Assembly (NCBI GenBank): GCA_028867735.1 | Contig: JAGWFW010000005.1 | Coordinates: 1-63,716 of the forward strand | DNA: 63,716 nucleotides | Origin: Nitrososphaerota archaeon | GTDB lineage: Archaea; Thermoproteota; Nitrososphaeria; Nitrososphaerales; Nitrosopumilaceae | Direction of reading: 5' to 3' | Part shown: in pieces, positions 1 to 63,716 of the stretch | How the letters are laid out: each line of letters begins with the position of its first letter | Position numbering within the stretch: the stretch's first letter is position 1 | Notes under the pieces: generated by a model | Seen by the model: only the letters and a program-made list of their open reading frames with translations | Told to the model about the DNA's origin: nothing | Database searches by the model: none | Made by a program: the position numbers and the translations under genes

Positions 1-71
1 ATTTTCTTTATGTGAATTGCCAGTGCACCGCTTGATGGCTGCGATTCACAGCAAAGTGGACATTTTTCCAT
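1..71 (-). CDS. Start of a small Cys-rich (zinc finger-like) protein, truncated by the window edge
   Basis: A minus-strand reading frame opens with ATG at 71-69 and is open to the window edge (23 codons). It begins MEKCPLCCESQP and continues through a His-Ile-Lys-Lys stretch. The CxxC pair followed about 18 residues later by His looks like the start of a small zinc-finger protein, as is common in Nitrososphaerota. The rest lies outside the window, so identity cannot be settled. Confidence 0.4.
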   Translation of the reverse strand, partial: MEKCPLCCESQPSSGALAIHIKK

Positions 72-464
72 TTTATTTAATGCCTGTCATCCAAAACTAA
101 TGTATTTAAGGTTTTGCCTGAGATATTTTGACAACAAAACTGTCATTAAATTTTTAAAAAATTCTTTTCATGAAAAAGAAGATGAGGCAAAGATATTTTA
201 AAAAATAACAAAGACAAAATCAAGAAAAAATTGTTTTTGAGGCGTCTTTTAATTTTGAAAAATCTTTGTTTGCAAAAAACTTGGCGATATAATTTCGATC
301 AGGCTTTCTTTACGATTAATACGGGGTGATTCAAGTTTTTTCAATTATTAGAAAAGAAAAGATAAGAAATTCTAGTTTATCAAGTAAATCTTTCAAGTTT
401 TTTGAATTTCACTTATAGTTAAACCTTTTTATCTATGTGAACCGAAATTCTTATAAGATATCAC
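72..464. other. AT-rich intergenic region with the TFB promoter
   Basis: This 393-bp stretch has no convincing reading frame on either strand. It is very AT-rich. A TATA-like run (ctttttatct, about 424-433) sits some 30-40 nt before the TFB start at 465, suitable for a short-leader transcript. It probably also carries the promoter of the divergent minus-strand gene beginning at 71. No structured RNA was recognised. Confidence 0.4.
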
Positions 465-1379
465 ATGACTCGCGAATCGTTTGGTTCTGGAGGACGCTGT
501 CCTCGTTGTGGAAAAGGTCCGATGGTTACAGATAGCACTACAGGCGAAATGTTCTGTGGCGGATGCGGTTTTGTGATGACAGAACGCGTCGAAGAATCTG
601 GACCAGAATGGAGATCATTTTCAAAAGAAGAACATGAGGACAGAAGTAGAACAGGAACTCCAACATCACTTGCAATGCATGATATGGGACTGGCAACAAT
701 CATTGGTCCTGCCGATAAGGATGCATCAGGAAAACCACTTTCTGCATCTATGAAGAGTACGATTGAACGACTTAGAACTTGGGATAGCAGAAGTCAAGTT
801 CATGAGCCAGTGGATAGGAACTTTAGACAGGCATTTAGTGAGCTTGATAGACTGAAGGACAAACTAGCATTGTCTGATGCAGTAATAGAAAAAACTGCAT
901 ACATCTATAGAAAAGCGCTTGACAAAGGCCTTGTCAGAGGAAGATCAATTCCTGGACTTGTAGCTGCTGCGTTGTATGCAGCATGTAGAGATACCGAGAC
1001 ACCAAGAACTCTAACTGATGTAGCAAGCGGAATTAACATAAAAAGAAAAGATGTTGCCCGATGCTACAGGCTTTTACTTAGAGAACTCGATCTCAAGATG
1101 CCAGTAGTTGACCCTATAAAATGTGTAGCAAGAATTGCAAGTAAGGCAGGGTTAAGCGAAAAGACAAAGAGAAAAGCTTTGCAAATTCTAAAGGATGCCG
1201 CAGAGATTGAAATTTCTGCGGGTAAAGACCCCATGGGACTTGCTGCCGCTGCATTGTATCTCTCTTGTGTTATGAATGGAGAGAACAAAACACAAAAAGA
1301 TGTTGCACAAGCTGCTGGAGTGACCGAGGTAACAATCCGAAATAGATACAAGGGATTAAAAGAGTCCCTAAAGCTCTAA
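465..1379 (+). CDS. tfb: Transcription initiation factor IIB (TFB)
   Basis: TFB bridges TBP bound at the TATA box to RNA polymerase and sets the start site. The 304-residue protein has an N-terminal zinc ribbon with CPRC (about residues 12-15) and CGGC (31-34). A B-finger/linker region (about 45-100) follows, then two cyclin-like repeats (about 110-200 and 205-304). The second repeat carries the helix-turn-helix that reads the BRE (near DVAQAAGVTEVTIRNRY). Length is normal for archaeal TFB. Thaumarchaea usually carry several TFB paralogues, so this may not be the housekeeping copy. Confidence 0.97.
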   Translation: MTRESFGSGGRCPRCGKGPMVTDSTTGEMFCGGCGFVMTERVEESGPEWRSFSKEEHEDRSRTGTPTSLAMHDMGLATIIGPADKDASGKPLSASMKSTIERLRTWDSRSQVHEPVDRNFRQAFSELDRLKDKLALSDAVIEKTAYIYRKALDKGLVRGRSIPGLVAAALYAACRDTETPRTLTDVASGINIKRKDVARCYRLLLRELDLKMPVVDPIKCVARIASKAGLSEKTKRKALQILKDAAEIEISAGKDPMGLAAAALYLSCVMNGENKTQKDVAQAAGVTEVTIRNRYKGLKESLKL

Positions 1380-2023
1380 ATTTTTTTAAAATTAATTCTA
1401 GTCTTTAATCAGTGATTTAATCTACAAGAAAACAATGTCAGAAAAAACCAGCTGTGTGCTGATAAAATTTTTGTCATATGATATGAAGCTGATCAGGGAT
1501 TGATGAAAACAATAAGGCGTGGCCCTGTTGCAGACATTCAGAGATTACCTCTTAAGATCCTCCCTTGGGAGGAGTTTTACAAGGTCTGCAAAGCCACGCT
1601 TATCTGGCAGTAGATTTTACATCTTTCTGCATCCATTTGTATAGGAGCTCAGAGTATTTATGATTTTATATATATATTTTGATATTTTAGTGATAATTAT
1701 TGAAATTATTAAACAAGTCTTATTCAATATACAGTTTTACAAATTGAATAATTCCAATATTTACAAAGAATCAAGCGAAGCATAATGAAATATTTTGTAC
1801 TTGATATTTTCTCAAAACAACAACAGGTTAGCATGAAAATCTTGGCGCTATAGTTTTGATTTATTGATACGTACAATTCGTTGGAATAAACAGCTGATGT
1901 TGGTTTTAATTAAATTATTTTTCACAGATGACTCTTCGTACGTCAGATGATAGATTTGATCCTTATAAGATCACAAAATATCTGCATAGACATATAACAT
2001 TCGAGATAAAACTTGGAGAATAA
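1380..2023. other. Long intergenic region with a candidate structured RNA
   Basis: This 644-bp gap between tfb and an SDR gene has no convincing protein-coding frame. It contains the structured element at 1517-1599 (listed separately) in an otherwise AT-rich background. A strong TATA-like run (tatatatatt, about 1667-1678) and a second one (tgtatagg, about 1638-1645) could drive minus-strand transcription of that element. The SDR gene would be served by a promoter nearer 1990, but no clear box was assigned. Confidence 0.5.
1517..1599 (-). ncRNA. Candidate structured RNA, copy 1
   Basis: Read on the minus strand, the element closes with an 11-bp helix: GCGTGGCTTTG (1599-1589) pairs with CAGGGCCACGC (1527-1517), including two G-U pairs. 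After a CAA bulge a 5-bp helix CAGAC/GTCTG follows. Inside are two hairpins, CCTCC-CAAG-GGAGG and AGAG-GTAAT-CTCT. The element at 10147-10234 shares the closing helix with different inner hairpins. On the plus strand the G-U pairs would be C-A mismatches, so the minus strand is the likely RNA. It lacks a T-arm, so it is not a tRNA. It matches no RNA family I can name. A mobile inverted-repeat remnant is the main alternative. Confidence 0.45.
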
Positions 2024-2764
2024 GTGAAACTTTCCGGGAAGGTAGCGATTGTAACAGGCGGTAGCAGAGGGATAGGAAAAGCCACTGCCAGAATTTTTAC
2101 AGATGAAGGGGCAAGTGTTGTGATTACGGCAAAGGAAGATTCCAGACTCCAGTCTACGGCTAAAGAATTAGGCGTGATTGGCTTTGCAGGAGACATTAGA
2201 AAAGAGGAAGATGTTGAAAATGTCGTGAAAAAAACTTTGGACAAGTTTGCCAAGATAGACATACTAGTAAACAATGCTGGGGTATTTCCAGAGGTAAAAC
2301 CACTACACGTGACTTCCAAGTCAGAGTGGAACGAGATGGTGGACACAAACTTGACCGGACAGTTTCTCTTTACCAAAGCAGTCATTCCACATATGATGAA
2401 AAATGGTGGTTGTGTCATCAATGTGTCATCAGATGCAGGACTCAAGGCATTTGAAAATTTTGAAGCTGATGCGTATTCGGCCACAAAAGCTGCTCTGATA
2501 CATCTAACAAAAACATTGGCAATAGAATATGCCAAATACAAGATTCGCATAAATTGTGTCTGCCCAGGTATCGTTGAAACAGATATGACGGAATCCTATC
2601 TTAGAACGGAAGCAGACAGAGCCATGGCTGTGGCCGAACATCCAATAGGAAGAATAGGCAGGCCAGAAGATGTAGCAAAGGCCATACTGTATTTTGCGTC
2701 AGAGGATTCATCATGGGTTACCGGTGCAATACTTCCAGTAGACGGCGGAATATCAGTCAAGTAA
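2024..2764 (+). CDS. SDR-family NAD(P)-dependent oxidoreductase (FabG-like)
   Basis: This is a classical short-chain dehydrogenase/reductase of 246 residues. It shows the Rossmann glycine motif TGGSRGIG (about residues 11-18), the NNAG motif (about 86-89), the catalytic Ser (SSDAG) and YSATK (Tyr/Lys of the active site, about 153-157). The C-terminus with PVDGG is typical of FabG-like reductases. The substrate cannot be read from sequence; a ketoreductase or sugar/alcohol dehydrogenase role is equally possible. It starts with GTG and follows a long non-coding gap, so it is probably transcribed alone or with the small membrane gene 45 bp downstream. Confidence 0.9.
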   Translation: MKLSGKVAIVTGGSRGIGKATARIFTDEGASVVITAKEDSRLQSTAKELGVIGFAGDIRKEEDVENVVKKTLDKFAKIDILVNNAGVFPEVKPLHVTSKSEWNEMVDTNLTGQFLFTKAVIPHMMKNGGCVINVSSDAGLKAFENFEADAYSATKAALIHLTKTLAIEYAKYKIRINCVCPGIVETDMTESYLRTEADRAMAVAEHPIGRIGRPEDVAKAILYFASEDSSWVTGAILPVDGGISVK

Positions 2765-2809
2765 AAACCAGCCATATAAAATTAATAGAACCGCCATATT
2801 ACTCATGAT

Positions 2810-3034
2810 GTGGATTCTAAAAGAAAGCGATCGCTTAAGATAATCATCATGCTATCCATAGTTTGGTTTGCTGCAGCCCTGCCGGTGCCATTTTTATGGA
2901 CAAATCCCGATCCCCAGCATCCGGAACAATACAAGGTATACCTAGAGATTGCGGGAATAGTTTCCATCCCCTTCATTGCCATGGGAGTGGTTTGGACATT
3001 AAAACCCGAACTTGCAACCAGGGGCTCTAGTTAA
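2810..3034 (+). CDS. Small two-helix membrane protein, unknown function
   Basis: This 74-residue protein begins with a basic segment (DSKRKRSLK), followed by two hydrophobic helices at about residues 10-29 and 46-63. A short Pro-rich loop (NPDPQHPEQY) joins them. The topology suggests a small inner-membrane protein with the N-terminus inside. It starts with GTG and lies 45 bp after the SDR gene on the same strand. Its stop overlaps the 3' end of the convergent regulator by 8 bp. No family was recognised. Confidence 0.65.
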   Translation: MDSKRKRSLKIIIMLSIVWFAAALPVPFLWTNPDPQHPEQYKVYLEIAGIVSIPFIAMGVVWTLKPELATRGSS

Positions 3035-3767
3035 GAAATTCAACTGCCCCGTTGCCTTCGGACGTAATTCTTATCCATCGTGTCCTGCCTATTCTTTCAA
3101 CTTCGATGAATTTCCACTCGTTTAAGAGTGGCTGAATTATGTTTTTGTCAAGACTTGCAAATCGTGCTTGCTGAAAATTTTCCTCCTTTGCATTGACCAC
3201 GATTAACTTTTTTTCTTCTGCAAGTCGTGCCATTTCTTTTTTTGTTATTTTGCCTCCATGTTGTTTTATTATTTTTAATGCCTGAACCAAGGCGGGTTTT
3301 GGCGTATGAATTTCATATGCAGGAAGTTTTACCACTGCCTTCAGTCCTGAGGAGAGCTGTTCCCCCTTTACGCTAGAGTAATTTTCCGGTTCGGCGTAAT
3401 ACGGTGTAAGCTTTGTCTTTCCCTGAAACATCATGCAGGCCATCATGCATGCAATTGCCTGAATTTTAGAGCCCGAAGAGCAGTTTATGAAGATGTCATT
3501 GTTTTTCTCTTTTTCTACAATTTCTCTAACTGATTTTAGTATCTTGAAGAGATCAAATCTGTCAGAGTACTCAGTATGAACCTCGATCTTTTCCTTTTTC
3601 AATTGTGCCTTTATCTTTTCCATATATCCTTGCGCCCTGTCCCTTGCAGGTTCGCCATGCATCAAAAGCCAAACCCGGTCTGCTTTCATCTGCTTTGCAG
3701 GTATGGCAATTCTGTCAATCTCAAAGCCTACAGGGGCAATATGCACTCGAAGATTCACAATACTCAT
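3027..3767 (-). CDS. CARF-like/wHTH transcriptional regulator (HFX_2341/DUF6293-like)
   Basis: The N-terminal half (about residues 1-135) has a Rossmann-like CARF fold, with the signature NCSSGSKIQA at about residue 95, matching the ligand-binding Gly/Ser loop of Csa3/DUF6293-type proteins. The C-terminal part (about 150-240) looks like a winged helix (KITKKEMARLAEEK and a basic wing near GRTRWIRI). Such proteins bind a small, often cyclic nucleotide-like, ligand and regulate transcription. An upstream ATG at 3788 is possible. However, the TATA-like box at 3801-3810 (read on minus) would place transcription start near 3779, favouring ATG 3767. No CRISPR locus is in the window. Confidence 0.75.
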   Translation of the reverse strand: MSIVNLRVHIAPVGFEIDRIAIPAKQMKADRVWLLMHGEPARDRAQGYMEKIKAQLKKEKIEVHTEYSDRFDLFKILKSVREIVEKEKNNDIFINCSSGSKIQAIACMMACMMFQGKTKLTPYYAEPENYSSVKGEQLSSGLKAVVKLPAYEIHTPKPALVQALKIIKQHGGKITKKEMARLAEEKKLIVVNAKEENFQQARFASLDKNIIQPLLNEWKFIEVERIGRTRWIRITSEGNGAVEFLN

Positions 3768-3906
3768 AACAGTATGTATAGTTTGCATACTAAAGTGATG
3801 ATATATAATAATTGTGGTCTCATACCCAAATCATGCAACAAAAATACAAACTGAAACAAAATGAAGTTTCATTTTATCCCAAAGTAAAATCAGTCTTTGA
3901 GGACAA

Positions 3907-4449
3907 TTAATTTTGCATCCAAGCAGTCTGTTCCAGATGATCTATTGATTTTATCATTTCGTCAATCTTTGTCACAATAGCATTGATTGCACGAAATTCT
4001 TCATACATCATTTTTTCTTCTTCAGGAGACAACACCTGTTTTTCTGCAATGTCAAAAAATTTATCTTCCTTTGTCATATGATCATTTAGATATACGGCAT
4101 AGGCCTTAAGAAACCTAGCAACCGGTTCTCTTCCATCCTCCCCGCTTTTCCATCTCTGCAGATGTTTTGAGATTTTACCTGCAATACGGCGGCTAAATTC
4201 ATGCTCTATCATAAATGCCCGTATCTCTTCTTTTAGAGAACCATAGCTTCCTACGCATGCAAAGTACGCATCTTCTTCTCTTGAATAATGAATGGCATCA
4301 AGGAATTCAGACATTATTGCAACCATCATTTCCAGATCTAAAAATGGAATGTCTGCACCGGCATAAAGTTTGGTATAACATTGGATGACTATTTTTTCAA
4401 GACGACGCATCTGTTTGTGGTCATTGCGCAGTGTTTCAGTCGCACTCAT
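3907..4449 (-). CDS. Hemerythrin (HHE) domain protein
   Basis: This roughly 180-residue four-helix protein carries the hemerythrin-type metal ligands: NDHKQ near the N-terminus, IHYSREEDAYF (His and Glu) in helix 2, IEHEF in helix 3 and LNDHMTKEDKFF in helix 4. These fit a non-heme di-iron site that binds O2 or senses oxygen, NO or iron. The upstream phosphoesterase stops at 4458; ATG 4449 is preferred to an in-frame TTG at 4455. The two genes form a minus-strand operon. No membrane segment is seen, so it is cytosolic. The specific role is unknown. Confidence 0.88.
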   Translation of the reverse strand: MSATETLRNDHKQMRRLEKIVIQCYTKLYAGADIPFLDLEMMVAIMSEFLDAIHYSREEDAYFACVGSYGSLKEEIRAFMIEHEFSRRIAGKISKHLQRWKSGEDGREPVARFLKAYAVYLNDHMTKEDKFFDIAEKQVLSPEEEKMMYEEFRAINAIVTKIDEMIKSIDHLEQTAWMQN

Positions 4450-4457
4450 GGTCAAGT

Positions 4458-5303
4458 TCAGCTCATGTCAGGCAATATTGCGAACAATATTACCTTTTTT
4501 GGATCATATTGAACTATGGCAAAATGTGGAACTTCGGAATCTTTTACATAGTGGCCTTGAGGTCCGCCAATGCCCAATCTGATAAGATAGTTGTTGTTTT
4601 GATTAATTTCAATCTCTCTTCTTTCAAGGATATGACCTAGAATTTTTTCCTTTATGGGCCTGAGAGCAGGATAGAGGCGTTGAATGCTGCCGTCTTGCAT
4701 TATAGCCTCCTCCCTGTGTTGATGGCCACATAAAATTATGTGGTTTCTCACGTGTCTTTTAGCCTCCTCGAAAGCAGAAGATGCCTTGTAGTGATATCCA
4801 GCGTAGGTGAAGAACTCAAAATCCGCGTCTGTCAATCTCTGCCATGACCTTTGATATAGCCATGACTCGTCTGGTGCATTTTTTGGAGTTATGTTTTTGG
4901 GGTCAAGCGGGCCTCCATGTACACAGAAAAGGCCGTATTTTTTATCAATGAATTCTTGATTGCCAAAAGTCCCATTATTGTTTTCTTTAAAAAATGATAT
5001 ATCCTCTGAGTTTAGTTTTGCATGGGCATCCATGCTCTCAATTGAGCTTTCGCTGACAAGCCTGTTGTACAAAAATCCCTCGTCATGGTTTCCCATAACG
5101 GAAAAAAATGGATAGTTCTTTTCAAGTGATTTCAATCTTGAGAGAACTTCCTTTGGGTGGGTTCCACGCTCGAGTACATCTCCCAAGTTTATGATTCTGG
5201 AAAAGGCACCGTATTTTTTTGTGAACTCACTGCTTGACGCCACGCCAAGTATGGTTTCAAGTGCATTAATGTCTGCATGAATGTCAGAAAATGCCAGATC
5301 CAA
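4458..5303 (-). CDS. Calcineurin-like metallophosphoesterase
   Basis: The protein (281 residues) opens directly with the metal-binding motif FSDIHAD (DxH), followed by NLGDVLERG (GDxxxRG, about residue 42) and MGNHDEG (GNHD, about 72). C-terminal histidines in HGG and CGHQHRE complete the dinuclear site. This is the metallophosphoesterase fold of protein phosphatases and diadenosine tetraphosphatases; the substrate is not predictable. The start is a TTG about 26-30 nt downstream of a TATA-like TACAAATT (about 5326-5337 on minus), which suggests a leaderless message. It heads an operon with the hemerythrin gene. Confidence 0.85.
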   Translation of the reverse strand: MDLAFSDIHADINALETILGVASSSEFTKKYGAFSRIINLGDVLERGTHPKEVLSRLKSLEKNYPFFSVMGNHDEGFLYNRLVSESSIESMDAHAKLNSEDISFFKENNNGTFGNQEFIDKKYGLFCVHGGPLDPKNITPKNAPDESWLYQRSWQRLTDADFEFFTYAGYHYKASSAFEEAKRHVRNHIILCGHQHREEAIMQDGSIQRLYPALRPIKEKILGHILERREIEINQNNNYLIRLGIGGPQGHYVKDSEVPHFAIVQYDPKKVILFAILPDMS

Positions 5304-5536
5304 TGATTCTTAGGGGATTATCAACCTAATTTGTAACTTTTCGTGTTCGTTTGAATGCAAATACTTGTCATTATACTTGGTCTCTTCAATAGATGAAATT
5401 TGAATATTCTCAAATCTTAGAATAAGACAGTAAAAGATAGAGTCAAGATAAATAAAAGATGAGACAAACCACACTACCAAGCATTTGGAGTCGCTTACAT
5501 CCTCATGCCTACCCAAATGAGGATGTCAGGACATTT

Positions 5537-6463
5537 TTATAACTCAGATTCTATTTTCTGGACAGAGTTTTTTGGAATCTGTAAATCTCGAAACGTGTCG
5601 GGATTGATTATCTTTGCCAAGATCTCAAGTCCTACTATGGTCCTCGGCCCTGGTTTGCTAAAGTATTCGTTTGCATTTACTGCGTAAACTTGGCCCTGTT
5701 TAACTGCCCGCATAGATTTCCATTTTGGCCTGTCTGCAATCATTTCATATTCTTGTAGAATTCGCTTCACATCAAAACCGCATGGCATGAGTATGATTAT
5801 GTCGGGATCAAACTTGATTGCCTCATCAAGTTCCATTCTTCTTGATTGGTCCCCTGCTGTGCTGATTCCGTTGACTCCTCCCGCAATCTCTACCATTTGT
5901 GGAACCCAATGACCAGCAGTAAACAGCGGATCAAGCCACTCTATACAGAGAACTTTTGGTCGTGCGCCCTTTGGAATGTGCTGAATGGTCTTGATTTTAT
6001 TCCTCAGTTTGGAAACAAAGTCATTTGACTCGCGTATCTTTCCAATCTTTTTTCCAATCTCAACTATGTTGTCAAGTATGCCATCAAGGTTCCTTGGATC
6101 TAGAATAAGAACTTCGGGTTTCCCCCCAAGTATTGTAACTGCCCGGTTGATCTCTTTAGTAAAAGGCGAACAGACCTCGCAAATGCCTTGAGCTACTATC
6201 AGATTTGGGTTTGCGTCTTTTAGTACTTGTTCGTCTAGTGTGTAAATGTCCTTGCCTGACTTCATAAGATCGACTACTTTTCTATCAATTTCCTGGCTTG
6301 TCATTCTTTGAGGATCAAATACAGAATGAATCACTCTTGGTTTGTTTTTTGCCTCTGAAGGATAATTGCATTCGTGCGTAACTGCAAGTATGTTTTCTCC
6401 CACGCCAAGCTCATACAGTATCTCGGTTGCACTTGGAAGAAAAGAGACAATGCGATTTTCCAT
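5537..6463 (-). CDS. Cobalamin-binding-like (BtuF-type) periplasmic-binding-fold protein without signal peptide
   Basis: This is a class III substrate-binding fold protein of the BtuF/cobalamin-binding group. It has the typical start ENRIVSFLPSATEIL, then THECNYP, and C-terminal GPRTIVGLEILAKI. An upstream ATG at 6523 would add 20 residues. The ATG at 6463 matches the family start and lies about 25 nt after a TATA-like GTTTAAAG (about 6487-6494 on minus). There is no signal peptide or lipobox and no permease or ATPase gene alongside. A cytosolic cobamide-binding or sensing role is therefore an inference, rather than transport. Confidence 0.8.
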   Translation of the reverse strand: MENRIVSFLPSATEILYELGVGENILAVTHECNYPSEAKNKPRVIHSVFDPQRMTSQEIDRKVVDLMKSGKDIYTLDEQVLKDANPNLIVAQGICEVCSPFTKEINRAVTILGGKPEVLILDPRNLDGILDNIVEIGKKIGKIRESNDFVSKLRNKIKTIQHIPKGARPKVLCIEWLDPLFTAGHWVPQMVEIAGGVNGISTAGDQSRRMELDEAIKFDPDIIILMPCGFDVKRILQEYEMIADRPKWKSMRAVKQGQVYAVNANEYFSKPGPRTIVGLEILAKIINPDTFRDLQIPKNSVQKIESEL

Positions 6464-6547
6464 CCTACTTGTTTTGTAAATGTCTTCTTTAAACGTCTTG
6501 ATCGGCATGTCAAAATTCCTCAAAACTTAAGAATAGCCCACGGCTCG

Positions 6548-7432
6548 ATGAGTCTGTTGGCTAGATTTACAGTCATTGGAGGATTGTCGTCTGAACAACT
6601 AGCAAGAAAGATAGCGTCAAGATTGAGAGCAAAGTATGTCGGATACGAGTTCAGGATTTTTCCAGATGGCGAGGGCAAGATCACCCTCAAGGCAAAACCG
6701 GCAGGAAAAATAATCGTGGTGCATTCTGTCTATCCTCCTGTTGACTCTAATCTCGTTCAGGTGCTGGCACTGGTCTCACAGGCAAGAAAGTATTCCTCCC
6801 AAGTTTACGCAGTAATTCCCTACATGGGTTATGCAAGACAAGACAGGGAATTTCTGCCAGGTGAAGTTGTTACCATGTCTCTTGTTGCAAAGATGTTCAA
6901 GGCTGCAGGTGCAACAAGAATTATTGTTGTGGACATTCACAGCATGATGGCACTCAAGCACTTTCGCATACCTGCAAAAAATGTTACCGCAATAGGTGAG
7001 CTTGTAAAATATTTTAAAAAGCTGCATCTCAAAGACCCTCTGGTGGTATCTCCTGACATGGGGGGAGTTGAGAGGGCAAAAAGTTTTGCAAATTTGATGG
7101 GGACGGGCTATATTGCACTGGAAAAACACAGAGACAGAAAGACAGGTGAGGTTGTGATAAAATCAAGTGGCAACCGCGAAGTAAGAAACAGGGATCTCAT
7201 CTTGGTAGATGACATGATTAGCACCGGGGGCAGCATAGTAAAAGCCACAGAACATCTGAAAAGACAGAAGTGCGGAAGGGTATACGCCTGCTGCATTCAC
7301 GCACTTTTGATTGGTGATGCAGAGAAGAGGATCAGAAGAGCCGGAGTTACAAGAATAATTAGTACGAACACCATACCGGGAAAGACAGGTGTTGTAGACG
7401 TCTCTCCCGTAATAGCAAGAGCAATCAGCTAA
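6548..7432 (+). CDS. prs: Ribose-phosphate pyrophosphokinase (PRPP synthetase)
   Basis: It makes PRPP from ribose 5-phosphate and ATP for nucleotide, histidine and archaeal cofactor synthesis. Recognisable are FPDGEGKITL, HSVYPPVDSNLVQ, the ATP loop YARQDREF and the PRPP-binding loop LVDDMISTGGSI near residue 219. The start is taken as ATG 6548 (294 residues, the normal archaeal length). The frame is open further upstream, but that extension is antisense to the divergent BtuF-like gene. It is followed without a gap by the tRNA methyltransferase gene (TAA directly followed by ATG). Confidence 0.95.
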   Translation: MSLLARFTVIGGLSSEQLARKIASRLRAKYVGYEFRIFPDGEGKITLKAKPAGKIIVVHSVYPPVDSNLVQVLALVSQARKYSSQVYAVIPYMGYARQDREFLPGEVVTMSLVAKMFKAAGATRIIVVDIHSMMALKHFRIPAKNVTAIGELVKYFKKLHLKDPLVVSPDMGGVERAKSFANLMGTGYIALEKHRDRKTGEVVIKSSGNREVRNRDLILVDDMISTGGSIVKATEHLKRQKCGRVYACCIHALLIGDAEKRIRRAGVTRIISTNTIPGKTGVVDVSPVIARAIS

Positions 7433-8359
7433 ATGTCGCAAAGTTTTTTCATATTATCTGGAGAGCATCAAGATCTTGCAAAGGACGAGCTTGTATCAGT
7501 ATCAAAAAGCTATGATATCAAGGCACTGTATAGGGTAGACTCGAGGCTTGTAATTATAACATCCTCCACCCCATGGAAAAAAATTGCCAAGCGTGCCACA
7601 TTTGTCAGAGCTGCAGGAAACCTTGCTGGAACTTTTAAAGACATATCAAAAATAGAATTTCCAAAATCCTATACGTTTGCATGCAGGGCAATCAACCTGT
7701 CATCTAAGAAAATCAATACTCTGGCCATAGAAAAAGAGACGGGAGCAATCCTCAAGCAAAAACTTGGCTGTAGAGTATCTCTTTTAGATCCAACGCTTAC
7801 CGTTTACCTAGTTATAACAGATAACAACAGATATGTTGGATATGCAGATGCGCTAGAATACAAAAGGTCTACAAAGGAGATCAAGTATCCAACCGAGCTT
7901 GACTGGAAGCTTGGCAGATGCATGGTAAACTTGTCACGCTTAAAGGAAGGCAGGACGTTATGTGACCCGTTCTGTGGAACAGGCACCATACTGCTTGAGG
8001 CCAAGTCTATGGGAATACGATGCATTGGAATTGATTTTGATTCCAAGATGTGCGAGATTTCAAGGAAAAATCTGACGGCAAATGGATACAAGGCAGGGGT
8101 CATCAACTCAACATACCACCACATATCAAAGATCAAAGATAAAATCGATGCCATAGTTACTGATGTTCCATATGGTACTGCCTCAAGGTCATCCATGTCG
8201 CCAAAAAAGGTGATCCAAGATTTTGTCTCAGTGGTACCAAAAAAGATGAAATTGGTTCTAGTATACAAGAAGGGGATGGATGTTGACGGGCTTGCCAAAG
8301 CAAAAAAATACGAGATCTACAGACATAAGAGTCTCACCAGAGTGATTGCAATAAGATGA
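7433..8359 (+). CDS. tRNA (guanine10-N2)-methyltransferase-like THUMP protein (TrmG10 family)
   Basis: The N-terminal third is a THUMP-like RNA-binding region. The C-terminal half is a Rossmann-fold methyltransferase with the SAM motif [13 protein letters not shown] (about residues 178-190) and the catalytic motif TDVPYG (about 242-247), typical of N2-guanine tRNA methyltransferases of the Trm11/TrmG10 family. It likely methylates G10 of tRNAs. It abuts prs and overlaps RNase Z by 4 bp (ATGA), so prs, this gene, rnz and the sirtuin form one operon. Confidence 0.88.
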
Positions 8360-9255
8360 AATTGGTATTTTTGGGAACATCTGCTGCCCAGCCAACAGCA
8401 GAACGCGGAATGACATGCATCTGCCTAGTGTTGGACAAGGAGATACTGATGTTTGACGCAGGTGAGGGTGCACAAGTAGCGTTTCAAAAAGCAAAGCTTG
8501 GATGGAATAAAAAAATGAAGATCTTTGTCACACACTTGCACGGTGATCACTGTGTTGGGATACTTGGCCTGCTGCAGACAATGTCGCTCCAGAACAGAAC
8601 AGAACCAGTCGATATATTTGGTCCGCAAGGAATTGAAGAATTTCTTGCAGGCAACTTGAAGATACTAAATTTCGGACTTACATTTCCTGTAAGAATCATG
8701 AGAATAAAGGAGGGTCTGGTCTTTGATGATCCGCATTATGTGGTTCATGTCTGCGAAGCAGAGCACTCTATTCCTGCATTTTCATATCGCTTTTATGAAA
8801 AGGACAGGCCGGGCAAGTTTTATCCGGAAAAAGCAAAAGAGCTTGGAATACCAGAGGGCAAACTCTGGAGGGAGCTCCAGAGCGGAAATGAAGTAAGGGT
8901 TGGAAACAGGACTGTGAGACCGTCTGATGTCATGGGAGAAAAGAGGTCTGGAAGAAAGATTGGGATTTCAGGCGATACAAGACCCACAGAAAAGATTGAG
9001 AAATTTTTTCAGGATTGCGATTACATTACATTTGATTCTACATATTCTGACGAGTTGCGTGACAAGGCTGTAGAAAATTACCATTCTACTGCAAAAGAAG
9101 CCGCAGAGCTTGCCAAAAAGGCACGTGTATCAAATCTCATTTTGACGCATTTTTCTGCTCGATATGAAGATGCAAACCAGCTGGTGACAGAGGCAAAGAC
9201 AATACATGGCTCGGTAATTGCTGCAAGGGATCTACTAGAGATAGATATCAAGTGA
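8356..9255 (+). CDS. rnz: Ribonuclease Z (tRNA 3' endonuclease)
   Basis: This metallo-beta-lactamase-fold nuclease cleaves pre-tRNA 3' trailers. The 299-residue protein shows the zinc motif [10 protein letters not shown] (about residues 59-68), an early Asp/Gly-rich strand (FDAGEGAQ), the GDTRP motif (about 211) and a C-terminal LTHFSARY. It overlaps the preceding tRNA methyltransferase and the following sirtuin by 4 bp each, indicating translational coupling. With the nearby methyltransferase and CCA-adding enzyme it belongs to a tRNA-maturation neighbourhood. Confidence 0.96.
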
Positions 9256-9974
9256 CATTAGAGCCCATTGCTGACAAGCTGCGCCAAGCAAAAAATATTG
9301 TCTTTGTTACTGGCGCAGGCATATCACAGGAAAGTGGCATCCCAACATTTCGAGGAAAAGACGGCTTGTGGAGAAAACATGATGCAATGAAGCTTGCAAC
9401 AATCGATGCATTTTATGAAGATCCAAAACTTGTATGGGAGTGGTATGAGGAAAGAAGAAGCAACATCTTGGCAGCAAAACCAAATGCGGGTCATCTTGCA
9501 ATAGCAACGCTTGAAAAATTCAGGCCTGTTCACATATTGACGCAGAATATTGACGGTCTGCACCAGAGGGCTGGCAGTACCCAAGTCTATGAACTTCACG
9601 GAAGCATTATTACAGTCAGGTGTACTGTATGCGATTTCAAAGATACCGTAACGTCTAGCTTTTCTCAACTTCCTCCAATTTGCAAGTGCAAGAATATACT
9701 CAGGCCTGATGTGGTATGGTTTGGAGAATCCTTGCCACAGGACATATGGCATTCTGCAATCAACCAGGCAAGATCTTGCGATGTAATGATAGTGGTTGGT
9801 ACATCGCTTGCAGTATCTCCTGCAAATCTGTTACCTGTCTACGCCAAACAAAATGGAGCTGCCCTAATAGAGGTAAATCCGGAGGAGACTCCCATGTCTG
9901 CAAGCATGGATCTTTCAATTCGTTCCTCTGCCGCACAAGCTTTGCCTGAATTTCTTTCCATATTTCAAAGGTAA
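9252..9974 (+). CDS. NAD-dependent protein deacylase (sirtuin, CobB/Sir2 family)
   Basis: The NAD-binding motif [15 protein letters not shown] (about residues 21-35), [11 protein letters not shown] and catalytic HGS are present. The zinc Cys set is CTVC and, further on, CKCK. The YEERR segment (Tyr-x-x-Arg) matches the acyl-pocket Tyr/Arg pair of class III sirtuins, so removal of succinyl or malonyl groups is possible besides deacetylation. In archaea sirtuins act on chromatin proteins such as Alba and on metabolic enzymes. GTG start, 4-bp overlap with rnz; last gene of the operon. Confidence 0.94.
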
Positions 9975-9992
9975 ATTGCTAAAATTTTTCAA

Positions 9993-10011
9993 AAAACATA
10001 TGGTATGTTTT
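9993..10011 (+). terminator. Inverted repeat after the sirtuin gene, possible terminator
   Basis: AAAACATA-TGG-TATGTTTT is a perfect 8-bp inverted repeat 18 bp after the sirtuin stop, ending in a T-run. A related 12-nt segment recurs in inverted orientation at 10093-10104 (opposite to 10003-10014). It may end the prs-sirtuin operon, or be part of a larger fold upstream of the RNA element at 10147. Archaeal terminators are usually simple T-runs, so the hairpin may be incidental. Confidence 0.35.
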
Positions 10012-10146
10012 CATTGAATTGTCGTTCTTGCACAAAGAATTATTGAAAAATAAGAAATCAATTGTGAAAATTATGAATAATTGTTAAATATTATGAAAAC
10101 ATACAATAAGTAATGAGAATAGACGCAAATTCTAACGACTGAATTT

Positions 10147-10234
10147 GCGTGGCTCTGCGAAAAATAGTACATGGTAGAGCGCACAAAGGTGCGCGAGCGG
10201 CAGGAGAATGCTCTTTGCCTATACAGGGCCACGC
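10147..10234 (+). ncRNA. Candidate structured RNA, copy 2
   Basis: The element lies in the 327-bp gap between the convergent sirtuin and UPF0201 genes. An 11-bp closing helix pairs GCGTGGCTCTG (10147-10157) with CAGGGCCACGC (10224-10234), with one G-U pair that exists only on the plus strand. Inside are a 6-bp hairpin GCGCAC-AAAG-GTGCGC (10179-10194) and a longer hairpin at 10199-10219. Just upstream, ACGCAAATTC (10123-10132) can pair with GAATTTGCGT (10141-10150). That pairing competes for the 5' strand of the closing helix, a switch-like arrangement. The closing helix is shared with the element at 1517-1599. It lacks a T-arm, so it is not a tRNA. Confidence 0.45.
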
Positions 10235-10301
10235 CATCACAATACATTTCTGAAACATTCTACCAAGCAAATCGTCCCTTTCAAAGATACAATTTTTGTG
10301 G

Positions 10302-10706
10302 TTAGCCTATAAATTCGGGGGCAAGCCAGTCAGTTATTTTTTCCAAGTTCTTTGAATGCAAAATTACCTTGATCGGTCCCAATGGAGATTCTTCTGCCTC
10401 CTCGCATATGGCAATGACATCCACATATGCTGCCTGCTTGTTGAGATAAAACCAGGTGGTGTCCCCATTCGTGTTGTACTTCATCTGTCTCCTGTATACC
10501 CTATTCACTTTACGCTTTCGTATGGTCTCCTGAACCTTTGATAGAGAGTGTAGGTCTCTGGAGATTGCCTTTATGCTTCCTTCCTTGTATTCATAGTTAG
10601 CATCTAGGATTACATTTGATACAGCAGTTCTGATCTTTTCCTGGTCTTCAGAGGGATTGACTGAAGCGTATGCTTCTATTTTACACGCAATGTTAGGGAT
10701 ATTCAT
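10302..10706 (-). CDS. UPF0201 family RNA-binding protein
   Basis: This 134-residue protein matches the archaeal UPF0201/COG1325 family, proposed as an RNA-binding protein associated with exosome gene neighbourhoods. The conserved beta-alpha start (KIEAYASVNPSEDQEKIRTAVSNV) and the central basic segment (RKRKVNRVYRRQMKYN) suit RNA binding. Its ATG overlaps the stop of the UPF0200 kinase gene by 4 bp (ATGA), so they are co-translated. The biochemical role is not established. Confidence 0.85.
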   Translation of the reverse strand: MNIPNIACKIEAYASVNPSEDQEKIRTAVSNVILDANYEYKEGSIKAISRDLHSLSKVQETIRKRKVNRVYRRQMKYNTNGDTTWFYLNKQAAYVDVIAICEEAEESPLGPIKVILHSKNLEKITDWLAPEFIG

Positions 10707-11251
10707 TTCATCCAGCCCTTTATGATGTGGTATGCCGTATCTACCAGCTGCTCTATTGTCAGATTGTTGTTGGATATCGTTTCGTCTGCAAGTGCAATTG
10801 ATTCACTCATTCCAACTCCAATCTCCCGGGAATCTCTCTTTGAGAAATCTTCCCTGTCAGATGGAGCGTCAGATCTTCCACGGCTTGTCAGAAATTTGAA
10901 TCTGGTGTCTCCTGACGCATGAATTGCAAGAACCTTGACTGTGCCAATTGTTTTTAGTACATTAACTTCTGCAAGTGATCTTACACCGTCAACAAGTATG
11001 ACATCAGACTTGGAATCTAATATGTGGCCTTTGATCAGTTCAGCCACTGCTCCCGGCCCGTTTTTTTCTCGAAGTTCAAGCATTATCTTTCCTAGATTTA
11101 CACCAGTGGGTTCGATCTTTCTTCGTGAGGCCTCTTCTCTTACTGCATCACCCATGGTTATCTTGTCAAATCCTTTGGATTTGAGGGTCTCAGCTATTGT
11201 GGTTTTTCCAGCTCCAGGCATGCCAGTCAGACAGACGATAAGCTTTGTCAC
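10703..11251 (-). CDS. UPF0200 family P-loop kinase (dephospho-CoA kinase-like)
   Basis: This P-loop nucleoside/dephospho-CoA kinase-like protein begins TKLIVCLTGMPGAGKTT with the Walker A motif at about residues 9-16. A Walker B-like strand (DVILVDGVRS) lies near residue 80. The frame extends upstream to 11356, but that part is non-homologous and antisense to the divergent ThpR gene. GTG at 11251 (or 11257) fits the family start. Archaeal UPF0200 is related to adenylate and dephospho-CoA kinases; its substrate is uncertain. It is the first gene of the pair with UPF0201. Confidence 0.83.
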   Translation of the reverse strand: MTKLIVCLTGMPGAGKTTIAETLKSKGFDKITMGDAVREEASRRKIEPTGVNLGKIMLELREKNGPGAVAELIKGHILDSKSDVILVDGVRSLAEVNVLKTIGTVKVLAIHASGDTRFKFLTSRGRSDAPSDREDFSKRDSREIGVGMSESIALADETISNNNLTIEQLVDTAYHIIKGWMK

Positions 11252-11324
11252 ATTCACAAACCTGTCCTTCCAGTCTATGAAGCTACCGGAAATTATTATA
11301 GACCATTGGATCAGAATTCTTCTA

Positions 11325-11864
11325 ATGCGTACATTTGTGGCAGTTGAGGTCTGCAATCATGATGTGCTAGATTCCATAGTAAAGCTGCAGTCTGATCTTG
11401 CCATAAGGGCAAGCCCGGTAAGCAGACAGAACATGCATTTCACATTGCTTTTCTTAGGAGAGATAACTGATGATGTTGCTAATGATGTAAAAACTGCTCT
11501 TTCAAGCATTAGCTTCAAACCAATACGAGTAAGTTTCACCCATCTTGGTGCATTTCCCAATCCCAAGTTTCCAAGAGTGGTTTGGGTGGGAACAGACGAG
11601 GTAGCCGCAACGCGCCTGATAGAGCTTGCCACCCAAGTTGAGCAAAAGCTTGCACCGCTAGGATTCAGGCAGGACAAGCAGTTCAGACCCCATCTCACCA
11701 TATTCAGGGTAAGAAACAGGGAAGACGGCATATCGGGCAAGATGACAAAATACAGCAAGGCCAGCCTCGGGGAGGATGTCATTTCTGAGCTAAAATTCAA
11801 GCAGAGTGTCTTAACTTCAAATGGGCCGATATATTCTGATTTACTGGTGGTAAAGGCACAATGA
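11325..11864 (+). CDS. thpR: RNA 2',3'-cyclic phosphodiesterase (2'-5' RNA ligase family)
   Basis: This is a 2H phosphoesterase of 179 residues. The two catalytic HxT motifs are visible: MHFTLLFLG (about residues 42-50) and PHLTIFRV (about 125-132). Family members hydrolyse 2',3'-cyclic phosphates and can ligate tRNA halves through 2'-5' links in vitro. The reading frame is open for 130 codons upstream, but ATG 11325 (MRTFVAVEV) is the family start. The gene overlaps the CCA-adding enzyme gene by 4 bp, consistent with a tRNA-repair operon. Confidence 0.93.
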   Translation: MRTFVAVEVCNHDVLDSIVKLQSDLAIRASPVSRQNMHFTLLFLGEITDDVANDVKTALSSISFKPIRVSFTHLGAFPNPKFPRVVWVGTDEVAATRLIELATQVEQKLAPLGFRQDKQFRPHLTIFRVRNREDGISGKMTKYSKASLGEDVISELKFKQSVLTSNGPIYSDLLVVKAQ

Positions 11865-13195
11865 GCAGGGTCTTAGAACAAGCAAGGAAAATTTCCATTC
11901 CTACAAGACAGGAGGAGGAAAAAACAAGGGATCTTGCAGATTTTCTACTAAAACAAGTAAACAGTGAAGCTGCCAAACATTCCCAGGTAGTAACCGTTGA
12001 GCTTGGCGGGTCTTATGCAAAAGGGACCTGGCTTAGGGGCCAAATGGACTTTGACATATTTGTCAAGCTAAAAAATGATACCGGCGAGAAGAAGTTCGAA
12101 GAGATTGGGAAAAAAATTGGCTTTGGTTCAATGAGAAAGTTCAATCCTCACGTCAGGTATTCCGAGCATCCATACGTTGAGGCCGAGATAAAGGGAACAA
12201 GGGTAAACGTTGTTCCCTGCTATAACGTCGAAAAGGGCCAGTGGAAGAGTGCGGCTGACAGATCATCTTTTCACACCAAATTTATTTTGGAAACGTTTGA
12301 TGATGCCAAGAAAAACGAGGTGAGGCTCTTAAAGAAATTCCTCAAGGGTGTTGGCATCTACGGCGCCGAAATCGCAAGAGAGGGCTTTGGCGGATATGTT
12401 GCTGAAGTTCTTGTTTACAATTATGGAAGTTTTCTTGGTGTGCTAGAGGCAGCATCCAACTTTACACAGGGAAATGTCATAGGAAATCCAAGTAAAAAAT
12501 TTGAAACATCTCTAGTATTGATAGATCCCATAGACAGTAATAGAAATTTGGGCACTGCAATTTCTTCACAAAATGTGGCAAGATTCATACTTGTTGCCAG
12601 AGCATTTCTAAAAAAACAATCTATGGAATTCTTTGCAGGCAGGCAGAGAAATCCCAATAGAAAAAATTTGAAAAATGTGTTAATTGTGAGATTTGACTAC
12701 AGGTGGAGAAGTCCCGATATAATTTGGGGGCAGGTAAAGCGCAGTGCAACTTCGCTTGCCGGACAGCTTGAGCTTGGGGGGTTTGAGGTCATACGCAAGG
12801 CTGCAGTAACTGACGAGAAATCAGAGGCTGCAATGCTTTTTCTTTTGCGTCTGCCCGCAATTGAGAGATTTACTGTAAAAAACGGACCAGAAGTTTACAG
12901 AAAGACAGACTCGGAGAGCTTTATTTCAAAAAATTCCAAGAACATAATGACCTGGATTGATGAAAGCGGGCGAATACTGTCAATGCAGGAAAGAGAGTTT
13001 TATGATGCAAAAAAGTTCCTAGAGCATCTCTTGAGGAAGGACCTAATGCAGGCAGGCGTGCCAAGCGGCATAATTCCAGACATCAAACGCGGTTTTAGGG
13101 TATTACATGGCAACCAACCGGTAAGCAAATCCATTAAAAAGGCACTGGCAGAGGTTACCTCTACTGATGGACTCGTTTTCAGTACAAATAGGTAG
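11861..13195 (+). CDS. cca: CCA tRNA nucleotidyltransferase (archaeal class I)
   Basis: It adds or repairs the CCA end of tRNAs without a nucleic acid template. The class I nucleotidyltransferase core has LGGSYAKGTWLRGQMDFDIFV, with the GS motif and the DxD metal ligands at about residues 66-68. The archaeal central and tail domains follow (VNVVPCY, REGFGGYVAEVLV). At 444 residues its length is normal. It overlaps thpR by 4 bp and the downstream protein-kinase gene by 29 bp. Confidence 0.96.
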   Translation: MSRVLEQARKISIPTRQEEEKTRDLADFLLKQVNSEAAKHSQVVTVELGGSYAKGTWLRGQMDFDIFVKLKNDTGEKKFEEIGKKIGFGSMRKFNPHVRYSEHPYVEAEIKGTRVNVVPCYNVEKGQWKSAADRSSFHTKFILETFDDAKKNEVRLLKKFLKGVGIYGAEIAREGFGGYVAEVLVYNYGSFLGVLEAASNFTQGNVIGNPSKKFETSLVLIDPIDSNRNLGTAISSQNVARFILVARAFLKKQSMEFFAGRQRNPNRKNLKNVLIVRFDYRWRSPDIIWGQVKRSATSLAGQLELGGFEVIRKAAVTDEKSEAAMLFLLRLPAIERFTVKNGPEVYRKTDSESFISKNSKNIMTWIDESGRILSMQEREFYDAKKFLEHLLRKDLMQAGVPSGIIPDIKRGFRVLHGNQPVSKSIKKALAEVTSTDGLVFSTNR

Positions 13196-13934
13196 ACTGG
13201 GCCAAGAGCCGTATTCACGCATTATAGGATATCCCAAGACTACAAAGAAGGCCGTTGCAAAACGAGTCTTGGAGTTAAAAAAACTTGGAATCAGGAATGT
13301 TACATTTTACGGCCCCACCATGCTGGGCAATGTTCCTGTGCTGGGCAAGGGATACGTGGGTGTAGTAGTGTTGTCAAGATACGGTAAGAGTCAGGTTGCC
13401 CTAAAGATCCGCAGAACAGATTCAAGCAGAGATGAAATGAGAGGCGAGGCAAAGTTTCTAAAGCTTGCCAACAAAGTAAATGTCGGTCCCAAGGTAATAG
13501 ATAGCAGTAAAAATTTCATGATAATGGAATACGTGGAGGGAAAGAAGATAATTGACTGGGCAGGAGAGCTAAAGGGCAGAGGTAGTGCAGCCAAACTAAA
13601 AACTGTGGCGCGTAAAATTCTAGAAGATTGCTATAATTTAGACAGGATACATCTTGATCATGGAGAACTAAGCTACATACACAAACATGTTATTGTAGGA
13701 AAATCTCCATGCATAATTGATTTTGAGAGCGCAAGTGTAAATAGAAGAACATCTAACGTGACTTCTGCGACACAGGGCATCTTCATTGGTTCTGGTCTTT
13801 CAAATATTGTTAAAAAAATTATAAAAATTCCAAGTACAAGGAAGATGATTGAATCTCTGAAAAAATACAAGCACGACCAGTCACGCGAGAACTTTGACAG
13901 TGTATTGAAAGTGTTGGGGCTGTACAAGGTTTGA
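13167..13934 (+). CDS. Predicted atypical serine/threonine protein kinase (COG2112-like)
   Basis: It shows a reduced kinase fold in 255 residues: glycine loop LGKGYVGVVVL (about 60-70), ALKIRR with the ATP-binding Lys, MEYVEGKKI as the hinge, HLDHGELSYIHKHVIV as the catalytic loop (HGE in place of HRD) and IIDFESA in place of DFG. This matches the archaeal COG2112 lipid A kinase/RIO-like family. Targets are unknown. The start overlaps the 3' end of cca by 29 bp and the stop overlaps the CDF transporter start by 4 bp. Confidence 0.82.
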   Translation: MDSFSVQIGRLGQEPYSRIIGYPKTTKKAVAKRVLELKKLGIRNVTFYGPTMLGNVPVLGKGYVGVVVLSRYGKSQVALKIRRTDSSRDEMRGEAKFLKLANKVNVGPKVIDSSKNFMIMEYVEGKKIIDWAGELKGRGSAAKLKTVARKILEDCYNLDRIHLDHGELSYIHKHVIVGKSPCIIDFESASVNRRTSNVTSATQGIFIGSGLSNIVKKIIKIPSTRKMIESLKKYKHDQSRENFDSVLKVLGLYKV

Positions 13935-15289
13935 ATTTGCAAAACATAAAAACAGATGCACTAAAAATTTCCCTAGGAATAATACTTTCTGCCTTTGTAG
14001 TAGAGCTTTTCATTGGAATTTTTTCCAACAGTCTTGCGCTTGTTACCGATAGCATTCATGCAGTGCTGGATTCTGTGGTGACCGCCATATTGCTTGTAAC
14101 AGCAAAATGGGCCTCAAAACCACCTGACAGGGAGCACACTTATGGCCATGGCAAGATAGAAACCATGGGGAGTTTTGTTGGAGGCATCATCATACTTGTG
14201 ATAGCCTGCTTTTTTATCTTCGAGGCAATCTCAAGATTACAGGAGCCACGTCCTGCCGTATTGCCTGGCGTGATGGCAATAGGCGCTGCAGTTTACACCC
14301 TGTGCTCGGATGGTGCAAGGATTGGCATTTTAAGAAGGGCAATGAAAAAGACGGACGGTCCTGCGCTTCGGGTTGACTTTTACCATGCATTCATGGATGT
14401 GGGGTCTACCTCTGTGGCGCTTGTGGGCATAGTGCTTGTCACCATGGGGTTTTACCAAGGAGACTTTGTTGCCGCGTTGATATTGGGAGTACTTCTTGCT
14501 GTACTTAGTCTGAAGCTCATCTACAAGAATGCAATGGAGCTCACAGATGCCGTTCCTGAGAGCATGGTGAAGACTGTTCATGACATAGTTAGCAGTACAG
14601 AGGGAGTAATGAAGACAGAGTCTGTGCAGATGCGAAGGTCTGGAAGCGATATTTTTGCAGAGGTTACAATATCTTTGAAAGGGACGTCAAGTTTTGAGGA
14701 GGCTCATGAGATAAGTGCAAACGTGGAAAAAAACATCAGAAACAACATTGCAAACAGCAAGGTCACAGTACACTTTGAGCCCACATGGAAGGATGTCCCA
14801 ATTGATTACATAGTAAATAGGGTGGCCTCTCTGGTTCGCGGCGTGTCAGGCATACACAACGTTAGCTATTCCACCGCAAAGGACGGAGTCTTTATCAGTT
14901 TACATGTCATGGTGGACAGGAACATGTCGCTTGAAGATGCCCACAAGGTCTCAGACGAGATAGAAGAGCAGATCAAAAAGTCAGTCGAGAATGTAAACCA
15001 CATTACGATTCATCTAGAGCCCTATGTGTCCATCCCAAAAAGCATCCCTGTAGAGGATCTTACAATCGAGGAACATGTAACAAACATCATCAAGGAATAT
15101 GCCAGCGTTAAAAAAATTGGTCGCGTCATTACATTCCAGCTACAGGATATTTTCAAGGTAGACATTGACTGTTCTTTTGACGGCAGGCTTACAATAGAGC
15201 AGGTTCACGATATCATCTCTGAAATAGAGTCCAAGATCAAAAATCAGATTAAAAATGCAGTAGTAACCATACATCCCGAGCCAAACTAG
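13931..15289 (+). CDS. Cation diffusion facilitator with three C-terminal cytoplasmic domains
   Basis: The first ~205 residues are a CDF (zinc/iron/manganese-type) exporter with six helices. The metal-site signatures are DSIHAVLDSV in helix 2 and DFYHAFMDVGST in helix 5, and HTYGHGKIE lies in the first loop. Ordinary CDF proteins have one ~80-residue cytoplasmic dimerisation domain. Here three copies follow in tandem (about 208-285, 290-365 and 378-452), each with the same beta-alpha-beta layout and ending in a (V/I)(T/H)(V/I)H(F/L/P)EP motif. The likely start TTG overlaps the kinase stop (TTGA). Confidence 0.92.
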   Translation: MNLQNIKTDALKISLGIILSAFVVELFIGIFSNSLALVTDSIHAVLDSVVTAILLVTAKWASKPPDREHTYGHGKIETMGSFVGGIIILVIACFFIFEAISRLQEPRPAVLPGVMAIGAAVYTLCSDGARIGILRRAMKKTDGPALRVDFYHAFMDVGSTSVALVGIVLVTMGFYQGDFVAALILGVLLAVLSLKLIYKNAMELTDAVPESMVKTVHDIVSSTEGVMKTESVQMRRSGSDIFAEVTISLKGTSSFEEAHEISANVEKNIRNNIANSKVTVHFEPTWKDVPIDYIVNRVASLVRGVSGIHNVSYSTAKDGVFISLHVMVDRNMSLEDAHKVSDEIEEQIKKSVENVNHITIHLEPYVSIPKSIPVEDLTIEEHVTNIIKEYASVKKIGRVITFQLQDIFKVDIDCSFDGRLTIEQVHDIISEIESKIKNQIKNAVVTIHPEPN

Positions 15290-15290
15290 C

Positions 15291-15899
15291 ATGACGGTAC
15301 ACAAGGGAGTAAGGTTTCTCAAAAAAGACCCAGTAATGAAAAAAATCATTGGTTCTGTTGGAGGCTATACGTTAAAGAAAAGAAGGCATCATTTTGCGGT
15401 CTTGATTGAATCCATAATATCGCAGCAGCTTGCAACAAGGGCCGCAGACGTAATCTTTTGCAGATTCAAGGATCTGTACCCCAAGTTTCCTACAGCAGAG
15501 GAGGTTCTTGCCACAAGAAATTCCAGGCTTCGTTCTGCGGGACTTTCAGGTATGAAGGTAGAATACATCAAGGATTTGGCAGGAAAAGTAAGTCAGGGCA
15601 AGGTCAGGCTTGGAGCGCTTTCAAAGATGAGTGACGAGGAGGTGGTTGCCCACCTGACGCAGGTCAAGGGGATTGGGAGATGGACTGCTGAGATGTTTCT
15701 TATTTTTTCGCTTGAAAGACAGGATGTCTTGCCTGTACATGATCTTGGATTGCAAAAAGGCGTTCAAATTGCATTTTCATTGCATGAGCTACCAAAGCCA
15801 AGCGAGGTGGAAAATATAGGCAAGAGGTGGAAGCCATACAGAAGCATAGCTACTTGGTATCTTTGGAAAAGCCTCCAAAATTTTAGCAAGATAGGGTGA
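15291..15899 (+). CDS. DNA-3-methyladenine glycosylase II-like (AlkA family, HhH-GPD)
   Basis: This base-excision repair glycosylase removes alkylated purines. The 202-residue protein consists almost only of the HhH-GPD domain: IIESIISQQLATRAA start helix, hairpin LTQVKGIGRWTAEMFL (about 122-137) and catalytic Asp in LPVHDLGLQKG (about 151). It lacks the N-terminal domain of E. coli AlkA, as expected for short archaeal members. It begins 1 nt after the CDF gene stop, so it is in the same transcript. Confidence 0.9.
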   Translation: MTVHKGVRFLKKDPVMKKIIGSVGGYTLKKRRHHFAVLIESIISQQLATRAADVIFCRFKDLYPKFPTAEEVLATRNSRLRSAGLSGMKVEYIKDLAGKVSQGKVRLGALSKMSDEEVVAHLTQVKGIGRWTAEMFLIFSLERQDVLPVHDLGLQKGVQIAFSLHELPKPSEVENIGKRWKPYRSIATWYLWKSLQNFSKIG

Positions 15900-15933
15900 T
15901 CTTATTAGTAAGAATGACCATTAGTATGCCACA

Positions 15934-16194
15934 GTGTATCTAGATACAGAGGAAGCCATACGACGCAGGATGGAATTCTACACTAGTGATGTTGTAGATA
16001 ATTTCATCAAAAAGCATGGCGTGCCAAAGACTAGGATTGCGATGAAAAACCTAGTGACTCTGTCAGGTGGAAGATCTGGCGTGGACGACGGACTGGTAGA
16101 ACTTATGGGTCATGTCTATTTTCAAGTTCATTCACAACAGGTAAACATACGAGACAAGGCAAATGGGAAAATTATTGTGTCAATTAGAAAATAG
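15934..16194 (+). CDS. Conserved-looking small protein, unknown function
   Basis: This is an 86-residue soluble protein starting with GTG. It has an acidic N-terminal helix (LDTEEAIRRRMEFYTSDVVDNFIKKHG) and a C-terminal part of alternating polar and hydrophobic strands. It lies between the AlkA-like gene and the helicase gene on the same strand. A TATA-like stretch (cttattag, about 15900-15908) could give it its own promoter. No family was recognised. Confidence 0.65.
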   Translation: MYLDTEEAIRRRMEFYTSDVVDNFIKKHGVPKTRIAMKNLVTLSGGRSGVDDGLVELMGHVYFQVHSQQVNIRDKANGKIIVSIRK

Positions 16195-16317
16195 CCCATC
16201 ATAAAATCAGACAATATTTGTAAAACAGATTGTAATTGACAAGAAGAAAAAGCCTTCGAATAATTACAATGAGTTAAGTAGGTACTAACAGCAGGGGTTT
16301 TCATAACCTGAGAAAAA

Positions 16318-18021
16318 ATGAGCAATGTTTTAGAACATTTTCCAGAAGAATTTCAGCCAAGGCAGATACAGAAGGACATACTGCATGCAATGGAGCAAGA
16401 GCTCAAGTCGGGATACAAGATTGTCGTACTTTCAGCACCGACGGGAGTTGGAAAATCTCTCATTGCTGCAACACTTGCAAGATACTATGGCAAGTCATTT
16501 GTCATTACGGCCTCAAAACAGCTTCAGGACCAGTATTCAAAAGACCTCAAGTTCCTCAACCCTGTCAAGGGAAAATCTAATTTTGCGTGCCTCAAACTCA
16601 TGGAGCACCAAGGAATATCCAAGACAGAAACTAAGAAAGCTGTTCAAAGAGGTCTGACATGTGAAAAGGGATTGTGTGAGGAGACCGTCAAAATAAAAGG
16701 AAAGGAGGTCAAAGAGTTTTGCAAGTTCAAGCCCAGGATTGGCGAGCTTGAGCCAAATTCCAAGAATCCTTATTGTTTCTACTATGAACAAAAATATCGC
16801 GCCCTAGTTTCTGATCATTCCATTTGGAATTATGCTGCATATTTTCAGCTTATGAGATTTGGCAGGAAAGTATATGCCGATTACATCAACAAACCAGTTG
16901 CCATCTTTGATGAAGCGCACAAGATAGAAGACCAGATAATCCAATTCATTGGCATTGATGTCTACAATGCACACATAACGGAATGCAAGATTGACATAAA
17001 GAGTTATTCACTTGATGATGCCAAGATGGTCGTACAGCTGCTCAATGATCTTGCAATATCGTACTCTGAGCAGATCAAAGAGTTGCAGGAAAGCAGATCA
17101 TTTCAAATAAACCCAGACTATATGCAGCTTGCAAGGCTAGAGTCTCGTTATGAAAAGATGGCAAACGCCAAGGTGGAACTGGAGCTAAACAAGGACAATT
17201 TTGTCATAAACAACCCATACTTTGACGAGAGGGGAAACCTGAGATCGCTATCTGTAAAGCCTCTTGACATCTCAAAATATGTTAAAACATTCTTTGACAT
17301 TGATACTCAGGTCTTCATGTCTGCTACAATTGACAAGGCCAGCTTTTGTGAAAATACCGGGCTTGATCCTGAAGATGTTGCCTTTGTGGATACACCAAAA
17401 TCACCATTTCCTCCCGACAAGAGAAGAATCAGCTTCCTAAACATTAGAAAGCTTAGCTATTCATCTAGCTGGGATGACGAGCGTGCGGTAATATCAAAGA
17501 TTGATGATATCTTATCCCAGCACCAAAATGAGCGGGGTCTGATACTTACTTCATCGGAGAAACGATGTATTGACATACGGAATAATCTTTCACAGAAAAA
17601 TAAAAGCAGGATTAGAATTTGCCACAGTAGAAATGAGAATGGAATGACACAGGATGAGATAATTCAGCAGCATGCAACGGACGAAGGTGGAGTGTTGCTA
17701 TCATCGTCGTTATGGGAGGGAGTTGACCTGAAAGATGATCTGTCAAGATTCCAGATTATAGCAAAATCTCCATATCCTAACTTGAGTGAAAAAAGAACCA
17801 AGGATAAGATGCAGAAATTTCCCTTGTGGTACAAGTCTCAGACGTTAGTGAAGCTATTGCAGGGGTTTGGCAGGTCGATTAGAAGCGAGAATGATTGGGC
17901 AGTAACGTATGTGCTCGATGAGGCTGCAAACGACTTGTTATATCAATGCAAGCCAATGGTTCCCAAGGCATACTATGATGTTCTGGGGTTTCCAAGCTAT
18001 AGAGATCTACGTGAAATTTAA
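16318..18021 (+). CDS. XPD/Rad3-like superfamily 2 DNA helicase with iron-sulfur cluster
   Basis: This 567-residue protein has Walker A SAPTGVGKS (about 39-47) and the DEAH box (FDEAHK, about 200). Four Cys lie between them, CLKL, CEKGLC and CKFK plus CFYY, in the positions of the XPD iron-sulfur domain. C-terminal motifs V/VI (SSSLWEGVDL and QGFGRSIRSE) are clear. XPD-type helicases unwind 5'-3' in nucleotide excision repair; DinG-like function is an alternative. The gene is preceded by a 123-bp non-coding gap, so it probably has its own promoter. Confidence 0.93.
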   Translation: MSNVLEHFPEEFQPRQIQKDILHAMEQELKSGYKIVVLSAPTGVGKSLIAATLARYYGKSFVITASKQLQDQYSKDLKFLNPVKGKSNFACLKLMEHQGISKTETKKAVQRGLTCEKGLCEETVKIKGKEVKEFCKFKPRIGELEPNSKNPYCFYYEQKYRALVSDHSIWNYAAYFQLMRFGRKVYADYINKPVAIFDEAHKIEDQIIQFIGIDVYNAHITECKIDIKSYSLDDAKMVVQLLNDLAISYSEQIKELQESRSFQINPDYMQLARLESRYEKMANAKVELELNKDNFVINNPYFDERGNLRSLSVKPLDISKYVKTFFDIDTQVFMSATIDKASFCENTGLDPEDVAFVDTPKSPFPPDKRRISFLNIRKLSYSSSWDDERAVISKIDDILSQHQNERGLILTSSEKRCIDIRNNLSQKNKSRIRICHSRNENGMTQDEIIQQHATDEGGVLLSSSLWEGVDLKDDLSRFQIIAKSPYPNLSEKRTKDKMQKFPLWYKSQTLVKLLQGFGRSIRSENDWAVTYVLDEAANDLLYQCKPMVPKAYYDVLGFPSYRDLREI

Positions 18022-18050
18022 CGAGTTTACTTGTATCTAAAAAAGAAAGA

Positions 18051-18356
18051 CTAGCACGCGATCTCGTGTATTGGGTTTTCAAGTTCTGCTAGGGTAAATA
18101 CAAATCTGGACCCCTCAAACTCTGTCGTGCCTTCTCGTTCCCAGTTTATCTTGTAGGTCTTTGTTGTGTGCCCCCCGACTATTGAGATTGTTTTTGGCAC
18201 TGCAGCATACAGTTTTTCTACCTTGTCCTTGTCGCGTGTCATAAGAAGGGATCTGCGCCTCTTCATGAGATACTTGATTGCCACATTCTTGTGCTGATGG
18301 CCCTCTACCTCTATCTTCTCGTTGCCAAGGTCTATGGTAAATTTCCTTTTTCCCAT
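18051..18356 (-). CDS. Small basic protein, unknown function
   Basis: The 101-residue protein has a basic middle (KYLMKRRRSLLMTRDKDKVEK) and beta-rich ends (KRKFTIDLGNEKIEVEGH; RFVFTLAELENP). A role in nucleic acid binding is possible but not shown. It is convergent with the XPD-like helicase gene, with 29 bp between the stops. No domain was recognised. Confidence 0.65.
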   Translation of the reverse strand: MGKRKFTIDLGNEKIEVEGHQHKNVAIKYLMKRRRSLLMTRDKDKVEKLYAAVPKTISIVGGHTTKTYKINWEREGTTEFEGSRFVFTLAELENPIHEIAC

Positions 18357-18506
18357 GCTTGTCTAAATTACAATTTTCCTCAAAAGACGGGCTGACAAAT
18401 TGACATTAGCTTCTGCATTGAAAATTATGACAAAACCTCATGAGATGGGGTTATGACAAGTTGCCGAAATTAGAACAAGGCATAGATTAGACGCTATTCA
18501 GATTTT

Positions 18507-20318
18507 TTACACTATTACTTTCAATGATCTCTTTTTTAACATAAAGTATAGCGGAGTGCCAATGCAAATCGACGAATAAGTACCGCAAATTAGGCCAAAA
18601 AGTATTGCAAGAGAAAAGTTCTGTAACGGCTCTGCGGCAAAAAAGTAGACGCAAAGAGCAGCTATTACGACCGTAATGAGTGTGTTAACTGATCTGGTCA
18701 TCATCTGCCATATGCTTTGATTAATGACTGCATGAAGTTCCTCAGTGTTATTCACTGCCTTGAGGCGCAGATTTTCACGAATCCTGTCAAATATCACGAT
18801 GGTATTGTATGTTGCAAACCCGATGACAGTCAGTATGGCTGCAATGAATGTGACATCTATTTCCAGTTTGAATATGGCAAACATGGCCAAGACAAAAAAG
18901 GCCGAGTTTAAAACAGAGATTGCGCTTGTAATAGAGAACCTCCATGAGAATCTTATGGTAACAAATGTTACTACCGCAGCTACTGCAACAAGTATAACAT
19001 AGAGCGCCTTTGTTGCAAGGTCTTGTGCAACAGCAGGGTCGTATGTATTTTCCTCATAAGATACGTTTTTTGTATAGTTTTCCTTGAAGGCGGAAATTAC
19101 TGTATTTATGTCAGTAGAATTTAGTATATTGTCAAATCGTACAGCAATCGTATTGCTATTTTGGCCACCAATTGCTACAGTTGCAGGTGGAACACCAGCA
19201 TCTTCCATTATTGTAGTTGCGATATCCTGTGTGATTGGCTTGTCAAGTGTTATATCAAGTGCTGTTCCTGCCTTGAAATCTATATCATAGTTTAGTTCAG
19301 TGGTAAATAGCATAAACACACCTAATGCTGCTATGCCTGCAGAAATTGCGAAAAATTTGTAGCGATGTTTTACAAAGCTAAAGTGCTTTAGTGATTCCGG
19401 AGTTGGTCTTATTCTAATGCCGAAAAAGGACAGCCTTTTTACCAAGTCTGACTGTACAAGTAGTTTCAACAATATTCTTGAGAGAAAGACATTGCTTGCA
19501 ATGCTTACTATGATGCTCAGTATCAAAGTAAACGCAAATCCCTTGATGGGGCCTATTCCCGCAAAAAACAGAACCAAACCTGCTATTACAGTAGTGATGT
19601 TGGCATGCATGATTATGTGGAACGAGTTGTGTTCTCCTCGCTTTAGCGCATCAGTGATGGATTCCCCCCTTCTTAATTCCTCTCTGATTCTCTCATATGC
19701 TATGATGTTTGCATCAACTGCAATTCCCATTCCAAGTACAAAGGTTACCACCGCTGCAAGCGATAAAACTCCGTGGAAAACGTTGAAGAAAAGAAGCAAG
19801 AGCCACAGATACGTTGCAACAGTAAAACTTGCTACAAGCCCCACACCACGGTAAAATATCATCATGAAACCCAAAATTATTCCAAGTGCGATTACCCCTG
19901 ACCAGAAGGTAGCCTTGAGATCGCTTTTGCCAAGTACGCCGCCTACTGTTTCGGAATATTTCTCTGTCAGTTTTACTGGCAAGCCATTCTGGTCTTCCAT
20001 GATTGATTTGACCTGGGAGTTGTTTGATACTCCTGCAAGCTCCACTTTTATCTCATTATTTCCCTCTATGCTTACCTGCGGTTCTGATACCCCAAGCGAG
20101 TTTGCACGTGTAGCCAAGATCTTGGCAGTATTTAGGAGGACATTTTGGTCTACTGGTTTTCCGGGCTGGAGAGATTCTGCCGTATACAGTATCTCGTACC
20201 CTCCTTTGAACTCTAGTCCTATCACGGTATGAGATATGAGATACGGGGTTGTAGCAGCCATGGTTGCAGATAGAGCAAGAATTATCAGCAGAAAAAGTCC
20301 GAGCGGTTGTTTTTTCAA
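18507..20318 (-). CDS. secDF: SecD-SecF fusion, protein-export accessory subunit
   Basis: One 603-residue chain contains both halves of the RND-type export accessory complex. The SecD half (about 1-300) has HTVIGLEFKGGYEILY and the membrane motif GMGIAVDANIIAYERIREE. The SecF half (about 305-603) has NYDIDFKAGTALDI and VIGFATYNTIVIFDRIRENL. About 12 membrane helices are expected. The complex uses the proton gradient to pull proteins through SecYEG. The chain is short for a fusion because the SecD periplasmic domain is reduced to about 90 residues. It appears monocistronic, with about 150 bp of AT-rich DNA on each side. Confidence 0.95.
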   Translation of the reverse strand: MKKQPLGLFLLIILALSATMAATTPYLISHTVIGLEFKGGYEILYTAESLQPGKPVDQNVLLNTAKILATRANSLGVSEPQVSIEGNNEIKVELAGVSNNSQVKSIMEDQNGLPVKLTEKYSETVGGVLGKSDLKATFWSGVIALGIILGFMMIFYRGVGLVASFTVATYLWLLLLFFNVFHGVLSLAAVVTFVLGMGIAVDANIIAYERIREELRRGESITDALKRGEHNSFHIIMHANITTVIAGLVLFFAGIGPIKGFAFTLILSIIVSIASNVFLSRILLKLLVQSDLVKRLSFFGIRIRPTPESLKHFSFVKHRYKFFAISAGIAALGVFMLFTTELNYDIDFKAGTALDITLDKPITQDIATTIMEDAGVPPATVAIGGQNSNTIAVRFDNILNSTDINTVISAFKENYTKNVSYEENTYDPAVAQDLATKALYVILVAVAAVVTFVTIRFSWRFSITSAISVLNSAFFVLAMFAIFKLEIDVTFIAAILTVIGFATYNTIVIFDRIRENLRLKAVNNTEELHAVINQSIWQMMTRSVNTLITVVIAALCVYFFAAEPLQNFSLAILFGLICGTYSSICIGTPLYFMLKKRSLKVIV

Positions 20319-20470
20319 TTTGCCTTTTTTCTAGCAACTATGTATTTTACAATATAGGTACATTCAACTAAGTTTTCCAAAACCAAGTATAGTTAACCCA
20401 TGAATTTACTATATGAAAAATAAAAAATTAGAAAAATAGAGAATAACATTTTCTCTATTTTTAATTTGAT

Positions 20471-20755
20471 CTAGTCTTGATGTTCTCCATCACCAGCGGA
20501 GCCTTGGTTTGATGCGTTATTGTCATCGTTCGCCTCGCCATCACTGTGATTGTCTATGTTGTTGGACTGGCTGTTCTGTGAATCGGATTGGTCTGGCTGA
20601 TCCACTGCTTGAGAATTTGCATTGTTCGTAGTAGCTGGCTGTGCAAAGACTTTGTCCTCTGCCATCATTGCAATTCCAGCAACTACTACAACTGCAATCA
20701 GGTGTAGTGCTACGATGGTCTTTGTTTTGTTTATCTTTCTCACCTCGAATACCAA
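20471..20755 (-). CDS. Small secreted or membrane-anchored Asn/Asp/Ser-rich protein
   Basis: This 94-residue protein has a basic start (VRKINKTK), one hydrophobic helix (about 13-32, ending AEDKVFAQP, a plausible signal cleavage site) and a low-complexity acidic tail of Asn, Asp, Gln, Ser and Gly. It is probably exported, with a disordered, hydrophilic outer tail. It is divergent from the tandem-wHTH regulator, sharing the 161-bp spacer. No family was recognised. Confidence 0.65.
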   Translation of the reverse strand: MVFEVRKINKTKTIVALHLIAVVVVAGIAMMAEDKVFAQPATTNNANSQAVDQPDQSDSQNSQSNNIDNHSDGEANDDNNASNQGSAGDGEHQD

Positions 20756-20916
20756 ATTGCCAAAATTTGTATATTATAATTGAGGGACGACTGACTAAAT
20801 TTTGTTTATTTCCAGTCACACAAATTTCATTATAAGCAATAACATTTAGCTAACCGCACCTGTAATGTAATTAGCCTTTATTATGGCACATTTTCAGTGA
20901 TAGAAGGAGAAGACTG

Positions 20917-21474
20917 TTGCGCGATGGAAAAAGTCAGGACCACGACGATTCTGAAATCAGATCTAGAATATACAATTACATTGAAAAAAATCCCGGTGCG
21001 CATCTTAGAATGATCACAAGAGAGTTGCAGTTAGGAATGGGTGCAACCCAGCATCACCTTGATGTATTGGAAAGATCTGGAAGAATAAAATCTCAAAGAA
21101 TCAATGTGTACAGACACTATTTTGTGATGGGAGTACTTGATACAGAGCATCACATACTTGCTTTTTTAAGGCAAGAGACTGCGCGTGACATACTCATATA
21201 TCTACTGGAACATCCTTGGTCTACACAGAGCGATATTGTAAATTTCAAGGGATTTTCTGCACCGACAATAAGCTGGCACATGTCAAGACTTGAAGAATCT
21301 GGTCTTGTCAGGTCTGTGAAAGAGGGGCGGACCATGAAATATTCCATAATAGATAGTCAGAGTATTGCCGGTGCACTTAAAACATATCATACAAACATCT
21401 GGGATAAATTGCTCAGTAGATTTGCAGAACTCTTCATACAGATATCATCAGACATGAAGGAGGAAGATGACTAG
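20917..21474 (+). CDS. Tandem winged-helix transcriptional regulator
   Basis: The protein (185 residues) contains two winged-helix domains. The first (about 12-75) has ARMITRELQLGMGATQHHLDVLERSGRI-type helices; the second (about 85-155) has TQSDIVNFKGFSAPTISWHMSRLEESGLV. This layout is typical of archaeal ArsR/MarR-like regulators. It starts with TTG preceded by a purine-rich ribosome site (gaaggaga, 20903-20910). The next membrane-protein gene starts on the last base of its stop codon, so they are coupled. Targets might include the divergent small secreted protein. Confidence 0.85.
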   Translation: MRDGKSQDHDDSEIRSRIYNYIEKNPGAHLRMITRELQLGMGATQHHLDVLERSGRIKSQRINVYRHYFVMGVLDTEHHILAFLRQETARDILIYLLEHPWSTQSDIVNFKGFSAPTISWHMSRLEESGLVRSVKEGRTMKYSIIDSQSIAGALKTYHTNIWDKLLSRFAELFIQISSDMKEEDD

Positions 21475-21797
21475 TGCCGCAGAACATCTTCTTGGCTGTA
21501 ACCAACATGAGGGAGGTTGGAGGAGAGATGCCGGATCTTCCAGAATCTCTTGATTTTGCTACGGGAGTTTTTGCAGCAGTCTTGCTTGTAATGTCATTAC
21601 TAGCATACAAACGAACCAAGCTGAAAAGGCTCATTTTTGTTAGTGCGGCTTTTGGTCTTTATGCATTTAGGGCAATACTTCCAAGATTGGAAATTCTATT
21701 GCCGTCAACTGAAGCAACCACGGTAGAGGTCATACTATCCTCGATTGGATTTGTAATACTGGCTTTGTTTTTTGTGGCAATAGTAAGAAAGAGATGA
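21474..21797 (+). CDS. Three-helix membrane protein, unknown function
   Basis: This 107-residue protein with GTG start sits one base into the stop codon of the wHTH regulator. It has three predicted membrane helices (about 28-45, 52-70, 85-103) and a basic end (IVRKR). Pairing a small membrane protein with a wHTH regulator resembles regulator/anti-regulator or sensor couples in haloarchaea and thaumarchaea, but no function is established. Confidence 0.7.
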   Translation: MPQNIFLAVTNMREVGGEMPDLPESLDFATGVFAAVLLVMSLLAYKRTKLKRLIFVSAAFGLYAFRAILPRLEILLPSTEATTVEVILSSIGFVILALFFVAIVRKR

Positions 21798-21930
21798 GAA
21801 ATACGTATCGGGAGAAAAAATAGTTTGTTAAAAAAAATGTTTAATGTTTGATACCTGATTATACGATTTCGAAGTCGGACCAGATCCAAAAAAAGTCAAA
21901 TGAGCCCATGCTGTCTTTACTCTCATGAAA

Positions 21931-22008
21931 TGGTGGGACCGGCCGGACTTGAACCGGCGACCTCTAGCACCCCAGGCTAGCATCATGACCAAGCTAGACT
22001 ACGGTCCC
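21931..22008 (-). tRNA. tRNA-Pro(GGG)
   Basis: Read on the minus strand, the acceptor stem GGGACCG/CGGTCCC closes a cloverleaf. The anticodon stem is CTAGC/GCTAG, with loop CTGGGGT giving anticodon GGG. The T-arm is GCCGG-TTCAAGT-CCGGC. The discriminator A and the CCA end are encoded (21931-21934). No intron is present. Confidence 0.96.
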
Positions 22009-22056
22009 TCAAGTTGCTGGCCAGTATTGAAATTATTAAATGGTAGGATTAGATAT

Positions 22057-23199
22057 TCAGAGCCACTTTTCTAGCCGCTCTTTTTCAAATTTTTCCTTTT
22101 CCAAGAAATAGTCAGGTGTCGGAGGTTTCAGTTCGGTTACAGGAGCTGGATCTGCATACATGTCTACCCTAAGATATCCGGCAGTCTTTTTTCCCGTCTC
22201 GAGATAACATCCGCCTTTTCCATCAAAGACTGCCCCCTCGAATTCTTTTTTTATCTTTGAGACTATGTTTTTTGCAACAGCTATTCCCTCGCCTTCTGCA
22301 AATATTCCAGCCTTTGGTACAGCAATTTTGTCTGTTACCATTATCTGGTTTACATCGCCTATTGCGTATACATTGTCAGACTTTGTCCTGCAGGTCCTGT
22401 CTACCTCAATAAACTTGCCTGGCTGTGCCAGCCCACAATCAACTGCGACAAGCGGTACCTTGTGCGGAGGAACGGCAATCAGCAGATCAAACTCTGCCTC
22501 CCCGGATTCGAATTTTATCTTGTGCTGTTCCACAGATACCGTCTTATGGTTTCCATGAAATTCAATGTTTTTTGATTTTAGAATCTGCAGTATTTCTTCG
22601 CTCACCTGAGGCCCCCCGGCTGGAAGCGTGATGGGAGTGAGACTGTAAAAGTCCATTTGGATGGAATTGCTTGTCCCGGTTTCTTCCAGTACGGATCTGA
22701 TTAATAGTGCAGCTTCATATGGCGCTGGAGGACATTTGTATGGAAGGCCGGTAATTGCCATCGCTATCCTGCCTGATTTCATGCTGCGTACTGCATCACG
22801 AATCCTTGGAACGTCGTTGATGTCATATAGCACAAGACTGTTTTCTTTCAGGCCTGGAATCTGTTCCGGTGCAAGCTCGACTCCCAGTGCAACTATCAGA
22901 TAATCATAGTGCAATCTCCGATAGCTTGTTCTTACAATTTTATTCTGCAGGTCTATCTTGGTCACGTTTTCATTGATAAACTCGATTCCCTTTTTTGTGA
23001 TACCCTCAAGGGGTTTCTTTGAGGTTTCAAACTCCCTCGAGCCTGCAATCATCCAGAGTTTGACAAGGTCCATCATGAACCAGTCTTTCTTGTCCACGAT
23101 TGTGATTCGTGTGTCTTGGGTAAGATTCTCCCGTAGCTCGTTTGCTGCTGAAAGGCCGCCAAATCCTCCGCCCAGAATTACTATGTTCGTTGGCCTAAT
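22057..23199 (-). CDS. FAD-dependent NAD(P)/sulfide-quinone-type oxidoreductase, apparent ATT start
   Basis: This is a pyridine nucleotide-disulfide-type flavoprotein related to sulfide:quinone oxidoreductase and NADH dehydrogenase-like enzymes. The first GTG (23097) would remove the FAD motif. Upstream in frame the sequence reads TNIVILGGGFGGLSAANELR, the family N-terminus, and the only plausible start before it is ATT at 23199 (380 residues). The second dinucleotide site and the C-terminal FAD motif (DNVYAIGDVNQI) are present. It follows the SDR gene by 13 nt. The cysteine pair of true SQR was not identified, so the substrate is open. Confidence 0.85.
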   Translation of the reverse strand: MRPTNIVILGGGFGGLSAANELRENLTQDTRITIVDKKDWFMMDLVKLWMIAGSREFETSKKPLEGITKKGIEFINENVTKIDLQNKIVRTSYRRLHYDYLIVALGVELAPEQIPGLKENSLVLYDINDVPRIRDAVRSMKSGRIAMAITGLPYKCPPAPYEAALLIRSVLEETGTSNSIQMDFYSLTPITLPAGGPQVSEEILQILKSKNIEFHGNHKTVSVEQHKIKFESGEAEFDLLIAVPPHKVPLVAVDCGLAQPGKFIEVDRTCRTKSDNVYAIGDVNQIMVTDKIAVPKAGIFAEGEGIAVAKNIVSKIKKEFEGAVFDGKGGCYLETGKKTAGYLRVDMYADPAPVTELKPPTPDYFLEKEKFEKERLEKWL

Positions 23200-23212
23200 A
23201 CCAAGACACGCC

Positions 23213-23965
23213 CTATCTTTCTTGAGTTGTCGGCCTTATGGTTATCTCGTTTACGTTCATGTGAGGCGGGGACTCTACTGCAAACAGTATAGAATTTGCA
23301 ATGTCTTCTGACCTGAGGGCCTGCATGGTTTTGGCAGATTTTACAAATGCCTCAAGTGATTTGTCAGTGATTGTGTTTGTAAGCTCGGTATCAACCACTC
23401 CAGGTTCAATTGTTGTAATGCGTATGTTGTTTCGTGCCGAGAGTTCCTGTCTTAGCCCCTCGCTGAATGCCCTTACCGCATATTTTGTCGCACAGTATAC
23501 GCTTCCTGCAGGAAATACTATTCTTCCTGCAATTGAGGATATGTTTACTATGTGACCAGAATTTTGTTTGAGCAGATGCGGAACCGCGGCAGCGGTACAA
23601 TACAGGACACCCTTGATGTTTACATCAACCATCCTTTCCCATTCGTCAACTTTGAGGTTTTTTACAAAACTCAACGGCATCAAACCGGCATTGTTAACTA
23701 GAATATCAATTCTATTCCATTTTTTTATTGCTGCATCGATTAGGTTTTCACAGTCACTGCGTTTTGTTACATCGCATGCAACCGTGATGCATTCCCCTCC
23801 AGATTTTTCAATTTCTTTTTGCAGCTGATCCAGTCTGTCTTTTCGTCTTGCAGCTGCAACAACCTTTGCGCCTGCTTTTGCAATTGATAGAGCAGTAGCA
23901 TATCCAATTCCGCTGCTTGCACCAGTTATTACAGCAACATTTCCCTTGATCATATCAAAAATCAT
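23213..23965 (-). CDS. SDR-family NADP-dependent oxidoreductase (YdfG-like)
   Basis: This classical SDR of 250 residues has TGASSGIG (about 14-21), AARRKDRL for NADP preference, NNAG (about 92-95), NISSIAG with the catalytic Ser and YCATKYA with the catalytic Tyr/Lys (about 157-163). The sequence resembles the YdfG/serine 3-dehydrogenase branch. The preferred start is ATG 23965, with an alternative ATG at 23953. It is the first gene of a two-gene operon with the flavoprotein. Confidence 0.9.
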   Translation of the reverse strand: MIFDMIKGNVAVITGASSGIGYATALSIAKAGAKVVAAARRKDRLDQLQKEIEKSGGECITVACDVTKRSDCENLIDAAIKKWNRIDILVNNAGLMPLSFVKNLKVDEWERMVDVNIKGVLYCTAAAVPHLLKQNSGHIVNISSIAGRIVFPAGSVYCATKYAVRAFSEGLRQELSARNNIRITTIEPGVVDTELTNTITDKSLEAFVKSAKTMQALRSEDIANSILFAVESPPHMNVNEITIRPTTQER

Positions 23966-24072
23966 TTTTCATCAAGGTCTTTTTGCTTAAAAGTCTTGTC
24001 AATTAATTCCAATAATTATAGAAACTAACTTTGTTTCTTAACATTGATTTAGGATCAAGTTCGATCAGAGCT

Positions 24073-24297
24073 ATGGAACAAGTGGACTGTGCATACTGTG
24101 GAGAAAAAACTGATCTTCCATTTCAATGCAATTACTGTAGCGACAAGTTTTGTGCAGAGCACAGGCTGCCAGAAGATCACAGGTGTGTCAAGCTGCATCA
24201 GATTAGAGCAAAAAGATTTGGGGAAAATAAAGTTCAAAGAAGAAAAGGTACTGGCAGGCAAGGTTTTATGAAGCGGGTCTTTGGCAAGTTCGGCTAG
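24073..24297 (+). CDS. AN1-type zinc finger protein
   Basis: The 74-residue protein begins MEQVDCAYCGEKTDLPFQC and continues with NYCSDKFCAEHRLPEDHRC. This is the full Cys/His set of an AN1 zinc finger, followed by a basic tail. The open frame extends back to a TTG at 24031, but ATG 24073 starts directly before the finger. AN1 fingers occur in ubiquitin/proteasome-linked stress proteins of eukaryotes; archaeal roles are unknown. Its stop interlocks with the stop of the convergent membrane gene (CTAG). Confidence 0.85.
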   Translation: MEQVDCAYCGEKTDLPFQCNYCSDKFCAEHRLPEDHRCVKLHQIRAKRFGENKVQRRKGTGRQGFMKRVFGKFG

Positions 24298-24566
24298 TAT
24301 AGGGCTTTTTGTGGATTAAGTTTTGATATCTTTGCTTGGTAAAACAGAGCAATTGCCAACGCCAGCAACACACCTGCAGTAAGCCAATGGGCCACGTGCA
24401 TGAGAAGATACGCTACTCCAAATCCAATGCATGATATGGCCTGGGTTAGGAGCTTTATCCAGTTTGGTATCTTGGCTGCCCTGCTAATCATTTCTATGAT
24501 AAATAAAGCCGCAACAGGATAGATTATTATCTCAAAGTAGACGTCAAGGTCTATCCCGTTGTGCAT
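24294..24566 (-). CDS. Small membrane protein, unknown function
   Basis: The 90-residue protein has three hydrophobic helices (about 10-28, 37-56, 60-77) and a short basic end. It lies 27 bp after the GINS gene on the same strand and may be co-transcribed with it. It interlocks with the AN1 zinc finger gene at the 3' end. No family was recognised. Confidence 0.65.
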   Translation of the reverse strand: MHNGIDLDVYFEIIIYPVAALFIIEMISRAAKIPNWIKLLTQAISCIGFGVAYLLMHVAHWLTAGVLLALAIALFYQAKISKLNPQKALY

Positions 24567-24593
24567 GCTGCATCATCTGTAGTTGCCCAATTT

Positions 24594-25151
24594 CTAGTCT
24601 TCCCAGATTATCTTCGCCGCTACCTTTTTGGCAATCAGGGCCCGTGCGTTCTCAAACGGCAAGGTTGCAACATCTTCAGCCTCAAACGGGCCATATGTCT
24701 GAAGATCTGTTCCTACAATCTGGTCTATTGGTTTGAGAAATCTCACGACTACAGTCCTAGATCTGTGATTTTCCGCTACGGTTTCTAGAAGCTTCAACCT
24801 GCCGTTCAATGTTGCGGAGAGAATGGTCTCTTTTCTCTGCCTTAGTTCATCCTCAGAATCAAGGATGAATCTTTCTTCATCAAGAAGATTCGAATAGTCA
24901 ATCTCTTCAGAATCAGCTGCCTTTTCAATTCTGATTTTCAAAAGAAGAGATGTCATGTCGGTTATCATTTTTACAAGCGAGTCTTTGATTTTGGATTCAA
25001 CTCCATCATAGTCCTGATTTTTTAAATTTCCAAGAAATTCTGCAATGTTGTTGTACAGCTTGGAATCTAGCTCCTGTACTGAATCATTTTCTACTTCCCG
25101 GAGAAGCAAGGAATACAATGAATTTGCATCAATTTTTTTTGTTTCTGACAT
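24594..25151 (-). CDS. GINS complex subunit (Gins51/Gins15 type)
   Basis: The 185-residue protein has a helical N-terminal A-domain and a small beta-rich C-terminal B-domain. The latter contains VVRFLKPIDQIVGTDLQTYGPFEAEDVATLPFENARALI (about residues 133-175), the archaeal Gins51 signature. GINS links the MCM helicase to primase and the Cdc45/RecJ-like factor at the replication fork. The gene lies about 11 kb from the candidate origin and faces away from glutamine synthetase across a 56-bp spacer. Confidence 0.88.
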   Translation of the reverse strand: MSETKKIDANSLYSLLLREVENDSVQELDSKLYNNIAEFLGNLKNQDYDGVESKIKDSLVKMITDMTSLLLKIRIEKAADSEEIDYSNLLDEERFILDSEDELRQRKETILSATLNGRLKLLETVAENHRSRTVVVRFLKPIDQIVGTDLQTYGPFEAEDVATLPFENARALIAKKVAAKIIWED

Positions 25152-25207
25152 TTACACACCCAACAATACTTAAATCATAGACCCCTTTGTGTTATGATCA
25201 AGGTGCA

Positions 25208-26671
25208 AAATTGCCATATAAAGTGATTGGTGGGGAGCCAGTATCAACTTCATATTCGGCTGACGAGGTTTTTGCAAAGATAAAACACGATCAAATAAAA
25301 TTCATTGATTTGCAGTTTACAGGCCTTAGGGGAAGGTTTCACCATACTACGATTTCGGCCAACTTGTTTACTCCACAACAAATGCAAGACGGCCTGCCAA
25401 AACTAGATGGTTCCTCAATTGTGGGATTTGCGTCAATTCAGGATTCTGACATGATATTAAAGCCAGATCCCAACACATATGCGGTAATTCCTTGGATGAC
25501 AAGTTCCAAGACGGCCAGGCTGATATGCGATGTATATTGGGGCTGGGGAAAGGGCAGGCTGGATGCCGATCCTAGAGGCATAGCGCAAAAGGCAGAAAAA
25601 TATCTTACCACACAAGGTTTTGATTCAAGTTATTGGGGTCCCGAGGTAGAGTTTTTTGTCTTCGACAAGATTCAGTGGGACGTATTAACGCCATACAAGG
25701 GCCAGTCATATTCAATCGAGTCGAAGGAAGCTCCATGGAATCAGGAAGGGAAGGGATATCCGATGGCATTGAAGAAGGGATATTATCCCAGCACTCCTGC
25801 CGATACCCTCACAGAATACAGAAATGACTGCGTAGAATGCCTCAATGAATACTTTGGAATCCTGTGCGATAATCATCATCATGAGGTAGCAACTGCCGGG
25901 CAGTGCGAGATTGATATCAGATATGATACTCTAACCAATGCTGCAGACGGCGCCCAGACCTACAAGTATGTCGTAAGGAACATTGCAACAAAGTACGACA
26001 AGGTGGCCACCATGATGCCAAAGCCAATTTCCATGGATGCGGGCTCGGGAATGCATACCAACATGAGCCTGTGGAAGGACGGCAAGAACATGTTTTACGA
26101 TAAAGACGATAAAGAGGAGATAAGCCAGGCTGCAAGATACTACTGCGGAGGAGTCATGAATCATGCAAGAGCATTGTCTGCAATTGTTGCACCTACAACA
26201 AATTCGTATCACAGGCTGGTTCCAGGATACGAAGCTCCCGTGTACATAGCATGGAGTGCAAGCAACAGATCTGCCATAGTGAGAATTCCGGCTCATTTCA
26301 AGGGAGAGAAATATTCCAAGATAAAGAGGCTGGAATTTAGAGCCCCTGATCCGTCTTCAAATCCATATCTTGCGTTTGCTGCCGTTCTTGCTGCAGGACT
26401 TGATGGAATAAAAAAGAAGACTGATCCTGGAGACTCGGTCAACGAGGACATTTACAAGATGACCAAGGCTCAGCGAGATGCAAAAGGAATCAAGGACTTG
26501 CCTGCCACATTAGGAGAGGCACTTGATGAGCTTGAAAGCGATAGAAAGTTTCTCAATCCAATATTCTCAAATGAAACAATAGACAAGATAATTGAGGTAG
26601 AAAGGGCAGACGATCATGAGATTTCAATAAGACCGCATCCTCATGAATTCTATCTCTATTTTGATATCTAG
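25208..26671 (+). CDS. glnA: Glutamine synthetase type I
   Basis: It condenses ammonia and glutamate using ATP, the main ammonia assimilation step. GS beta-grasp (FIDLQFTGLRGRFHHTTI) and catalytic domains are complete: EVEFFVFD, NHHHEVATAGQCEID, MDAGSGMHTNMSLW and NRSAIVRIP. No adenylylation-type Tyr motif was seen near the C-terminus. The frame opens at TTG 25187. However, a TATA-like ACTTAAATC at 25168-25176 puts transcription start near 25198, so TTG 25208 is preferred (487 residues). Confidence 0.96.
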   Translation, partial: KLPYKVIGGEPVSTSYSADEVFAKIKHDQIKFIDLQFTGLRGRFHHTTISANLFTPQQMQDGLPKLDGSSIVGFASIQDSDMILKPDPNTYAVIPWMTSSKTARLICDVYWGWGKGRLDADPRGIAQKAEKYLTTQGFDSSYWGPEVEFFVFDKIQWDVLTPYKGQSYSIESKEAPWNQEGKGYPMALKKGYYPSTPADTLTEYRNDCVECLNEYFGILCDNHHHEVATAGQCEIDIRYDTLTNAADGAQTYKYVVRNIATKYDKVATMMPKPISMDAGSGMHTNMSLWKDGKNMFYDKDDKEEISQAARYYCGGVMNHARALSAIVAPTTNSYHRLVPGYEAPVYIAWSASNRSAIVRIPAHFKGEKYSKIKRLEFRAPDPSSNPYLAFAAVLAAGLDGIKKKTDPGDSVNEDIYKMTKAQRDAKGIKDLPATLGEALDELESDRKFLNPIFSNETIDKIIEVERADDHEISIRPHPHEFYLYFDI

Positions 26672-26946
26672 ATTCTTCCTATTGCAGCATATATCAAGAA
26701 CAGGGCCAGTGCCATCAAAGCCAGACCAATTATGAGATAGGCTTGCCTGTGTTTATCGCCGGTTCCTCCCCTGTAGAGCAATACGGCACCGGCAAGGCCC
26801 ACAAAGAGGATTATTGTTCCGATCACAACTGGATCCCAAGCGGTGTGAGTGATAACAGGATAAAATGCCCCCGATAGTAACGCAAAGAAAACTATCAAAT
26901 AGACATATTTTGCGCCTGCCAAGATTTTGGTGTCGCCTAGCTGCAT
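26668..26946 (-). CDS. Small membrane protein, unknown function
   Basis: The 92-residue protein has three membrane helices (about 12-30, 38-58, 70-89), joined by a short Gly/Asp loop (RGGTGDKHRQ). It is convergent with glnA, their stop codons interlocked in CTAG. Its promoter lies in the 55 bp between it and the 3' end of the thermosome gene. No family was recognised, and proximity to glnA is not evidence of a link. Confidence 0.65.
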   Translation of the reverse strand: MQLGDTKILAGAKYVYLIVFFALLSGAFYPVITHTAWDPVVIGTIILFVGLAGAVLLYRGGTGDKHRQAYLIIGLALMALALFLIYAAIGRI

Positions 26947-27001
26947 AGAATTGCCTATCTATGCTAGTCAAATAAACTTTGAGAAGAGAAATTAATTCCA
27001 G

Positions 27002-28690
27002 CTATTCCATGCCCATGGGTGGCATACCCATTCCGCCCATACCACCCATGCCGCCCATTCCTTCCATTCCGCCACCCATGCCAGGCGGAGGTCCACCGGC
27101 GCCTTTGGCCACTGCAATTACATCATCAATTCTTAGAATCATTGATGCTGCCTCGGTAGCGGATGATATTATCTGATTTTTGACGGATAATGGCTCAAAA
27201 ATGTCTGTGGCATGCATGCTGGCCACTTGGCCTTTCATGACATCAATGCCGGTCCACTTGTTCCCCTTTAGCTGTTTTGATCGTAACGAGGCAAGAGTAT
27301 CGATTGGATCCATTCCTGCATTTTCTGCAAGCGTAATTGGAATTACCTCTAGCGAGTCTGCAAACTTTTCTACTGCCAGTTGTTCTCGTCCCTCAAGAGA
27401 TTTTGCCCATTCTCGTAGCTTTGTTGCGGCATAAGTTTCCGGAGCACCGCCACCGGCTACAATCATTGGATTTTCCATTACGTCTTTGACAACCATTAAT
27501 GCATCGTGAACAGATCTCTCAACTTCGTCAACAACTCTCTGAGATCCTCCCCTCACAAGAAGTGTTACTGCCTTTGGATGCTTGCATCCCTCTACAAAGA
27601 CCCATCTGTCGGTCTCAACCTTTCGCTCCTCTACTATTTCGGCAGTTCCGAGATCTTTTTCAAAAAGATCATCAAGATTTGTTATAATTCTGGCACCTGT
27701 TGCTTTGGCAAGTTTTGCCATGTCGCTTTCTTTTACTCTTCTAACCGTAAGGATTCCTGCCTTTGCAAGATAGTGTTGTGCCATGTCATCAATACCCTTT
27801 TGGCAGAACAGGACATTGGCACCGGAAGCAATGACCTTATCAACCATGTTCTTGATCATTCGGTTTTCTTCATCAAGAAATGACTTCATCTGCTGTGGAT
27901 TCTGGATGTTTATCTTGGCATCAAATTCTGTTTTGTCAATCTCAAGTGCGTTGTTGATTATGGCAATTTTTGCCCTCTCAATCTTCTTTGGCATTCCGCT
28001 GTGGACTACCTCCTTGTCAAGCACTATGCCCTTGGTATAGATGGAATCCTTGATTGAACCGCCCGCCTTCTTTTCCACCTTTATATCATCAATGTCTACC
28101 AGGTATCCGTCATCTGATTTTTCTGCGACTGCCACAACTGCCTTTACTATCATATCTGCCAAGCTTGCAGAATCTCTTCTGACAAGTTTTGTCTGCATTG
28201 ATGTCCTTGCTATTCTTTCAAGTACATCCTTGTCAGTTGCAGTAACCTTGTCTGCTATCTTTGCCAGAAATTCTTTTGCTTTTTGGGCAGCCTTTCTATA
28301 ACCGTCTACTATAATTGTCGGATGAACGTCCTGTAAGATGAGAGACTCGGCATTTTCCAAGAGTGCACCGGCAAGTACTACGGCAGATGTTGTTCCATCC
28401 CCTACTTCGTTGTCTGTTGCCTTGGAGATCTCAACTAGCATTTTTGCAGCCGGGTGCTGAACATCAATTTCTTTTAAAATGGTAGCACCGTCGTTTGTGA
28501 TTGTAACATCTCCCAACGAGTCCACGAGCATCTTGTCCATCCCCCTTGGGCCCAGGCTTGTGTGAATAATTTCAGAGATCAGCTTTGCTGCGGTGATATT
28601 GTTTTTCTGAGCATCGCGACCCTTGGTCTGGGTTGCGCCGTCTTTTAGTATAACAACGGGAATTCCTCCTGCGGAAGCTTGAATCGACAT
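27002..28690 (-). CDS. thsA: Thermosome subunit (group II chaperonin)
   Basis: This ATP-driven folding chamber subunit has 562 residues. It has [14 protein letters not shown] (about 44-57), the ATP-binding NDGATIL and [12 protein letters not shown] (about 97-108), and the C-terminal GGGAPE segment. The tail is Gly-Met rich (repeated GGM), as in Hsp60/CCT proteins, and would hang into the central cavity. There is a 109-bp spacer to the divergent glyA. Paralogues are expected elsewhere in the genome. Confidence 0.97.
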
Positions 28691-28799
28691 GTTTTAGCTG
28701 AGACCGATTTTCCCTTATTATTCTTTATGTAGACTAGATGGATTGAATTTCCGTGTTATTTAACGATGTTTTAAATTAGGAAAACTGGCCGAATTTGGC

Positions 28800-30122
28800 A
28801 TGGCACGCTCCTCGCCACGTGTTGCTTACAAAGAAGTACTTTCCCTGCTCAAGACCCATAACCAATGGTTTGCCGACTCGATCCCATTAATTGCAAGCGA
28901 GAATATCCCCAGTCCGGCGGTCAGAGAGGCAACAATTTCCGATTTTGCAAATAGATATGCGGAAGGCTGGCCGGGGGAACGAGTCTATGCGGGATGCGTC
29001 TACATTGACAAGGTAGAATTCAAGTGCATGGAACTTGCACAAAAACTATTCAAGGCAGAGTTTGTTGATGTGAGGCCAATTTCAGGCGTTGTTGCTAATC
29101 TGGCAATTTATTCAGCGTTTACCAATCCAGGCGATGTAATGCTTGCGCCGTCTATTCCATCTGGCGGACATATCTCACACGGTAAAAAAGAACATGCCGG
29201 AACCGCAGGACTTGTGCACGGACTGGACATAGAGTTCTATCCATTTGATGCAGAAGAGATGACAATTGATGTTGACAAGACAAAGCAAAAAGTTCAGGAA
29301 CTTGAAAAGGCAGGCAGGACTCCAAAGCTTGCGATGTTTGGCGGTTCAGTCTTTTTGTTTCCCCACCCCGTAAAGGAACTTGCCGATTTTCTGAAAAGTT
29401 ATAAGATGTTCATAAACTATGACGGCGCCCATGTGGCAGGCCTTATTGCAGGAGGCCAGTTCCAAGACCCGCTCAGAGAGGGAGCAGACGCGATGACTAT
29501 GAGCACCCACAAGACCTTGTTTGGCCCCCAAGGAGGAATGATATGCTCATTTAACAAATACGGCGACGAGATCAAAAAGGCGACATTTCCCGGAATGACA
29601 AGCAACCATCATTTGCATCACATGGCAGGAAAGGCCATTGCATTTGCAGAAATGTTGGAGTTTGGCAAAAAATATGCAGCACAGGTGGTCAAGAATGCAA
29701 AGGCCCTGGCAGAAGATCTAAGCTCGGCTGGTTTTACAGTGCTTGGGGAAAAACGCGGATTTACAAAATCACATCAAATTGTAGTAAATGTTCTTTCATT
29801 TGGAGATGGAGGTGCCATAGAAGCTGATCTTGAAAAGGCAAACATCATTGTAAACAGGCAACTTATCCCAGGAGACATCAAGGCTGGACGCAACTATTTC
29901 CATCCGGGAGGCATGAGACTTGGGGTTGCAGAGTTGACAAGACTTGGCATGAAAGAGTCTGAAATGAAACAGGTTGCAGAGTTTATCAAAAATGTGGTTG
30001 CAGACAAGAAAGACAAGAAAAAGATTGCAGGAGAGGTCAAGCGATTTAGAAGGAAATTCCAGAAGGTGCGATATTGCTTTGAAAGCAAGATGGGTGGATA
30101 TGATTATGTCAAGCTTCGTTAG
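28800..30122 (+). CDS. glyA: Serine hydroxymethyltransferase
   Basis: This PLP enzyme interconverts serine and glycine with a pterin C1 carrier. The 440-residue protein has LIASENIPSPAVREA (about 30-44), the PLP-binding STHKTLFGPQGG (Lys about residue 237), and YDGAHVAGLIAGG. It begins with ATG. The stop interlocks with the stop of the PolD large-subunit gene (TTAG at 30119-30122). The C1 carrier in thaumarchaea is probably tetrahydrofolate or a tetrahydromethanopterin analogue, which the sequence does not decide. Confidence 0.96.
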   Translation: MARSSPRVAYKEVLSLLKTHNQWFADSIPLIASENIPSPAVREATISDFANRYAEGWPGERVYAGCVYIDKVEFKCMELAQKLFKAEFVDVRPISGVVANLAIYSAFTNPGDVMLAPSIPSGGHISHGKKEHAGTAGLVHGLDIEFYPFDAEEMTIDVDKTKQKVQELEKAGRTPKLAMFGGSVFLFPHPVKELADFLKSYKMFINYDGAHVAGLIAGGQFQDPLREGADAMTMSTHKTLFGPQGGMICSFNKYGDEIKKATFPGMTSNHHLHHMAGKAIAFAEMLEFGKKYAAQVVKNAKALAEDLSSAGFTVLGEKRGFTKSHQIVVNVLSFGDGGAIEADLEKANIIVNRQLIPGDIKAGRNYFHPGGMRLGVAELTRLGMKESEMKQVAEFIKNVVADKKDKKKIAGEVKRFRRKFQKVRYCFESKMGGYDYVKLR

Positions 30123-33100
30123 GCATAGTCTGTAAGCAGGGCTTGGCTTCCATCTTCTTTACCAAATACAAGTTCAAGTTCATCCAGTAAAGAGAGAACC
30201 CTGCCCTTCAGATATGGTTCGATCCTGTACTGGCCAAGCATTCTTCTTGCAAGCTTGAGATATTTTTGGACAGACGGTCTTGTCATTGTTTGAATTAGTT
30301 TATTTCCGCACTCCAAGCACTTTGCCGCCAGTGGAATTCTTCTATAGCTTGCGCCGCATGTAGTACATCTAAACGACTGTCCGGAATATGCCCTGAGATT
30401 TCCCATAATATCAGGCAGGAGGTGAGTGGTCATGACCATGGAGACTACCTCGCTTGGGTCCACCGCATTGATTATATCAGCAGTTCTGATTTGCATGTCA
30501 AGTTTTTCAAGTACCGAGCCCAGTGTGGAATATGCACTGCGTGATTTCGAGGTGGTAAGGGTGGCGGTCCCGTGCGTGAATCCATAGTCATAGAATTGTT
30601 TTTCAGTCTCTAGCCTTGATTTTAGAATTTCAACTCCCTTTATCTCACTTGCTTTTTCCTTCTGCAATGTTGCCTCAAAAAACGACAGCGGATAACTGGT
30701 TGCCAGCTCAAAGTTGTGTGCCTGTCTTTGTACCTCTTGTGGTATAACGATTGGTTGTACAAGCAGTGGTGCGTCCATCAATCCGCCAATTCTATCAGAC
30801 AGGAAGAGGCGCGAAAAGTTGAGCAGGCTGTCCAGCAATAGCATAATAGAGTCTGCATCCCCATCGGCGTCTCTTCTTTTTGCTGAGTGCCACACTGCCG
30901 TGCCGAGGCAGACTTGGGTATTTGTATATCCAATTATTCTTCCCACAATGCCAACAGAAGTGTGCGGTGCAAGCCCGATTATCAAGTGGCCGACCAGACC
31001 TTCAGTATTTTTTACGTTGTAGTAAGGAGGATGTGCAAATAGTTTTGCAAGTTCTTGGTCCAGATATTGGCAGACAAGAACTAGGCTGTCACCGCACACT
31101 TTTGGAATTATGACATCCTGGGTTTTTAGCTCGACCAGTTGGTCTTGGTTTTCAAGCGGCTTGCCGTTTATGTCATGCGTATATCCAAGATCGACAAGCT
31201 TTTCCGGGGCTGTGCCAATCCAAGAGGGTTTAAAATGAGAAAGCGGCGCGTTGGTTGCATCGAATCTGATGGTACCATCTTTGAAAACATTGAGGTTCAG
31301 GCTTTGTCGTATGAGTCCTTTTTCCATGGGCTCTGGAACCCTGTCTTGATTGATTAGCTCCTTTACCCCTTTGAATGGCTCTTGGGCGCGAATGCCTGTT
31401 CTTTCCTGTGCGGAATAGAGCAGATCTTTGAGAGGAAATGCGCGGTATGAGTGGGCCGATGCCCTAACCCTGCATCTGGGGCAGGGCGATTCCTCCAACT
31501 CACTGCGACATTTGGGGCAGACAAGCATTGTAACAGTCTTGGTTTTGCAGCGAGGACACACTATGCTAATTGAGGGCAGGTTGCAGTTTTTGCACATCCT
31601 GTTGTTGATGTTGCAGTAGAAATTGGGTTGTTTTGAGGCCTTGAGAAGATCGCGTGAGGCCCCTCCCTTGCTTCCTACGGGAAACAGCGTATGCACTGGA
31701 GGTTTCATTTTTCTAAGTGACGCCTTTTCAGGTCTTCCGACCCTGACACCTATGGCAGTGGAGAACTTGGGCGGTATCCTGATTCCGGATGATACAGAGA
31801 TTATTTCTGGAACTGATAGTGTTTTGTCTAGTTGAATTGGTTTTCTAAAAAGCAGATAAAAGAAAATTTTTGCTTCGGTGTCTTTTAGCACTATTGCATC
31901 ATCTGCCAATTCATGGGGAACACCGAGTTTTTCCAGAATTTCCTTTGTGTCTGTTTGGTAAACTGCAAGCTCGGGTTCCATCTTGGTCGGGACAAGAAGC
32001 TTTTCAAACTCTTGCACTGTTAGTTGGTCCCAGTAGTACAGGTAGTGGGGATGAAGACCTATTCCAAAATTAAGTGATATTCTAAAGGCCTCCTCAAGAT
32101 CTGGAGTCTTGTCCACATAGTCTAGCAGCTCAAGGTCACGCGGTTCGTATTTTGCGACCTTTTCCTTTAGCTCCTCGATCCAGAACTCTTCTACATACCC
32201 AGTGGGTACAAGCTCGGCGTTGTTTTCAAGAAAGTCTCCATAACTTATGAGTATGTCCCCCAGATGCAGAATTTTTTCTATGTGCGGTTTTAGATGAATT
32301 CCATGTGCGGTATCTCTTATCTTGACTACGTTTCCATTATCTAGCCTGACAACCGGCGTATCGATTGAATCAACAAACGCGATGGTTGCAGCCTTCCCCG
32401 GAATGTCAAGTTTAATCTGCGTGCCTACCGCGATTACATGATCTAAAATTTCCGCAACAACTGGATGGATTCCAACTGATGCAAATCCGGTGTTGCATGC
32501 ACGTCCATATCGAAGCCTGAATCCCCCGAGTTTCTTTGGCATTGAAAGAACGGATCTGCCAGTGATTACTTCTCTCATTCTATGGGCCGCCGCATCCTCA
32601 TCTCCTGTCTGGATGGCGCCTTTTAGGTCCTTGAGCCATTCCCAGCCGTCTAGTTTGAACAGGTCAATCAATTTTAGTAACTTTCTAGACCTGCCAATAA
32701 GCCCGTCATTGAGTACACGAAGCGCGCCTCCCCGGACCCTGTTTGTGCCTATTCTTGTCATATTTCTATGGCTTACAATCTCGACTGGATCGGTATCTAT
32801 GCCGTCAAGCTCTACGGCAAGATTAGAAATGACCGTGACCACATCCTCATCTGGAACATGGAATTGAAAGCTTCCTACTTCCCTCTCATAGAGGCGCAGT
32901 TCTTCTACAAACCTGCCCGTCTCATCATCGTATGAATTTGCCTTGTATTTGTCAAGGCCGGCAATCTTACGCACATGGTCTGCAATAAGCATTGTAGAGG
33001 CAGCTTCTGTACCCCCAGCTGATCGTATAGGTCCTGCAAACGAGACCGAGAGATACTCTGTACCGTCTGCATTCTTCTTTATCTTGACCTCGCTTATACC

Positions 33101-33493
33101 CTGAAGGGGCGCTATGGTCACGCCTTCAGTAACTATCGCCAGTCCTACACGTACGGCCAAGTCAAGCTTTTCCTCAAGACTTGTCTCAGACCCCAAATAC
33201 TTGCCTCGGGCTATCTCTTCTGCAAGTTTGAGAGCAGCCAGTTCCTTTGTTGTTGTCTGGATGAGGTTTCTGAGGTTTTCTGTGACATCTATGTCGTGCA
33301 TTTTTGATACGCGATCAGATAGGTCAAATGCTATCTTGGGCTCTACCATTCCGGAGGAATCGGCCAGGGTTGCTTTGGCAGAGGCGGCCTTTTCAAAGAT
33401 GGTAAAGACCTCGCTAGATATTCTGTTATAATAATCAAGATACGACGCTGGCATTGGGACTTCCTTGAGCCTCAATGCTACATTTTCGGACAT
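30119..33493 (-). CDS. polC: DNA polymerase D large subunit (DP2)
   Basis: This is the catalytic subunit of archaeal replicative polymerase D (1124 residues). The catalytic region holds the Asp-rich KRRDADGDADSIMLLLD (about residue 860), in the double-psi beta-barrel core shared with multisubunit RNA polymerases. A Cys cluster with CKNC, CPRC, CPKC and CPRC (about 620-670) and a second zinc site (CTTCGASY, CLECGNK) near the C-terminus are visible. No intein interrupts it. It is followed 1 nt upstream in transcription order by GGGP synthase, so both form an operon. Confidence 0.97.
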   Translation of the reverse strand: MSENVALRLKEVPMPASYLDYYNRISSEVFTIFEKAASAKATLADSSGMVEPKIAFDLSDRVSKMHDIDVTENLRNLIQTTTKELAALKLAEEIARGKYLGSETSLEEKLDLAVRVGLAIVTEGVTIAPLQGISEVKIKKNADGTEYLSVSFAGPIRSAGGTEAASTMLIADHVRKIAGLDKYKANSYDDETGRFVEELRLYEREVGSFQFHVPDEDVVTVISNLAVELDGIDTDPVEIVSHRNMTRIGTNRVRGGALRVLNDGLIGRSRKLLKLIDLFKLDGWEWLKDLKGAIQTGDEDAAAHRMREVITGRSVLSMPKKLGGFRLRYGRACNTGFASVGIHPVVAEILDHVIAVGTQIKLDIPGKAATIAFVDSIDTPVVRLDNGNVVKIRDTAHGIHLKPHIEKILHLGDILISYGDFLENNAELVPTGYVEEFWIEELKEKVAKYEPRDLELLDYVDKTPDLEEAFRISLNFGIGLHPHYLYYWDQLTVQEFEKLLVPTKMEPELAVYQTDTKEILEKLGVPHELADDAIVLKDTEAKIFFYLLFRKPIQLDKTLSVPEIISVSSGIRIPPKFSTAIGVRVGRPEKASLRKMKPPVHTLFPVGSKGGASRDLLKASKQPNFYCNINNRMCKNCNLPSISIVCPRCKTKTVTMLVCPKCRSELEESPCPRCRVRASAHSYRAFPLKDLLYSAQERTGIRAQEPFKGVKELINQDRVPEPMEKGLIRQSLNLNVFKDGTIRFDATNAPLSHFKPSWIGTAPEKLVDLGYTHDINGKPLENQDQLVELKTQDVIIPKVCGDSLVLVCQYLDQELAKLFAHPPYYNVKNTEGLVGHLIIGLAPHTSVGIVGRIIGYTNTQVCLGTAVWHSAKRRDADGDADSIMLLLDSLLNFSRLFLSDRIGGLMDAPLLVQPIVIPQEVQRQAHNFELATSYPLSFFEATLQKEKASEIKGVEILKSRLETEKQFYDYGFTHGTATLTTSKSRSAYSTLGSVLEKLDMQIRTADIINAVDPSEVVSMVMTTHLLPDIMGNLRAYSGQSFRCTTCGASYRRIPLAAKCLECGNKLIQTMTRPSVQKYLKLARRMLGQYRIEPYLKGRVLSLLDELELVFGKEDGSQALLTDYA

Positions 33494-33494
33494 G

Positions 33495-34244
33495 TTATTT
33501 CCTTACGGATTGGATGGTTTTTACGATATCGGCTATGGTTTTGAAGCTTCCGCCCTTCTCAATGAAGGTGCCAATCACTATGGCGTCCGCGCCTGCCTTG
33601 ACAATTTCAGCAGCAGTCTGGGTATTTCGAATTCCGCCGCCCACTATGAGAAATCCCTTGAAGAGTTTTCGGACAGCTGCTACCATCTCTGGTCTAACAT
33701 TTGATTTTGCGCCAGAGCCTGCTTCAAGGTATACAAATCTCATTCCCATGAATTGTGCCGACAGGGCGTACATTGCAGCCAAACTTGGTTTGTCAAATGG
33801 AATGGTTCTTGCAGAGCCAACATGCCATACCGTAGTTCCCTCGCCAATTATGATATAGGCTGTGGGCAGGGGTTCTAGACCAAATCTAAGTACGCTTGGG
33901 GCTCCCAATGCCTGAGCTTGAGAGATAAAATATGGATTATCAGAGTTCAAAAGTGAACTAAATAGGATTGCGTCCGCGCCTGGGACTACGCCCGTGACAT
34001 TTCCTGGAAAGAGTATCACCGGGATGTTGACAGATCTTTTAATGTTCTTGACAGTCTCGGCCATGCTTAGCTGATCGGTTGCAGATGAGCCTCCAACTAA
34101 TATGATCGAGGCGCCATTCTTCTCTGCCTCTTTGGCAAGTTTTGATGCAGATCCATCTCCGTCGTTTTCAGAATCGATTAATACGAATAGTAGGGCGCCT
34201 TTTTTCTTTCTGGATGCATTTAGGTAGTTTTCTACGTTTTGCAT
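33495..34244 (-). CDS. Geranylgeranylglyceryl phosphate synthase
   Basis: It forms the first ether link of archaeal membrane lipids from geranylgeranyl-PP and sn-glycerol 1-phosphate. This TIM-barrel protein of 249 residues has FVLIDSEND, VGGSSATDQ, LFPGNVTGVVPGADA, YLEAGSGAKSNV and GGGIRNTQTAAEIVKAGADAIVIGT, all matching the PcrB/GGGPS family. It lies one base before the PolD large-subunit start and heads that operon. A 64-bp spacer separates it from the regulator at 34309, read in the other direction. Confidence 0.95.
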   Translation of the reverse strand: MQNVENYLNASRKKKGALLFVLIDSENDGDGSASKLAKEAEKNGASIILVGGSSATDQLSMAETVKNIKRSVNIPVILFPGNVTGVVPGADAILFSSLLNSDNPYFISQAQALGAPSVLRFGLEPLPTAYIIIGEGTTVWHVGSARTIPFDKPSLAAMYALSAQFMGMRFVYLEAGSGAKSNVRPEMVAAVRKLFKGFLIVGGGIRNTQTAAEIVKAGADAIVIGTFIEKGGSFKTIADIVKTIQSVRK

Positions 34245-34289
34245 ATGACTGGTTGATAGTTATTGATTAAAAGTTTAATTGAATATAGT

Positions 34290-34305
34290 TATACAGATCT
34301 GTATA
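34290..34305 (+). promoter_or_regulatory. 16-bp palindrome between TATA box and start, likely operator
   Basis: TATACAGATCTGTATA is a perfect 16-bp palindrome at 34290-34305. It lies directly after a TATA-like element (gaatatag, 34281-34288) and ends 3 bp before the TTG start of the HTH-like gene at 34309. A dimeric repressor bound here would block pre-initiation complex assembly. Autoregulation by the downstream gene product is the simplest reading. The same palindrome was not noticed elsewhere in the window. Confidence 0.5.
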
Positions 34306-34308
34306 GCT

Positions 34309-34671
34309 TTGAGTACATCACCAGAAGAAAATTTGAATAATATAATAAGACAAATTATAAAAAAATCATCATTTACAGAACGACAAATTGAAATTATTTT
34401 AAAAAAGAGAAACCTGTCAGATCGTCAGTTCAACATAACTAAGGGGGCATTTTACAGACAGATTGGGCAGTCCCAGGACAAGTTCCGTGCTCTGTGCTAT
34501 TCGTGGATACTACTCAGGGCGTTACGTGTCATTCGTGAGGAGGATATAGATGTGATAAATCGACTCTCAGAGCAGGTTTCTGTGATAAAAAACAGTGATG
34601 TTTTCCCTGAACGTGAGGAACAAGTGATGTCTGTGATACAGGAGCTGCTAAATCGTATGTGTAAATTGTGA
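34309..34671 (+). CDS. HTH-like small protein, possible transcriptional regulator
   Basis: The frame is open from TTG 34279, but the TATA-like element at 34281-34288 supports a leaderless TTG at 34309 (120 residues). The helical protein includes FTERQIEIILKKRNLSDRQFNITKGAFYRQIGQSQDKFRAL, which could form a helix-turn-helix, and an acidic C-terminal helix. A perfect palindrome lies directly before the start. No family was recognised with certainty. The following gene codes for a membrane-anchored wHTH protein, so both may belong to one regulatory unit. Confidence 0.6.
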   Translation: MSTSPEENLNNIIRQIIKKSSFTERQIEIILKKRNLSDRQFNITKGAFYRQIGQSQDKFRALCYSWILLRALRVIREEDIDVINRLSEQVSVIKNSDVFPEREEQVMSVIQELLNRMCKL

Positions 34672-34742
34672 TTTTCATGTGTGAGATCGTTCATTTGTAT
34701 GAATAATTTGTGATAGATATGTCTGTGATTGATGTGTATTAT

Positions 34743-34757
34743 GTAAAATTATTTTAC
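34743..34757 (+). promoter_or_regulatory. 15-nt palindrome upstream of the membrane-anchored regulator gene
   Basis: GTAAAAT-T-ATTTTAC is a perfect 7+1+7 palindrome at 34743-34757, 40 bp before the ATG at 34797. It could be an operator or include the TATA element of that gene. The surrounding 250 bp are unusually rich in GTGAT words. The function is inferred from position only. Confidence 0.35.
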
Positions 34758-34796
34758 CCAAAGATGATAAATCACATTGATCTATGACATGTAGTG

Positions 34797-35351
34797 ATGT
34801 TAGTAGACATAGATGTAGGAATGATTCTGGCAATAATAGCTTCATTTGTGATTGGTCTGGCATGCATAGTTGTGTATAATAAAATCAAACCACGCCTAGG
34901 TTCACAGTCAAATGATCTAAAAATTTTGATAGAACGTGTACAATATTATGAAAATCTACTAATAGATATGAAAATCAGACTAGATTCGTTAGAATTGGTC
35001 AAGGAACCTGAAGAATTTATGCCTGCGCAAATTCCAAGACCAAGGGAGGAGAAAAGTGAGCCAGAGACAGTCATAGAGATAAAAGAGGAAAAGCCCAAGG
35101 CTAGGGTTCACAATATGAATTTTGGTAGCGCAACAGAGTATGTGTTGCGATTAATCACGGAAAAACCAATGACGTCACGTGATATTCAGGTCACGATAGG
35201 AAGGAGTAGGGAACACACATCACGTATGATGAAAAAGCTTTTCGAAGAGGGTCTGGTAGAGAGAGACATGCAGACAAAGCCATTCATCTATAAAATAACC
35301 CAGAAAGGACTTGCTAGACTAGGGACCCTAAAGACACCACCAATGCAATAG
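34797..35351 (+). CDS. Membrane-anchored winged-helix regulator
   Basis: The 184-residue protein has one N-terminal membrane helix (about 8-27, ILAIIASFVIGLACIVVY). A coiled-coil-like segment (about 40-70, LKILIERVQYYENLLIDMKIRLDSL) and a charged, Pro/Glu/Lys linker (about 75-110) follow. It ends in a C-terminal winged helix (about 115-180, ATEYVLRLITEKPMTSRDIQVTIGRSREHTSRMMKKLFEEGLVERD). The DNA-binding domain would face the cytoplasm while tethered to the membrane. GTG 34794 is an alternative start one codon upstream. Confidence 0.82.
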   Translation: MLVDIDVGMILAIIASFVIGLACIVVYNKIKPRLGSQSNDLKILIERVQYYENLLIDMKIRLDSLELVKEPEEFMPAQIPRPREEKSEPETVIEIKEEKPKARVHNMNFGSATEYVLRLITEKPMTSRDIQVTIGRSREHTSRMMKKLFEEGLVERDMQTKPFIYKITQKGLARLGTLKTPPMQ

Positions 35352-35526
35352 TTTGGGCTATTTTTTGATCAGTACCTGTTGTCTGATTTCAGGATTTTAA
35401 ATTTTGAGGTTTTTGGTTTGATAGGCCGTTTGGTATGCTTTTGATCAAAAATGATGAAAAATTAACATAAATTATTAATCTTATTTTATCATAAAATCTT
35501 AAATTATTGAATTTATAATAAATGGT
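35352..35526. promoter_or_regulatory. AT-rich spacer with promoter of the AbrB-like gene
   Basis: This 175-bp spacer has no reading frame of note. Its right end is almost pure AT, with a TATA-like tttataata (about 35512-35520) only 7 bp before the AbrB-like ATG at 35527, and another run (ttattttatc, about 35481-35490). Either may serve that gene. A short segment ttttgatca is repeated at 35363-35371 and 35440-35448. Confidence 0.35.
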
Positions 35527-35682
35527 ATGTCAACTGTGGAACAGCTTGTAAAGATAACCTCTGCTGGCACAATCTCCATTCCAAAGGACTTTAGAAAGTA
35601 TCTCGAGCTTCAGAAGGGGAGTTATGTTAAGGTATTAGTTGAGGGAGACCGTCTGATCATCAAGAAAGTGACTATCTCTTAG
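35527..35682 (+). CDS. AbrB/MazE/SpoVT-type swapped-hairpin DNA-binding protein
   Basis: This is a 51-residue gene. It starts MSTVEQLVKITSAGTISIPKDFRKYL, continues ELQKGSYVKVLVEGDRLIIKK and ends VTIS, the full AbrB/SpoVT fold of about 45 residues. Such proteins dimerise to form one DNA-binding unit and act as transition-state regulators or antitoxins. No toxin gene is adjacent: the neighbour is convergent and overlaps its stop by 4 bp (TTAG). A free-standing regulator is therefore more likely than an antitoxin. Confidence 0.88.
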   Translation: MSTVEQLVKITSAGTISIPKDFRKYLELQKGSYVKVLVEGDRLIIKKVTIS

Positions 35683-36074
35683 GTTGTGCTTCGTTCTCTC
35701 TGGGCCAGTTTTAGCACTTGGTAGTTCCATTCCTTTCCCTTTCGTTCCCTAGCTACTCTTCCTTTAAGTGTAAATCTTGAGAGATAGGTGGAGATTACGC
35801 TTAGTTTGATTGGCTCCTCATATTCATCCTCATATTTTTCAAGGATTATGGAGGAGGTAAACTTGCCCATTGGATAGTGTTTATCCACAATGTTCCAGAT
35901 CTTGGCTCCAACAGAGTCAGGTTGTGCCGATTCCTCCGGCTCCTCTATGTTCATCAGGTCCATTAATTCAAATATCTTTAACATCTTTTCACGAGTAACA
36001 TTGCCCTCTAGGCTTAGGTTGTATTTGGCGCCATCTGCATCCTCCAAGTCTATTCGTATTCGTTTTCGGGCCAT
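35679..36074 (-). CDS. Origin-adjacent small protein with wHTH-like C-terminus, unknown function
   Basis: The 131-residue protein has an N-terminal basic strand (ARKRIRIDLEDADGAKYNLSL). An acidic linker (MNIEEPEESAQPDS) follows, then a C-terminal region (VGAKIWNIVDKHYPMGKFTSSIILEKYEDEYEEPIKLSVISTYLSRFTLKGRVARERKGKEWNY) compatible with a winged helix. It is divergent from orc1/cdc6 across the candidate origin, so its promoter lies inside it. Position suggests, but does not prove, a replication or regulatory role. Confidence 0.7.
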   Translation of the reverse strand: MARKRIRIDLEDADGAKYNLSLEGNVTREKMLKIFELMDLMNIEEPEESAQPDSVGAKIWNIVDKHYPMGKFTSSIILEKYEDEYEEPIKLSVISTYLSRFTLKGRVARERKGKEWNYQVLKLAQRERSTT

Positions 36075-36230
36075 GTGATCGATCCGGTTAACACCTTAAC
36101 ACTTGAACAGATCAAAGAAGAATTGTTAACAAGGGGGTTTGTTAACATTCACTGCCTAGTCCATTCGTAGACATTTATCCAATCTTAACAGGATGCCTAG
36201 CTTTCATATCACAGAATAGGCTGAAACTAT

Positions 36231-36258
36231 GCCTAGAGTGGAAATAAAGGGGTCTATT
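36231..36258 (+). repeat. ORB-like origin repeat 1
   Basis: This 28-nt unit begins GCCTAGAGTGG and ends in AAAGGGGTCTATT. It is identical to the unit at 36293-36320 and has the same orientation. The GTGGAAA core and the G-run match the layout of archaeal origin recognition boxes and mini-ORBs. It is the presumed Orc1/Cdc6 binding site. Confidence 0.75.
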
Positions 36259-36292
36259 CAGACATGTTAACAGTGTTAAGAGCCATCTTCAC

Positions 36293-36320
36293 GCCTAGAG
36301 TGGAAATAAAGGGGTCTATT
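36293..36320 (+). repeat. ORB-like origin repeat 2
   Basis: This is an exact copy of the 28-nt unit at 36231-36258, offset by 62 bp, close to six DNA helical turns, so both would present the same face. Identity stops abruptly at both ends, which suggests selection on a protein site rather than a recent large duplication. Confidence 0.75.
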
Positions 36321-36391
36321 TTGGCCTCTTTTTTGTTCATCTTAACAATAACTTAACAATCAGTGAACTTGATTCTAGGAATGCCCACACA

Positions 36392-36410
36392 CCATTCCTT
36401 CCACTCTAGC
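36392..36410 (-). repeat. Inverted partial ORB-like element
   Basis: Read on the minus strand, GCTAGAGTGGAAGGAATGG shares the CTAGAGTGGAA core of the two direct repeats. It has a different right half. It faces them across about 70 bp and borders the A/T-only stretch, an arrangement like inverted ORBs flanking the unwinding region in other archaeal origins. Confidence 0.6.
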
Positions 36411-36514
36411 TTTATTAAAAAAAATTTTTTAAGAAAAAATAAAAATAATTAATGATATACTAAATTTGAATTAGTTATTCTATTCTAATCTAGTTACTAT
36501 GGTAGAGTCCATAT

Positions 36515-37756
36515 GTGGACAGAGAAGAAACGACGGTGTGTGGGTTGATGACAAAAGATCCCATCGATAAATTACTCGATGATGCAGCAAGTGGTAAGTC
36601 ATTATTCAAAAACCGAGAGGTATTGCATTTTACTTTCATGCCAGATATTGTATTACACAGGGACGACGAGCAAAAGAAGGTCACACAATCACTAATTCCA
36701 TTATTAAAAAAATCGAGACCCTCAAATCTACTGATATATGGTAAACCAGGTACGGGCAAGACTCTGGTTGTTAAGAAGGTCTTAAACAAGATTCAAGAGC
36801 GGGTCAAGGACGGCTCATTTCCAATTCAACTGCTTTACGCAAATGCAAAAGAGGAAACTACACTGTATGGTTTATTGGTAAAGTTTGGCCGCCAGTTGGG
36901 ACTTGTATCCCAAAAAGAGCTACCAACAACCGGATTGTCAATAAGTGAGGTCTTTAATAGATTAATGACAGTAATTGAGAAAAACACACTCAATACGGTC
37001 TTTGTGGTTGATGAGATTGATTATCTTGCGGAATTGGTATCAAAGACAGGAAAGGATGTTTTTTACTCATTAACACGAGCAAATGAAAGGCTGAAGAAAG
37101 GCTCGCTTACCCTTATTGGGATATCAAACGACCTGACATTCAAAGAAAGACTGGACCCAAGGGTTCTAAGCAGTCTAAGCGAGGAAGAGATTGTCTTTAC
37201 CAATTATACAGTAAACCAGATCAAAGAAATCCTAACAGAGAGAATCAAGCAGGCCTTCATTCCAAATGTTCTTGATCCGGCCGCATTGAATCTGTGTGCT
37301 GCCATGTCAGGCCAAGAACATGGCGATGCCAGAAGAGCGATTGACCTGCTTCGTGTGGCAGGCGAGATAGCGGAACGCGAACAGGCCGATATGGTGAGGG
37401 AAGACCACATACGCGGGGCCTCACTGAAGATGGAAGAGGACAAGGAGACCACCGCACTCAACTCTTATCCTCTGCATGAAAAACTACTCATACTTGCCGT
37501 AATGAAGGCAAATGGCAGCACCACAGGCGAGATATATCAATCCTACAAAAATCTCTGCAAGACCACAAGGCAGAAGGAACTCACACAGCGGCGGGTCACG
37601 CAAATGCTAAGCGAGATTGAGATGACAGGACTGATCTCAGGCAAGATAATTCATCAAGGCATGCATGGCCGAACAAAGAAATTTGCTTTGACACTAAATC
37701 CTGAGACCGTAAAAAAGGCATTCAAGGAAGACCTAGTTCTGGAAGACCTGCTATAG
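36515..37756 (+). CDS. Orc1/Cdc6 replication initiator
   Basis: This origin-binding AAA+ ATPase has 413 residues. The N-terminal arm is followed by Walker A YGKPGTGKT (about 75-83), Walker B VFVVDEIDYL (about 167-176), a sensor 1 region ISND (about 210) and the GDARRAIDLLR sensor 2 motif (about 276). A C-terminal winged helix (about 325-400) closes the protein. GTG 36515 is used; ATG 36548 is an alternative. The candidate origin lies directly upstream, and the PolD small-subunit gene is convergent, with 1 nt between stops. Confidence 0.96.
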   Translation: MDREETTVCGLMTKDPIDKLLDDAASGKSLFKNREVLHFTFMPDIVLHRDDEQKKVTQSLIPLLKKSRPSNLLIYGKPGTGKTLVVKKVLNKIQERVKDGSFPIQLLYANAKEETTLYGLLVKFGRQLGLVSQKELPTTGLSISEVFNRLMTVIEKNTLNTVFVVDEIDYLAELVSKTGKDVFYSLTRANERLKKGSLTLIGISNDLTFKERLDPRVLSSLSEEEIVFTNYTVNQIKEILTERIKQAFIPNVLDPAALNLCAAMSGQEHGDARRAIDLLRVAGEIAEREQADMVREDHIRGASLKMEEDKETTALNSYPLHEKLLILAVMKANGSTTGEIYQSYKNLCKTTRQKELTQRRVTQMLSEIEMTGLISGKIIHQGMHGRTKKFALTLNPETVKKAFKEDLVLEDLL

Positions 37757-37757
37757 C

Positions 37758-39188
37758 TTAACCAGACGTTTCAGTAAAATCCTTGGTAAATACCTTCATT
37801 GTAGCCAAATTAACAATTATGGCAATGCCTGGAGTTGGGGTTATGCCAACACTTGCCTGATAACCTGTCTGGCTCTGCCAAGCTCCGGAATTAACAATCA
37901 ACGTTCCCTTGTACATGTCAAGGTCAACTACATGAACATGACCCGAATGAAAAATATCAGGAACCTCGTTTATCACCATGAAATCTTCAAGCTCTGGTGC
38001 AATTGGAGTCCGCTTTCCATATATTGGACTGAGATGCCTTGTCCTCAACAATGCACGCATTGCCTTTGCTGGCTGTGCATAGCTTAGACCAGGGGTGGTT
38101 CCTACCACATCATCAAGACTCTGGCCATGAAACATCAGCACCTTCACTCCATTAAGATCCAAAAATGCAGGATTGCCCATCATGAAAAAATTCTCCCGAT
38201 TCCACAAACTCATGTTGTGTTTTTCTGGTATGGCAGGCTGCGGCAGTGCTCTTCTACCAGGATCATGGTTGCCAGGAATAATGAAGGTCTTGATGTGTTT
38301 TGGGACTTTGTCAAGCATCTGTGCAGCCTTTGCCATCTGCTCGTCCATGTCAGTCAGAAGCAGCTCCTTGTCCTGATTTGGGAAGATGCCAACACCATCT
38401 ATTATATCCCCACATATCAAGAGAAACCGCACTTTTCTTGCCACTGGATCGGGGCTTGAAAGCCAAGCGATAAACTCTGCAAACTCCTTTTCCATAAAAT
38501 ACTTACTGCCAATGTGAATGTCAGATATCAAAACTGCATATGTCTCACTCTTCGAGCGATTTGCTATGTGATCTGGAATGTCTGGCACCAAAAGCTCCTT
38601 TACTATGAATCCCCCATTCTTACCATTTGTAATGCCTGCCATCACGAACTGGTCCATTAAAAGCGAGTTTGCAGTCTCCTGAAGCTCCTGGTTGAATACC
38701 AGGACTTCAAGGGAGCCAGTAGGATCGTCTATGACAAGCTTGGTGACATCCCGTTCACTCTTCCTATCCATCAAAAGACCTGCAACAAATATTTCCTCGC
38801 CCAGCTTGCCGCCAGTCACATTTCCTATTGGTATCATCTTTTTTGCCTGAGATCTTTGCATCATTATTCTAAGTAATTTTGAATACCTATCAGAAAACAA
38901 GGCCGTAAAACCATCTATTCCCTCTGCAGAAGTAACCTTTTTTGTAGGATCGAATAATATGGCGTGTTGGTCCCCAACACTCTCATCAATTCCCGACTCT
39001 ACGAACATTTTGAGGTCACTCCGATTTATCAAAAACAGGTTCTGCTTTGCCTTTTCACGAACAACCTGTTTAATTATATTTTGGAGTTCCTTCACATCTA
39101 TCTTCTCTAATATCTTAAACGCATCAGGATGAATCTGAAATCCCTTACTCAACGCATATGTTATTGCAGACGATACCTCTTCTTTCAC
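37758..39188 (-). CDS. polB: DNA polymerase D small subunit (DP1)
   Basis: The 476-residue protein has an N-terminal helical part (about 1-80), an OB fold (about 115-210) and a calcineurin-like phosphoesterase domain. This domain has SDIHIGS, LLICGDIIDG, IPGNHDPG and HSGHVHV. All metal-ligand motifs appear intact, which is consistent with an active 3'-5' proofreading exonuclease. It pairs with the large subunit at 30119-33493, 4 kb away across the origin, rather than being adjacent. Confidence 0.96.
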   Translation of the reverse strand: MKEEVSSAITYALSKGFQIHPDAFKILEKIDVKELQNIIKQVVREKAKQNLFLINRSDLKMFVESGIDESVGDQHAILFDPTKKVTSAEGIDGFTALFSDRYSKLLRIMMQRSQAKKMIPIGNVTGGKLGEEIFVAGLLMDRKSERDVTKLVIDDPTGSLEVLVFNQELQETANSLLMDQFVMAGITNGKNGGFIVKELLVPDIPDHIANRSKSETYAVLISDIHIGSKYFMEKEFAEFIAWLSSPDPVARKVRFLLICGDIIDGVGIFPNQDKELLLTDMDEQMAKAAQMLDKVPKHIKTFIIPGNHDPGRRALPQPAIPEKHNMSLWNRENFFMMGNPAFLDLNGVKVLMFHGQSLDDVVGTTPGLSYAQPAKAMRALLRTRHLSPIYGKRTPIAPELEDFMVINEVPDIFHSGHVHVVDLDMYKGTLIVNSGAWQSQTGYQASVGITPTPGIAIIVNLATMKVFTKDFTETSG

Positions 39189-39263
39189 AAACTGTCATAA
39201 TACAGCTTTTAATTAAATCTGTTCGAACTCTCAACCCTCAAATAACTCCTCAAAACAAATTCG

Positions 39264-39806
39264 TTGTTGGCAAAAAAAAGAATTCTGGTATTCTTGATTT
39301 TCATTGCAATCTTTTCTGCTGCATATTCTGTAGGAAGTGCAAGCAACATGTCAGAACAAGATTCCAAGTCATTTATCAAGGAATTTCAACAAGCCGTAGA
39401 AGGAATTGATGCAATAGGAATATTTGCACATAACACATCTGTCGCGTTGCCTATGTTTGTACCGGGATTTGGGGTAGCTTGGGGATCTTTTGCCGCATGG
39501 TCCACTGGACTGGCATTCAGAGCCTTGGTGTCTACTACACCATCCCTCGCAAAGCTGCCTCCTCTTGCCATCCTCTATCTCTCGCCTTTCGGCATAATGG
39601 AACTAATTGCCTATTCTATTGGGATGTCTCGAAGCTTTCTTCTTGTCAATACAATTCTCAGAAAGAAAACCGAGCTCAGATACGAGCTACGCCCGACGAT
39701 AATTGAGATAGGAATTGTAATTGCCTTGTTGCTTGCCGCTGCATTTATTGAATATGCAATGATACAAGAATTTGGTTCTACATTGGTTAACCCCAAAGCA
39801 CACTAG
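39264..39806 (+). CDS. SpoIIM-like (stage II sporulation M family) membrane protein
   Basis: The 180-residue protein resembles SpoIIM/DUF95-type proteins. It has a basic start (LAKKRI), a first helix (about 7-26), then IGIFAHNTSVALPMFVPGFGVAWGSFAAWSTGLAF and further helices to about residue 165. The FxHN and GxxxxGxxxA/S patterns fit the family. In non-sporulating archaea the role is unknown; cell envelope or division is a guess. The start is one of two tandem TTG codons (39264 or 39267). It is divergent from the PolD small subunit. Confidence 0.78.
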   Translation: MLAKKRILVFLIFIAIFSAAYSVGSASNMSEQDSKSFIKEFQQAVEGIDAIGIFAHNTSVALPMFVPGFGVAWGSFAAWSTGLAFRALVSTTPSLAKLPPLAILYLSPFGIMELIAYSIGMSRSFLLVNTILRKKTELRYELRPTIIEIGIVIALLLAAAFIEYAMIQEFGSTLVNPKAH

Positions 39807-39836
39807 ATTCATTTTTATTTTAACGCCAAACTAGAC

Positions 39837-40577
39837 ATGATGATGCTTGGCCTTAAGATTCACACACTCCCAAAATTAGCCAAACCCGTCATGATAGCAG
39901 CACTTCCAGACATGGGAAATGTTGCCGGTATTGGAATGGATTTTCTCGTAAAAAAACTAAAAGCAAAACTATTTGCAGAGATCTATGCCTTCTGGCCACC
40001 CGCTGTTTCATATGATCAAGGATTGATAAAATATGAACAATCAAGCTACAAATTTCATTACTCTCAAAAAGAAAATCTGGTGTTCTTTTCCGGAGAGTTT
40101 AACCCATCTGATCCCAGACGTCTTTACGAACTGTGCTATGAGGTAGTTAACATGGCAAAAAAACTTAGGGTAAGTACACTTTATTCCATTGGGGCTGCGC
40201 TCAGGCAACCGACTCCTGGCGAACCCAAATTGTTTGCAGTCACTACAACATCAAAACACCTAGGTGTGCTAAAGAAAGAAAAACTGGAACTTCTAAACGG
40301 AAAAGGTCAGATTACTGGTTTCAATGGTCTGATAATGGGAATTGCAAAGGAAAAACAACTTGACAGTACATGCATTCTATCGGAAATAGACAATCCCGAT
40401 GTCATTCAACCCAAATCGGCTCAACTTGTACTTGAAAAACTCTTGCAAGTTTTAGACCTCAAACCACTTGACATGAAAGAGCTGGAGGAAGAAGAAAAAA
40501 GAAAACAGTTCATGGAACAACAAATAAACTACGTGAATGGACTAGCTAGAAAAGACAATCAACCGGGAATTGCCTAA
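39837..40577 (+). CDS. PAC2-family proteasome assembly chaperone
   Basis: The 246-residue protein has the PAC2 fold: PVMIAALPDMGNVAGIGMDFLVKKL (about 18-42), then SGEFNPSDPRRLYELCYEVVNMAKKL, and IGAALRQPTPGEPKLFAVTTT. It ends in a charged coil (ELEEEEKRKQFMEQQ). Archaeal PbaA/PbaB-type proteins of this family interact with proteasome components or act as ATP-independent chaperones. It follows the SpoIIM-like gene by 30 bp on the same strand, possibly co-transcribed. Confidence 0.85.
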   Translation: MMMLGLKIHTLPKLAKPVMIAALPDMGNVAGIGMDFLVKKLKAKLFAEIYAFWPPAVSYDQGLIKYEQSSYKFHYSQKENLVFFSGEFNPSDPRRLYELCYEVVNMAKKLRVSTLYSIGAALRQPTPGEPKLFAVTTTSKHLGVLKKEKLELLNGKGQITGFNGLIMGIAKEKQLDSTCILSEIDNPDVIQPKSAQLVLEKLLQVLDLKPLDMKELEEEEKRKQFMEQQINYVNGLARKDNQPGIA

Positions 40578-40616
40578 TTGCGTTGTTAAATTATACCTAT
40601 TGATTAAATACAAGTT

Positions 40617-42335
40617 TTGGGCTTTGCTAATCAAATGGCATTACGCTTCCTGCCCCTAATGGCAATTGCCGGACTTTTAATTATATTCTGTCTGCCTCAT
40701 AACGCATATTCTGATTTTACATCCAATAACAAATATCTAATTCAAGCAACTGGTTTTGTAGCAGGCACGCAGGATATACTTGATTCCACATTTGACATAC
40801 AGCTTACTACAGGTACCCAAAGCGGCAGTAGCATACTTTCTACGCTGGATAACGGCCTTGTTACAATTAACGGCGATAATTATCTTAACACAGGCAATTG
40901 GAACACGACCCTGCTGAGGAACGGGAAATACTTGTTGCTTCAAGGAAACGCACAGGATTCGCACGGCAATACCATACAACTCAACCTCTTTGGTAGGCAG
41001 ATAGATAGCAGTCAAAACGGACTAGTTTACAGTATCACCGGTAAGGCCACCAGCTCAGAGGCCTTCCGAGTTATCTATAGCGCCAAAGCAACCATAGTTG
41101 GTTCACAAACATCATCATCCACTACACAGACATCAACTACACAACAAAATACCACCACATCAAACGTTGTAAGAATAAGCATACTTGCCGGCGCATCAAA
41201 CATCAATAACCAGATTTACTATTCTCCGTCAGCTGTTAGTATCACGCCTGGAACTACGATAATCTGGACCAACAACGACAGCGTACCCCATCAAGTAATG
41301 AGCGGGACTGCGACAGTCATAGGGGGTAATACCACCACGCCAAAATTTTCTGCTGATGGAATAATTAACAGCGGAATCATAGCACCCGGAAAATCTTTCC
41401 AGTATACCATAACAAACTTTAATTCCAAAGCCTATCTCAGTCCGGCGGCAGCGCAATACCTGAATTTGCCAATGGAACAAACTGCTGGCGATATCACCTT
41501 TTTTGATCCAACTTATACCTGGATGATGGGAGTGATACGCCCGTCTTCTACACCCAGTTCAACACAGGCACAAACAGTCCAGATTAACATATTGCAAGGA
41601 GCCTCCACGGCAACAAATAATCAGTATCTGTCCCCCTCATCTGTACAAGTAACACCTGGCTCGACAATTGTTTGGAAGAACAACGATTCTGTTGTACACA
41701 GAATATTGAGTGGCCAATCCAGACAAAACACTGCAGGAACCCGTGGTGTTGGTTCAACGGGAACTCTGCCAACACCGGTGTTTACTCCTGATGGAAGAAT
41801 AGACAGTGGCTCGATAGCCCCCGGCCAGACCTTCCAGTATACAATGACTGGAACCGGCGTGTTTTCCTTTTATGATTCCTTAAACACATGGATAAACGGT
41901 AATATCATATCGGTTTCACAAATATCAAAAATACCTCCAGTACAGGTAAGCATCCTGCAGGGCTCATCACTAGCCCAAGGATCTGCTGCTCAACAAAATC
42001 AAAACTATGTGAACGGATACTATTCTCCGGATCAGGTACAGATCTCTCCTGGAACTACGATAATCTGGACCAACAACGACAATGTTGCCCATTCAATATT
42101 TAGTGGAACTGCAACATTCAGTACGGTCAACCCATACGTTCCAGACGGCAGGATAAAGAGCGACTCAATAGCCCCCGGCCAGACCTTCCAGTATACTGTC
42201 AATGATACAGGAATGATCAGATTCTATGATCCATCGTATACTTGGATGAACGGCATAATTGTATCAATTCCATCCACACAAACCCACGTTCTAGATAGAA
42301 GTCCCCAGAATAATCCAAGCCCAGGCCTTAGATGA
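40617..42335 (+). CDS. Secreted protein with three degenerate cupredoxin-like domains
   Basis: A signal peptide (about 1-32, ending HNAYS) precedes a beta-rich domain (about 35-160), a Ser/Thr linker and three cupredoxin-like repeats (about 185-310, 320-435, 440-550). Each repeat keeps the first His position (VPHQV, VVHRI, VAHSI). The C-terminal ligand loop reads FFDPTYTWMMG, FYDSLNTWING and FYDPSYTWMNG, so the Cys and second His of type 1 copper sites are missing. Exact DNA repeats of 34 nt (from about 41248 and 42052) and about 28 nt (from about 41816 and 42171) link the domains. An envelope adhesion or structural role is more likely than electron transfer. Confidence 0.88.
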   Translation: MGFANQMALRFLPLMAIAGLLIIFCLPHNAYSDFTSNNKYLIQATGFVAGTQDILDSTFDIQLTTGTQSGSSILSTLDNGLVTINGDNYLNTGNWNTTLLRNGKYLLLQGNAQDSHGNTIQLNLFGRQIDSSQNGLVYSITGKATSSEAFRVIYSAKATIVGSQTSSSTTQTSTTQQNTTTSNVVRISILAGASNINNQIYYSPSAVSITPGTTIIWTNNDSVPHQVMSGTATVIGGNTTTPKFSADGIINSGIIAPGKSFQYTITNFNSKAYLSPAAAQYLNLPMEQTAGDITFFDPTYTWMMGVIRPSSTPSSTQAQTVQINILQGASTATNNQYLSPSSVQVTPGSTIVWKNNDSVVHRILSGQSRQNTAGTRGVGSTGTLPTPVFTPDGRIDSGSIAPGQTFQYTMTGTGVFSFYDSLNTWINGNIISVSQISKIPPVQVSILQGSSLAQGSAAQQNQNYVNGYYSPDQVQISPGTTIIWTNNDNVAHSIFSGTATFSTVNPYVPDGRIKSDSIAPGQTFQYTVNDTGMIRFYDPSYTWMNGIIVSIPSTQTHVLDRSPQNNPSPGLR

Positions 42336-42344
42336 GGCGCCAAA

Positions 42345-43046
42345 TTATTTGAAGTTGATGTATGACTCTAGTTTTGTCTGATCGAAAACCATTACTGAAA
42401 GATCAGAGAACTGTTTTCCTTCCAAATCCTTTACTGTTCCAACAAAGTGCGTTTCCTTTTCAGTTGTGAGAAACTCAAAGACGTGCACCTTCATTCCTGC
42501 GGTATCAAACCCGTGATTTTTCAGGTAAACTGCAATTTCTGACTGCATAAAGTGCTTTGTGGGCTCCTTGGGCCAGGGGCGAGGTACAAGCACTATACTC
42601 AATCCATCTATCAACGCTTTTTGGAGCTCAATTTTCTTCTCTTCTATGCTAGTCGATATGTGCATAGTTATGACCTTGCTTTTGTCTAATGGTACCCTTG
42701 CCTTTGATGCAGCTACTTGCACTGAGCTTATACCGGGAACTATCTGCACATCCCCAAAAATTTCAATTAATCTATCCACCACCTCGGATTCTGAAAAATT
42801 CACATCCCCTGTAAATGGTACAACACATGTCTTGTTCCCAAATGACGAGGAGATTTTCTGGTATGCCTCCTCTTGATTCTGCATTGTTATCTCATGAATC
42901 TCCTTGCCTTTGATTAGCTCCTCGATTGTCTTGAGCGTATACTTGTAACCCACTACTATGTCACAATTTACAACAATCTCCTTGACAATATCTGTAACAT
43001 ATTTTGGAGAGCCGGGCCCTACCCCAACTGCAAAGACTTTTCCCAT
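42345..43046 (-). CDS. cbiE: Cobalt-precorrin-7 (C5)-methyltransferase
   Basis: It methylates C5 of the corrin ring in cobalamin synthesis. The tetrapyrrole methylase fold is seen in FAVGVGPGSPKYVT, the CVVPFTGDVNFSES loop and VPGISSVQVAASK. An upstream ATG at 43070 adds 8 residues, but ATG 43046 (MGKVFAVGVGPG) fits the family start. It stands apart from cobJ/cbiH (57732), so corrin genes here are scattered. The SAM-dependent methylase identity is clear; CbiE rather than a paralogue is likely. Confidence 0.87.
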   Translation of the reverse strand: MGKVFAVGVGPGSPKYVTDIVKEIVVNCDIVVGYKYTLKTIEELIKGKEIHEITMQNQEEAYQKISSSFGNKTCVVPFTGDVNFSESEVVDRLIEIFGDVQIVPGISSVQVAASKARVPLDKSKVITMHISTSIEEKKIELQKALIDGLSIVLVPRPWPKEPTKHFMQSEIAVYLKNHGFDTAGMKVHVFEFLTTEKETHFVGTVKDLEGKQFSDLSVMVFDQTKLESYINFK

Positions 43047-43106
43047 TGGTACACCTCTTGCAATGTTCAATATAATTCACAATTTAAAATCGCAGTTAGC
43101 TTTTAT

Positions 43107-43796
43107 TTGCCAATACAAATCATTTCATCATTGGATAGCAGAGCAGCAATCTCAATTTCCCTACTCGTGATTTTAATCAGTTTTGTTCCAACCTCTTCTG
43201 CAGCTTTGCAAAACTCTACACTTGATTCGCAGGGAAACTATGACAACCCGTCTCTTGGCATATCATTTCAAGCTCCTGCAGGATGGACAGTTTCAGAACC
43301 CAAGAAATACCAGCCTGATGCTCCTGACGTTGCTATAATAGCTCCGTATTCAAGTGGATTTACCGCCTCAATCTCACTTAGTATTGAAAAAGCAAATGGA
43401 ACGTCGCTTGATGATTATGTCAAAAACAAAACGGACCAGCTTACTAACGACCAAGCTAATGTGGCCTTTCTGTCGGAACAAGATGATACCATAGGGGCTG
43501 CTGCTGCAAAAACATTATCCTTTGAGGAAAATTTTACCTCCCAGGACGGCAATAATACGATCAAGTTCAAGCAGTCCATTGCTCTTGCAAATGATGAATT
43601 TTATACAATAACTTATGCAAATGACCTGAAAAATTTTGATGCCGATCTGACAAACTATGGCCAGCTTCTAGGCTCTATTAAATTTGTAAACAATACCGCG
43701 TCATTTCCGTTTGATTATGTTACTATTGGAATCGTAGGAATTGCATTGGCTTTAGGCGTAATAATTACAATCAAGAGAAAAAAGAAACTCTCGTAA
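43107..43796 (+). CDS. PsbP-like secreted protein anchored by a C-terminal helix
   Basis: The 229-residue protein has an N-terminal signal sequence (about 14-33, ISLLVILISFVPTSSAA). A single domain begins NPSLGISFQAPAGWTVSEP, typical of PsbP/DUF1795-like folds. A C-terminal membrane helix (about 205-223) with a basic end (IKRKKKLS) follows. It would sit on the outer face of the membrane. The function in archaea is unknown. TTG starts at 43107 or 43131 are both possible. It is divergent from cbiE. Confidence 0.72.
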   Translation: MPIQIISSLDSRAAISISLLVILISFVPTSSAALQNSTLDSQGNYDNPSLGISFQAPAGWTVSEPKKYQPDAPDVAIIAPYSSGFTASISLSIEKANGTSLDDYVKNKTDQLTNDQANVAFLSEQDDTIGAAAAKTLSFEENFTSQDGNNTIKFKQSIALANDEFYTITYANDLKNFDADLTNYGQLLGSIKFVNNTASFPFDYVTIGIVGIALALGVIITIKRKKKLS

Positions 43797-43934
43797 AAAG
43801 ACCCCAAGCGACCAAATAGTAAACTTCCTTAAATGCCCTAAATTCATGAAAATAATAAACATTCTACAAAATCCTCTTTCCCTTCTGTAGAATGGAGAGA
43901 AAGATAAAATACAGTATTATGGAGGAATAGAGTA

Positions 43935-44255
43935 ATGAAGAAGGAGTATATCGTAGTAAGGATTGAGGGGTCTCCAGATGGTGCCCCATATGTCATAGTC
44001 TCACTGTCATCCTCGAAGGACTTTAAGGAACAGAATAGTACCCCGATGTCTCCCTTTGGGTCTGGCGTCATGGGATTTACAAATATGGATGACATGATAA
44101 AGGGACTAAACAAGATGATGGCAGGTGGTATGGGAGGAATGGGCAGCGGAATTACCTCAATTAAACTAGACATGCATGAATACAAGGAGCTAAACCTGTC
44201 TGTAGGAGATAAGGTATACCTGGAATTGACAAGAGCCGAGTCTCTTGGAATCTAA
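43935..44255 (+). CDS. Small conserved-looking protein, unknown function
   Basis: The 106-residue protein has an N-terminal beta region (EYIVVRIEGSPDGAPYVIVSL), a Gly/Met-rich flexible stretch (NKMMAGGMGGMGSG, about 65-80) and a C-terminal beta segment (SIKLDMHEYKELNLSVGDKVYLELTRA). The two beta parts may form a small barrel. A purine-rich ribosome site (tatggagg, 43918-43925) lies 10 bp before the ATG. It is convergent with the ACT-like gene, 12 bp apart. No family was recognised. Confidence 0.68.
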   Translation: MKKEYIVVRIEGSPDGAPYVIVSLSSSKDFKEQNSTPMSPFGSGVMGFTNMDDMIKGLNKMMAGGMGGMGSGITSIKLDMHEYKELNLSVGDKVYLELTRAESLGI

Positions 44256-44267
44256 ACCCGTCTAATT

Positions 44268-44927
44268 TTACCTTGAAATCTCGCCACGCAATATCTCATA
44301 TGCCTTTGCAGCGTCTTTTTCATGCAATACTAGGACAATATTATCCTGCCCAAAAAATGCATTAACAAGCTCAATTCCACTACTGTGTAGAATCTCTGAT
44401 ATGTACGAGACAGCATCTGGACTGTTTTCAGATTGTGGCATACTGATGCTTATCTTTGCAAGTCCTGTCTGGAAAAAGTTCTTGTGTGACGAAAAAGATT
44501 CAAGCAATTTTCTGACATCGCTGATATCTTCAGTAAGGAACCTAAACGAATCTGTAAGTCTGAAAAACTCATAATCAGGGTCTATCCTAGTAAAACCATC
44601 CATCAGGGATACCGCATCTTCCATGCCGAAATCTTGTGAAGAAAACTTGATGTCTAAAATTCCATCGGTAAGAGATAACCTTGCATTCTTTAACACAGGC
44701 TCATTTTGTACGTCATCCTTTTTCTCAAAGGAATCTGCATATCTTTTAATTGCAACCACAATCGTATTGAGGTTTACAGCGTTACCGACCTGCGCCTCTA
44801 CCTCTTTTTGGATCTTTACGGCAAGTGCCGTGTAGTTTACCAGATCCATCTTCATGCAGTCATAAATTGACCTGTTTCTGGTGATAATCTCTCGAATAGC
44901 TTCAGGAACGGAAACCCCAATACGCAT
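44268..44927 (-). CDS. ACT-like domain regulatory protein
   Basis: The 219-residue protein has an N-terminal helical part that could be an HTH (ISVPEAIREIITRNRSIYDCMKMDLVNYTALAVKIQKEVE). Two ACT-like beta-alpha segments follow, the second being LAKISISMPQSENSPDAVSYISEILHSSGIELVNAFFGQDNIVLVLHEKDAAKAYEIL. Archaeal proteins of this kind are annotated as ACT-domain proteins with unknown ligand. Binding of an amino acid is a family-based inference. It is divergent from hsp20. Confidence 0.72.
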   Translation of the reverse strand: MRIGVSVPEAIREIITRNRSIYDCMKMDLVNYTALAVKIQKEVEAQVGNAVNLNTIVVAIKRYADSFEKKDDVQNEPVLKNARLSLTDGILDIKFSSQDFGMEDAVSLMDGFTRIDPDYEFFRLTDSFRFLTEDISDVRKLLESFSSHKNFFQTGLAKISISMPQSENSPDAVSYISEILHSSGIELVNAFFGQDNIVLVLHEKDAAKAYEILRGEISR

Positions 44928-44993
44928 ACAAAGAGATTTACTATTGTCAGCTATATTAGTTTATGTAAGAATTTATGCTATGATACCATAAAC

Positions 44994-45018
44994 TTTATAT
45001 AATGTAATAACTATTACA
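44994..45018 (+). promoter_or_regulatory. hsp20 promoter with inverted-repeat operator
   Basis: A clear TATA box (CTTTATATAA, 44994-45003) lies about 25 nt before the ATG at 45023, predicting an almost leaderless transcript. The inverted repeat TGTAATA-AC-TATTACA (45003-45018) starts at the last base of the box and fills the space to the start. A repressor here would block polymerase recruitment, as Phr does at heat-shock promoters of Pyrococcus. The repressor itself was not identified in the window. Confidence 0.6.
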
Positions 45019-45022
45019 TATT

Positions 45023-45538
45023 ATGAAAGAATATGACATGATAGAATCGGACGAGTTTGATGGTCTCTTCCAAAGAATGATGCAACCCTTCAAAGAACTA
45101 GACGAGATCTGGGCCGAGATGGGAAGCTCTGCCAATATGCAGACATTTGGTCCATACTATTACGGATACTCCGTAACAATAGGACCGGATGGCAAACCAG
45201 TGGTAAAAGAATATGGAAATGTTCGACAAGGCCTCCTTCCAACTGCAGAAACAAGAGAACCTTTCGTAGATGTCATCGTAGATGACAAGGACAAGACTCT
45301 CAAAGTTGTGGCAGAGATGCCGGGTGTAGACAAAAATGACATCAAGATCGAAGTAGTTGAACGCACCATTCTGCTAGATGCAGAACATGGGGAAAGGAAG
45401 TATCATGCCAAAGTACCCATCAAACAAAAAGTAGACGAAAATTCTGTCAAGGCAACATATGCCAACGGAATTCTCGAGGTACAATTCAAACTGAAGGAAG
45501 AGGAACGACCTAAAGGAAAAAAAGTGGAGATTGAATAA
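45023..45538 (+). CDS. hsp20: Hsp20/alpha-crystallin small heat-shock protein
   Basis: The 171-residue chaperone has an N-terminal arm with QRMMQPFKELDEIWAEMG. Its alpha-crystallin domain (about 85-165) starts at REPFVDVIVDDKDKTLKVVAEMPGV and includes the conserved VPIKQKVDENSVKATYANGILEVQF. It forms oligomers that hold unfolding proteins. The promoter has a TATA box followed by an inverted repeat. Cdc48 follows 30 bp downstream on the same strand, giving a protein-quality-control unit. Confidence 0.95.
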   Translation: MKEYDMIESDEFDGLFQRMMQPFKELDEIWAEMGSSANMQTFGPYYYGYSVTIGPDGKPVVKEYGNVRQGLLPTAETREPFVDVIVDDKDKTLKVVAEMPGVDKNDIKIEVVERTILLDAEHGERKYHAKVPIKQKVDENSVKATYANGILEVQFKLKEEERPKGKKVEIE

Positions 45539-45568
45539 ACCCACTTTATTTTTTATGGTGATAAAATT

Positions 45569-47719
45569 ATGAGTGAAATTATATTAAAAATTGCAGAGGC
45601 GTCACAAAGACACGTAGGAAAAGGAATCGCTGTAGTTGATCCTAAAGTTGTAGAAGACAACAGCTGGGAGACTGGAAACATTCTGGAGTTGACCGGAAAC
45701 AGGAGAAGCCACGTCAAGCTGTGGCCAGGCTCTGTTGAAGAATATGGAACTGGGATGGTAAAGATAGATGGAATTACAAGACAAAATATTGGCGCCGGGA
45801 TAGGAGAAAAAATCTCTGTTAAAAAAGTTGAAGCAGAAGAAGCTGAACAGATAACAGTTTCTCCAGTTGAAAAACTTAGTGCTGAAGGCTTGCAGGAATA
45901 CATGCAGGTAAATCACATGGGCCATGTAATGACTGTAGGGGATACACTCGTAGTAACTACCCAACTTGGAGGGAAGACCCAACTTGTAGTAGCAAACATC
46001 ACTCCCTCTGGAAAGCCTGTCGTAATTACATCCCAGACTGGGTTTAAGCTAGGCTCTATGACCAAAGCCATGGATAACACCATTCCTAGGATTACGTACG
46101 ATGACTTGGGGGGGCTAAAAAGCGAGGTGCAAAAAATCCGTGAAATGGTTGAACTACCCATGCGACATCCTGAACTATTTGAAAAGCTTGGGGTCGAAGC
46201 TCCCAAAGGCGTACTTTTGTATGGTCCGCCGGGCACCGGCAAGACACTACTTGCCAAAGCCGTAGCAGGAGAGACCAACTCTCATTTTATCTCAATTAGC
46301 GGTCCTGAGATAATAGGCAAGTTTTATGGTGAAAGCGAGGAAAGGCTTCGTGAATTATTCAGACAGGCAGAAGAAAACTCACCAAGCATAGTCTTCATAG
46401 ATGAGATTGATTCTATTGCACCAAAACGGGAAGAAGTGACAGGCGAGGTTGAAAAGAGAATAGTATCACAGCTGTTGACGCTGATGGATGGAATGAAATC
46501 AAGAGGCAAGATTGTAGTGATAGCGGCTACCAATAGGCCAGACTCCATTGATCCTGCACTGAGAAGACCGGGAAGATTTGACAGAGAAATTGAGATAGGA
46601 ATACCTGACGAGAGGGGAAGAAAGGACATACTTGACATCCACACTCGCGGCATGCCGATTGATGAAAAAGTAAAGCTTGATCAGATTGCCAGGGTAACAC
46701 ATGGCTTTGTAGGGGCTGATCTTGAAATACTTGCAAAAGAAGCCGCAATGAGATCCTTGAGAAGGATACTGCCTGACATTGACCTAAAGGAAGAAAAAAT
46801 CCCGGCAGAAGTTTTGCAAAAGATAGTGATTACTGAAAATGACTTTAGAGATGCACTAAAAGAAGTCAGGCCGTCTGCATTACGCGAAGTTTTGGTCCAA
46901 GTGCCAAACATTACTTGGGAGGATGTTGGAGGCCTGGAATCGTTAAAGGATGAGCTTTACGAGGCAGTAGAGTGGCCACTAAAACACAAAGATGCATTTG
47001 AGCACGCGGATGTCAAACCACCAAAGGGAATATTGCTCTATGGTCCTCCAGGCACCGGCAAGACCTTGATTGCAAAGGCAGTTGCACATACAACAGAATC
47101 TAATTTTATCAGTATCAAGGGTCCGGAACTGCTTTCCAAGTGGGTTGGAGAATCAGAAAAAGGAGTACGTGAAGTCTTTAGAAAAGCACGTCAAGCATCT
47201 CCTTGCATCATATTCCTTGATGAGGTAGATGCGCTTGCACCAAGCAGAGATTCTGGCAGCTCAGACTCGCATGTAACAGAAAGGATAGTATCTCAACTTT
47301 TAACTGAGATTGATGGGCTTGAAGAGCTACACAACGTATTGGTAATTGGAGCAACTAACAGAGTCGACTTGATAGACAATGCACTACTCAGACCAGGAAG
47401 ATTTGATAGAATAATTGGGGTACCATTACCTGATTCAAAGGGACGCCAGAACATATTTGAGATACATACCAAGAAGAAACCGCTTACTAAAGGCATAGAC
47501 TTTGTCAAGCTTGTAGAGCTGACTGATGGGTTTAGCGGGGCAGAAATTGAGGGTGTATGCGATAGGGCTGCAATAAGTGCAATTAGGAGATACGTCGATA
47601 ACAGAGAAAAATCGGTCAAATCGATAAAGATAACCCAGGAAGACTTTGAAAATGCGATCAAAAAACTACGACCGGAAAAGATCAAGCCGCAACAAGCCAT
47701 CGCATCACCACTTATATGA
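45569..47719 (+). CDS. Cdc48/VCP-type AAA ATPase (CDC48 subfamily)
   Basis: This unfoldase has 716 residues. The N-domain (about 1-180, double-psi barrel plus small domain) is followed by two AAA modules with GPPGTGKT (about 215 and 490), Walker B motifs [12 protein letters not shown] and [12 protein letters not shown], and RPGRFD arginine-finger regions. It probably feeds the proteasome. It can be read through from hsp20; a T-rich TATA-like stretch (tttattttttat) just before the start may give an extra promoter. The C-terminus lacks a clear HbYX proteasome-docking motif. Confidence 0.96.
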
Positions 47720-47741
47720 TTAAACCGAGAAAAAACATGTA

Positions 47742-48800
47742 ACGACAAAAGAGGCAGTTCTTTATCAAAAACTACCCAACGATAAGGTAAGGTGTACAGC
47801 CTGTGCTCGGTACTGTGAGATTGGAAAAGGCCAGATTGGTCTTTGTGGAATACGCTCAAACAACGATGGCAAGCTTGATCTTTTGGCATACGGCAAGGTA
47901 ATAACCGGCCATGTAGACCCAATCGAGAAAAAACCCGTAACCCATTACAGACCGGGAAGCAGCATATTTTCCATCGCAACCACGGGTTGTAATTGGCTTT
48001 GTTCTTATTGCCAGAATCATGATATCAGCCAGAGAAGAAAGATTGAGGGTGCCGACATGACCCCTGAGGAAGTGGTAAGCTTGGCCATAAGGTCAGGCTC
48101 TCAAGGAATTGCTTACACATACAACCAGCCGTCAATATTTATCGAATTTGCCAGAGATTGTGGAGTAATTGCAAGGAGAAATGGCCTGTTCAATGTTTTT
48201 GTATCAAACGGCTACGATACTCCAGAAACCGTAAAGATGATGAATGAGTTTCTTGACTGCATAACAGTAGATTTTAAGGGAAGCGCCGAGCCTCAATTTA
48301 CGCGAAAATACGTTGGTGTTCCAGATCCCCAACCAATCTTTGACACTCTCAAGGAAATAAAAAACAAAACCAAGATTCATGTAGAAATCACAGACTTGAT
48401 AGTTCCACAGGTAGGAGACAGTCTGGAATATGCTACCAATCTTTGCAAATTCATTGTGGATGAATTTGGTCCTGACATGCCAATTCATTTTCTAAGGTTT
48501 CATCCAGATTACAAAATGATGGAATTTGAATCGACTCCAGTCAAGACACTTGAGAAACATCACGAAGCTGCAAAAAAAGAAGGCCTGAACTATGCTTATC
48601 TGGGGAATGTACCGGGTCATCCTCTTGAGCATACCTACTGTGCGGAATGCAAGAAAATCATAGTAAAAAGATACGGCTTTGATATTCAAGAGTGGAATCT
48701 TGATGGTAATAACAACTGTAAATTCTGTGGTAGCAAAATACCCATAACTGGGAAACTTGCAGAAAATTACAAGCAAAACAGATTCCAGTTCATCTTCTAG
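47742..48800 (+). CDS. amrS: AmmeMemoRadiSam system radical SAM enzyme (AmrS), non-canonical start
   Basis: The radical SAM core has TTGCNWLCSYCQNHDISQ with the CxxxCxxC cluster motif. The N-terminal part upstream of the TTG at 47883 is also coding: KEAVLYQKL, VRCTACARYCEIGKGQIGLCGIRSN, with the extra Cys set of this family. No ATG, GTG or TTG exists in frame before it after the stop at 47721. ACG at 47742 is the best candidate. An ATG immediately followed by TAA lies at 47737, in another frame. AmrS works with AmmeMemo and Ras-like partners of unknown substrate. Confidence 0.85.
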   Translation, partial: TTKEAVLYQKLPNDKVRCTACARYCEIGKGQIGLCGIRSNNDGKLDLLAYGKVITGHVDPIEKKPVTHYRPGSSIFSIATTGCNWLCSYCQNHDISQRRKIEGADMTPEEVVSLAIRSGSQGIAYTYNQPSIFIEFARDCGVIARRNGLFNVFVSNGYDTPETVKMMNEFLDCITVDFKGSAEPQFTRKYVGVPDPQPIFDTLKEIKNKTKIHVEITDLIVPQVGDSLEYATNLCKFIVDEFGPDMPIHFLRFHPDYKMMEFESTPVKTLEKHHEAAKKEGLNYAYLGNVPGHPLEHTYCAECKKIIVKRYGFDIQEWNLDGNNNCKFCGSKIPITGKLAENYKQNRFQFIF

Positions 48801-49486
48801 ATAGCTACGGCCCTGACAGGAGATCCAGTAGCTCCCTTTAGTTTGAGCGGCAACACTATCAGTCTAAAATTAGTTCTTTTAATTTTATCAAGATTGCACA
48901 AATTCTCCAAAATCAGTATACCGTCTTTCAATAATATGTGATGAACTGAAAACTTGGAATCCTTGCCCAAATCAATGCTAGGCGAATCTATTCCTATCAG
49001 GCTTGGTTTTTTCCCTAACAGATACCTTGCAGCACTTGCTGAAAGACCCGGGTTTCTTGTAAAATAGTCCTTTCTTGATGTATTTCTTGACCAGCCTGTT
49101 CCAAAAATTATGGCCGAGTTGAAGGAAATCTTGCCATTTCTTTTCTCAAAACTAACAATGTCATTTTTTGTAATCTGTTCATCAGGACCTTTTCTTATGT
49201 TGCAAAGAATTGCGCTGGTTATCAATCGGCCAAGCGTAATCTTGTCTATCTTCAGTCCTTTTTCTATGAAATGATATGGCGCGTCAAGATGGGTTCCAGA
49301 ATGCGAGCTTAGAAAAATTAACTCTAGGTTGTATCCATCGGATTTTTTATCTGCCCATGAAATGAACTGTGGGCGGGGAGATCCCGGAAAGCTTGGAAGT
49401 TTGTTTGAAATTTCAAGCGTTAGATCAATTGGCTCCACCAATCTGGTTAGAATTGGCCATAAATCAATTTTGACTTTGCTAGGCAA
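48797..49486 (-). CDS. Cyclase-family metal hydrolase (KynB/arylformamidase-like)
   Basis: The 229-residue protein contains SSHSGTHLDAPYHF (about residues 60-73), the metal-binding HxGTHxDxPxH motif of the cyclase/arylformamidase family. A C-terminal GIDSPSID and a late hydrophobic strand follow. Reactions in the family range from N-formylkynurenine hydrolysis to isatin hydrolysis, so the substrate is open. The stop interlocks with that of amrS (CTAG). It is divergent from the Lrp-type gene at 49518. Confidence 0.85.
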   Translation of the reverse strand: MPSKVKIDLWPILTRLVEPIDLTLEISNKLPSFPGSPRPQFISWADKKSDGYNLELIFLSSHSGTHLDAPYHFIEKGLKIDKITLGRLITSAILCNIRKGPDEQITKNDIVSFEKRNGKISFNSAIIFGTGWSRNTSRKDYFTRNPGLSASAARYLLGKKPSLIGIDSPSIDLGKDSKFSVHHILLKDGILILENLCNLDKIKRTNFRLIVLPLKLKGATGSPVRAVAI

Positions 49487-49517
49487 AGGCTAAATATTGT
49501 GCAAATCGAATTATCTC

Positions 49518-49775
49518 ATGCCAACTACTTACATATTGATAAATTCTGATCTGGGCTCTGATATGGAAATAATCAAACAAATCAAGGACATACTTGACAA
49601 AGAGGATGCTGTAAAATATGAAATCCAAGGGGTCTATGGCGTATATGACATCATAATCAAGATTACTGCAGATTCAATGGATCATTTGAGAGGAATTATT
49701 ACTAATAAAATAAGAAAAATAGACAAGGTTTACTCTACCCTTACCATGATGGTAATAGAAGAACAGGAAAAGTAG
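49518..49775 (+). CDS. Stand-alone Lrp/AsnC ligand-binding (RAM) domain protein
   Basis: The 85-residue protein begins MPTTYILINSDLGSDMEIIKQI and follows the RAM (AsnC C-terminal) pattern to the end, including VKYEIQGVYGVYDIIIKI. It has no DNA-binding helix-turn-helix. Such proteins bind amino acids and form decamers or heteromers with full-length Lrp proteins. An upstream start at 49497 adds 7 unrelated residues. Its stop abuts that of the convergent aminotransferase gene. Confidence 0.87.
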   Translation: MPTTYILINSDLGSDMEIIKQIKDILDKEDAVKYEIQGVYGVYDIIIKITADSMDHLRGIITNKIRKIDKVYSTLTMMVIEEQEK

Positions 49776-50924
49776 CTAATTCTTAATCACGTCAATTACT
49801 CGTAAAATCTCTGATTCTGTGTTAAAAAAGTGCGGCGAGGCCCTGATTATTTTCTTGGAAAATACCTCCCTTACAGCAAGTATCATGTTTGCCTTTTCAA
49901 GTCTCCTGACCACTGCCTCTGAATCCTGGTCTTTAATGGTAAAAGATACAATGCTTGTCCTTTTCTTGTCCTCCTGAGGCCCAAGCAGGGTAATACCTGG
50001 TATCCTTGCTAATTCCTCGCGCATCAAATTTGCAAGCTTTATGTTCTGATCTCTTATCTTTTCAATTCCTAACTTGAGAAGATAGTTGACAGAAGCCTCA
50101 AGGCCTGCCACTCCTACCCAGTTGCGAAATCCCGCCTGAAACCTGGCAGGCATTTCTTTATGGATTATCTTGTTATCATGAAAAATGGCAGATTCGCCAC
50201 CAACCTGTAGCGGTTCTATCATTTCACTTGATTCCTTTCTGCAGAAAAATACTCCCATGCCCATCGGACCACATAACCACTTGGATCCGTTAAAAGACAT
50301 GAAATTGCATTTAATTTTATTCACATCTATATCATTGATGCATCCAACCGTTTGTGCCGCATCGATAAAGTAGGGTATGTTTTTTTGTGCAAGATAGTCT
50401 CCTATTTCCTCTACTGGGAGTATGGATCCAGTATTAAACAAGGCATGACTGAGAACAACAAGCTGGGTATTATCATCAATTGTCTTTTTTAGTGAATCAA
50501 GCTCAAAATAGCCAGTATCATCGTCAATTGCCATCTCTCTCAATTCTACTTTCTGACCAGCCCTAACCCAGGCATAGTGGTTTGCAGGGTGTTCATGGTT
50601 TGAGCCACGTGTTATGATATTGGAATTTGGCTTGAACTTCATACCGTTTGCTACAAAGTTTATCCCATCCGTTACGCTCTGTGTAAGAACTAGCTCCTCT
50701 GGTCTGCATTTGATTAGCTGAGAAATTGCCTTACGCAGATTGTTAAGACGATCTCTAACATAACTGTCTGACAACTCTGAATCTGGACCATATTCATTAT
50801 ATCTGGAAAGAAAATTGTTCATTGCTTGTATGCTTGTGTTTGGCATCCTGGACGTAGAAGCGTTATTCAGGTAGACCCTGTCTTTGTAGGGAAATTCTTG
50901 TGAAAAATCAAAATCCGAGTTCAT
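49776..50924 (-). CDS. Class V aminotransferase (SufS/Csd-like)
   Basis: This PLP enzyme has 382 residues. It shows VYLNNASTSRMP at the start, GSNHEHPANHY (about 105-115), DAAQTVG with the PLP-binding Asp, and FNGSKWLCGPMG with the Schiff-base Lys (about 215). The fold is that of cysteine desulfurase/selenocysteine lyase and isopenicillin epimerase-like enzymes. The catalytic Cys typical of SufS was not certain, so the substrate is left open. It lies tail-to-tail with the RAM-domain gene and head-to-head with the RecA-fold gene. Confidence 0.85.
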   Translation of the reverse strand: MNSDFDFSQEFPYKDRVYLNNASTSRMPNTSIQAMNNFLSRYNEYGPDSELSDSYVRDRLNNLRKAISQLIKCRPEELVLTQSVTDGINFVANGMKFKPNSNIITRGSNHEHPANHYAWVRAGQKVELREMAIDDDTGYFELDSLKKTIDDNTQLVVLSHALFNTGSILPVEEIGDYLAQKNIPYFIDAAQTVGCINDIDVNKIKCNFMSFNGSKWLCGPMGMGVFFCRKESSEMIEPLQVGGESAIFHDNKIIHKEMPARFQAGFRNWVGVAGLEASVNYLLKLGIEKIRDQNIKLANLMREELARIPGITLLGPQEDKKRTSIVSFTIKDQDSEAVVRRLEKANMILAVREVFSKKIIRASPHFFNTESEILRVIDVIKN

Positions 50925-50950
50925 TATTATATTACAATTTCATACCTATT

Positions 50951-51568
50951 GTGTTGTTTAAAAATCATGATAATAAATCGCAGAATTCAACTCCAAAATT
51001 AAAAGACATTCTTTCACAAAAACAGATCAATTCTGTCTTGTATTCTGATCCTTTCCTAAAAGCTGGTTTTATATCAAAACTTGTTAGCGAAACAAAAGAT
51101 GATGTCTTGTACGTTGATCTTGATTTATTATACAGCGGATACATCACATCGGGCATTCTTGTACTGAGGGAAAACCTTACTCTGTACCAACCTTCAGAGG
51201 ATACAATTAATGACGTATTAACAGAGATACTGGTCAAAGCGAGCATGTCCCAAGTATTAATTATCATAGACTCGATCAACGGACTTTACAACGTACTAAA
51301 TTACGAAAAACAGGTTGGAAAGGCAGTGGTATCAATTGTTATGTTGCTTGCAAGTGTTATCCGCAAAACCAACTCCTCTATTGTTATAGCTAGTATGGCA
51401 AGATACAAGAGAGAAGAAGGCTGGGTTTTGTCACCCACTGGAAAGCGATTTATTGAAACAAAAAACAGTAAAAAGATTCTACTTGAACACGGAAAGGAAG
51501 GAATTATTGTAAATTTACTCGATGATTCAGGCAAAATTCTACTCTCAGCTGATTCTATACCGCTCTAA
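50951..51568 (+). CDS. RecA/KaiC-like fold protein with degenerate Walker A
   Basis: From GTG 50951 (or TTG 50954) the protein has about 205 residues. A TATA-like attatattac (about 50925-50934) supports this start over ones upstream. It has a RecA-like order: DPFLKAGFISKLVSE where Walker A would be, VLYVDLDLLYSGYI, and a Walker B-like VLIIIDSINGLYNVL as in RadA/KaiC. The P-loop lacks GxxxxGK[ST], so ATP binding is doubtful. It may be an inactive partner of RadA or an ATP-independent paralogue. Confidence 0.68.
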   Translation: MLFKNHDNKSQNSTPKLKDILSQKQINSVLYSDPFLKAGFISKLVSETKDDVLYVDLDLLYSGYITSGILVLRENLTLYQPSEDTINDVLTEILVKASMSQVLIIIDSINGLYNVLNYEKQVGKAVVSIVMLLASVIRKTNSSIVIASMARYKREEGWVLSPTGKRFIETKNSKKILLEHGKEGIIVNLLDDSGKILLSADSIPL

Positions 51569-51840
51569 TCCAATCTCTTAATTATGTGATATCCAAACTG
51601 TGTTTTTACAACATCGGAAATCTGCCCCTTTTCCAGCGCAAATGCAGCTTTTTCAAACTCTTTTATCATTACACCCCTGCCAAATAGGCCCAAGTCCCCG
51701 CCTCTCTTTTTTGAAACATCGATTGAATATTGCTGAGCAAGTTTCGAAAAACTTTCTCCGCTTGATATCTTTGCTTTGATCTCTTGAGCTACACTTTGCT
51801 TTTCTACCAATATGTGTGCACAGTGAATCTTGGTTACCAT
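51565..51840 (-). CDS. Parvulin-type peptidyl-prolyl isomerase
   Basis: The 91-residue single-domain parvulin has IHCAHILVEK, RGGDLGLFGRGVMIKEFEKAAFALEKGQIS and FGYHIIKRLD, which contain the catalytic His/Cys/His residues of the family. There is no signal sequence, so it is cytosolic. It resembles the single-domain parvulins known from Nitrosopumilus and Cenarchaeum. The stop interlocks with the RecA-fold gene stop (CTAA). Confidence 0.94.
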   Translation of the reverse strand: MVTKIHCAHILVEKQSVAQEIKAKISSGESFSKLAQQYSIDVSKKRGGDLGLFGRGVMIKEFEKAAFALEKGQISDVVKTQFGYHIIKRLD

Positions 51841-51928
51841 GGTTATGGATCAGAAACAAATTATAAAAAAACGTTGATTTGAAAACCGAGCCATCATTCT
51901 AATTTTGTAGAATGAGAGATTTTGTTTT

Positions 51929-51962
51929 AACGCTGTTATAAAATTCTCAAACGCCGTTATAA
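51929..51962 (+). repeat. Pair of 13-nt direct repeats upstream of ferredoxin
   Basis: AACGCTGTTATAA (51929-51941) and AACGCCGTTATAA (51950-51962) differ at one base and are offset by 21 bp, two helical turns. They lie about 20 bp before the TATA-like agttatatta (about 51979-51988) of the ferredoxin gene. The arrangement suits an activator or repressor dimer upstream of the core promoter, but no regulator is assigned. Confidence 0.45.
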
Positions 51963-52013
51963 CATCGATTTTTTCAGCAAGTTATATTAAGATCATTAAA
52001 AGTAATACTCAAC

Positions 52014-52313
52014 ATGCCAGTTGGAATTATTCCAGATATAGGCGAACAAATGTGCATAGGATGTGCACTCTGCGTAGAGATCTGTACATCACTAGGCCCG
52101 GACGTATTAAGAGTAAAACCAGTAGAGGGCTGGAAAAGAGGTAAAGCATTTGTATTTTATCCAGAAAGATGCATCTCAGACGGTGCATGCATCGGCGTTT
52201 GCCCAACAAAGGCAATCTTTTGGATGAGACCAATGGACTTTACTCCAGGACAGCCAGTACCACTGTACAGAAACTCTGTATTCGTCAAAGGTTGGACCGA
52301 ACTAGTAGAATAG
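52014..52313 (+). CDS. 2[4Fe-4S] ferredoxin
   Basis: The 99-residue protein has two cluster motifs. The first is CIGCALCVEIC, with its remaining Cys in CP of the second motif. The second is CISDGACIGVCPTKAIF, with an expanded loop between its first and second Cys. The C-terminal extension (about 60-99) is longer than in minimal clostridial ferredoxins. It would carry electrons to oxidoreductases such as 2-oxoacid:ferredoxin enzymes. It has its own promoter, with direct repeats upstream. Confidence 0.9.
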   Translation: MPVGIIPDIGEQMCIGCALCVEICTSLGPDVLRVKPVEGWKRGKAFVFYPERCISDGACIGVCPTKAIFWMRPMDFTPGQPVPLYRNSVFVKGWTELVE

Positions 52314-52394
52314 GTCTGACAAAAACTTCTTTTTATTCTTCTTTTTAGTTTCATTACGTTGTATACATATATGGAATAATGATTATCTCTAACA

Positions 52395-52889
52395 GTGAGT
52401 AAACCAGGAAATCTCTGGAGAAAGGTACACGGCAAGATCACAAAGAAGCCTACAAACTTTAGCTGGTTGATAAACAACAGACTTGCAGGCAGCGGAATGC
52501 CAACTACTTTATCAGAAATAGACTGGATACAAAAACAAGGAGTAAAATCAATTATTACAATGACAGAACAGCCACTTCCCGAATCGTGGGTTAGAGGCGT
52601 CAAATACCTGCACATGCCGACAGAGGATTTTTCCGCACCTGATATGGATCAGATTGACCAAGCAGTAGAATTCATTCAAGAAAGACTTGAAAATGAGGAA
52701 CCTGTCATGGTCCATTGTGCCGCCGGAATAGGAAGAACTGGAACAATCCTTGCATGTTATCTTGTAAAATATCATAAATCATCTGCAAAAAATGCCATAG
52801 ATAAAGTGCGAAAAGAAAGACCGGGTTCGATTCAATCTGAATCTCAAGAAATAGCTATAGGCTTGTATTACAAGCATGTGAACAAGTAG
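52395..52889 (+). CDS. Dual-specificity/tyrosine-type protein phosphatase
   Basis: The 164-residue protein has the catalytic P-loop HCAAGIGRTG (about residues 115-124, Cys nucleophile and Arg), and a general-acid Asp candidate in MPTEDFSAPD. The layout resembles the DUSP23/PTP family of Cys-dependent phosphatases. It may dephosphorylate proteins or nucleotides. The start is GTG 52395. Its stop abuts the stop of the small convergent gene at 52890. Confidence 0.92.
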   Translation: MSKPGNLWRKVHGKITKKPTNFSWLINNRLAGSGMPTTLSEIDWIQKQGVKSIITMTEQPLPESWVRGVKYLHMPTEDFSAPDMDQIDQAVEFIQERLENEEPVMVHCAAGIGRTGTILACYLVKYHKSSAKNAIDKVRKERPGSIQSESQEIAIGLYYKHVNK

Positions 52890-53045
52890 CTATTCTGGTA
52901 TTGACGTTGTTACCATCTTTCCATTTTCAAGTTTGATGAAGAGGAATCTGTTGTCTTTGAAGATCAATGTTATCTCGTTGTCTCTTTCAGACTTGTCCTC
53001 GACTTCAAGCAATTCCTGTCCTCTGACACCATCGAATTTTGCCAT
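52890..53045 (-). CDS. 51-residue small protein, unknown function
   Basis: A clean minus-strand frame starts with ATG 53045. It begins AKFDGVRGQELLEVEDKSE, continues RDNEITLIFKDNRFLFIKL and ends NGKMVTTSIPE. The alternating polar/hydrophobic pattern predicts a small beta-sheet. It sits tail-to-tail against the phosphatase gene and 29 bp downstream of the 53075-53617 gene on the same strand, so it may be co-transcribed with it. No family was recognised. Confidence 0.6.
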   Translation of the reverse strand: MAKFDGVRGQELLEVEDKSERDNEITLIFKDNRFLFIKLENGKMVTTSIPE

Positions 53046-53074
53046 GGCGTTACTCTAGTACTTCCATTTATATC

Positions 53075-53617
53075 CTATTTGGTGATTTCAACCTCTATTT
53101 CTTTAGAGTTTGATTTGGTATCAATTGCTTCGGTATAGTCATGCTTGAACCAAGACACATAGACTTCTGCGCCAATCTTGTGTTTTCCTGCACCAAGATC
53201 AGATGCCTTGATCTCCATTTTTTCATCAAAATCAAGAAGGAGTTGTTGTGCTTCTGCCTGGTTCATTGGAATGTGCGGCTCGAAATTCTTGGATATTTGT
53301 ACCCAGACCTTCTTTTCTGCCATCTGGGTAAGCTTTGGGTTTCGTGTCCAAAAAAGAGCAGCCTTTTTGTACGTATCAAGGGGCGTTCCTATCTCGCGCT
53401 TTCTCAATCCGCCTGAATAGAGCTTGACACCGTATTTTAGCTTGAACACATTATCATGTTTATTGTATGCTCTCTCCCAATTCTTCTCATTGAACGCTTC
53501 ACGAAGTCCTCCGGTTACGGAGAATTTCACATTTATTGTTATGTTATCACTCGTGCCGAATTTATCAGCAGATTTTTCTAACAAAACCTCACCTATTGCA
53601 CTCTTTTCGTTAGTCAA
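53075..53617 (-). CDS. Conserved-looking soluble protein, unknown function
   Basis: This 180-residue, charged and partly beta-rich protein includes FGTSDNITINVKFSVTGGLREAFNEKNWERAYNKHD and a long C-terminal part with VYVSWFKHDYTEAIDTKSNSKEIEVEITK. It has no membrane segment or recognised motif. It shares a 47-bp divergent promoter region with rpoL, and the 51-residue gene follows it. The spacing suggests a two-gene operon. Confidence 0.7.
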   Translation of the reverse strand: MTNEKSAIGEVLLEKSADKFGTSDNITINVKFSVTGGLREAFNEKNWERAYNKHDNVFKLKYGVKLYSGGLRKREIGTPLDTYKKAALFWTRNPKLTQMAEKKVWVQISKNFEPHIPMNQAEAQQLLLDFDEKMEIKASDLGAGKHKIGAEVYVSWFKHDYTEAIDTKSNSKEIEVEITK

Positions 53618-53664
53618 CTGTTCATAAGGATTATATCCTCAATAAGTATTTTTTTGACTTACGC

Positions 53665-53946
53665 ATGGACGTTCAAGTCAAAAAGTCTTCCTCAAAGGAA
53701 GTTCTCCTGGATATAAGAAAATCTGATATAAGCACACTGTACATCGTCCAGCACGAACTGCTAAAGGACCCGGCAGTAGAGTTTGCCGGCGTGGTTCTAA
53801 AACACCCGCTTACCAAGGAATATGCAATGCGCGTAAATACATCCAAGGGCAACCCAATCAAGGAAATTGAAAAGGCTACCAAAGCTGCAATAGACTATTC
53901 TGACGAACTAAAAAAAGCAATTAATTCAAAAATTAAGGGTGTTTGA
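53665..53946 (+). CDS. rpoL: DNA-directed RNA polymerase subunit L (Rpo11)
   Basis: The 93-residue protein is a Rpb11/RpoL-type subunit. It has an N-terminal beta region (VLLDIRKSDISTLYIVQHELLKDPAVEFAGVVLKHPL) and a C-terminal dimerisation helix (IKEIEKATKAAIDYSDELKKAI). It pairs with the D subunit to start polymerase assembly. The stop codon is directly followed by the ATG of TFS, so both are translated from one message. A TATA-like gattatatc (about 53627-53635) lies upstream. Confidence 0.95.
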   Translation: MDVQVKKSSSKEVLLDIRKSDISTLYIVQHELLKDPAVEFAGVVLKHPLTKEYAMRVNTSKGNPIKEIEKATKAAIDYSDELKKAINSKIKGV

Positions 53947-54261
53947 ATGAAATTTTGCCCCAAGTGTGAAGCTAGGCTTAAGCTATCTAACTCAGAGTCT
54001 GAATTTGTATGCCCCAAATGTGGTCACAGCGAGAAAGGCTCCAAGGCATCAAAACAGGTGAAGGTGGAAGGAAGCTCTACAATCAATGTTCTTGATGAAA
54101 ACGAGAAAAAGGAATCACTGCCTGTCATAAAAATAGAATGCACAAAATGCGGCAATAATGAAGCCGTCTGGTGGATGCTGCAAACCAGAAGTGCAGATGA
54201 GCCGACAACCCAGTTTTATCGTTGCATAAAATGCAGCTATACTTGGCGAAACTATGCATAA
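53947..54261 (+). CDS. tfs: Transcription elongation factor TFS
   Basis: This TFIIS-like cleavage factor rescues backtracked RNA polymerase. The 104-residue protein has an N-terminal zinc ribbon (CPKCEARL and CPKCGH) and a C-terminal one (CTKCGN, CIKCSY). The catalytic acidic hairpin TRSADEPTTQFYRC has the Asp-Glu pair inserted into the polymerase active site. It abuts rpoL and precedes PCNA by 80 bp. Confidence 0.96.
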   Translation: MKFCPKCEARLKLSNSESEFVCPKCGHSEKGSKASKQVKVEGSSTINVLDENEKKESLPVIKIECTKCGNNEAVWWMLQTRSADEPTTQFYRCIKCSYTWRNYA

Positions 54262-54341
54262 TATTCTAGATCGTGTTTATCCCATAATCCGATGGATTCC
54301 GCATAACGTTTAACTTGAACATGATGGACATGTGAATAAGT

Positions 54342-55088
54342 TTGGTGTTTTCTGCAAAGACCGGAGGTTCTGACGAATGGAAGGCTGTAATATCTGCCAT
54401 TTCTACTCTGGTCGAGGAAGCAACCTTTGAGGCAACCGGCGAGGGCATTGCTTTTCGAGGAATGGATCCGTCTCATGTTGCATTAATAGACATCGCATGG
54501 CCAAATTCTGCATTTGAAAAATATGTATGCGATGAGGATGTAAAGTTTGGTGTAAGAATTGACGAGTTTGCCAAGCTAATCAAGAGGGCTGATAAAAAGG
54601 ACAACATTGAGATCAGTATCTCAGAAGAAAAATTACTGCTTGTAGCTATCGGAAAAAACAAGAAATACAAAATGAGGCTGATAGAAAGCTCTGCAACAGA
54701 TACACCTCTGCCAAAAATTACATACAACTCTAAAGTTGCCGTAACCTCTGCTGAATTTGATAAAATTTTAGGTGACATTCAAGTAGTCTCGGAATATCTT
54801 TCAATTGCTGCCAGTCCTGCAAAGGCAGAGTTCTCTGGCAGGGGCGATTCTGGGGAGGCGGTGATAACACTGGAGAAAGGAATGCCTGAAATGCCGGAGA
54901 TTGAAGTAAAAGAAGACAGTATTGCCACTTATAGTCTGGAATATCTTAACAGCATTGTAAAGGCAGTCGGGGCTGCAGCTGGAACAGTAGTATGCGAATT
55001 TTCCAGTAAAATGCCGTTGCGGCTGGAATTTAAGGTTGCAAACATTGGCAGGATTCATTTCTATCTGGCCCCGAGAGTAGAAAGTTAA
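54342..55088 (+). CDS. pcn: PCNA sliding clamp
   Basis: The trimeric processivity ring subunit has 248 residues in two PCNA domains (about 1-120 and 125-248). FRGMDPSHVALIDIAWP and the C-terminal EFKVANIGRIHFYLAPRVES are characteristic. The start is TTG 54342 (or GTG 54345), about 26 nt after a TATA-like cgtttaac, suggesting a leaderless message. Neighbours rpoL and TFS link replication and transcription genes in one strip. Confidence 0.97.
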   Translation: MVFSAKTGGSDEWKAVISAISTLVEEATFEATGEGIAFRGMDPSHVALIDIAWPNSAFEKYVCDEDVKFGVRIDEFAKLIKRADKKDNIEISISEEKLLLVAIGKNKKYKMRLIESSATDTPLPKITYNSKVAVTSAEFDKILGDIQVVSEYLSIAASPAKAEFSGRGDSGEAVITLEKGMPEMPEIEVKEDSIATYSLEYLNSIVKAVGAAAGTVVCEFSSKMPLRLEFKVANIGRIHFYLAPRVES

Positions 55089-55283
55089 ACATATTGAAAC
55101 ATCATCATATTCATCAGCGTTCTTTTTTGCAAGTCCTTTCTTCACGCTTTTACTGCCTGTTGATCCGCCTAGTATGACAGCTTTTGATACACTGACGTAT
55201 ATCAATAAATTTAATATTTGTGAACCAATGTTACTCAATTTTTAAATCATAAAATCACTGACAAGACCTAGGGGAGAAAGATA

Positions 55284-55997
55284 GTGAAAAGACTGGTTGC
55301 ATTGCTGTTTGCAACTGCAGCATTTCTTCTCGTAATGTTATCACCGCTTGACAAGGAATCACTTGGATTTCAAAATACAACCAACACAAGCATCCCGGCA
55401 AGTCCGGCCGGTCCCCATAGGTACAGGACGGTGGTTATTCTGCCTGTCTTTACACAGGCGGCGTACGGCTCACACGGGTTCTATCAATTCTATAGAGGGA
55501 GGTGCAGCCTGAAATGTCTGACCGTGCAGATACCGAAACACTTTACTCCTTCATATGTGGCTGGTGGAGGACTGGACGGGATATTGTTGCACCAAAACGC
55601 TACTTATGTAACCGACCTCGATGTTGACAAAGATCCGGGCATTCTCGGTAAATATGACAGGGTAATCCTGCTTCATAACGAGTATGTAACCCAGAAAGAG
55701 TTTGACGCAATAGTACACCACCCGCATGTCATCTACATGTATCCAAATGCGCTTTATGCCAAGGTCAAGGTTGATTATGACAAGAACACCATAACACTGG
55801 TAAGAGGTCACGGATACCCGCAGAAAAGCATCCGCAACGGTTTTGGATGGGCCTATGACAACAGCAAATACGAGTACAACACGGCGTGCGACAACTGGCA
55901 CTTTTACAGGATACAGAACGGCTACATGCTTGACTGCTATCCTCAGCTAGTGGTGGAAAATGACAATCTCATGCTTGATGAGATGCTCCTGCTTTAG
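55284..55997 (+). CDS. Secreted protein, unknown function
   Basis: The 237-residue protein has a signal sequence (about 1-19, MKRLVALLFATAAFLLVML). The mature part has VILPVFTQAAYGSHGFYQFY, DRVILLHNEYVTQKEFDAIVHHPHVIYMYPNALYAKV and two late Cys. The middle section resembles a glutamine amidotransferase-like Rossmann fold, as in some thaumarchaeal surface proteins, but the evidence is weak. The start is GTG with a strong ribosome site (ggggagaaag, 55270-55279). Confidence 0.72.
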   Translation: MKRLVALLFATAAFLLVMLSPLDKESLGFQNTTNTSIPASPAGPHRYRTVVILPVFTQAAYGSHGFYQFYRGRCSLKCLTVQIPKHFTPSYVAGGGLDGILLHQNATYVTDLDVDKDPGILGKYDRVILLHNEYVTQKEFDAIVHHPHVIYMYPNALYAKVKVDYDKNTITLVRGHGYPQKSIRNGFGWAYDNSKYEYNTACDNWHFYRIQNGYMLDCYPQLVVENDNLMLDEMLLL

Positions 55998-56112
55998 ATG
56001 CAATGCGTACAATACCAAATCCGTCTGAGTTTGTTAAAACTAATGACCCCTGTGCAGAAACTTTAGCCCTCATTGATAATGAGACATTTCCATGATCCGT
56101 AGAAAAAGCCAT
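55969..56112 (-). CDS. Possible 47-residue protein
   Basis: A minus-strand frame from ATG 56112 encodes AFSTDHGNVSLSMRAKVSAQ, then GSLVLTNSDGFGIVRIASK and AGASHQA. The composition and alternating strand pattern look protein-like. A TATA-like ATTAAAAATAC (about 56137-56148, read on minus) is properly placed. Its 3' end runs 29 bp antisense into the preceding secreted-protein gene. It may be chance. Confidence 0.35.
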   Translation of the reverse strand: MAFSTDHGNVSLSMRAKVSAQGSLVLTNSDGFGIVRIASKAGASHQA

Positions 56113-56268
56113 TGTAAGCGTTGACCAGATAGATGTGTATTTTTAATTCTACACTGCAATAATTACGGCAGTATCTCAAACCAAACGAAAAAATGTCAGT
56201 TCAAATAGACTAATTTGCGACAAGGCCAACAAAAGCATTTAAGGATATTATATTCAGGTATTACTGGT

Positions 56269-57672
56269 TTGAAGCTAGTTCTAAAATTTGGAGGTACATC
56301 AATTGCCTCTGTAACAAACATTCGAAATGTGGCAAATTTGATAAAATCGCTGTCAAAAGAACACAAGGTAATACCTGTCTTTTCAGCAATAAGTGGAGTT
56401 ACAGACGATCTAATTAGAATAACAAATCACATCAAAGACAGAAATGGAGAAGCTGCAAATTCTCTTGCAAAAAAAATTATCAAAGTACACATGGATACTT
56501 CCAACCAGTGTGCAAAAAATCCAAAAATTCGAAAGGAACTAGTAAGCAAAATGAGATCTGATCTTGACGAGCTTGAAGAGCTACTGCATGGAATGCTCCT
56601 CATCGGTGAAGTTACCCCAAGATCCTCTGATTACCTGATCTCCTTTGGAGAGAGATTGTCCGTTAATCTTGTTGCTTTTACGCTAAATGACATGGGCGTA
56701 AAGGCGGTGCCATTGACAGGAAAGGATGTTGGCATTGTTACCGACGCAAGCTTTGGTGAGGCAAAGCCATTGATGGATACTACAAGATTGCATGTTTCTC
56801 ACAAGATTGAAAGCCTCTCGCAGAAGAAGATAATGCCTGTAATAGGCGGGTTTGCAGGTGCGGACCAGCACGGCAACATAACCACATTTGGGAGGGGTGG
56901 CTCTGACTATACTGCCACCATAATAGCATCTAGCATAAAGGCAGATGAAGTATGGCTAATGAGCGATGTGGATGGATTGATGACAACGGATCCCAAGATT
57001 GTAAAAAATGCCAAACTCATCAAGGAAGTATCATACATTGAAGCAATGGAAATGGCCCTCTTTGGCGCAAAACAAATTCATCCAAGAGCACTTGAACCGC
57101 TAGTCACAAAAAAAATTCCACTGCGCATACGAAATACATTCAATATGAAAAATTCTGGAACAATTGTAACGGCTGATCCGCAGCCTGACACGCAAAAGAC
57201 AGTCAAGTGCGTAAGCGCAATAAGGCATACTGGGTTGATTGATGTTAGGGGTGGAAGCATGGTCGGCGCTCCTGGAACTGCCGCTACTATATTCTCCATC
57301 CTTGCCAAATCCGGGGTCAATGTCATGATGATCTCACAGAGTCCCTCAGAATCGAGCATCTCAATTATTGTAAAAAAGAATGACATGGACAAGGCGGTGA
57401 ACGCACTTGAAATGAACCTGCTTGGCAAAATAATCAAAAAAGTAGACGTCACCGTAGATGTATCCATTATTGCATTAATTGGCTCTGGAATGAGAGGAAT
57501 TGCAGGCGTTGCATCAAAGGTATTTACCGCAGTTGGAAGAAAAGGAGTGAATGTAATCATGATTGCACAGGGCTCCTCTGAACTCAACATTGCCTTTGTT
57601 GTAAAGGACTCGGACTGTAATGCTGCAGTGCAGGCGTTACATGACGAGTTTGAGCTTGCAAAAGGCAACTAG
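56269..57672 (+). CDS. lysC: Aspartate kinase
   Basis: It catalyses the first step of the aspartate pathway to lysine, threonine and methionine. The 467-residue protein starts MKLVLKFGGTS with the ATP-site KFGGTS, has FGRGGSDYTATIIA (about 225) and DVDGLMTTDPK, and ends in two ACT domains (about 315-390 and 395-465) for feedback control. The frame is open to 56215, but TTG 56269 fits the family start. It lies about 25 nt after a TATA-like atattatatt (about 56243-56252). Confidence 0.95.
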   Translation: MKLVLKFGGTSIASVTNIRNVANLIKSLSKEHKVIPVFSAISGVTDDLIRITNHIKDRNGEAANSLAKKIIKVHMDTSNQCAKNPKIRKELVSKMRSDLDELEELLHGMLLIGEVTPRSSDYLISFGERLSVNLVAFTLNDMGVKAVPLTGKDVGIVTDASFGEAKPLMDTTRLHVSHKIESLSQKKIMPVIGGFAGADQHGNITTFGRGGSDYTATIIASSIKADEVWLMSDVDGLMTTDPKIVKNAKLIKEVSYIEAMEMALFGAKQIHPRALEPLVTKKIPLRIRNTFNMKNSGTIVTADPQPDTQKTVKCVSAIRHTGLIDVRGGSMVGAPGTAATIFSILAKSGVNVMMISQSPSESSISIIVKKNDMDKAVNALEMNLLGKIIKKVDVTVDVSIIALIGSGMRGIAGVASKVFTAVGRKGVNVIMIAQGSSELNIAFVVKDSDCNAAVQALHDEFELAKGN

Positions 57673-57731
57673 ATGATTTTACTAAAGCAGTTTATCAAAA
57701 GGGATAAATTTACTCTAAAAATTTCTTACAT

Positions 57732-58526
57732 ATGTTGACTGGCAAATTATACATTGTTGGAGTCGGACCAGGACACCATGATCACATGACTTTTCGAGCT
57801 AAACAGGTAATTGAAGAAAGCAATACTATTGTGGGATATGAGACATATGTAAACCTGGTACAAGACCTCATTGAGGGAAAAGAAGTTCACAGATACGCCA
57901 TGACGCAGGAAGTCGAGCGCGCTCACCAATGCATAGAACTTGCAAAAGCAGGCAAGATAGTCTCTCTTGTCTCAAGCGGAGATCCAGGCATCTACGGCAT
58001 GGCTGGCCTGATATATGAAATTCTTGCTGAAGAAGGCTGGGACAGAAAAGCAGGCCTGTACGTTGAGATCGTGCCAGGAGTTTCTTCACTTAATTCATGT
58101 GCAGCACTAGTCGGTTCTCCACTTATGACCGATTTTGCCGTTGTTAGCATGAGCGACCTGCTTGTTCCGTGGGAAATCATAACAAAAAGAGTTGAAGCTG
58201 CAGCACAAGGAGATTTTGTAATTGTGATATACAACCCGGCAAGCAAGAAAAGAATTCACCAGCTACAAGACACAAGAAAGCTGCTGCTAAAATACAGAAC
58301 CCCCAATACTCCGGTAGCCATTGTCAAGGGGGCATACAGGGAATCGCAAGAGATTGTTCTCACTGATCTGGAAAATATGGAAAGCCACCAGGACAAGCTG
58401 GGAATGATAACTACTGTGATAATAGGCAACTCCTCTACATACCAGTACAAAGATATGATGATCAATCCTCGCGGATACACATCAAAATACAATATAGTCG
58501 AGCCGCAGAAAAGCAGAAATAAATGA
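57732..58526 (+). CDS. cobJ: Precorrin-3B C17-methyltransferase (CobJ/CbiH)
   Basis: This is the ring-contracting methylase of cobalamin synthesis. Its sequence has KLYIVGVGPGHHDHMTFRAKQVI, VSLVSSGDPGIYGMAGLIYE and IVPGVSSLNSCAALVGSPLMTDFAVVSMSDLL, all diagnostic for the CbiH/CobJ family. A C-terminal GNSSTYQYKDMMINPRGY follows. It overlaps the LLM oxidoreductase gene by 4 bp (ATGA). With cbiE at 42345 it shows the cell makes corrin. Confidence 0.93.
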   Translation: MLTGKLYIVGVGPGHHDHMTFRAKQVIEESNTIVGYETYVNLVQDLIEGKEVHRYAMTQEVERAHQCIELAKAGKIVSLVSSGDPGIYGMAGLIYEILAEEGWDRKAGLYVEIVPGVSSLNSCAALVGSPLMTDFAVVSMSDLLVPWEIITKRVEAAAQGDFVIVIYNPASKKRIHQLQDTRKLLLKYRTPNTPVAIVKGAYRESQEIVLTDLENMESHQDKLGMITTVIIGNSSTYQYKDMMINPRGYTSKYNIVEPQKSRNK

Positions 58527-59503
58527 AATCAATCCGGGTAGGTCTTACCTTACCCCAAGGATGGCTGGATGAGTTTCCTACGGGCAATCCCAACGAACAG
58601 TTTCTCTTTTCCAAAAATGTTGCGCTAAAAGCTGAAAAACTTGGCTATGATGCAGGATACGTATATGATCACTTTATTCCATATTATGGAAACAACGCCA
58701 ATGGACCATTTTTTGAGGCATATACCCTACTTTCTGCTATTGCATCGGTTACATCAAGACTTAGAATTGGACAGGTAGTGACCTGCAATTCTTACAGGCA
58801 TCCGTCTCTTTTGGCCAAAATGACATCCACTCTAGATGCAATCAGCGATGGTAGACTGGAATTTGGGATTGGCGCAGGATGGTTCGAACATGAGTATGTC
58901 TCATACGGATACAAATTTGACAATGCCGTGTCAAGGATAGAACAGCTAGACGAATCACTCACTATTATCAAGAAAATGTGGAAAAACGAGAAATCAAGTT
59001 TTAGAGGCAGACACTATTCAATCAAGAATGCAATATGCAGCCCAAAACCCGTACAGAGTCCTCATCCTACAATAATGATAGGTGGTGCGGGAAACAAGTT
59101 GATGGAGGTTGTAGCAAGACACGCCACCAGATATAATCATCCGTTTGGTACTCCGGAAATACTGGAAGAAAAGATCAATCTACTAAAGACAAAATGCAAA
59201 TTGGCAAAACGTGCACATGATGAAATTGAAAACTCTGTTCTTTTGCGAGTACTTGTAGGAAAAGATGGTGATGATGTAAAACAAATCATCTCAAACCTGA
59301 AGAAGAAAAATGAATCAATAACAGATTTTATTCTTCGTTCAAGGGACAGCATTGCTCTGGGCACTCCAGACGAGGTAGCCGAATATCTCAAGCGCTATCA
59401 GAAAATTGGTATCAATTACTTTATAATCAATTTTGTTGGTCTGTCAAGATCGCTTGACATGCTTTCGACGTTTTCAAGAAAAGTAGTTACTGCACTCAAG
59501 TAG
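58523..59503 (+). CDS. LLM-class flavin-dependent (F420-type) oxidoreductase
   Basis: This luciferase-like TIM-barrel protein has 326 residues. It begins VGLTLPQGW and has VTCNSYRHPSLLAKMTSTLDAISDGRLEFGIGAGW (about 83-117), typical of the family, and IMIGGAGNKLMEVVARHAT. Members use FMN or F420; the family cannot be separated by motif alone. Coupling to cobJ by a 4-bp overlap hints at a link to corrin metabolism, but is not proof. The 3' end overlaps tyrS by 8 bp. Confidence 0.88.
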   Translation: MKSIRVGLTLPQGWLDEFPTGNPNEQFLFSKNVALKAEKLGYDAGYVYDHFIPYYGNNANGPFFEAYTLLSAIASVTSRLRIGQVVTCNSYRHPSLLAKMTSTLDAISDGRLEFGIGAGWFEHEYVSYGYKFDNAVSRIEQLDESLTIIKKMWKNEKSSFRGRHYSIKNAICSPKPVQSPHPTIMIGGAGNKLMEVVARHATRYNHPFGTPEILEEKINLLKTKCKLAKRAHDEIENSVLLRVLVGKDGDDVKQIISNLKKKNESITDFILRSRDSIALGTPDEVAEYLKRYQKIGINYFIINFVGLSRSLDMLSTFSRKVVTALK

Positions 59504-60551
59504 TGTCTCTGATCGAGTCTCTGAGTTCCTGCGACAAAACAATCTTTTCTCGTATGGGCCTGATTATATCAGACACATATTTTCCCGCAGCAGTTTTCAG
59601 GTCTGAAGGATGGAGCTTTTTCTCCGCAAAATCTTTCTCCAGTTGTTTGTATCCGGTATATCTTACATTGCCGCCAAACTTCTCTGGCCTTTCAATGACT
59701 ATCTCACTGAATTGATGAAATATGACGTATCTGAAAATCTCAAGAACAGGGTTTTTCTCCACAATTCCTTCGGGACACCAAGCTTTTTTGAATTTCAATC
59801 CGATCTCCTCATCTGTATCATGAATGAATATTCCAGACGAAGACTTGGATTTGCTCATTTTGCTTGAGATGATTTGCGAGTCGGAATCGGAACTTGTCTC
59901 AGGCTCGCTCAAGCCTGCAAGTATGTGATGGTGAACTGCTATTGGCACTTTCCATCCCATCTTGGGAAAAATTTCCCGTACCAGCATGTGTATCTTTCTC
60001 TGATCCATTCCTGCATGCACTATGTCCAGATCCATAGAGTGAATGTCTACTGCCTGCATCGGGGGATAAAAGAGCTGACCCAACTCAATTTTGTCCTTAT
60101 CCGCACTTCTTCCCATTATTGTAAGCGAGCGCATAGTTCTTTCAAGCGACATATTTTTTGAAAACTTGACGAGATCCATCCAGTATTCCTTTCGTGACTC
60201 GTAGAGATCAGAGCCCTCGATAATTTCTATACCTGGACAGAATAGCTTGAAGGCATCTGCATAATATTTCGAAACTATCCTGATCTTGTCCCAATCCCCG
60301 CCAAGTTTGTTATTGATGTAGGTGTGCCAGTCTGCCAAAAATACGGTGCACTTTACTCCCGCCTTGATAAAGTCATTTATCTTAAAACCAGTAAGTATGA
60401 GGCTGCCAAGATGCAAAAATCCAGAAATTTCTAATCCTATGTAATGCTTGGGATGAGAATTTGTATTAAACAGGTTTACCAGTTCTTCTTGCGTGACTAC
60501 TTCCTCAGTAGGGTCTCTTGTAACGAGATTGATTTTTTCTGTAATGTCCAC
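59496..60551 (-). CDS. tyrS: Tyrosyl-tRNA synthetase (archaeal type)
   Basis: This class I synthetase has 351 residues. It has the HIGH-like signature GFLHLGS (about 44-50), FLADWHTYINNKLGG (about 71), the tyrosine-binding MQAVDIHSMDLDIVHAGMDQRKIHML (about 164-189) and KMSKS (about 230). Its length and lack of a C-terminal S4 domain fit the archaeal/eukaryotic form. It is convergent with the LLM oxidoreductase gene, overlapping 8 bp. Confidence 0.95.
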   Translation of the reverse strand: MDITEKINLVTRDPTEEVVTQEELVNLFNTNSHPKHYIGLEISGFLHLGSLILTGFKINDFIKAGVKCTVFLADWHTYINNKLGGDWDKIRIVSKYYADAFKLFCPGIEIIEGSDLYESRKEYWMDLVKFSKNMSLERTMRSLTIMGRSADKDKIELGQLFYPPMQAVDIHSMDLDIVHAGMDQRKIHMLVREIFPKMGWKVPIAVHHHILAGLSEPETSSDSDSQIISSKMSKSKSSSGIFIHDTDEEIGLKFKKAWCPEGIVEKNPVLEIFRYVIFHQFSEIVIERPEKFGGNVRYTGYKQLEKDFAEKKLHPSDLKTAAGKYVSDIIRPIREKIVLSQELRDSIRDTT

Positions 60552-60585
60552 TGCAAGTCAAATCTTCCCTTGTGACCCTATAAAG

Positions 60586-61203
60586 TTACGCGTCAAGATC
60601 GTCTGTTTTCTTTCTTGGTCTTGTACTGAGATATAGTGCATGTGAGCTTATGATGATGGCAGCAAGGAACATTTTTGTAGCAAAGTTCAGGTTCCATGGT
60701 CTTGTGGGATCGGGATAGGCAACAGTCAAAGAGTCTATGTCCGGCACCTTTCCATTTATGATTCCGGCCGTGATCTGTGCATTGAGAACAATAAAATTGT
60801 AAATCACTTCGTACAGGCATATTGCTGCCAGCCCTGCCAACATTAACTGCACCAACGTAAGTTGCCACGATGGAACTGATACGGTCCTCTTCCATCCAAT
60901 TCTTGTGACGCAATACCAGCCAATTATTGAAGAAAAGAACAGCCATGAAGTTAGTTTTGCAAAGTGAGCTGTTGGAAACTCTGTTTTTTCTAATATTTCA
61001 CCCATTACATATGTCCCGTTTTTTTGCCATTCAACTGTCATTTCGTAAATTCCATAGAAGGTTATGGACAGCATTATGAATCCGCACACATAGAAAATGT
61101 ACAGAAATACTTTGTATCCTGATTGATCCTCATGCAGGTGAACCTTCATTAAATTACGATTGCTGCCACCTGAAATATAAAAATTGGTTTTAATCTCATT
61201 CAT
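60586..61203 (-). CDS. Four-helix membrane protein, unknown function
   Basis: The 205-residue protein has four membrane helices (about 32-53, 82-100, 113-133, 175-193). An outer loop before the last helix is rich in Pro/Asp (PDIDSLTVAYPDPTRPW). A later ATG at 61149 (MKVHLHEDQSGYKV) is an alternative start. It follows the tyrS start by 34 bp on the same strand. The function is unknown; a respiratory or transport accessory role would be a guess. Confidence 0.7.
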   Translation of the reverse strand: MNEIKTNFYISGGSNRNLMKVHLHEDQSGYKVFLYIFYVCGFIMLSITFYGIYEMTVEWQKNGTYVMGEILEKTEFPTAHFAKLTSWLFFSSIIGWYCVTRIGWKRTVSVPSWQLTLVQLMLAGLAAICLYEVIYNFIVLNAQITAGIINGKVPDIDSLTVAYPDPTRPWNLNFATKMFLAAIIISSHALYLSTRPRKKTDDLDA

Positions 61204-61240
61204 GAGGTTTAATTATAGTGTAAAATTTGATAATGTATAA

Positions 61241-62329
61241 TTGAAAATTCCTATAAACACTCCAGTAATAGGAAGGGAAGAAATCAACGAAATACGATCT
61301 GTGTTACTAAAAAAATCGTTAACGACTGCTGCAAATACAGGCGGCAAAAGAGTTCAAGAATTTGAAAAACTACTTGCAGATTATACCGGATCAAGGTACG
61401 CAGTAGCAGTAAATTCAGGAACAGCAGCATTACAAGCAGCTCTTTATGCCCTTGACATAAAACATGGTGACGAAGTACTGTTACCGTCATTTACCTTTGT
61501 AGCAACTGCAAATGCTGTCGTATCTGTTGGGGCAAAGCCGGTATTTGTTGACATACTTCCAACCAATTATACCATGGATCCGGACGATCTGAGAAAAAAG
61601 GTTACAAAAAAATCAAAGGCGATCATACCGGTACATCTATACGGGAATTTTGCATACATGGATGAAATTTCTGAAATTGCAAACAAGCACAATGTGGACA
61701 TAATTGAAGACGCCGCACAGTCGCTGGGAACTACATACAAAAACAAACAATCGGGGACATTCTCGCGTCTAGGTTGTTTCAGCATGTATGCCGCAAAGGT
61801 TGTGACGGCAGGAGAGGGCGGGGCAATTGTCACAAGCGAAAAAGGGCTATATGAAAAACTCCGCAAGATAAGAAATCACGGAATGCTACATGGATATGAC
61901 ACCAGAATCTTAGGACTAAACCTTCGACTTCCTGAAATATCGGCCGCCATAGCCAAAGTCCAAATGAAAAAACTTCCCCAACTTCTCAAAAAAAGAAAGA
62001 GAAACGCCGAGGCCTTAACCAGTCTTTTAGATGAATTGGATATTACACTGCCAACCGAAAGAGCAGGCGTCAAGGTAAACTGGTATCTCTACACCATCTC
62101 CACAAAGAATCGCAACAAGTTGGCAAAACAACTAAACGCAAAAGGAATAGGCGCCACGGCTTATTATCCGATTCCAGCTCACAAGACCCCGTTTTATAAT
62201 GACAAGACAAAGCTCCCAATCACCGACTGGGCCGCTTCTATTGTTCTAAGCTTACCTGTGCATCCGCTTGTTACAGAAAATGATCTACACTACATTTCAA
62301 AAACCATGCATCAACTAGTTAGAAAATGA
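61241..62329 (+). CDS. DegT/DnrJ/EryC1/StrS-type sugar aminotransferase
   Basis: This PLP-dependent enzyme for nucleotide-sugar amination has 362 residues. It contains AVAVNSGTAALQAALYAL (about 52-69), the EDAAQSLG Asp loop and the Schiff-base region FSMYAAKVVTAGEGGAIV, where the Lys follows AA. Substrates are unknown; cell-surface glycan synthesis is the family norm. The TTG start lies about 26 nt after a TATA-like aattatag (about 61210). It overlaps the MtrA-like gene by 4 bp (ATGA). Confidence 0.92.
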   Translation: MKIPINTPVIGREEINEIRSVLLKKSLTTAANTGGKRVQEFEKLLADYTGSRYAVAVNSGTAALQAALYALDIKHGDEVLLPSFTFVATANAVVSVGAKPVFVDILPTNYTMDPDDLRKKVTKKSKAIIPVHLYGNFAYMDEISEIANKHNVDIIEDAAQSLGTTYKNKQSGTFSRLGCFSMYAAKVVTAGEGGAIVTSEKGLYEKLRKIRNHGMLHGYDTRILGLNLRLPEISAAIAKVQMKKLPQLLKKRKRNAEALTSLLDELDITLPTERAGVKVNWYLYTISTKNRNKLAKQLNAKGIGATAYYPIPAHKTPFYNDKTKLPITDWAASIVLSLPVHPLVTENDLHYISKTMHQLVRK

Positions 62330-62805
62330 ATCTAGTAGAAGAGATAGCAGGTGAACTATGCAAGATCTTGCTCCCCATAGAGGACAGAGTTTACTTTGGA
62401 AATTCAGAATCTAATGTATCAGTATGCACCCTGTCTAGCATGAATCTGCTTGATGAAATTGCCAATTCCTCACTCATGTCTAAAATCAATGTTGCCGGAC
62501 GATTGTTATCAGAAAACAAGGGAATCGATATGCTTGTCAGACATGTAACATCAAATGCAAAAATTCGTGTCATTGTGCTATGTGGCAAAGATACGACAGG
62601 ACACAGGCCCGGATACTCATTATTGTGTTTGCACAAAAATGGAACGGACAAAAATGGAAGAATAATCGGATCTCAAAGCCCAGATCCAGTTGTGTCATTA
62701 ACAAATAGTGAGGTGAGCAGGTTTCAAAATCAAATTAAAATAATAGACAGGATAGGAGAAACTGACATCTCAAATCTCAAAACAACAATCATTAAAATTC
62801 AGTAA
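62326..62805 (+). CDS. MtrA-like cobamide-binding domain protein
   Basis: The 159-residue protein resembles the cytoplasmic domain of MtrA, the corrinoid subunit of tetrahydromethanopterin S-methyltransferase. It has LSENKGIDMLVRHVTSNAKIRVIVLCGKDTTGHRPGYSLLCLHKNG and NGRIIGSQSPDPVV. The His in TGHRPGYS matches the cobalt-binding His of MtrA. It lacks the C-terminal membrane anchor. No other mtr gene lies nearby, so methyl transfer to CoM is unlikely. It is coupled to the DegT gene, and could bind or sense cobamide. Confidence 0.75.
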   Translation: MNLVEEIAGELCKILLPIEDRVYFGNSESNVSVCTLSSMNLLDEIANSSLMSKINVAGRLLSENKGIDMLVRHVTSNAKIRVIVLCGKDTTGHRPGYSLLCLHKNGTDKNGRIIGSQSPDPVVSLTNSEVSRFQNQIKIIDRIGETDISNLKTTIIKIQ

Positions 62806-63131
62806 CCGTCAATCTGCCTTTGTTTGTTGATCTGGTGTTTTTTCTGATATTCTTTTAGTATGTCTTCGGGGGTCATGTTGAGTTCAAGTGATGCCTGGAC
62901 CACAAAATGCCAGATGTCAATAAGTTCTTCCCTTGCTGCGGCCTCGTCAAACTCTGATGGCTTTTTCCACCATTTCCAGTTTGTTGTCCGCTGTAGTTCG
63001 ACTGCCTCATGAATTATGGCAGTGCACAATGAAGAAATCTTCCCCTGCGCATCCTTTGGATAACGCTCAAGATTCATCATCTTTTCCAGATTCTTTTGTA
63101 GCACAAAAATTGTATCAAGTTTGTCTTCCAT
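62799..63131 (-). CDS. dUTPase/MazG-like nucleotide pyrophosphohydrolase
   Basis: The all-helical protein (110 residues) has IHEAVELQRTTNWKWWKKPSEFDEAAAREELIDIWHFVVQASLEL. This contains the ExxE...ExxD metal-binding helices of the dimeric dUTPase/MazG superfamily. The WKWW segment is typical of the dUTPase side. It probably removes dUTP or damaged nucleotides. The 3' end overlaps the MtrA-like gene by 7 bp. Confidence 0.8.
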   Translation of the reverse strand: MEDKLDTIFVLQKNLEKMMNLERYPKDAQGKISSLCTAIIHEAVELQRTTNWKWWKKPSEFDEAAAREELIDIWHFVVQASLELNMTPEDILKEYQKKHQINKQRQIDGY

Positions 63132-63165
63132 GGGCTATTTTTTCGTTTGATATCTATAACCTTTA

Positions 63166-63716
63166 TCAGAATTGTATCATTTTCTTATAATGCCTAAATC
63201 TGTTCTGTATGTGGGACCTGTTCAGCCTTACAAGTCCGTCTATTCCGTATTTTTCTACTGCAAACGAACCCATGACGTTTCCATGTATGGTGGCCTCTTT
63301 AATTGATGAGATCTTTGTACTGTTTTTACTGGCTAGGTATCCGATCATACCTCCCGCAAAAGAATCTCCTGCTCCAGTAGGGTCTACAATGCTTTCAAGT
63401 GAAAAGGCAGGTGAGGGAAATACCACATCATCATAAAATAACAGGGATCCGTGTTCTCCCTTTTTTATTATTACAAATTTTGTTCCCCATCCCATAATTC
63501 TCTTTGCAGCTTTGATCAGATTGTGTGTCTTTGTCAATAGCCTGGCCTCTTCGTCATTTATGACCACGGAATCTACCACTCCCATCATCTTTATGACATC
63601 ATTTCTTTTCGTTGAAATCCAGAAATCTATTGTATCACACATGGAAAACTTGACCCTGTCAAATTCCTTGATTATTTTTGTATTCTGGGCAGGATCATTG
63701 TTTGCTAGGTAGACAA
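63166..63716 (-). CDS. PfkB-family carbohydrate kinase, N-terminal part outside the window
   Basis: The frame is open to the right window edge, so the start is outside. The visible ~183 residues contain NNDPAQNTKIIKEFDRVKFSMCDTIDFWI, VDSVVINDEEARLL and the catalytic DPTGAGDSFAGGMIGY with the base Asp. They belong to the ribokinase/PfkB fold. The substrate may be a sugar or nucleoside. It lies 34 bp upstream of the dUTPase-like gene and may share its transcript. Confidence 0.9.
   Translation of the reverse strand, partial: VYLANNDPAQNTKIIKEFDRVKFSMCDTIDFWISTKRNDVIKMMGVVDSVVINDEEARLLTKTHNLIKAAKRIMGWGTKFVIIKKGEHGSLLFYDDVVFPSPAFSLESIVDPTGAGDSFAGGMIGYLASKNSTKISSIKEATIHGNVMGSFAVEKYGIDGLVRLNRSHIQNRFRHYKKMIQF

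Follow-up and report, generated by a model that had tools for sequence, protein, structure and literature searches.

A conserved TTAACA half-site array and a candidate winged-helix partner at a predicted Orc1/ORB replication origin of Nitrosopumilaceae

The predicted replication origin of an ammonia-oxidizing archaeon of the Nitrosopumilaceae contains, in addition to origin recognition boxes (ORBs) and the adjoining orc1 gene, a conserved array of TTAACA half-sites interleaved with the ORBs, and a gene for a small winged-helix protein lies divergently beside it. The region is part of a 63,716-nt stretch of DNA (the window; contig JAGWFW010000005.1 of assembly GCA_028867735.1). Taken together, the features in Table 1 make it rather probable that this is an Orc1/ORB origin with an interleaved second array, bound by the winged-helix protein as an architectural or regulatory factor. 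The sequence-only reading had proposed a replication origin and was right about the origin itself; the TTAACA array and the winged-helix neighbor had been missed.

The window assembly (1.65 Mb, 266 contigs) is 84.7% complete, and its nearest relatives are Nitrosotalea-like Nitrosopumilaceae. The gene taken for Orc1/Cdc6 was identified as such by its Pfam matches, and the PolD and GINS genes said to be close by were all located (Table 1). For orc1, ATG 36548 is the more likely start than GTG 36515 of the listed open reading frame because ORB4, at 36523-36539, sits between the two codons and many relatives keep ORB4 just upstream of orc1. If begun at GTG 36515, the listed frame would span ORB4.

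Table 1. Features in and around the predicted origin (positions in the window; n/72, origins in which a site is conserved)
Feature	Position	Strand	Remarks
GINS51 gene	24594-25151		
PolD DP2 gene	30119-33493		Near origin region
Winged-helix protein gene, 131 aa	35679..36074	-	Divergent from orc1; proposed array-binding factor
TTAACA site 1, two copies	36088..36101	+	Second copy aligned in 58/72
TTAACA site 2 (TGTTAACA)	36124..36131	.	70/72
TTAACA site 3 (TGTTAACA)	36140..36147	.	72/72
TTAACA site 4	36185..36190	+	68/72
ORB1, predicted Orc1 binding box	36231..36258 (core 36237-36253)	+	Kept in ~78 relatives
TTAACA site 5, inverted pair TTAACA-N-TGTTAA	36265..36279	.	Between ORB1 and ORB2; 70/72 and 71/72
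ORB2, same sequence as ORB1	36293..36320	+	62 bp downstream of ORB1; 61-62 bp spacing conserved
TTAACA sites 6 and 7, 11 bp apart	36342..36358	+	Between ORB2 and ORB3; 70/72 and 46/72
TTAACA site 8	36362..36367	-	Degenerate in window genome, conserved in relatives; 66/72
ORB3, inverted	36389..36409	-	Left DUE border; in most relatives
A/T-rich region, putative duplex unwinding element (DUE)	36411..36520	.	Conserved blocks ~36440-36463, 36478-36488
ORB4, degenerate (4 mismatches)	36521..36544	+	Right DUE border, directly before orc1; inverted pair with ORB3
orc1/cdc6 initiator gene	36548..37756	+	Sole copy found in assembly; Pfam Cdc6_lid, Cdc6_C
PolD small-subunit-like protein gene	37758-39188		

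The two identical 28-nt repeats (ORB1 and ORB2, start-to-start 62 bp), the inverted partial copy (ORB3, 81% complementary), and the A/T-only stretch just past it were all present as first described from the letters. At up to 3 mismatches, the two 28-nt copies were the sole matches to the 21-nt core CTAGAGTGGAAATAAAGGGGT in the whole 1.65-Mb assembly. The core had been called archaeal ORB-like, and it is a close match to the regular expression that Ori-Finder 2 gives for the "Common" ORB, TCCA[CG]T[TG]GAAA[TC][GA]AAGGGGT (PMC4164010). The suggested check of repeat conservation was informative: ~78 related loci keep the whole layout, with a pair of direct ORBs spaced 61-62 bp, another in inverted orientation ~160 bp before orc1, and an A/T-rich region. 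Many of these also have a fourth, degenerate ORB ~25 bp before orc1; in a few, sequence is inserted or one element is missing. A similar ORB layout was found in two further families of the same order, presumably Nitrososphaeraceae and Nitrosocaldaceae. Multiple consensus ORBs, an A/T-rich putative DUE between the outward-facing ORB3 (-) and ORB4 (+), and an adjoining orc1 gene are characters of this locus. Because ~78 relatives keep the ORB/DUE/orc1 layout, the origin reading is well supported, and the region, judged from its sequence, is almost certainly the chromosomal replication origin of this ammonia-oxidizing archaeon.

TTAACA occurs 44 times in the window, and 12 of these copies fall within 36088-36358. 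In 78 origins, GTTAACA was the most enriched 7-mer, with 540 copies observed versus 2.4 expected from flanking DNA (225-fold), and it was found in 78/78. The main TTAACA sites occupy fixed alignment columns (46-72 of 72 origins) to the left of ORB1 and in the ORB1-ORB2 and ORB2-ORB3 intervals, the first of which holds an inverted pair. When 780 kb of a complete relative was scanned, the densest TTAACA window was the origin, with 12 sites per 450 bp versus 4 in the next best. We consider it very probable that the array is a genuine conserved element of the origin region. Outside the origins of Nitrosopumilaceae loci L003-L082, GTTAAC showed stronger depletion than any other of the 64 palindromic hexamers (56 copies against an expected 118), as if the sites were avoided elsewhere.

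The divergent winged-helix gene adjoins orc1 in all Nitrosopumilaceae loci holding the region. In a winged-helix profile search of 300 genomes of the phylum, 177 had one match each; outside the window's family, 41 of the 69 scored genomes carried the gene within ~3 kb of orc1, adjacent and in divergent orientation. The window protein was below all Pfam cut-offs; it scored 17.1 bits against Penicillinase_R (PF03965), under the gathering cut-off of 22.6, and weak Penicillinase_R matches were obtained for 28/32 homologues. The AlphaFold2 model has an N-terminal beta-hairpin and helix followed by a confident winged helix (block-mean pLDDT ~90-95 over residues 61-120), and the domain arrangement is uncertain because the pTM was 0.55. 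A PDB profile search and a fold search returned generic, insignificant matches only; the fold matches, none with E below 0.001, were mostly to generic winged-helix repressors.

Across the phylum, TTCACA was the enriched motif in 20 regions from other families (100 copies versus 11 expected), where it is arranged around and between ORBs. No clear array was observed in sampled families without the winged-helix gene, including those having ORB-like sites. Also, no clear array was seen at the examined orc1 copy in winged-helix genomes of families f6, f35, f45, and f27; these copies may not be origins because ORB-like sites were not seen there either. The co-occurrence of gene and array is not independent evidence since gene presence follows phylogeny.

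The array might instead be a transcriptional operator of orc1 and/or the winged-helix gene at an ordinary Orc1/ORB origin, with no direct role in replication, as would be allowed by the short distance (~14 nt) from site 1 to the start codon of the winged-helix gene downstream of it and by the resemblance of the protein to bacterial BlaI/CopY repressors. However, in family f11, where the two genes are separated by 15-20 kb or lie on different contigs, the array is kept at orc1 with 5-12 sites, whereas the region upstream of the winged-helix gene has 0-2. The array is therefore not simply the operator of that gene. In addition, the sites occupy fixed positions among the ORBs at a distance of ~180-460 bp from orc1, and we regard an operator function as unlikely. 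Autoregulation of the winged-helix gene as such was considered and disfavored on the same split loci.

Residue 93 of the winged-helix protein is the third residue of the predicted recognition helix, in the confidently modeled third helix of the winged-helix domain. It was V, I, L, or M with TTAACA in f1-f3, the three TTAACA families of the order, and A in family f13, in which TTAACA is likewise the predominant motif. Genomes with TTCACA nearly all have T at this position. The exceptions were genome L156, which has A93 but TTCACA, and some T93 members of f10, f20, and f26, which showed near ties or a slight TTAACA majority. Since columns 33 and 111 of the winged-helix alignment distinguish the two types of motif with about the same success as column 93, the tracking by residue 93 is a lead and not proof. 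In our view, these sequence comparisons make it reasonably probable that the winged-helix protein binds the array.

An origin element bound by some other clade-specific factor, with the winged-helix gene merely syntenic, would be compatible with several alignment columns tracking the motif type. The missing winged-helix gene in other f13 genera is uninformative as a negative control because a close Orc1 is mostly absent from them too. By contrast, both apparent motif switches, in the Nitrososphaerales families and in f13, coincide with the disappearance of Thr93 from the predicted recognition helix, and a different binding factor accordingly seems improbable to us. In f13 genomes G011, G326, G327, G336, and G337, the winged-helix gene and a close Orc1 were both missing, and only a divergent relative of Orc1 was found.

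Bacterial and plasmid partition sites often lie near origins, and the weak generic fold matches of the winged-helix protein included the centromere-binding proteins AspA and TubR. The array could thus be imagined to serve segregation, as a parS-type, centromere-like site adjoining the origin to which a centromere protein of the winged-helix type binds. However, these matches were among the insignificant ones described above, which were mainly to generic repressors, and the sites are interleaved with the ORBs and form no separate block. We consider this function quite improbable.

GC skew, proposed at the outset as a check of the origin, was calculated for 39 stretches of 20 kb (780 kb) of the complete relative G268 in place of the fragmented window assembly. 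The skew was flat, with no extremum at orc1, and a cumulative gene-orientation minimum near orc1 was suggestive only. The view that thaumarchaeal origins are poorly described experimentally is partly out of date: PMC4010727 cites Pelve et al. 2013 as having mapped a single origin in Nitrosopumilus maritimus. By analogy with that species, the N. cavascurensis origin has been assigned to the position before the ORB repeats and cdc gene (PMC5797428). As the single Nitrosopumilus origin has already been mapped, finding an origin here is in itself ordinary. That the repeats serve only the autoregulation of orc1 while replication begins elsewhere would suit the flat GC skew of the sampled relative, but it is very hard to reconcile with the four-ORB/DUE layout of ~78 relatives, the lack of further ORB copies in the assembly, the single origin mapped in N. 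maritimus, the placement of the N. cavascurensis origin by analogy with it, and the gene-orientation minimum.

For an Orc1/ORB origin with a second, protein-bound array, we propose the following course of events. Orc1, the product of the adjoining gene, would bind ORB1-ORB4 and guide the loading of MCM at the A/T-rich DUE that ORB3 and ORB4 enclose. The small winged-helix protein would bind the half-sites (TTAACA, or TTCACA in other lineages) interleaved with ORB1-ORB3 and, by occupying ~10 of them, could cause the left half of the origin to fold or become stiffer. It may cooperate with Orc1 to activate or time initiation, and by analogy with ucm/UBP of Sulfolobus, it would be an origin-dedicated architectural or regulatory factor. 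We lean slightly toward the broader view that an ancient second origin system is common to Nitrososphaerales and several further lineages of Thermoproteota. It would combine a TT(A/C)ACA half-site array at the orc1 origin with a winged-helix protein dedicated to it, the recognition helix of which would have co-evolved with the motif.

The region shares ORBs with a G-string, adjacency to orc1, and an A/T-rich DUE flanked by oppositely oriented ORBs with known archaeal Orc1/Cdc6-ORB origins (Sulfolobus oriC1, haloarchaea, and N. maritimus), and differs from these, as described in the searched literature, by the interleaved TTAACA/TTCACA array and the divergent winged-helix gene. The ucm/UBP system of the Sulfolobales likewise adds to an Orc1 origin a further conserved cis element and a small DNA-binding protein that acts on it, a role for which the winged-helix protein is a candidate here. 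According to Dhanaraju et al. 2025 (PMC12141716), ucm is located within the DUE, and UBP, with more than 300 sites across the genome, is reported only from Desulfurococcales and Sulfolobales, where ubp is described as an acquisition. By contrast, the ~10 half-sites described here are outside the DUE and strongly concentrated at the origin, and the candidate protein is a winged-helix protein. The conserved block in the DUE of the window is a separate feature and a positional analogue of ucm: in 72 origins, both blocks given in Table 1 were nearly invariant and A/T-rich, and they take the position of ucm in Sulfolobus origins, with weak sequence resemblance to it. The BlaI/MecI/CopY (Penicillinase_R) repressors have a similar winged-helix and recognition-helix sequence. 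CopY repressors, and reportedly also BlaI and MecI, bind TACANNTGTA (PMC7253601), and this operator has an ACA core in common with the TTAACA/TTCACA array. Unlike these repressors, the window protein is under the Pfam cut-off, has the extra N-terminal beta-hairpin/helix domain, and is linked to orc1.

No description of the array was found in the searched literature, in which the N. maritimus origin mapping is covered as cited in PMC4010727. The array and its candidate protein thus appear to form an origin variant without a published description in that literature, at an origin that is itself of known type. They point to an unrecognized part of replication initiation in these archaea and bear on the question of which factors besides Orc1 act at archaeal origins; the authors of the 2025 study of ucm/UBP considered it of interest whether other lineages have analogous proteins (PMC12141716). 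The outcome would be a defined cis element, protein, and residue/base pairing in abundant ammonia-oxidizing archaea and in other lineages of the phylum.

Follow-up and report, generated by a model that had tools for sequence, protein, structure and literature searches.

A soluble MtrA-family protein with an invariant cobalt site in presumed ammonia-oxidizing archaea, tentatively a corrinoid methyl carrier

Main finding

The window, which is the whole 63,716-nucleotide stretch of DNA that was analysed, encodes a soluble single-domain protein of the MtrA family in which the residues that hold cobalt in methanogen MtrA are intact. A small MtrA relative of this kind is common to most of the sampled genomes of the presumed ammonia-oxidizer families. 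We tentatively propose, with a probability of about 0.4, that it acts as a corrinoid carrier with the MtrA fold, a diffusible methyl shuttle which is reduced by a split-barrel protein, and not as part of the Mtr sodium pump. Ammonia-oxidizing archaea are regarded as major producers of vitamin B12 in the sea and in soil, and a conserved extra cobamide protein would alter the list of B12 uses in these organisms. The case also shows the fate of a part of methanogenesis in relatives that make no methane. The features of the window discussed below are as follows.

42345..43070, minus strand: CbiE precorrin methyltransferase (TIGR02467, 93.3 bits, cut-off 92.9)
57732..58526, plus strand: CobJ/CbiH precorrin-3B C17-methyltransferase (TIGR01466, 315 bits, cut-off 246)
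61241..62329, plus strand: DegT/DnrJ/EryC1/StrS aminotransferase, overlapping the MtrA-like reading frame by 4 nt (ATGA)
62326..62805, plus strand: MtrA-family soluble protein, single domain (PF04208, PDB sequence matches, AlphaFold2 model)
62512..62517, plus strand: codons of Glu63 and Asn64, equivalent to MtrA Glu54 and Asn55, invariant in 58/58 aligned rows
62602..62604, plus strand: codon of His93 (the His of TGHRPGYS), equivalent to MtrA His84, invariant in 58/58 aligned rows
62799..63131, minus strand: dUTPase_2 (MazG-like), convergent, right edge of the locus and +1 neighbour of MtrA in 47/65 loci

Family assignment and predicted fold

The reading frame starts with ATG and encodes 159 amino acids. 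In the profile search it matched PF04208 (MtrA) with 90.1 bits (E = 1.7e-25), well over the Pfam cut-off of 25, which confirms the MtrA likeness proposed in the first-pass annotation, and it was the only PF04208 match in the window's genome. A chance match is excluded because this 90-bit score goes together with a domain common to 57 relatives. The score against TIGR01111, the equivalog model for MtrA of the Mtr complex, was 82.3 bits and thus below the cut-off of 249.15. Sequence matches in the PDB were 5laa, 5l8x, 8q3v, and 9qtq (E 3e-19 to 1.1e-13). The AlphaFold2 model had a mean pLDDT of 88.4, with residues 1-19 below 50 and confident prediction from residue 20. It aligned with the cobalamin-bound MtrA 5laa_B at Z 21.5 (137 aligned residues, rmsd 1.9) and with 9qtr, 9qts, and 5l8x at Z 21.0-21.4; the best match to a structure other than MtrA had Z 8.5. 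The predicted structure therefore has the Rossmann-like MtrA fold, as the earlier reading of the sequence had suggested. In the structural alignment the last residue of the protein pairs with residue 151 of 5laa_B. Judged by this end of the alignment and by the length of 159 residues, the C-terminal juxtamembrane and anchor part is absent, and the claimed lack of a membrane anchor is borne out. No output domain was found in the protein by Pfam.

Methanogen MtrA (5l8x, 8q3v, 9qtr) shares with the window protein the whole-domain fold, the axial His, and residues Glu54, Asn55, Gly57, and Pro112. However, the methanogen Mtr complex possesses the anchor and MtrH, whereas the window protein lacks the anchor and the window's genome, 84.7% complete, gave no match to PF02007 (MtrH). 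MtrH occurred in 4/200 genomes of the class, all of them in families f6, f8, and f9, and in none of families f1, f2, f3, and f5. The first-pass claim that all other mtr genes are absent thus holds for MtrH. The cytoplasmic methanogen homologues of MtrA (M. fervidus, 5laa) resemble the window protein in being soluble and in consisting of the corrin domain only. These homologues have 170-180 residues and 60-97% identity to the truncated membrane MtrA (PMC4915002), whereas the window protein has 159 residues and 34% identity to 5laa_B in the structural alignment. Excerpts of two sources describe MtrAH in non-methanogens, namely Asgard lineages (PMC9723677) and Thorarchaeia (PMC9635834). There too, organisms that are no methanogens have MtrA while most of the complex is missing; the difference is that MtrH is kept in those lineages, whereas families f1, f2, f3, and f5 have 0 of the 4 MtrH matches in 200 genomes of the class.

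Conservation of the cobalt site

The window protein was aligned with 57 relatives (37-89% identity to it), giving 58 rows numbered after MtrA of Methanothermus fervidus; L066, L073, and L075, in which MtrA was missed by the gene caller, stand outside these rows. His93, Glu63, Asn64, Gly66, and Gly92 of the window protein are invariant in 58/58 rows, whereas column identity averages 52% overall; on the M. fervidus ruler, His84, Glu54, Asn55, Gly57, and Gly83 are identical in all 58. In MtrA, His84 is the lower axial cobalt ligand, the Glu54 carboxylate holds that His, Asn55 touches the corrin ring, and Asn64 contacts the nucleotide tail (PMC4915002). The His of TGHRPGYS, which had been proposed as cobalt ligand from the sequence, aligns with M. 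fervidus His84 and is kept in every row of the window's group. The position of MtrA Thr53 is occupied by Ser in 57/58 rows. The position of MtrA Asn64 retains Asn in 2/58 rows and is changed in 56/58, so the lower ligand may sit differently or more weakly. The meander, GAIPF-Y/F-xEN in methanogen MtrA, reads mostly S-P-x-P in the 58 rows, where it is one residue shorter (one column empty) in 57/58, and Pro112 is its only invariant residue.

Because the ligand residues are invariant and the average column is not, the alignment indicates that the corrin and axial-ligand side is under selection and that the segment proposed to relay movement to the sodium pump is not. With the cobalt site kept throughout and the relay rewritten, the role of this relay becomes testable by comparison. 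The ligand residues and the fold together suggest that the protein very probably binds a cobamide. It might instead be a remnant that has kept the fold and lost cofactor binding, as the absence of the gene from a number of relatives and the loss of the His in the f16 branch could suggest; yet ligand residues unchanged in 58/58 rows, in an alignment of 52% mean identity, speak for a site under selection and make a remnant highly improbable.

Distribution and phylogeny

Presumed ammonia oxidizers were classed by family membership alone (f1, f2, f3, and f5), the families being recognised from the titles of a few loci (L005, L006, L007) and otherwise inferred. The 188 genomes of these families are those appearing among the results for PF04208, DUF4346, the split-barrel protein, MetE, and PF02607, and G014, G024, G033, G175, and G212 of the 250 class genomes were left out of the family counts. 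PF04208 was present in 162/250 genomes of the class, one per genome among the matches listed. The four-family group of the window accounted for 155 positives out of 188 genomes (f1 120/146, f2 6/6, f3 28/35, f5 1/1), and 7 positives lay elsewhere. In the phylum sample the domain occurred in 53/250 genomes, 36 of the 53 in f1, f2, and f3. Two of the f1 negatives are doubtful, as MtrA is cut by the contig end in G215 and broken in G086. Counted by hand, the gene was present in 14/20 sampled f1 genera and absent from all sampled genomes of g8, g9, g13, g15, g17, and g19. Such a patchy genus distribution within f1 is more in keeping with an accessory pathway than with core metabolism.

In the MtrA tree, which rests on few columns and leaves many inner forks without resolution, all 58 rows fall on the same side of a branch supported at 100/99. 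This clade of their own stands apart from canonical MtrA, from an ArsP/ArsR-linked clade, and from the DUF4346 fusions. The group of the window protein is therefore a new clade within an established family and no new kind of system. No description of the gene in ammonia oxidizers was found in the open-licence PMC literature; the "MtrA" named among two-component systems in an excerpt of PMC4084955 is taken as an unrelated namesake.

DegT and the neighbourhood in f1

The first-pass annotation had described the protein as translated together with a DegT sugar aminotransferase. The overlap is real: in each of the 42 f1 loci where MtrA was called, DegT lies upstream and overlaps it, by 4 nt in 26, by 8 nt in 9, and by more in 7, where the overlaps above 8 nt mostly come from the gene caller choosing an upstream start. 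Adjacency alone says little, because the surrounding block is also widely conserved; across the 65 loci with a called MtrA, the tyrosyl-tRNA synthetase cluster was present in 42, dUTPase_2 in 47, and the PfkB kinase in 42. Of the 26 f1 genomes that gave no MtrA match, 13 have DegT at E 1e-60, at 14 places. In seven loci (L145, L147, L149, L150, L151, L153, L154) DegT stands beside dUTPase_2 and MtrA is missing, with no six-frame match at E 0.01. L146 is a false negative with MtrA cut by the contig end, and in L148 MtrA is broken into two frames. A dUTPase_2 gene was not found within 1.5 kb in L152 and L155-L158, of which L156-L158 are distant DegT copies. On a quick DegT tree the presence and absence of MtrA needs at least 5 changes, of which the starred branches force only 1; several losses of MtrA within f1 are likely from this pattern.

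Where MtrA was called in f2, f3, and f5, the gene before it is never DegT. DegT was rejected as a functional partner, since seven loci keep it without MtrA and the other families have a different gene upstream. Of the proposed pairing, the overlap thus stands, and the functional link is not supported, given the seven MtrA-less loci and the split-barrel gene upstream in 13/18 loci of f2, f3, and f5. The same observations weigh on the idea of a cobamide-dependent sensor or regulator, or of a protein that works with the DegT aminotransferase. The 42 overlapping gene pairs in f1 would favour such a role, but the DegT and dUTPase_2 loci devoid of MtrA, the different upstream gene elsewhere, and the lack of an output domain by Pfam make it quite improbable.

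A split-barrel neighbour in f2, f3, and f5

Directly upstream of MtrA and on the same strand, 13/18 loci of f2, f3, and f5 carry a gene for a split-barrel protein roughly 130 residues long; L073 and L075 are among these 18 loci. Its stop codon is 20-107 nt ahead of the MtrA domain, and the gene is missing upstream in L007, L076, L080, L087, and L088 (5/18). The wider neighbourhoods of the three families differ from one another. The top structure matches of the split-barrel model were the F420-binding MSMEG_6526, 4zky and 5jv4, with flavin- and heme-type proteins of this fold close behind. The neighbour is therefore alike in fold to F420-type split-barrel proteins, but unlike the corresponding families in its scores against TIGR03668 (47 vs 119 bits) and TIGR03618 (40 vs 79 bits), which are far under the cut-offs. 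Thaumarchaeota are described as commonly producing F420 in an excerpt of PMC8498797.

Across the 188 genomes, at a split-barrel threshold of E 1e-20, both genes were present in 126, MtrA only in 29, the split-barrel gene only in 11, and neither in 22, giving an odds ratio of 8.7 with kinship ignored and paralogues pooled. The pair is not obligate, because the split-barrel gene is absent from 29/155 MtrA-positive genomes and present in 11/33 MtrA-negative ones, and 15/152 split-barrel matches fall outside f1, f2, f3, and f5. In f1 the two genes are non-adjacent: the distance is about 8 kb in 5 of the loci that were fetched and hundreds of kb in, for example, G044 and G048, and in the window's genome they lie on different contigs. 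At the level of f1 genera (hand count), the split-barrel gene was missing in 6/6 genera without MtrA and in 4/14 with it (p 0.011), a pattern that may reflect genome reduction alone. It is reasonable to regard the split-barrel reductase as a partner in three families, as a candidate and not an obligate one.

Cobamide genes

The two corrin-synthesis genes that had been noticed at 42345 and 57732 are confirmed as CbiE and CobJ/CbiH, and CbiD is present elsewhere in the window's genome. Several loci carry cobamide genes close to MtrA. The CobJ cluster lies upstream of it in 41 f1 loci, and a BtuR/CobO cluster gene at -1 to -3 on the opposite strand was found in five (L077, L078, L080, L086, L088) of the 12 f3 loci, L077-L088. 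Pfam and NCBIfam identify the L077 copy as a corrinoid adenosyltransferase, and CbiD and CbiG follow downstream of MtrA in this locus. These neighbours, together with BluB downstream in L059, would suit a protein that buffers corrinoid or passes it to adenosyltransferase or mutases, where the split-barrel protein would reduce cob(II) and no methyl group would be involved. Nevertheless, CbiD was detected in 30/33 MtrA-negative genomes of f1, f2, f3, and f5 (f1 25/26, f3 5/7), as in 148/155 MtrA-positive ones, so that a requirement of MtrA for cobamide synthesis was rejected. No cobamide genes were seen by eye near MtrA in the f2 and f5 loci, and proximity in two lineages carries little weight. 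A role in cobamide handling is accordingly rather unlikely.

Three further observations concern this part of the genomes. The BluB gene (dimethylbenzimidazole synthase; L059:1151-1861, 230 bits, cut-off 150) lies about 6 kb downstream of MtrA and adjoins an FMN-reductase-like gene. In the window (57732-59503, plus strand), CobJ overlaps by four bases the gene of an F420-type luciferase-like oxidoreductase (TIGR03560, 239.9 bits, cut-off 231.4), whose cluster was found in 14 fetched loci. A Peripla_BP_2 substrate-binding protein is encoded at 5537-6523 on the minus strand of the window, with weak matches to BtuF, heme, and F420-0 transporters, all under the NCBIfam cut-offs.

Other candidate partners

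No methyltransferase gene was seen next to MtrA in the loci examined. PF14251 (DUF4346) had no match in the window's genome and occurred in 20/250 class genomes; it was rejected as a partner, since none of these 20 belongs to the MtrA-bearing families f1, f2, f3, and f5. Methionine synthase would be another conceivable partner: in an excerpt of PMC7857596, Price et al. predict methanogen MtrA as the methyl donor of MesA, and the window protein could by analogy be a methyl donor or a reactivation partner. However, the window's genome gave no match to PF01717, the MetE catalytic domain, which was present in 10/146 f1 and 1/35 f3 genomes. MtrA occurred in 15/18 genomes with PF01717 and in 140/170 without it (odds ratio 1.07, p = 1), and PF02607, the MetH-type corrinoid domain, was near-universal (152/155 genomes with MtrA and 31/33 without, some matches being weak). 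With MtrA presence independent of either profile, the methionine-synthase link was rejected and has a very low probability. Regarding the synthases themselves, most f1 and f3 genomes have PF02607 and lack the MetE domain, and MetE is present in the 6 f2 genomes, the f5 genome, g16, g18, g20, and a few others (such as G160 and G213 of g9). From these profile matches, one type of methionine synthase seems to have been swapped for the other repeatedly.

Proposed function as a methyl carrier

According to the proposed carrier mechanism, the cobamide would be bound in the base-off/His-on state, His93 occupying the lower face of cobalt and Glu63 lying behind this His, as the invariant residues and the fold suggest. 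The cob(I)amide would accept a methyl group from one enzyme and deliver it to a second, and cob(II)amide formed by oxidation would be returned to cob(I) by the F420H2- or flavin-dependent split-barrel protein. The methyl group as cargo is a guess by analogy, the default for this fold, and the split-barrel protein as reductase is likewise guessed. A function in the Mtr sodium pump is disfavoured because MtrH was not found and the relay segment is rewritten. Of the two roles named in the first-pass annotation, a cobamide-dependent carrier or sensor, the carrier is thus the best reading, and no positive evidence was found for the sensor. A wider reading, which we consider possible but doubtful, is that ammonia-oxidizing archaea have a third cobamide system besides the mutases and methionine synthase, namely an oxygen-tolerant, F420- or flavin-driven methyl shuttle of MtrA type, freed from methanogenesis and serving some other methyl acceptor.

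Related MtrA proteins in other lineages

A second MtrA clade with intact His (support 100/100, 7 rows) comprises L009/L090 and L010/L091 (f9, f10), L128-L131, and L133. An ArsP_1 permease gene precedes MtrA in L090 and L091, assigned by Pfam in L091 and by sequence cluster in L090. L091 also has Thioredoxin_3 and DUF169 genes before MtrA, and in L133 an ArsR-type regulator follows it. These proteins are possibly cobamide proteins of metalloid handling. In L092-L095 (f16), MtrA is fused to DUF4346, which is pterin-binding by Pfam naming, and the cobalt His and Glu are both lost in 4/4, so the MtrA fold can outlive cobalt ligation. The proteins of L011/L096 and L132 have an intact MtrA His and are extended at the N-terminus by a segment containing several Cys. 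Their C-terminal region is assigned to DUF4346 by Pfam in L096 and has a similar appearance in L132; each protein might by itself act as a methyl-pterin to corrinoid enzyme.
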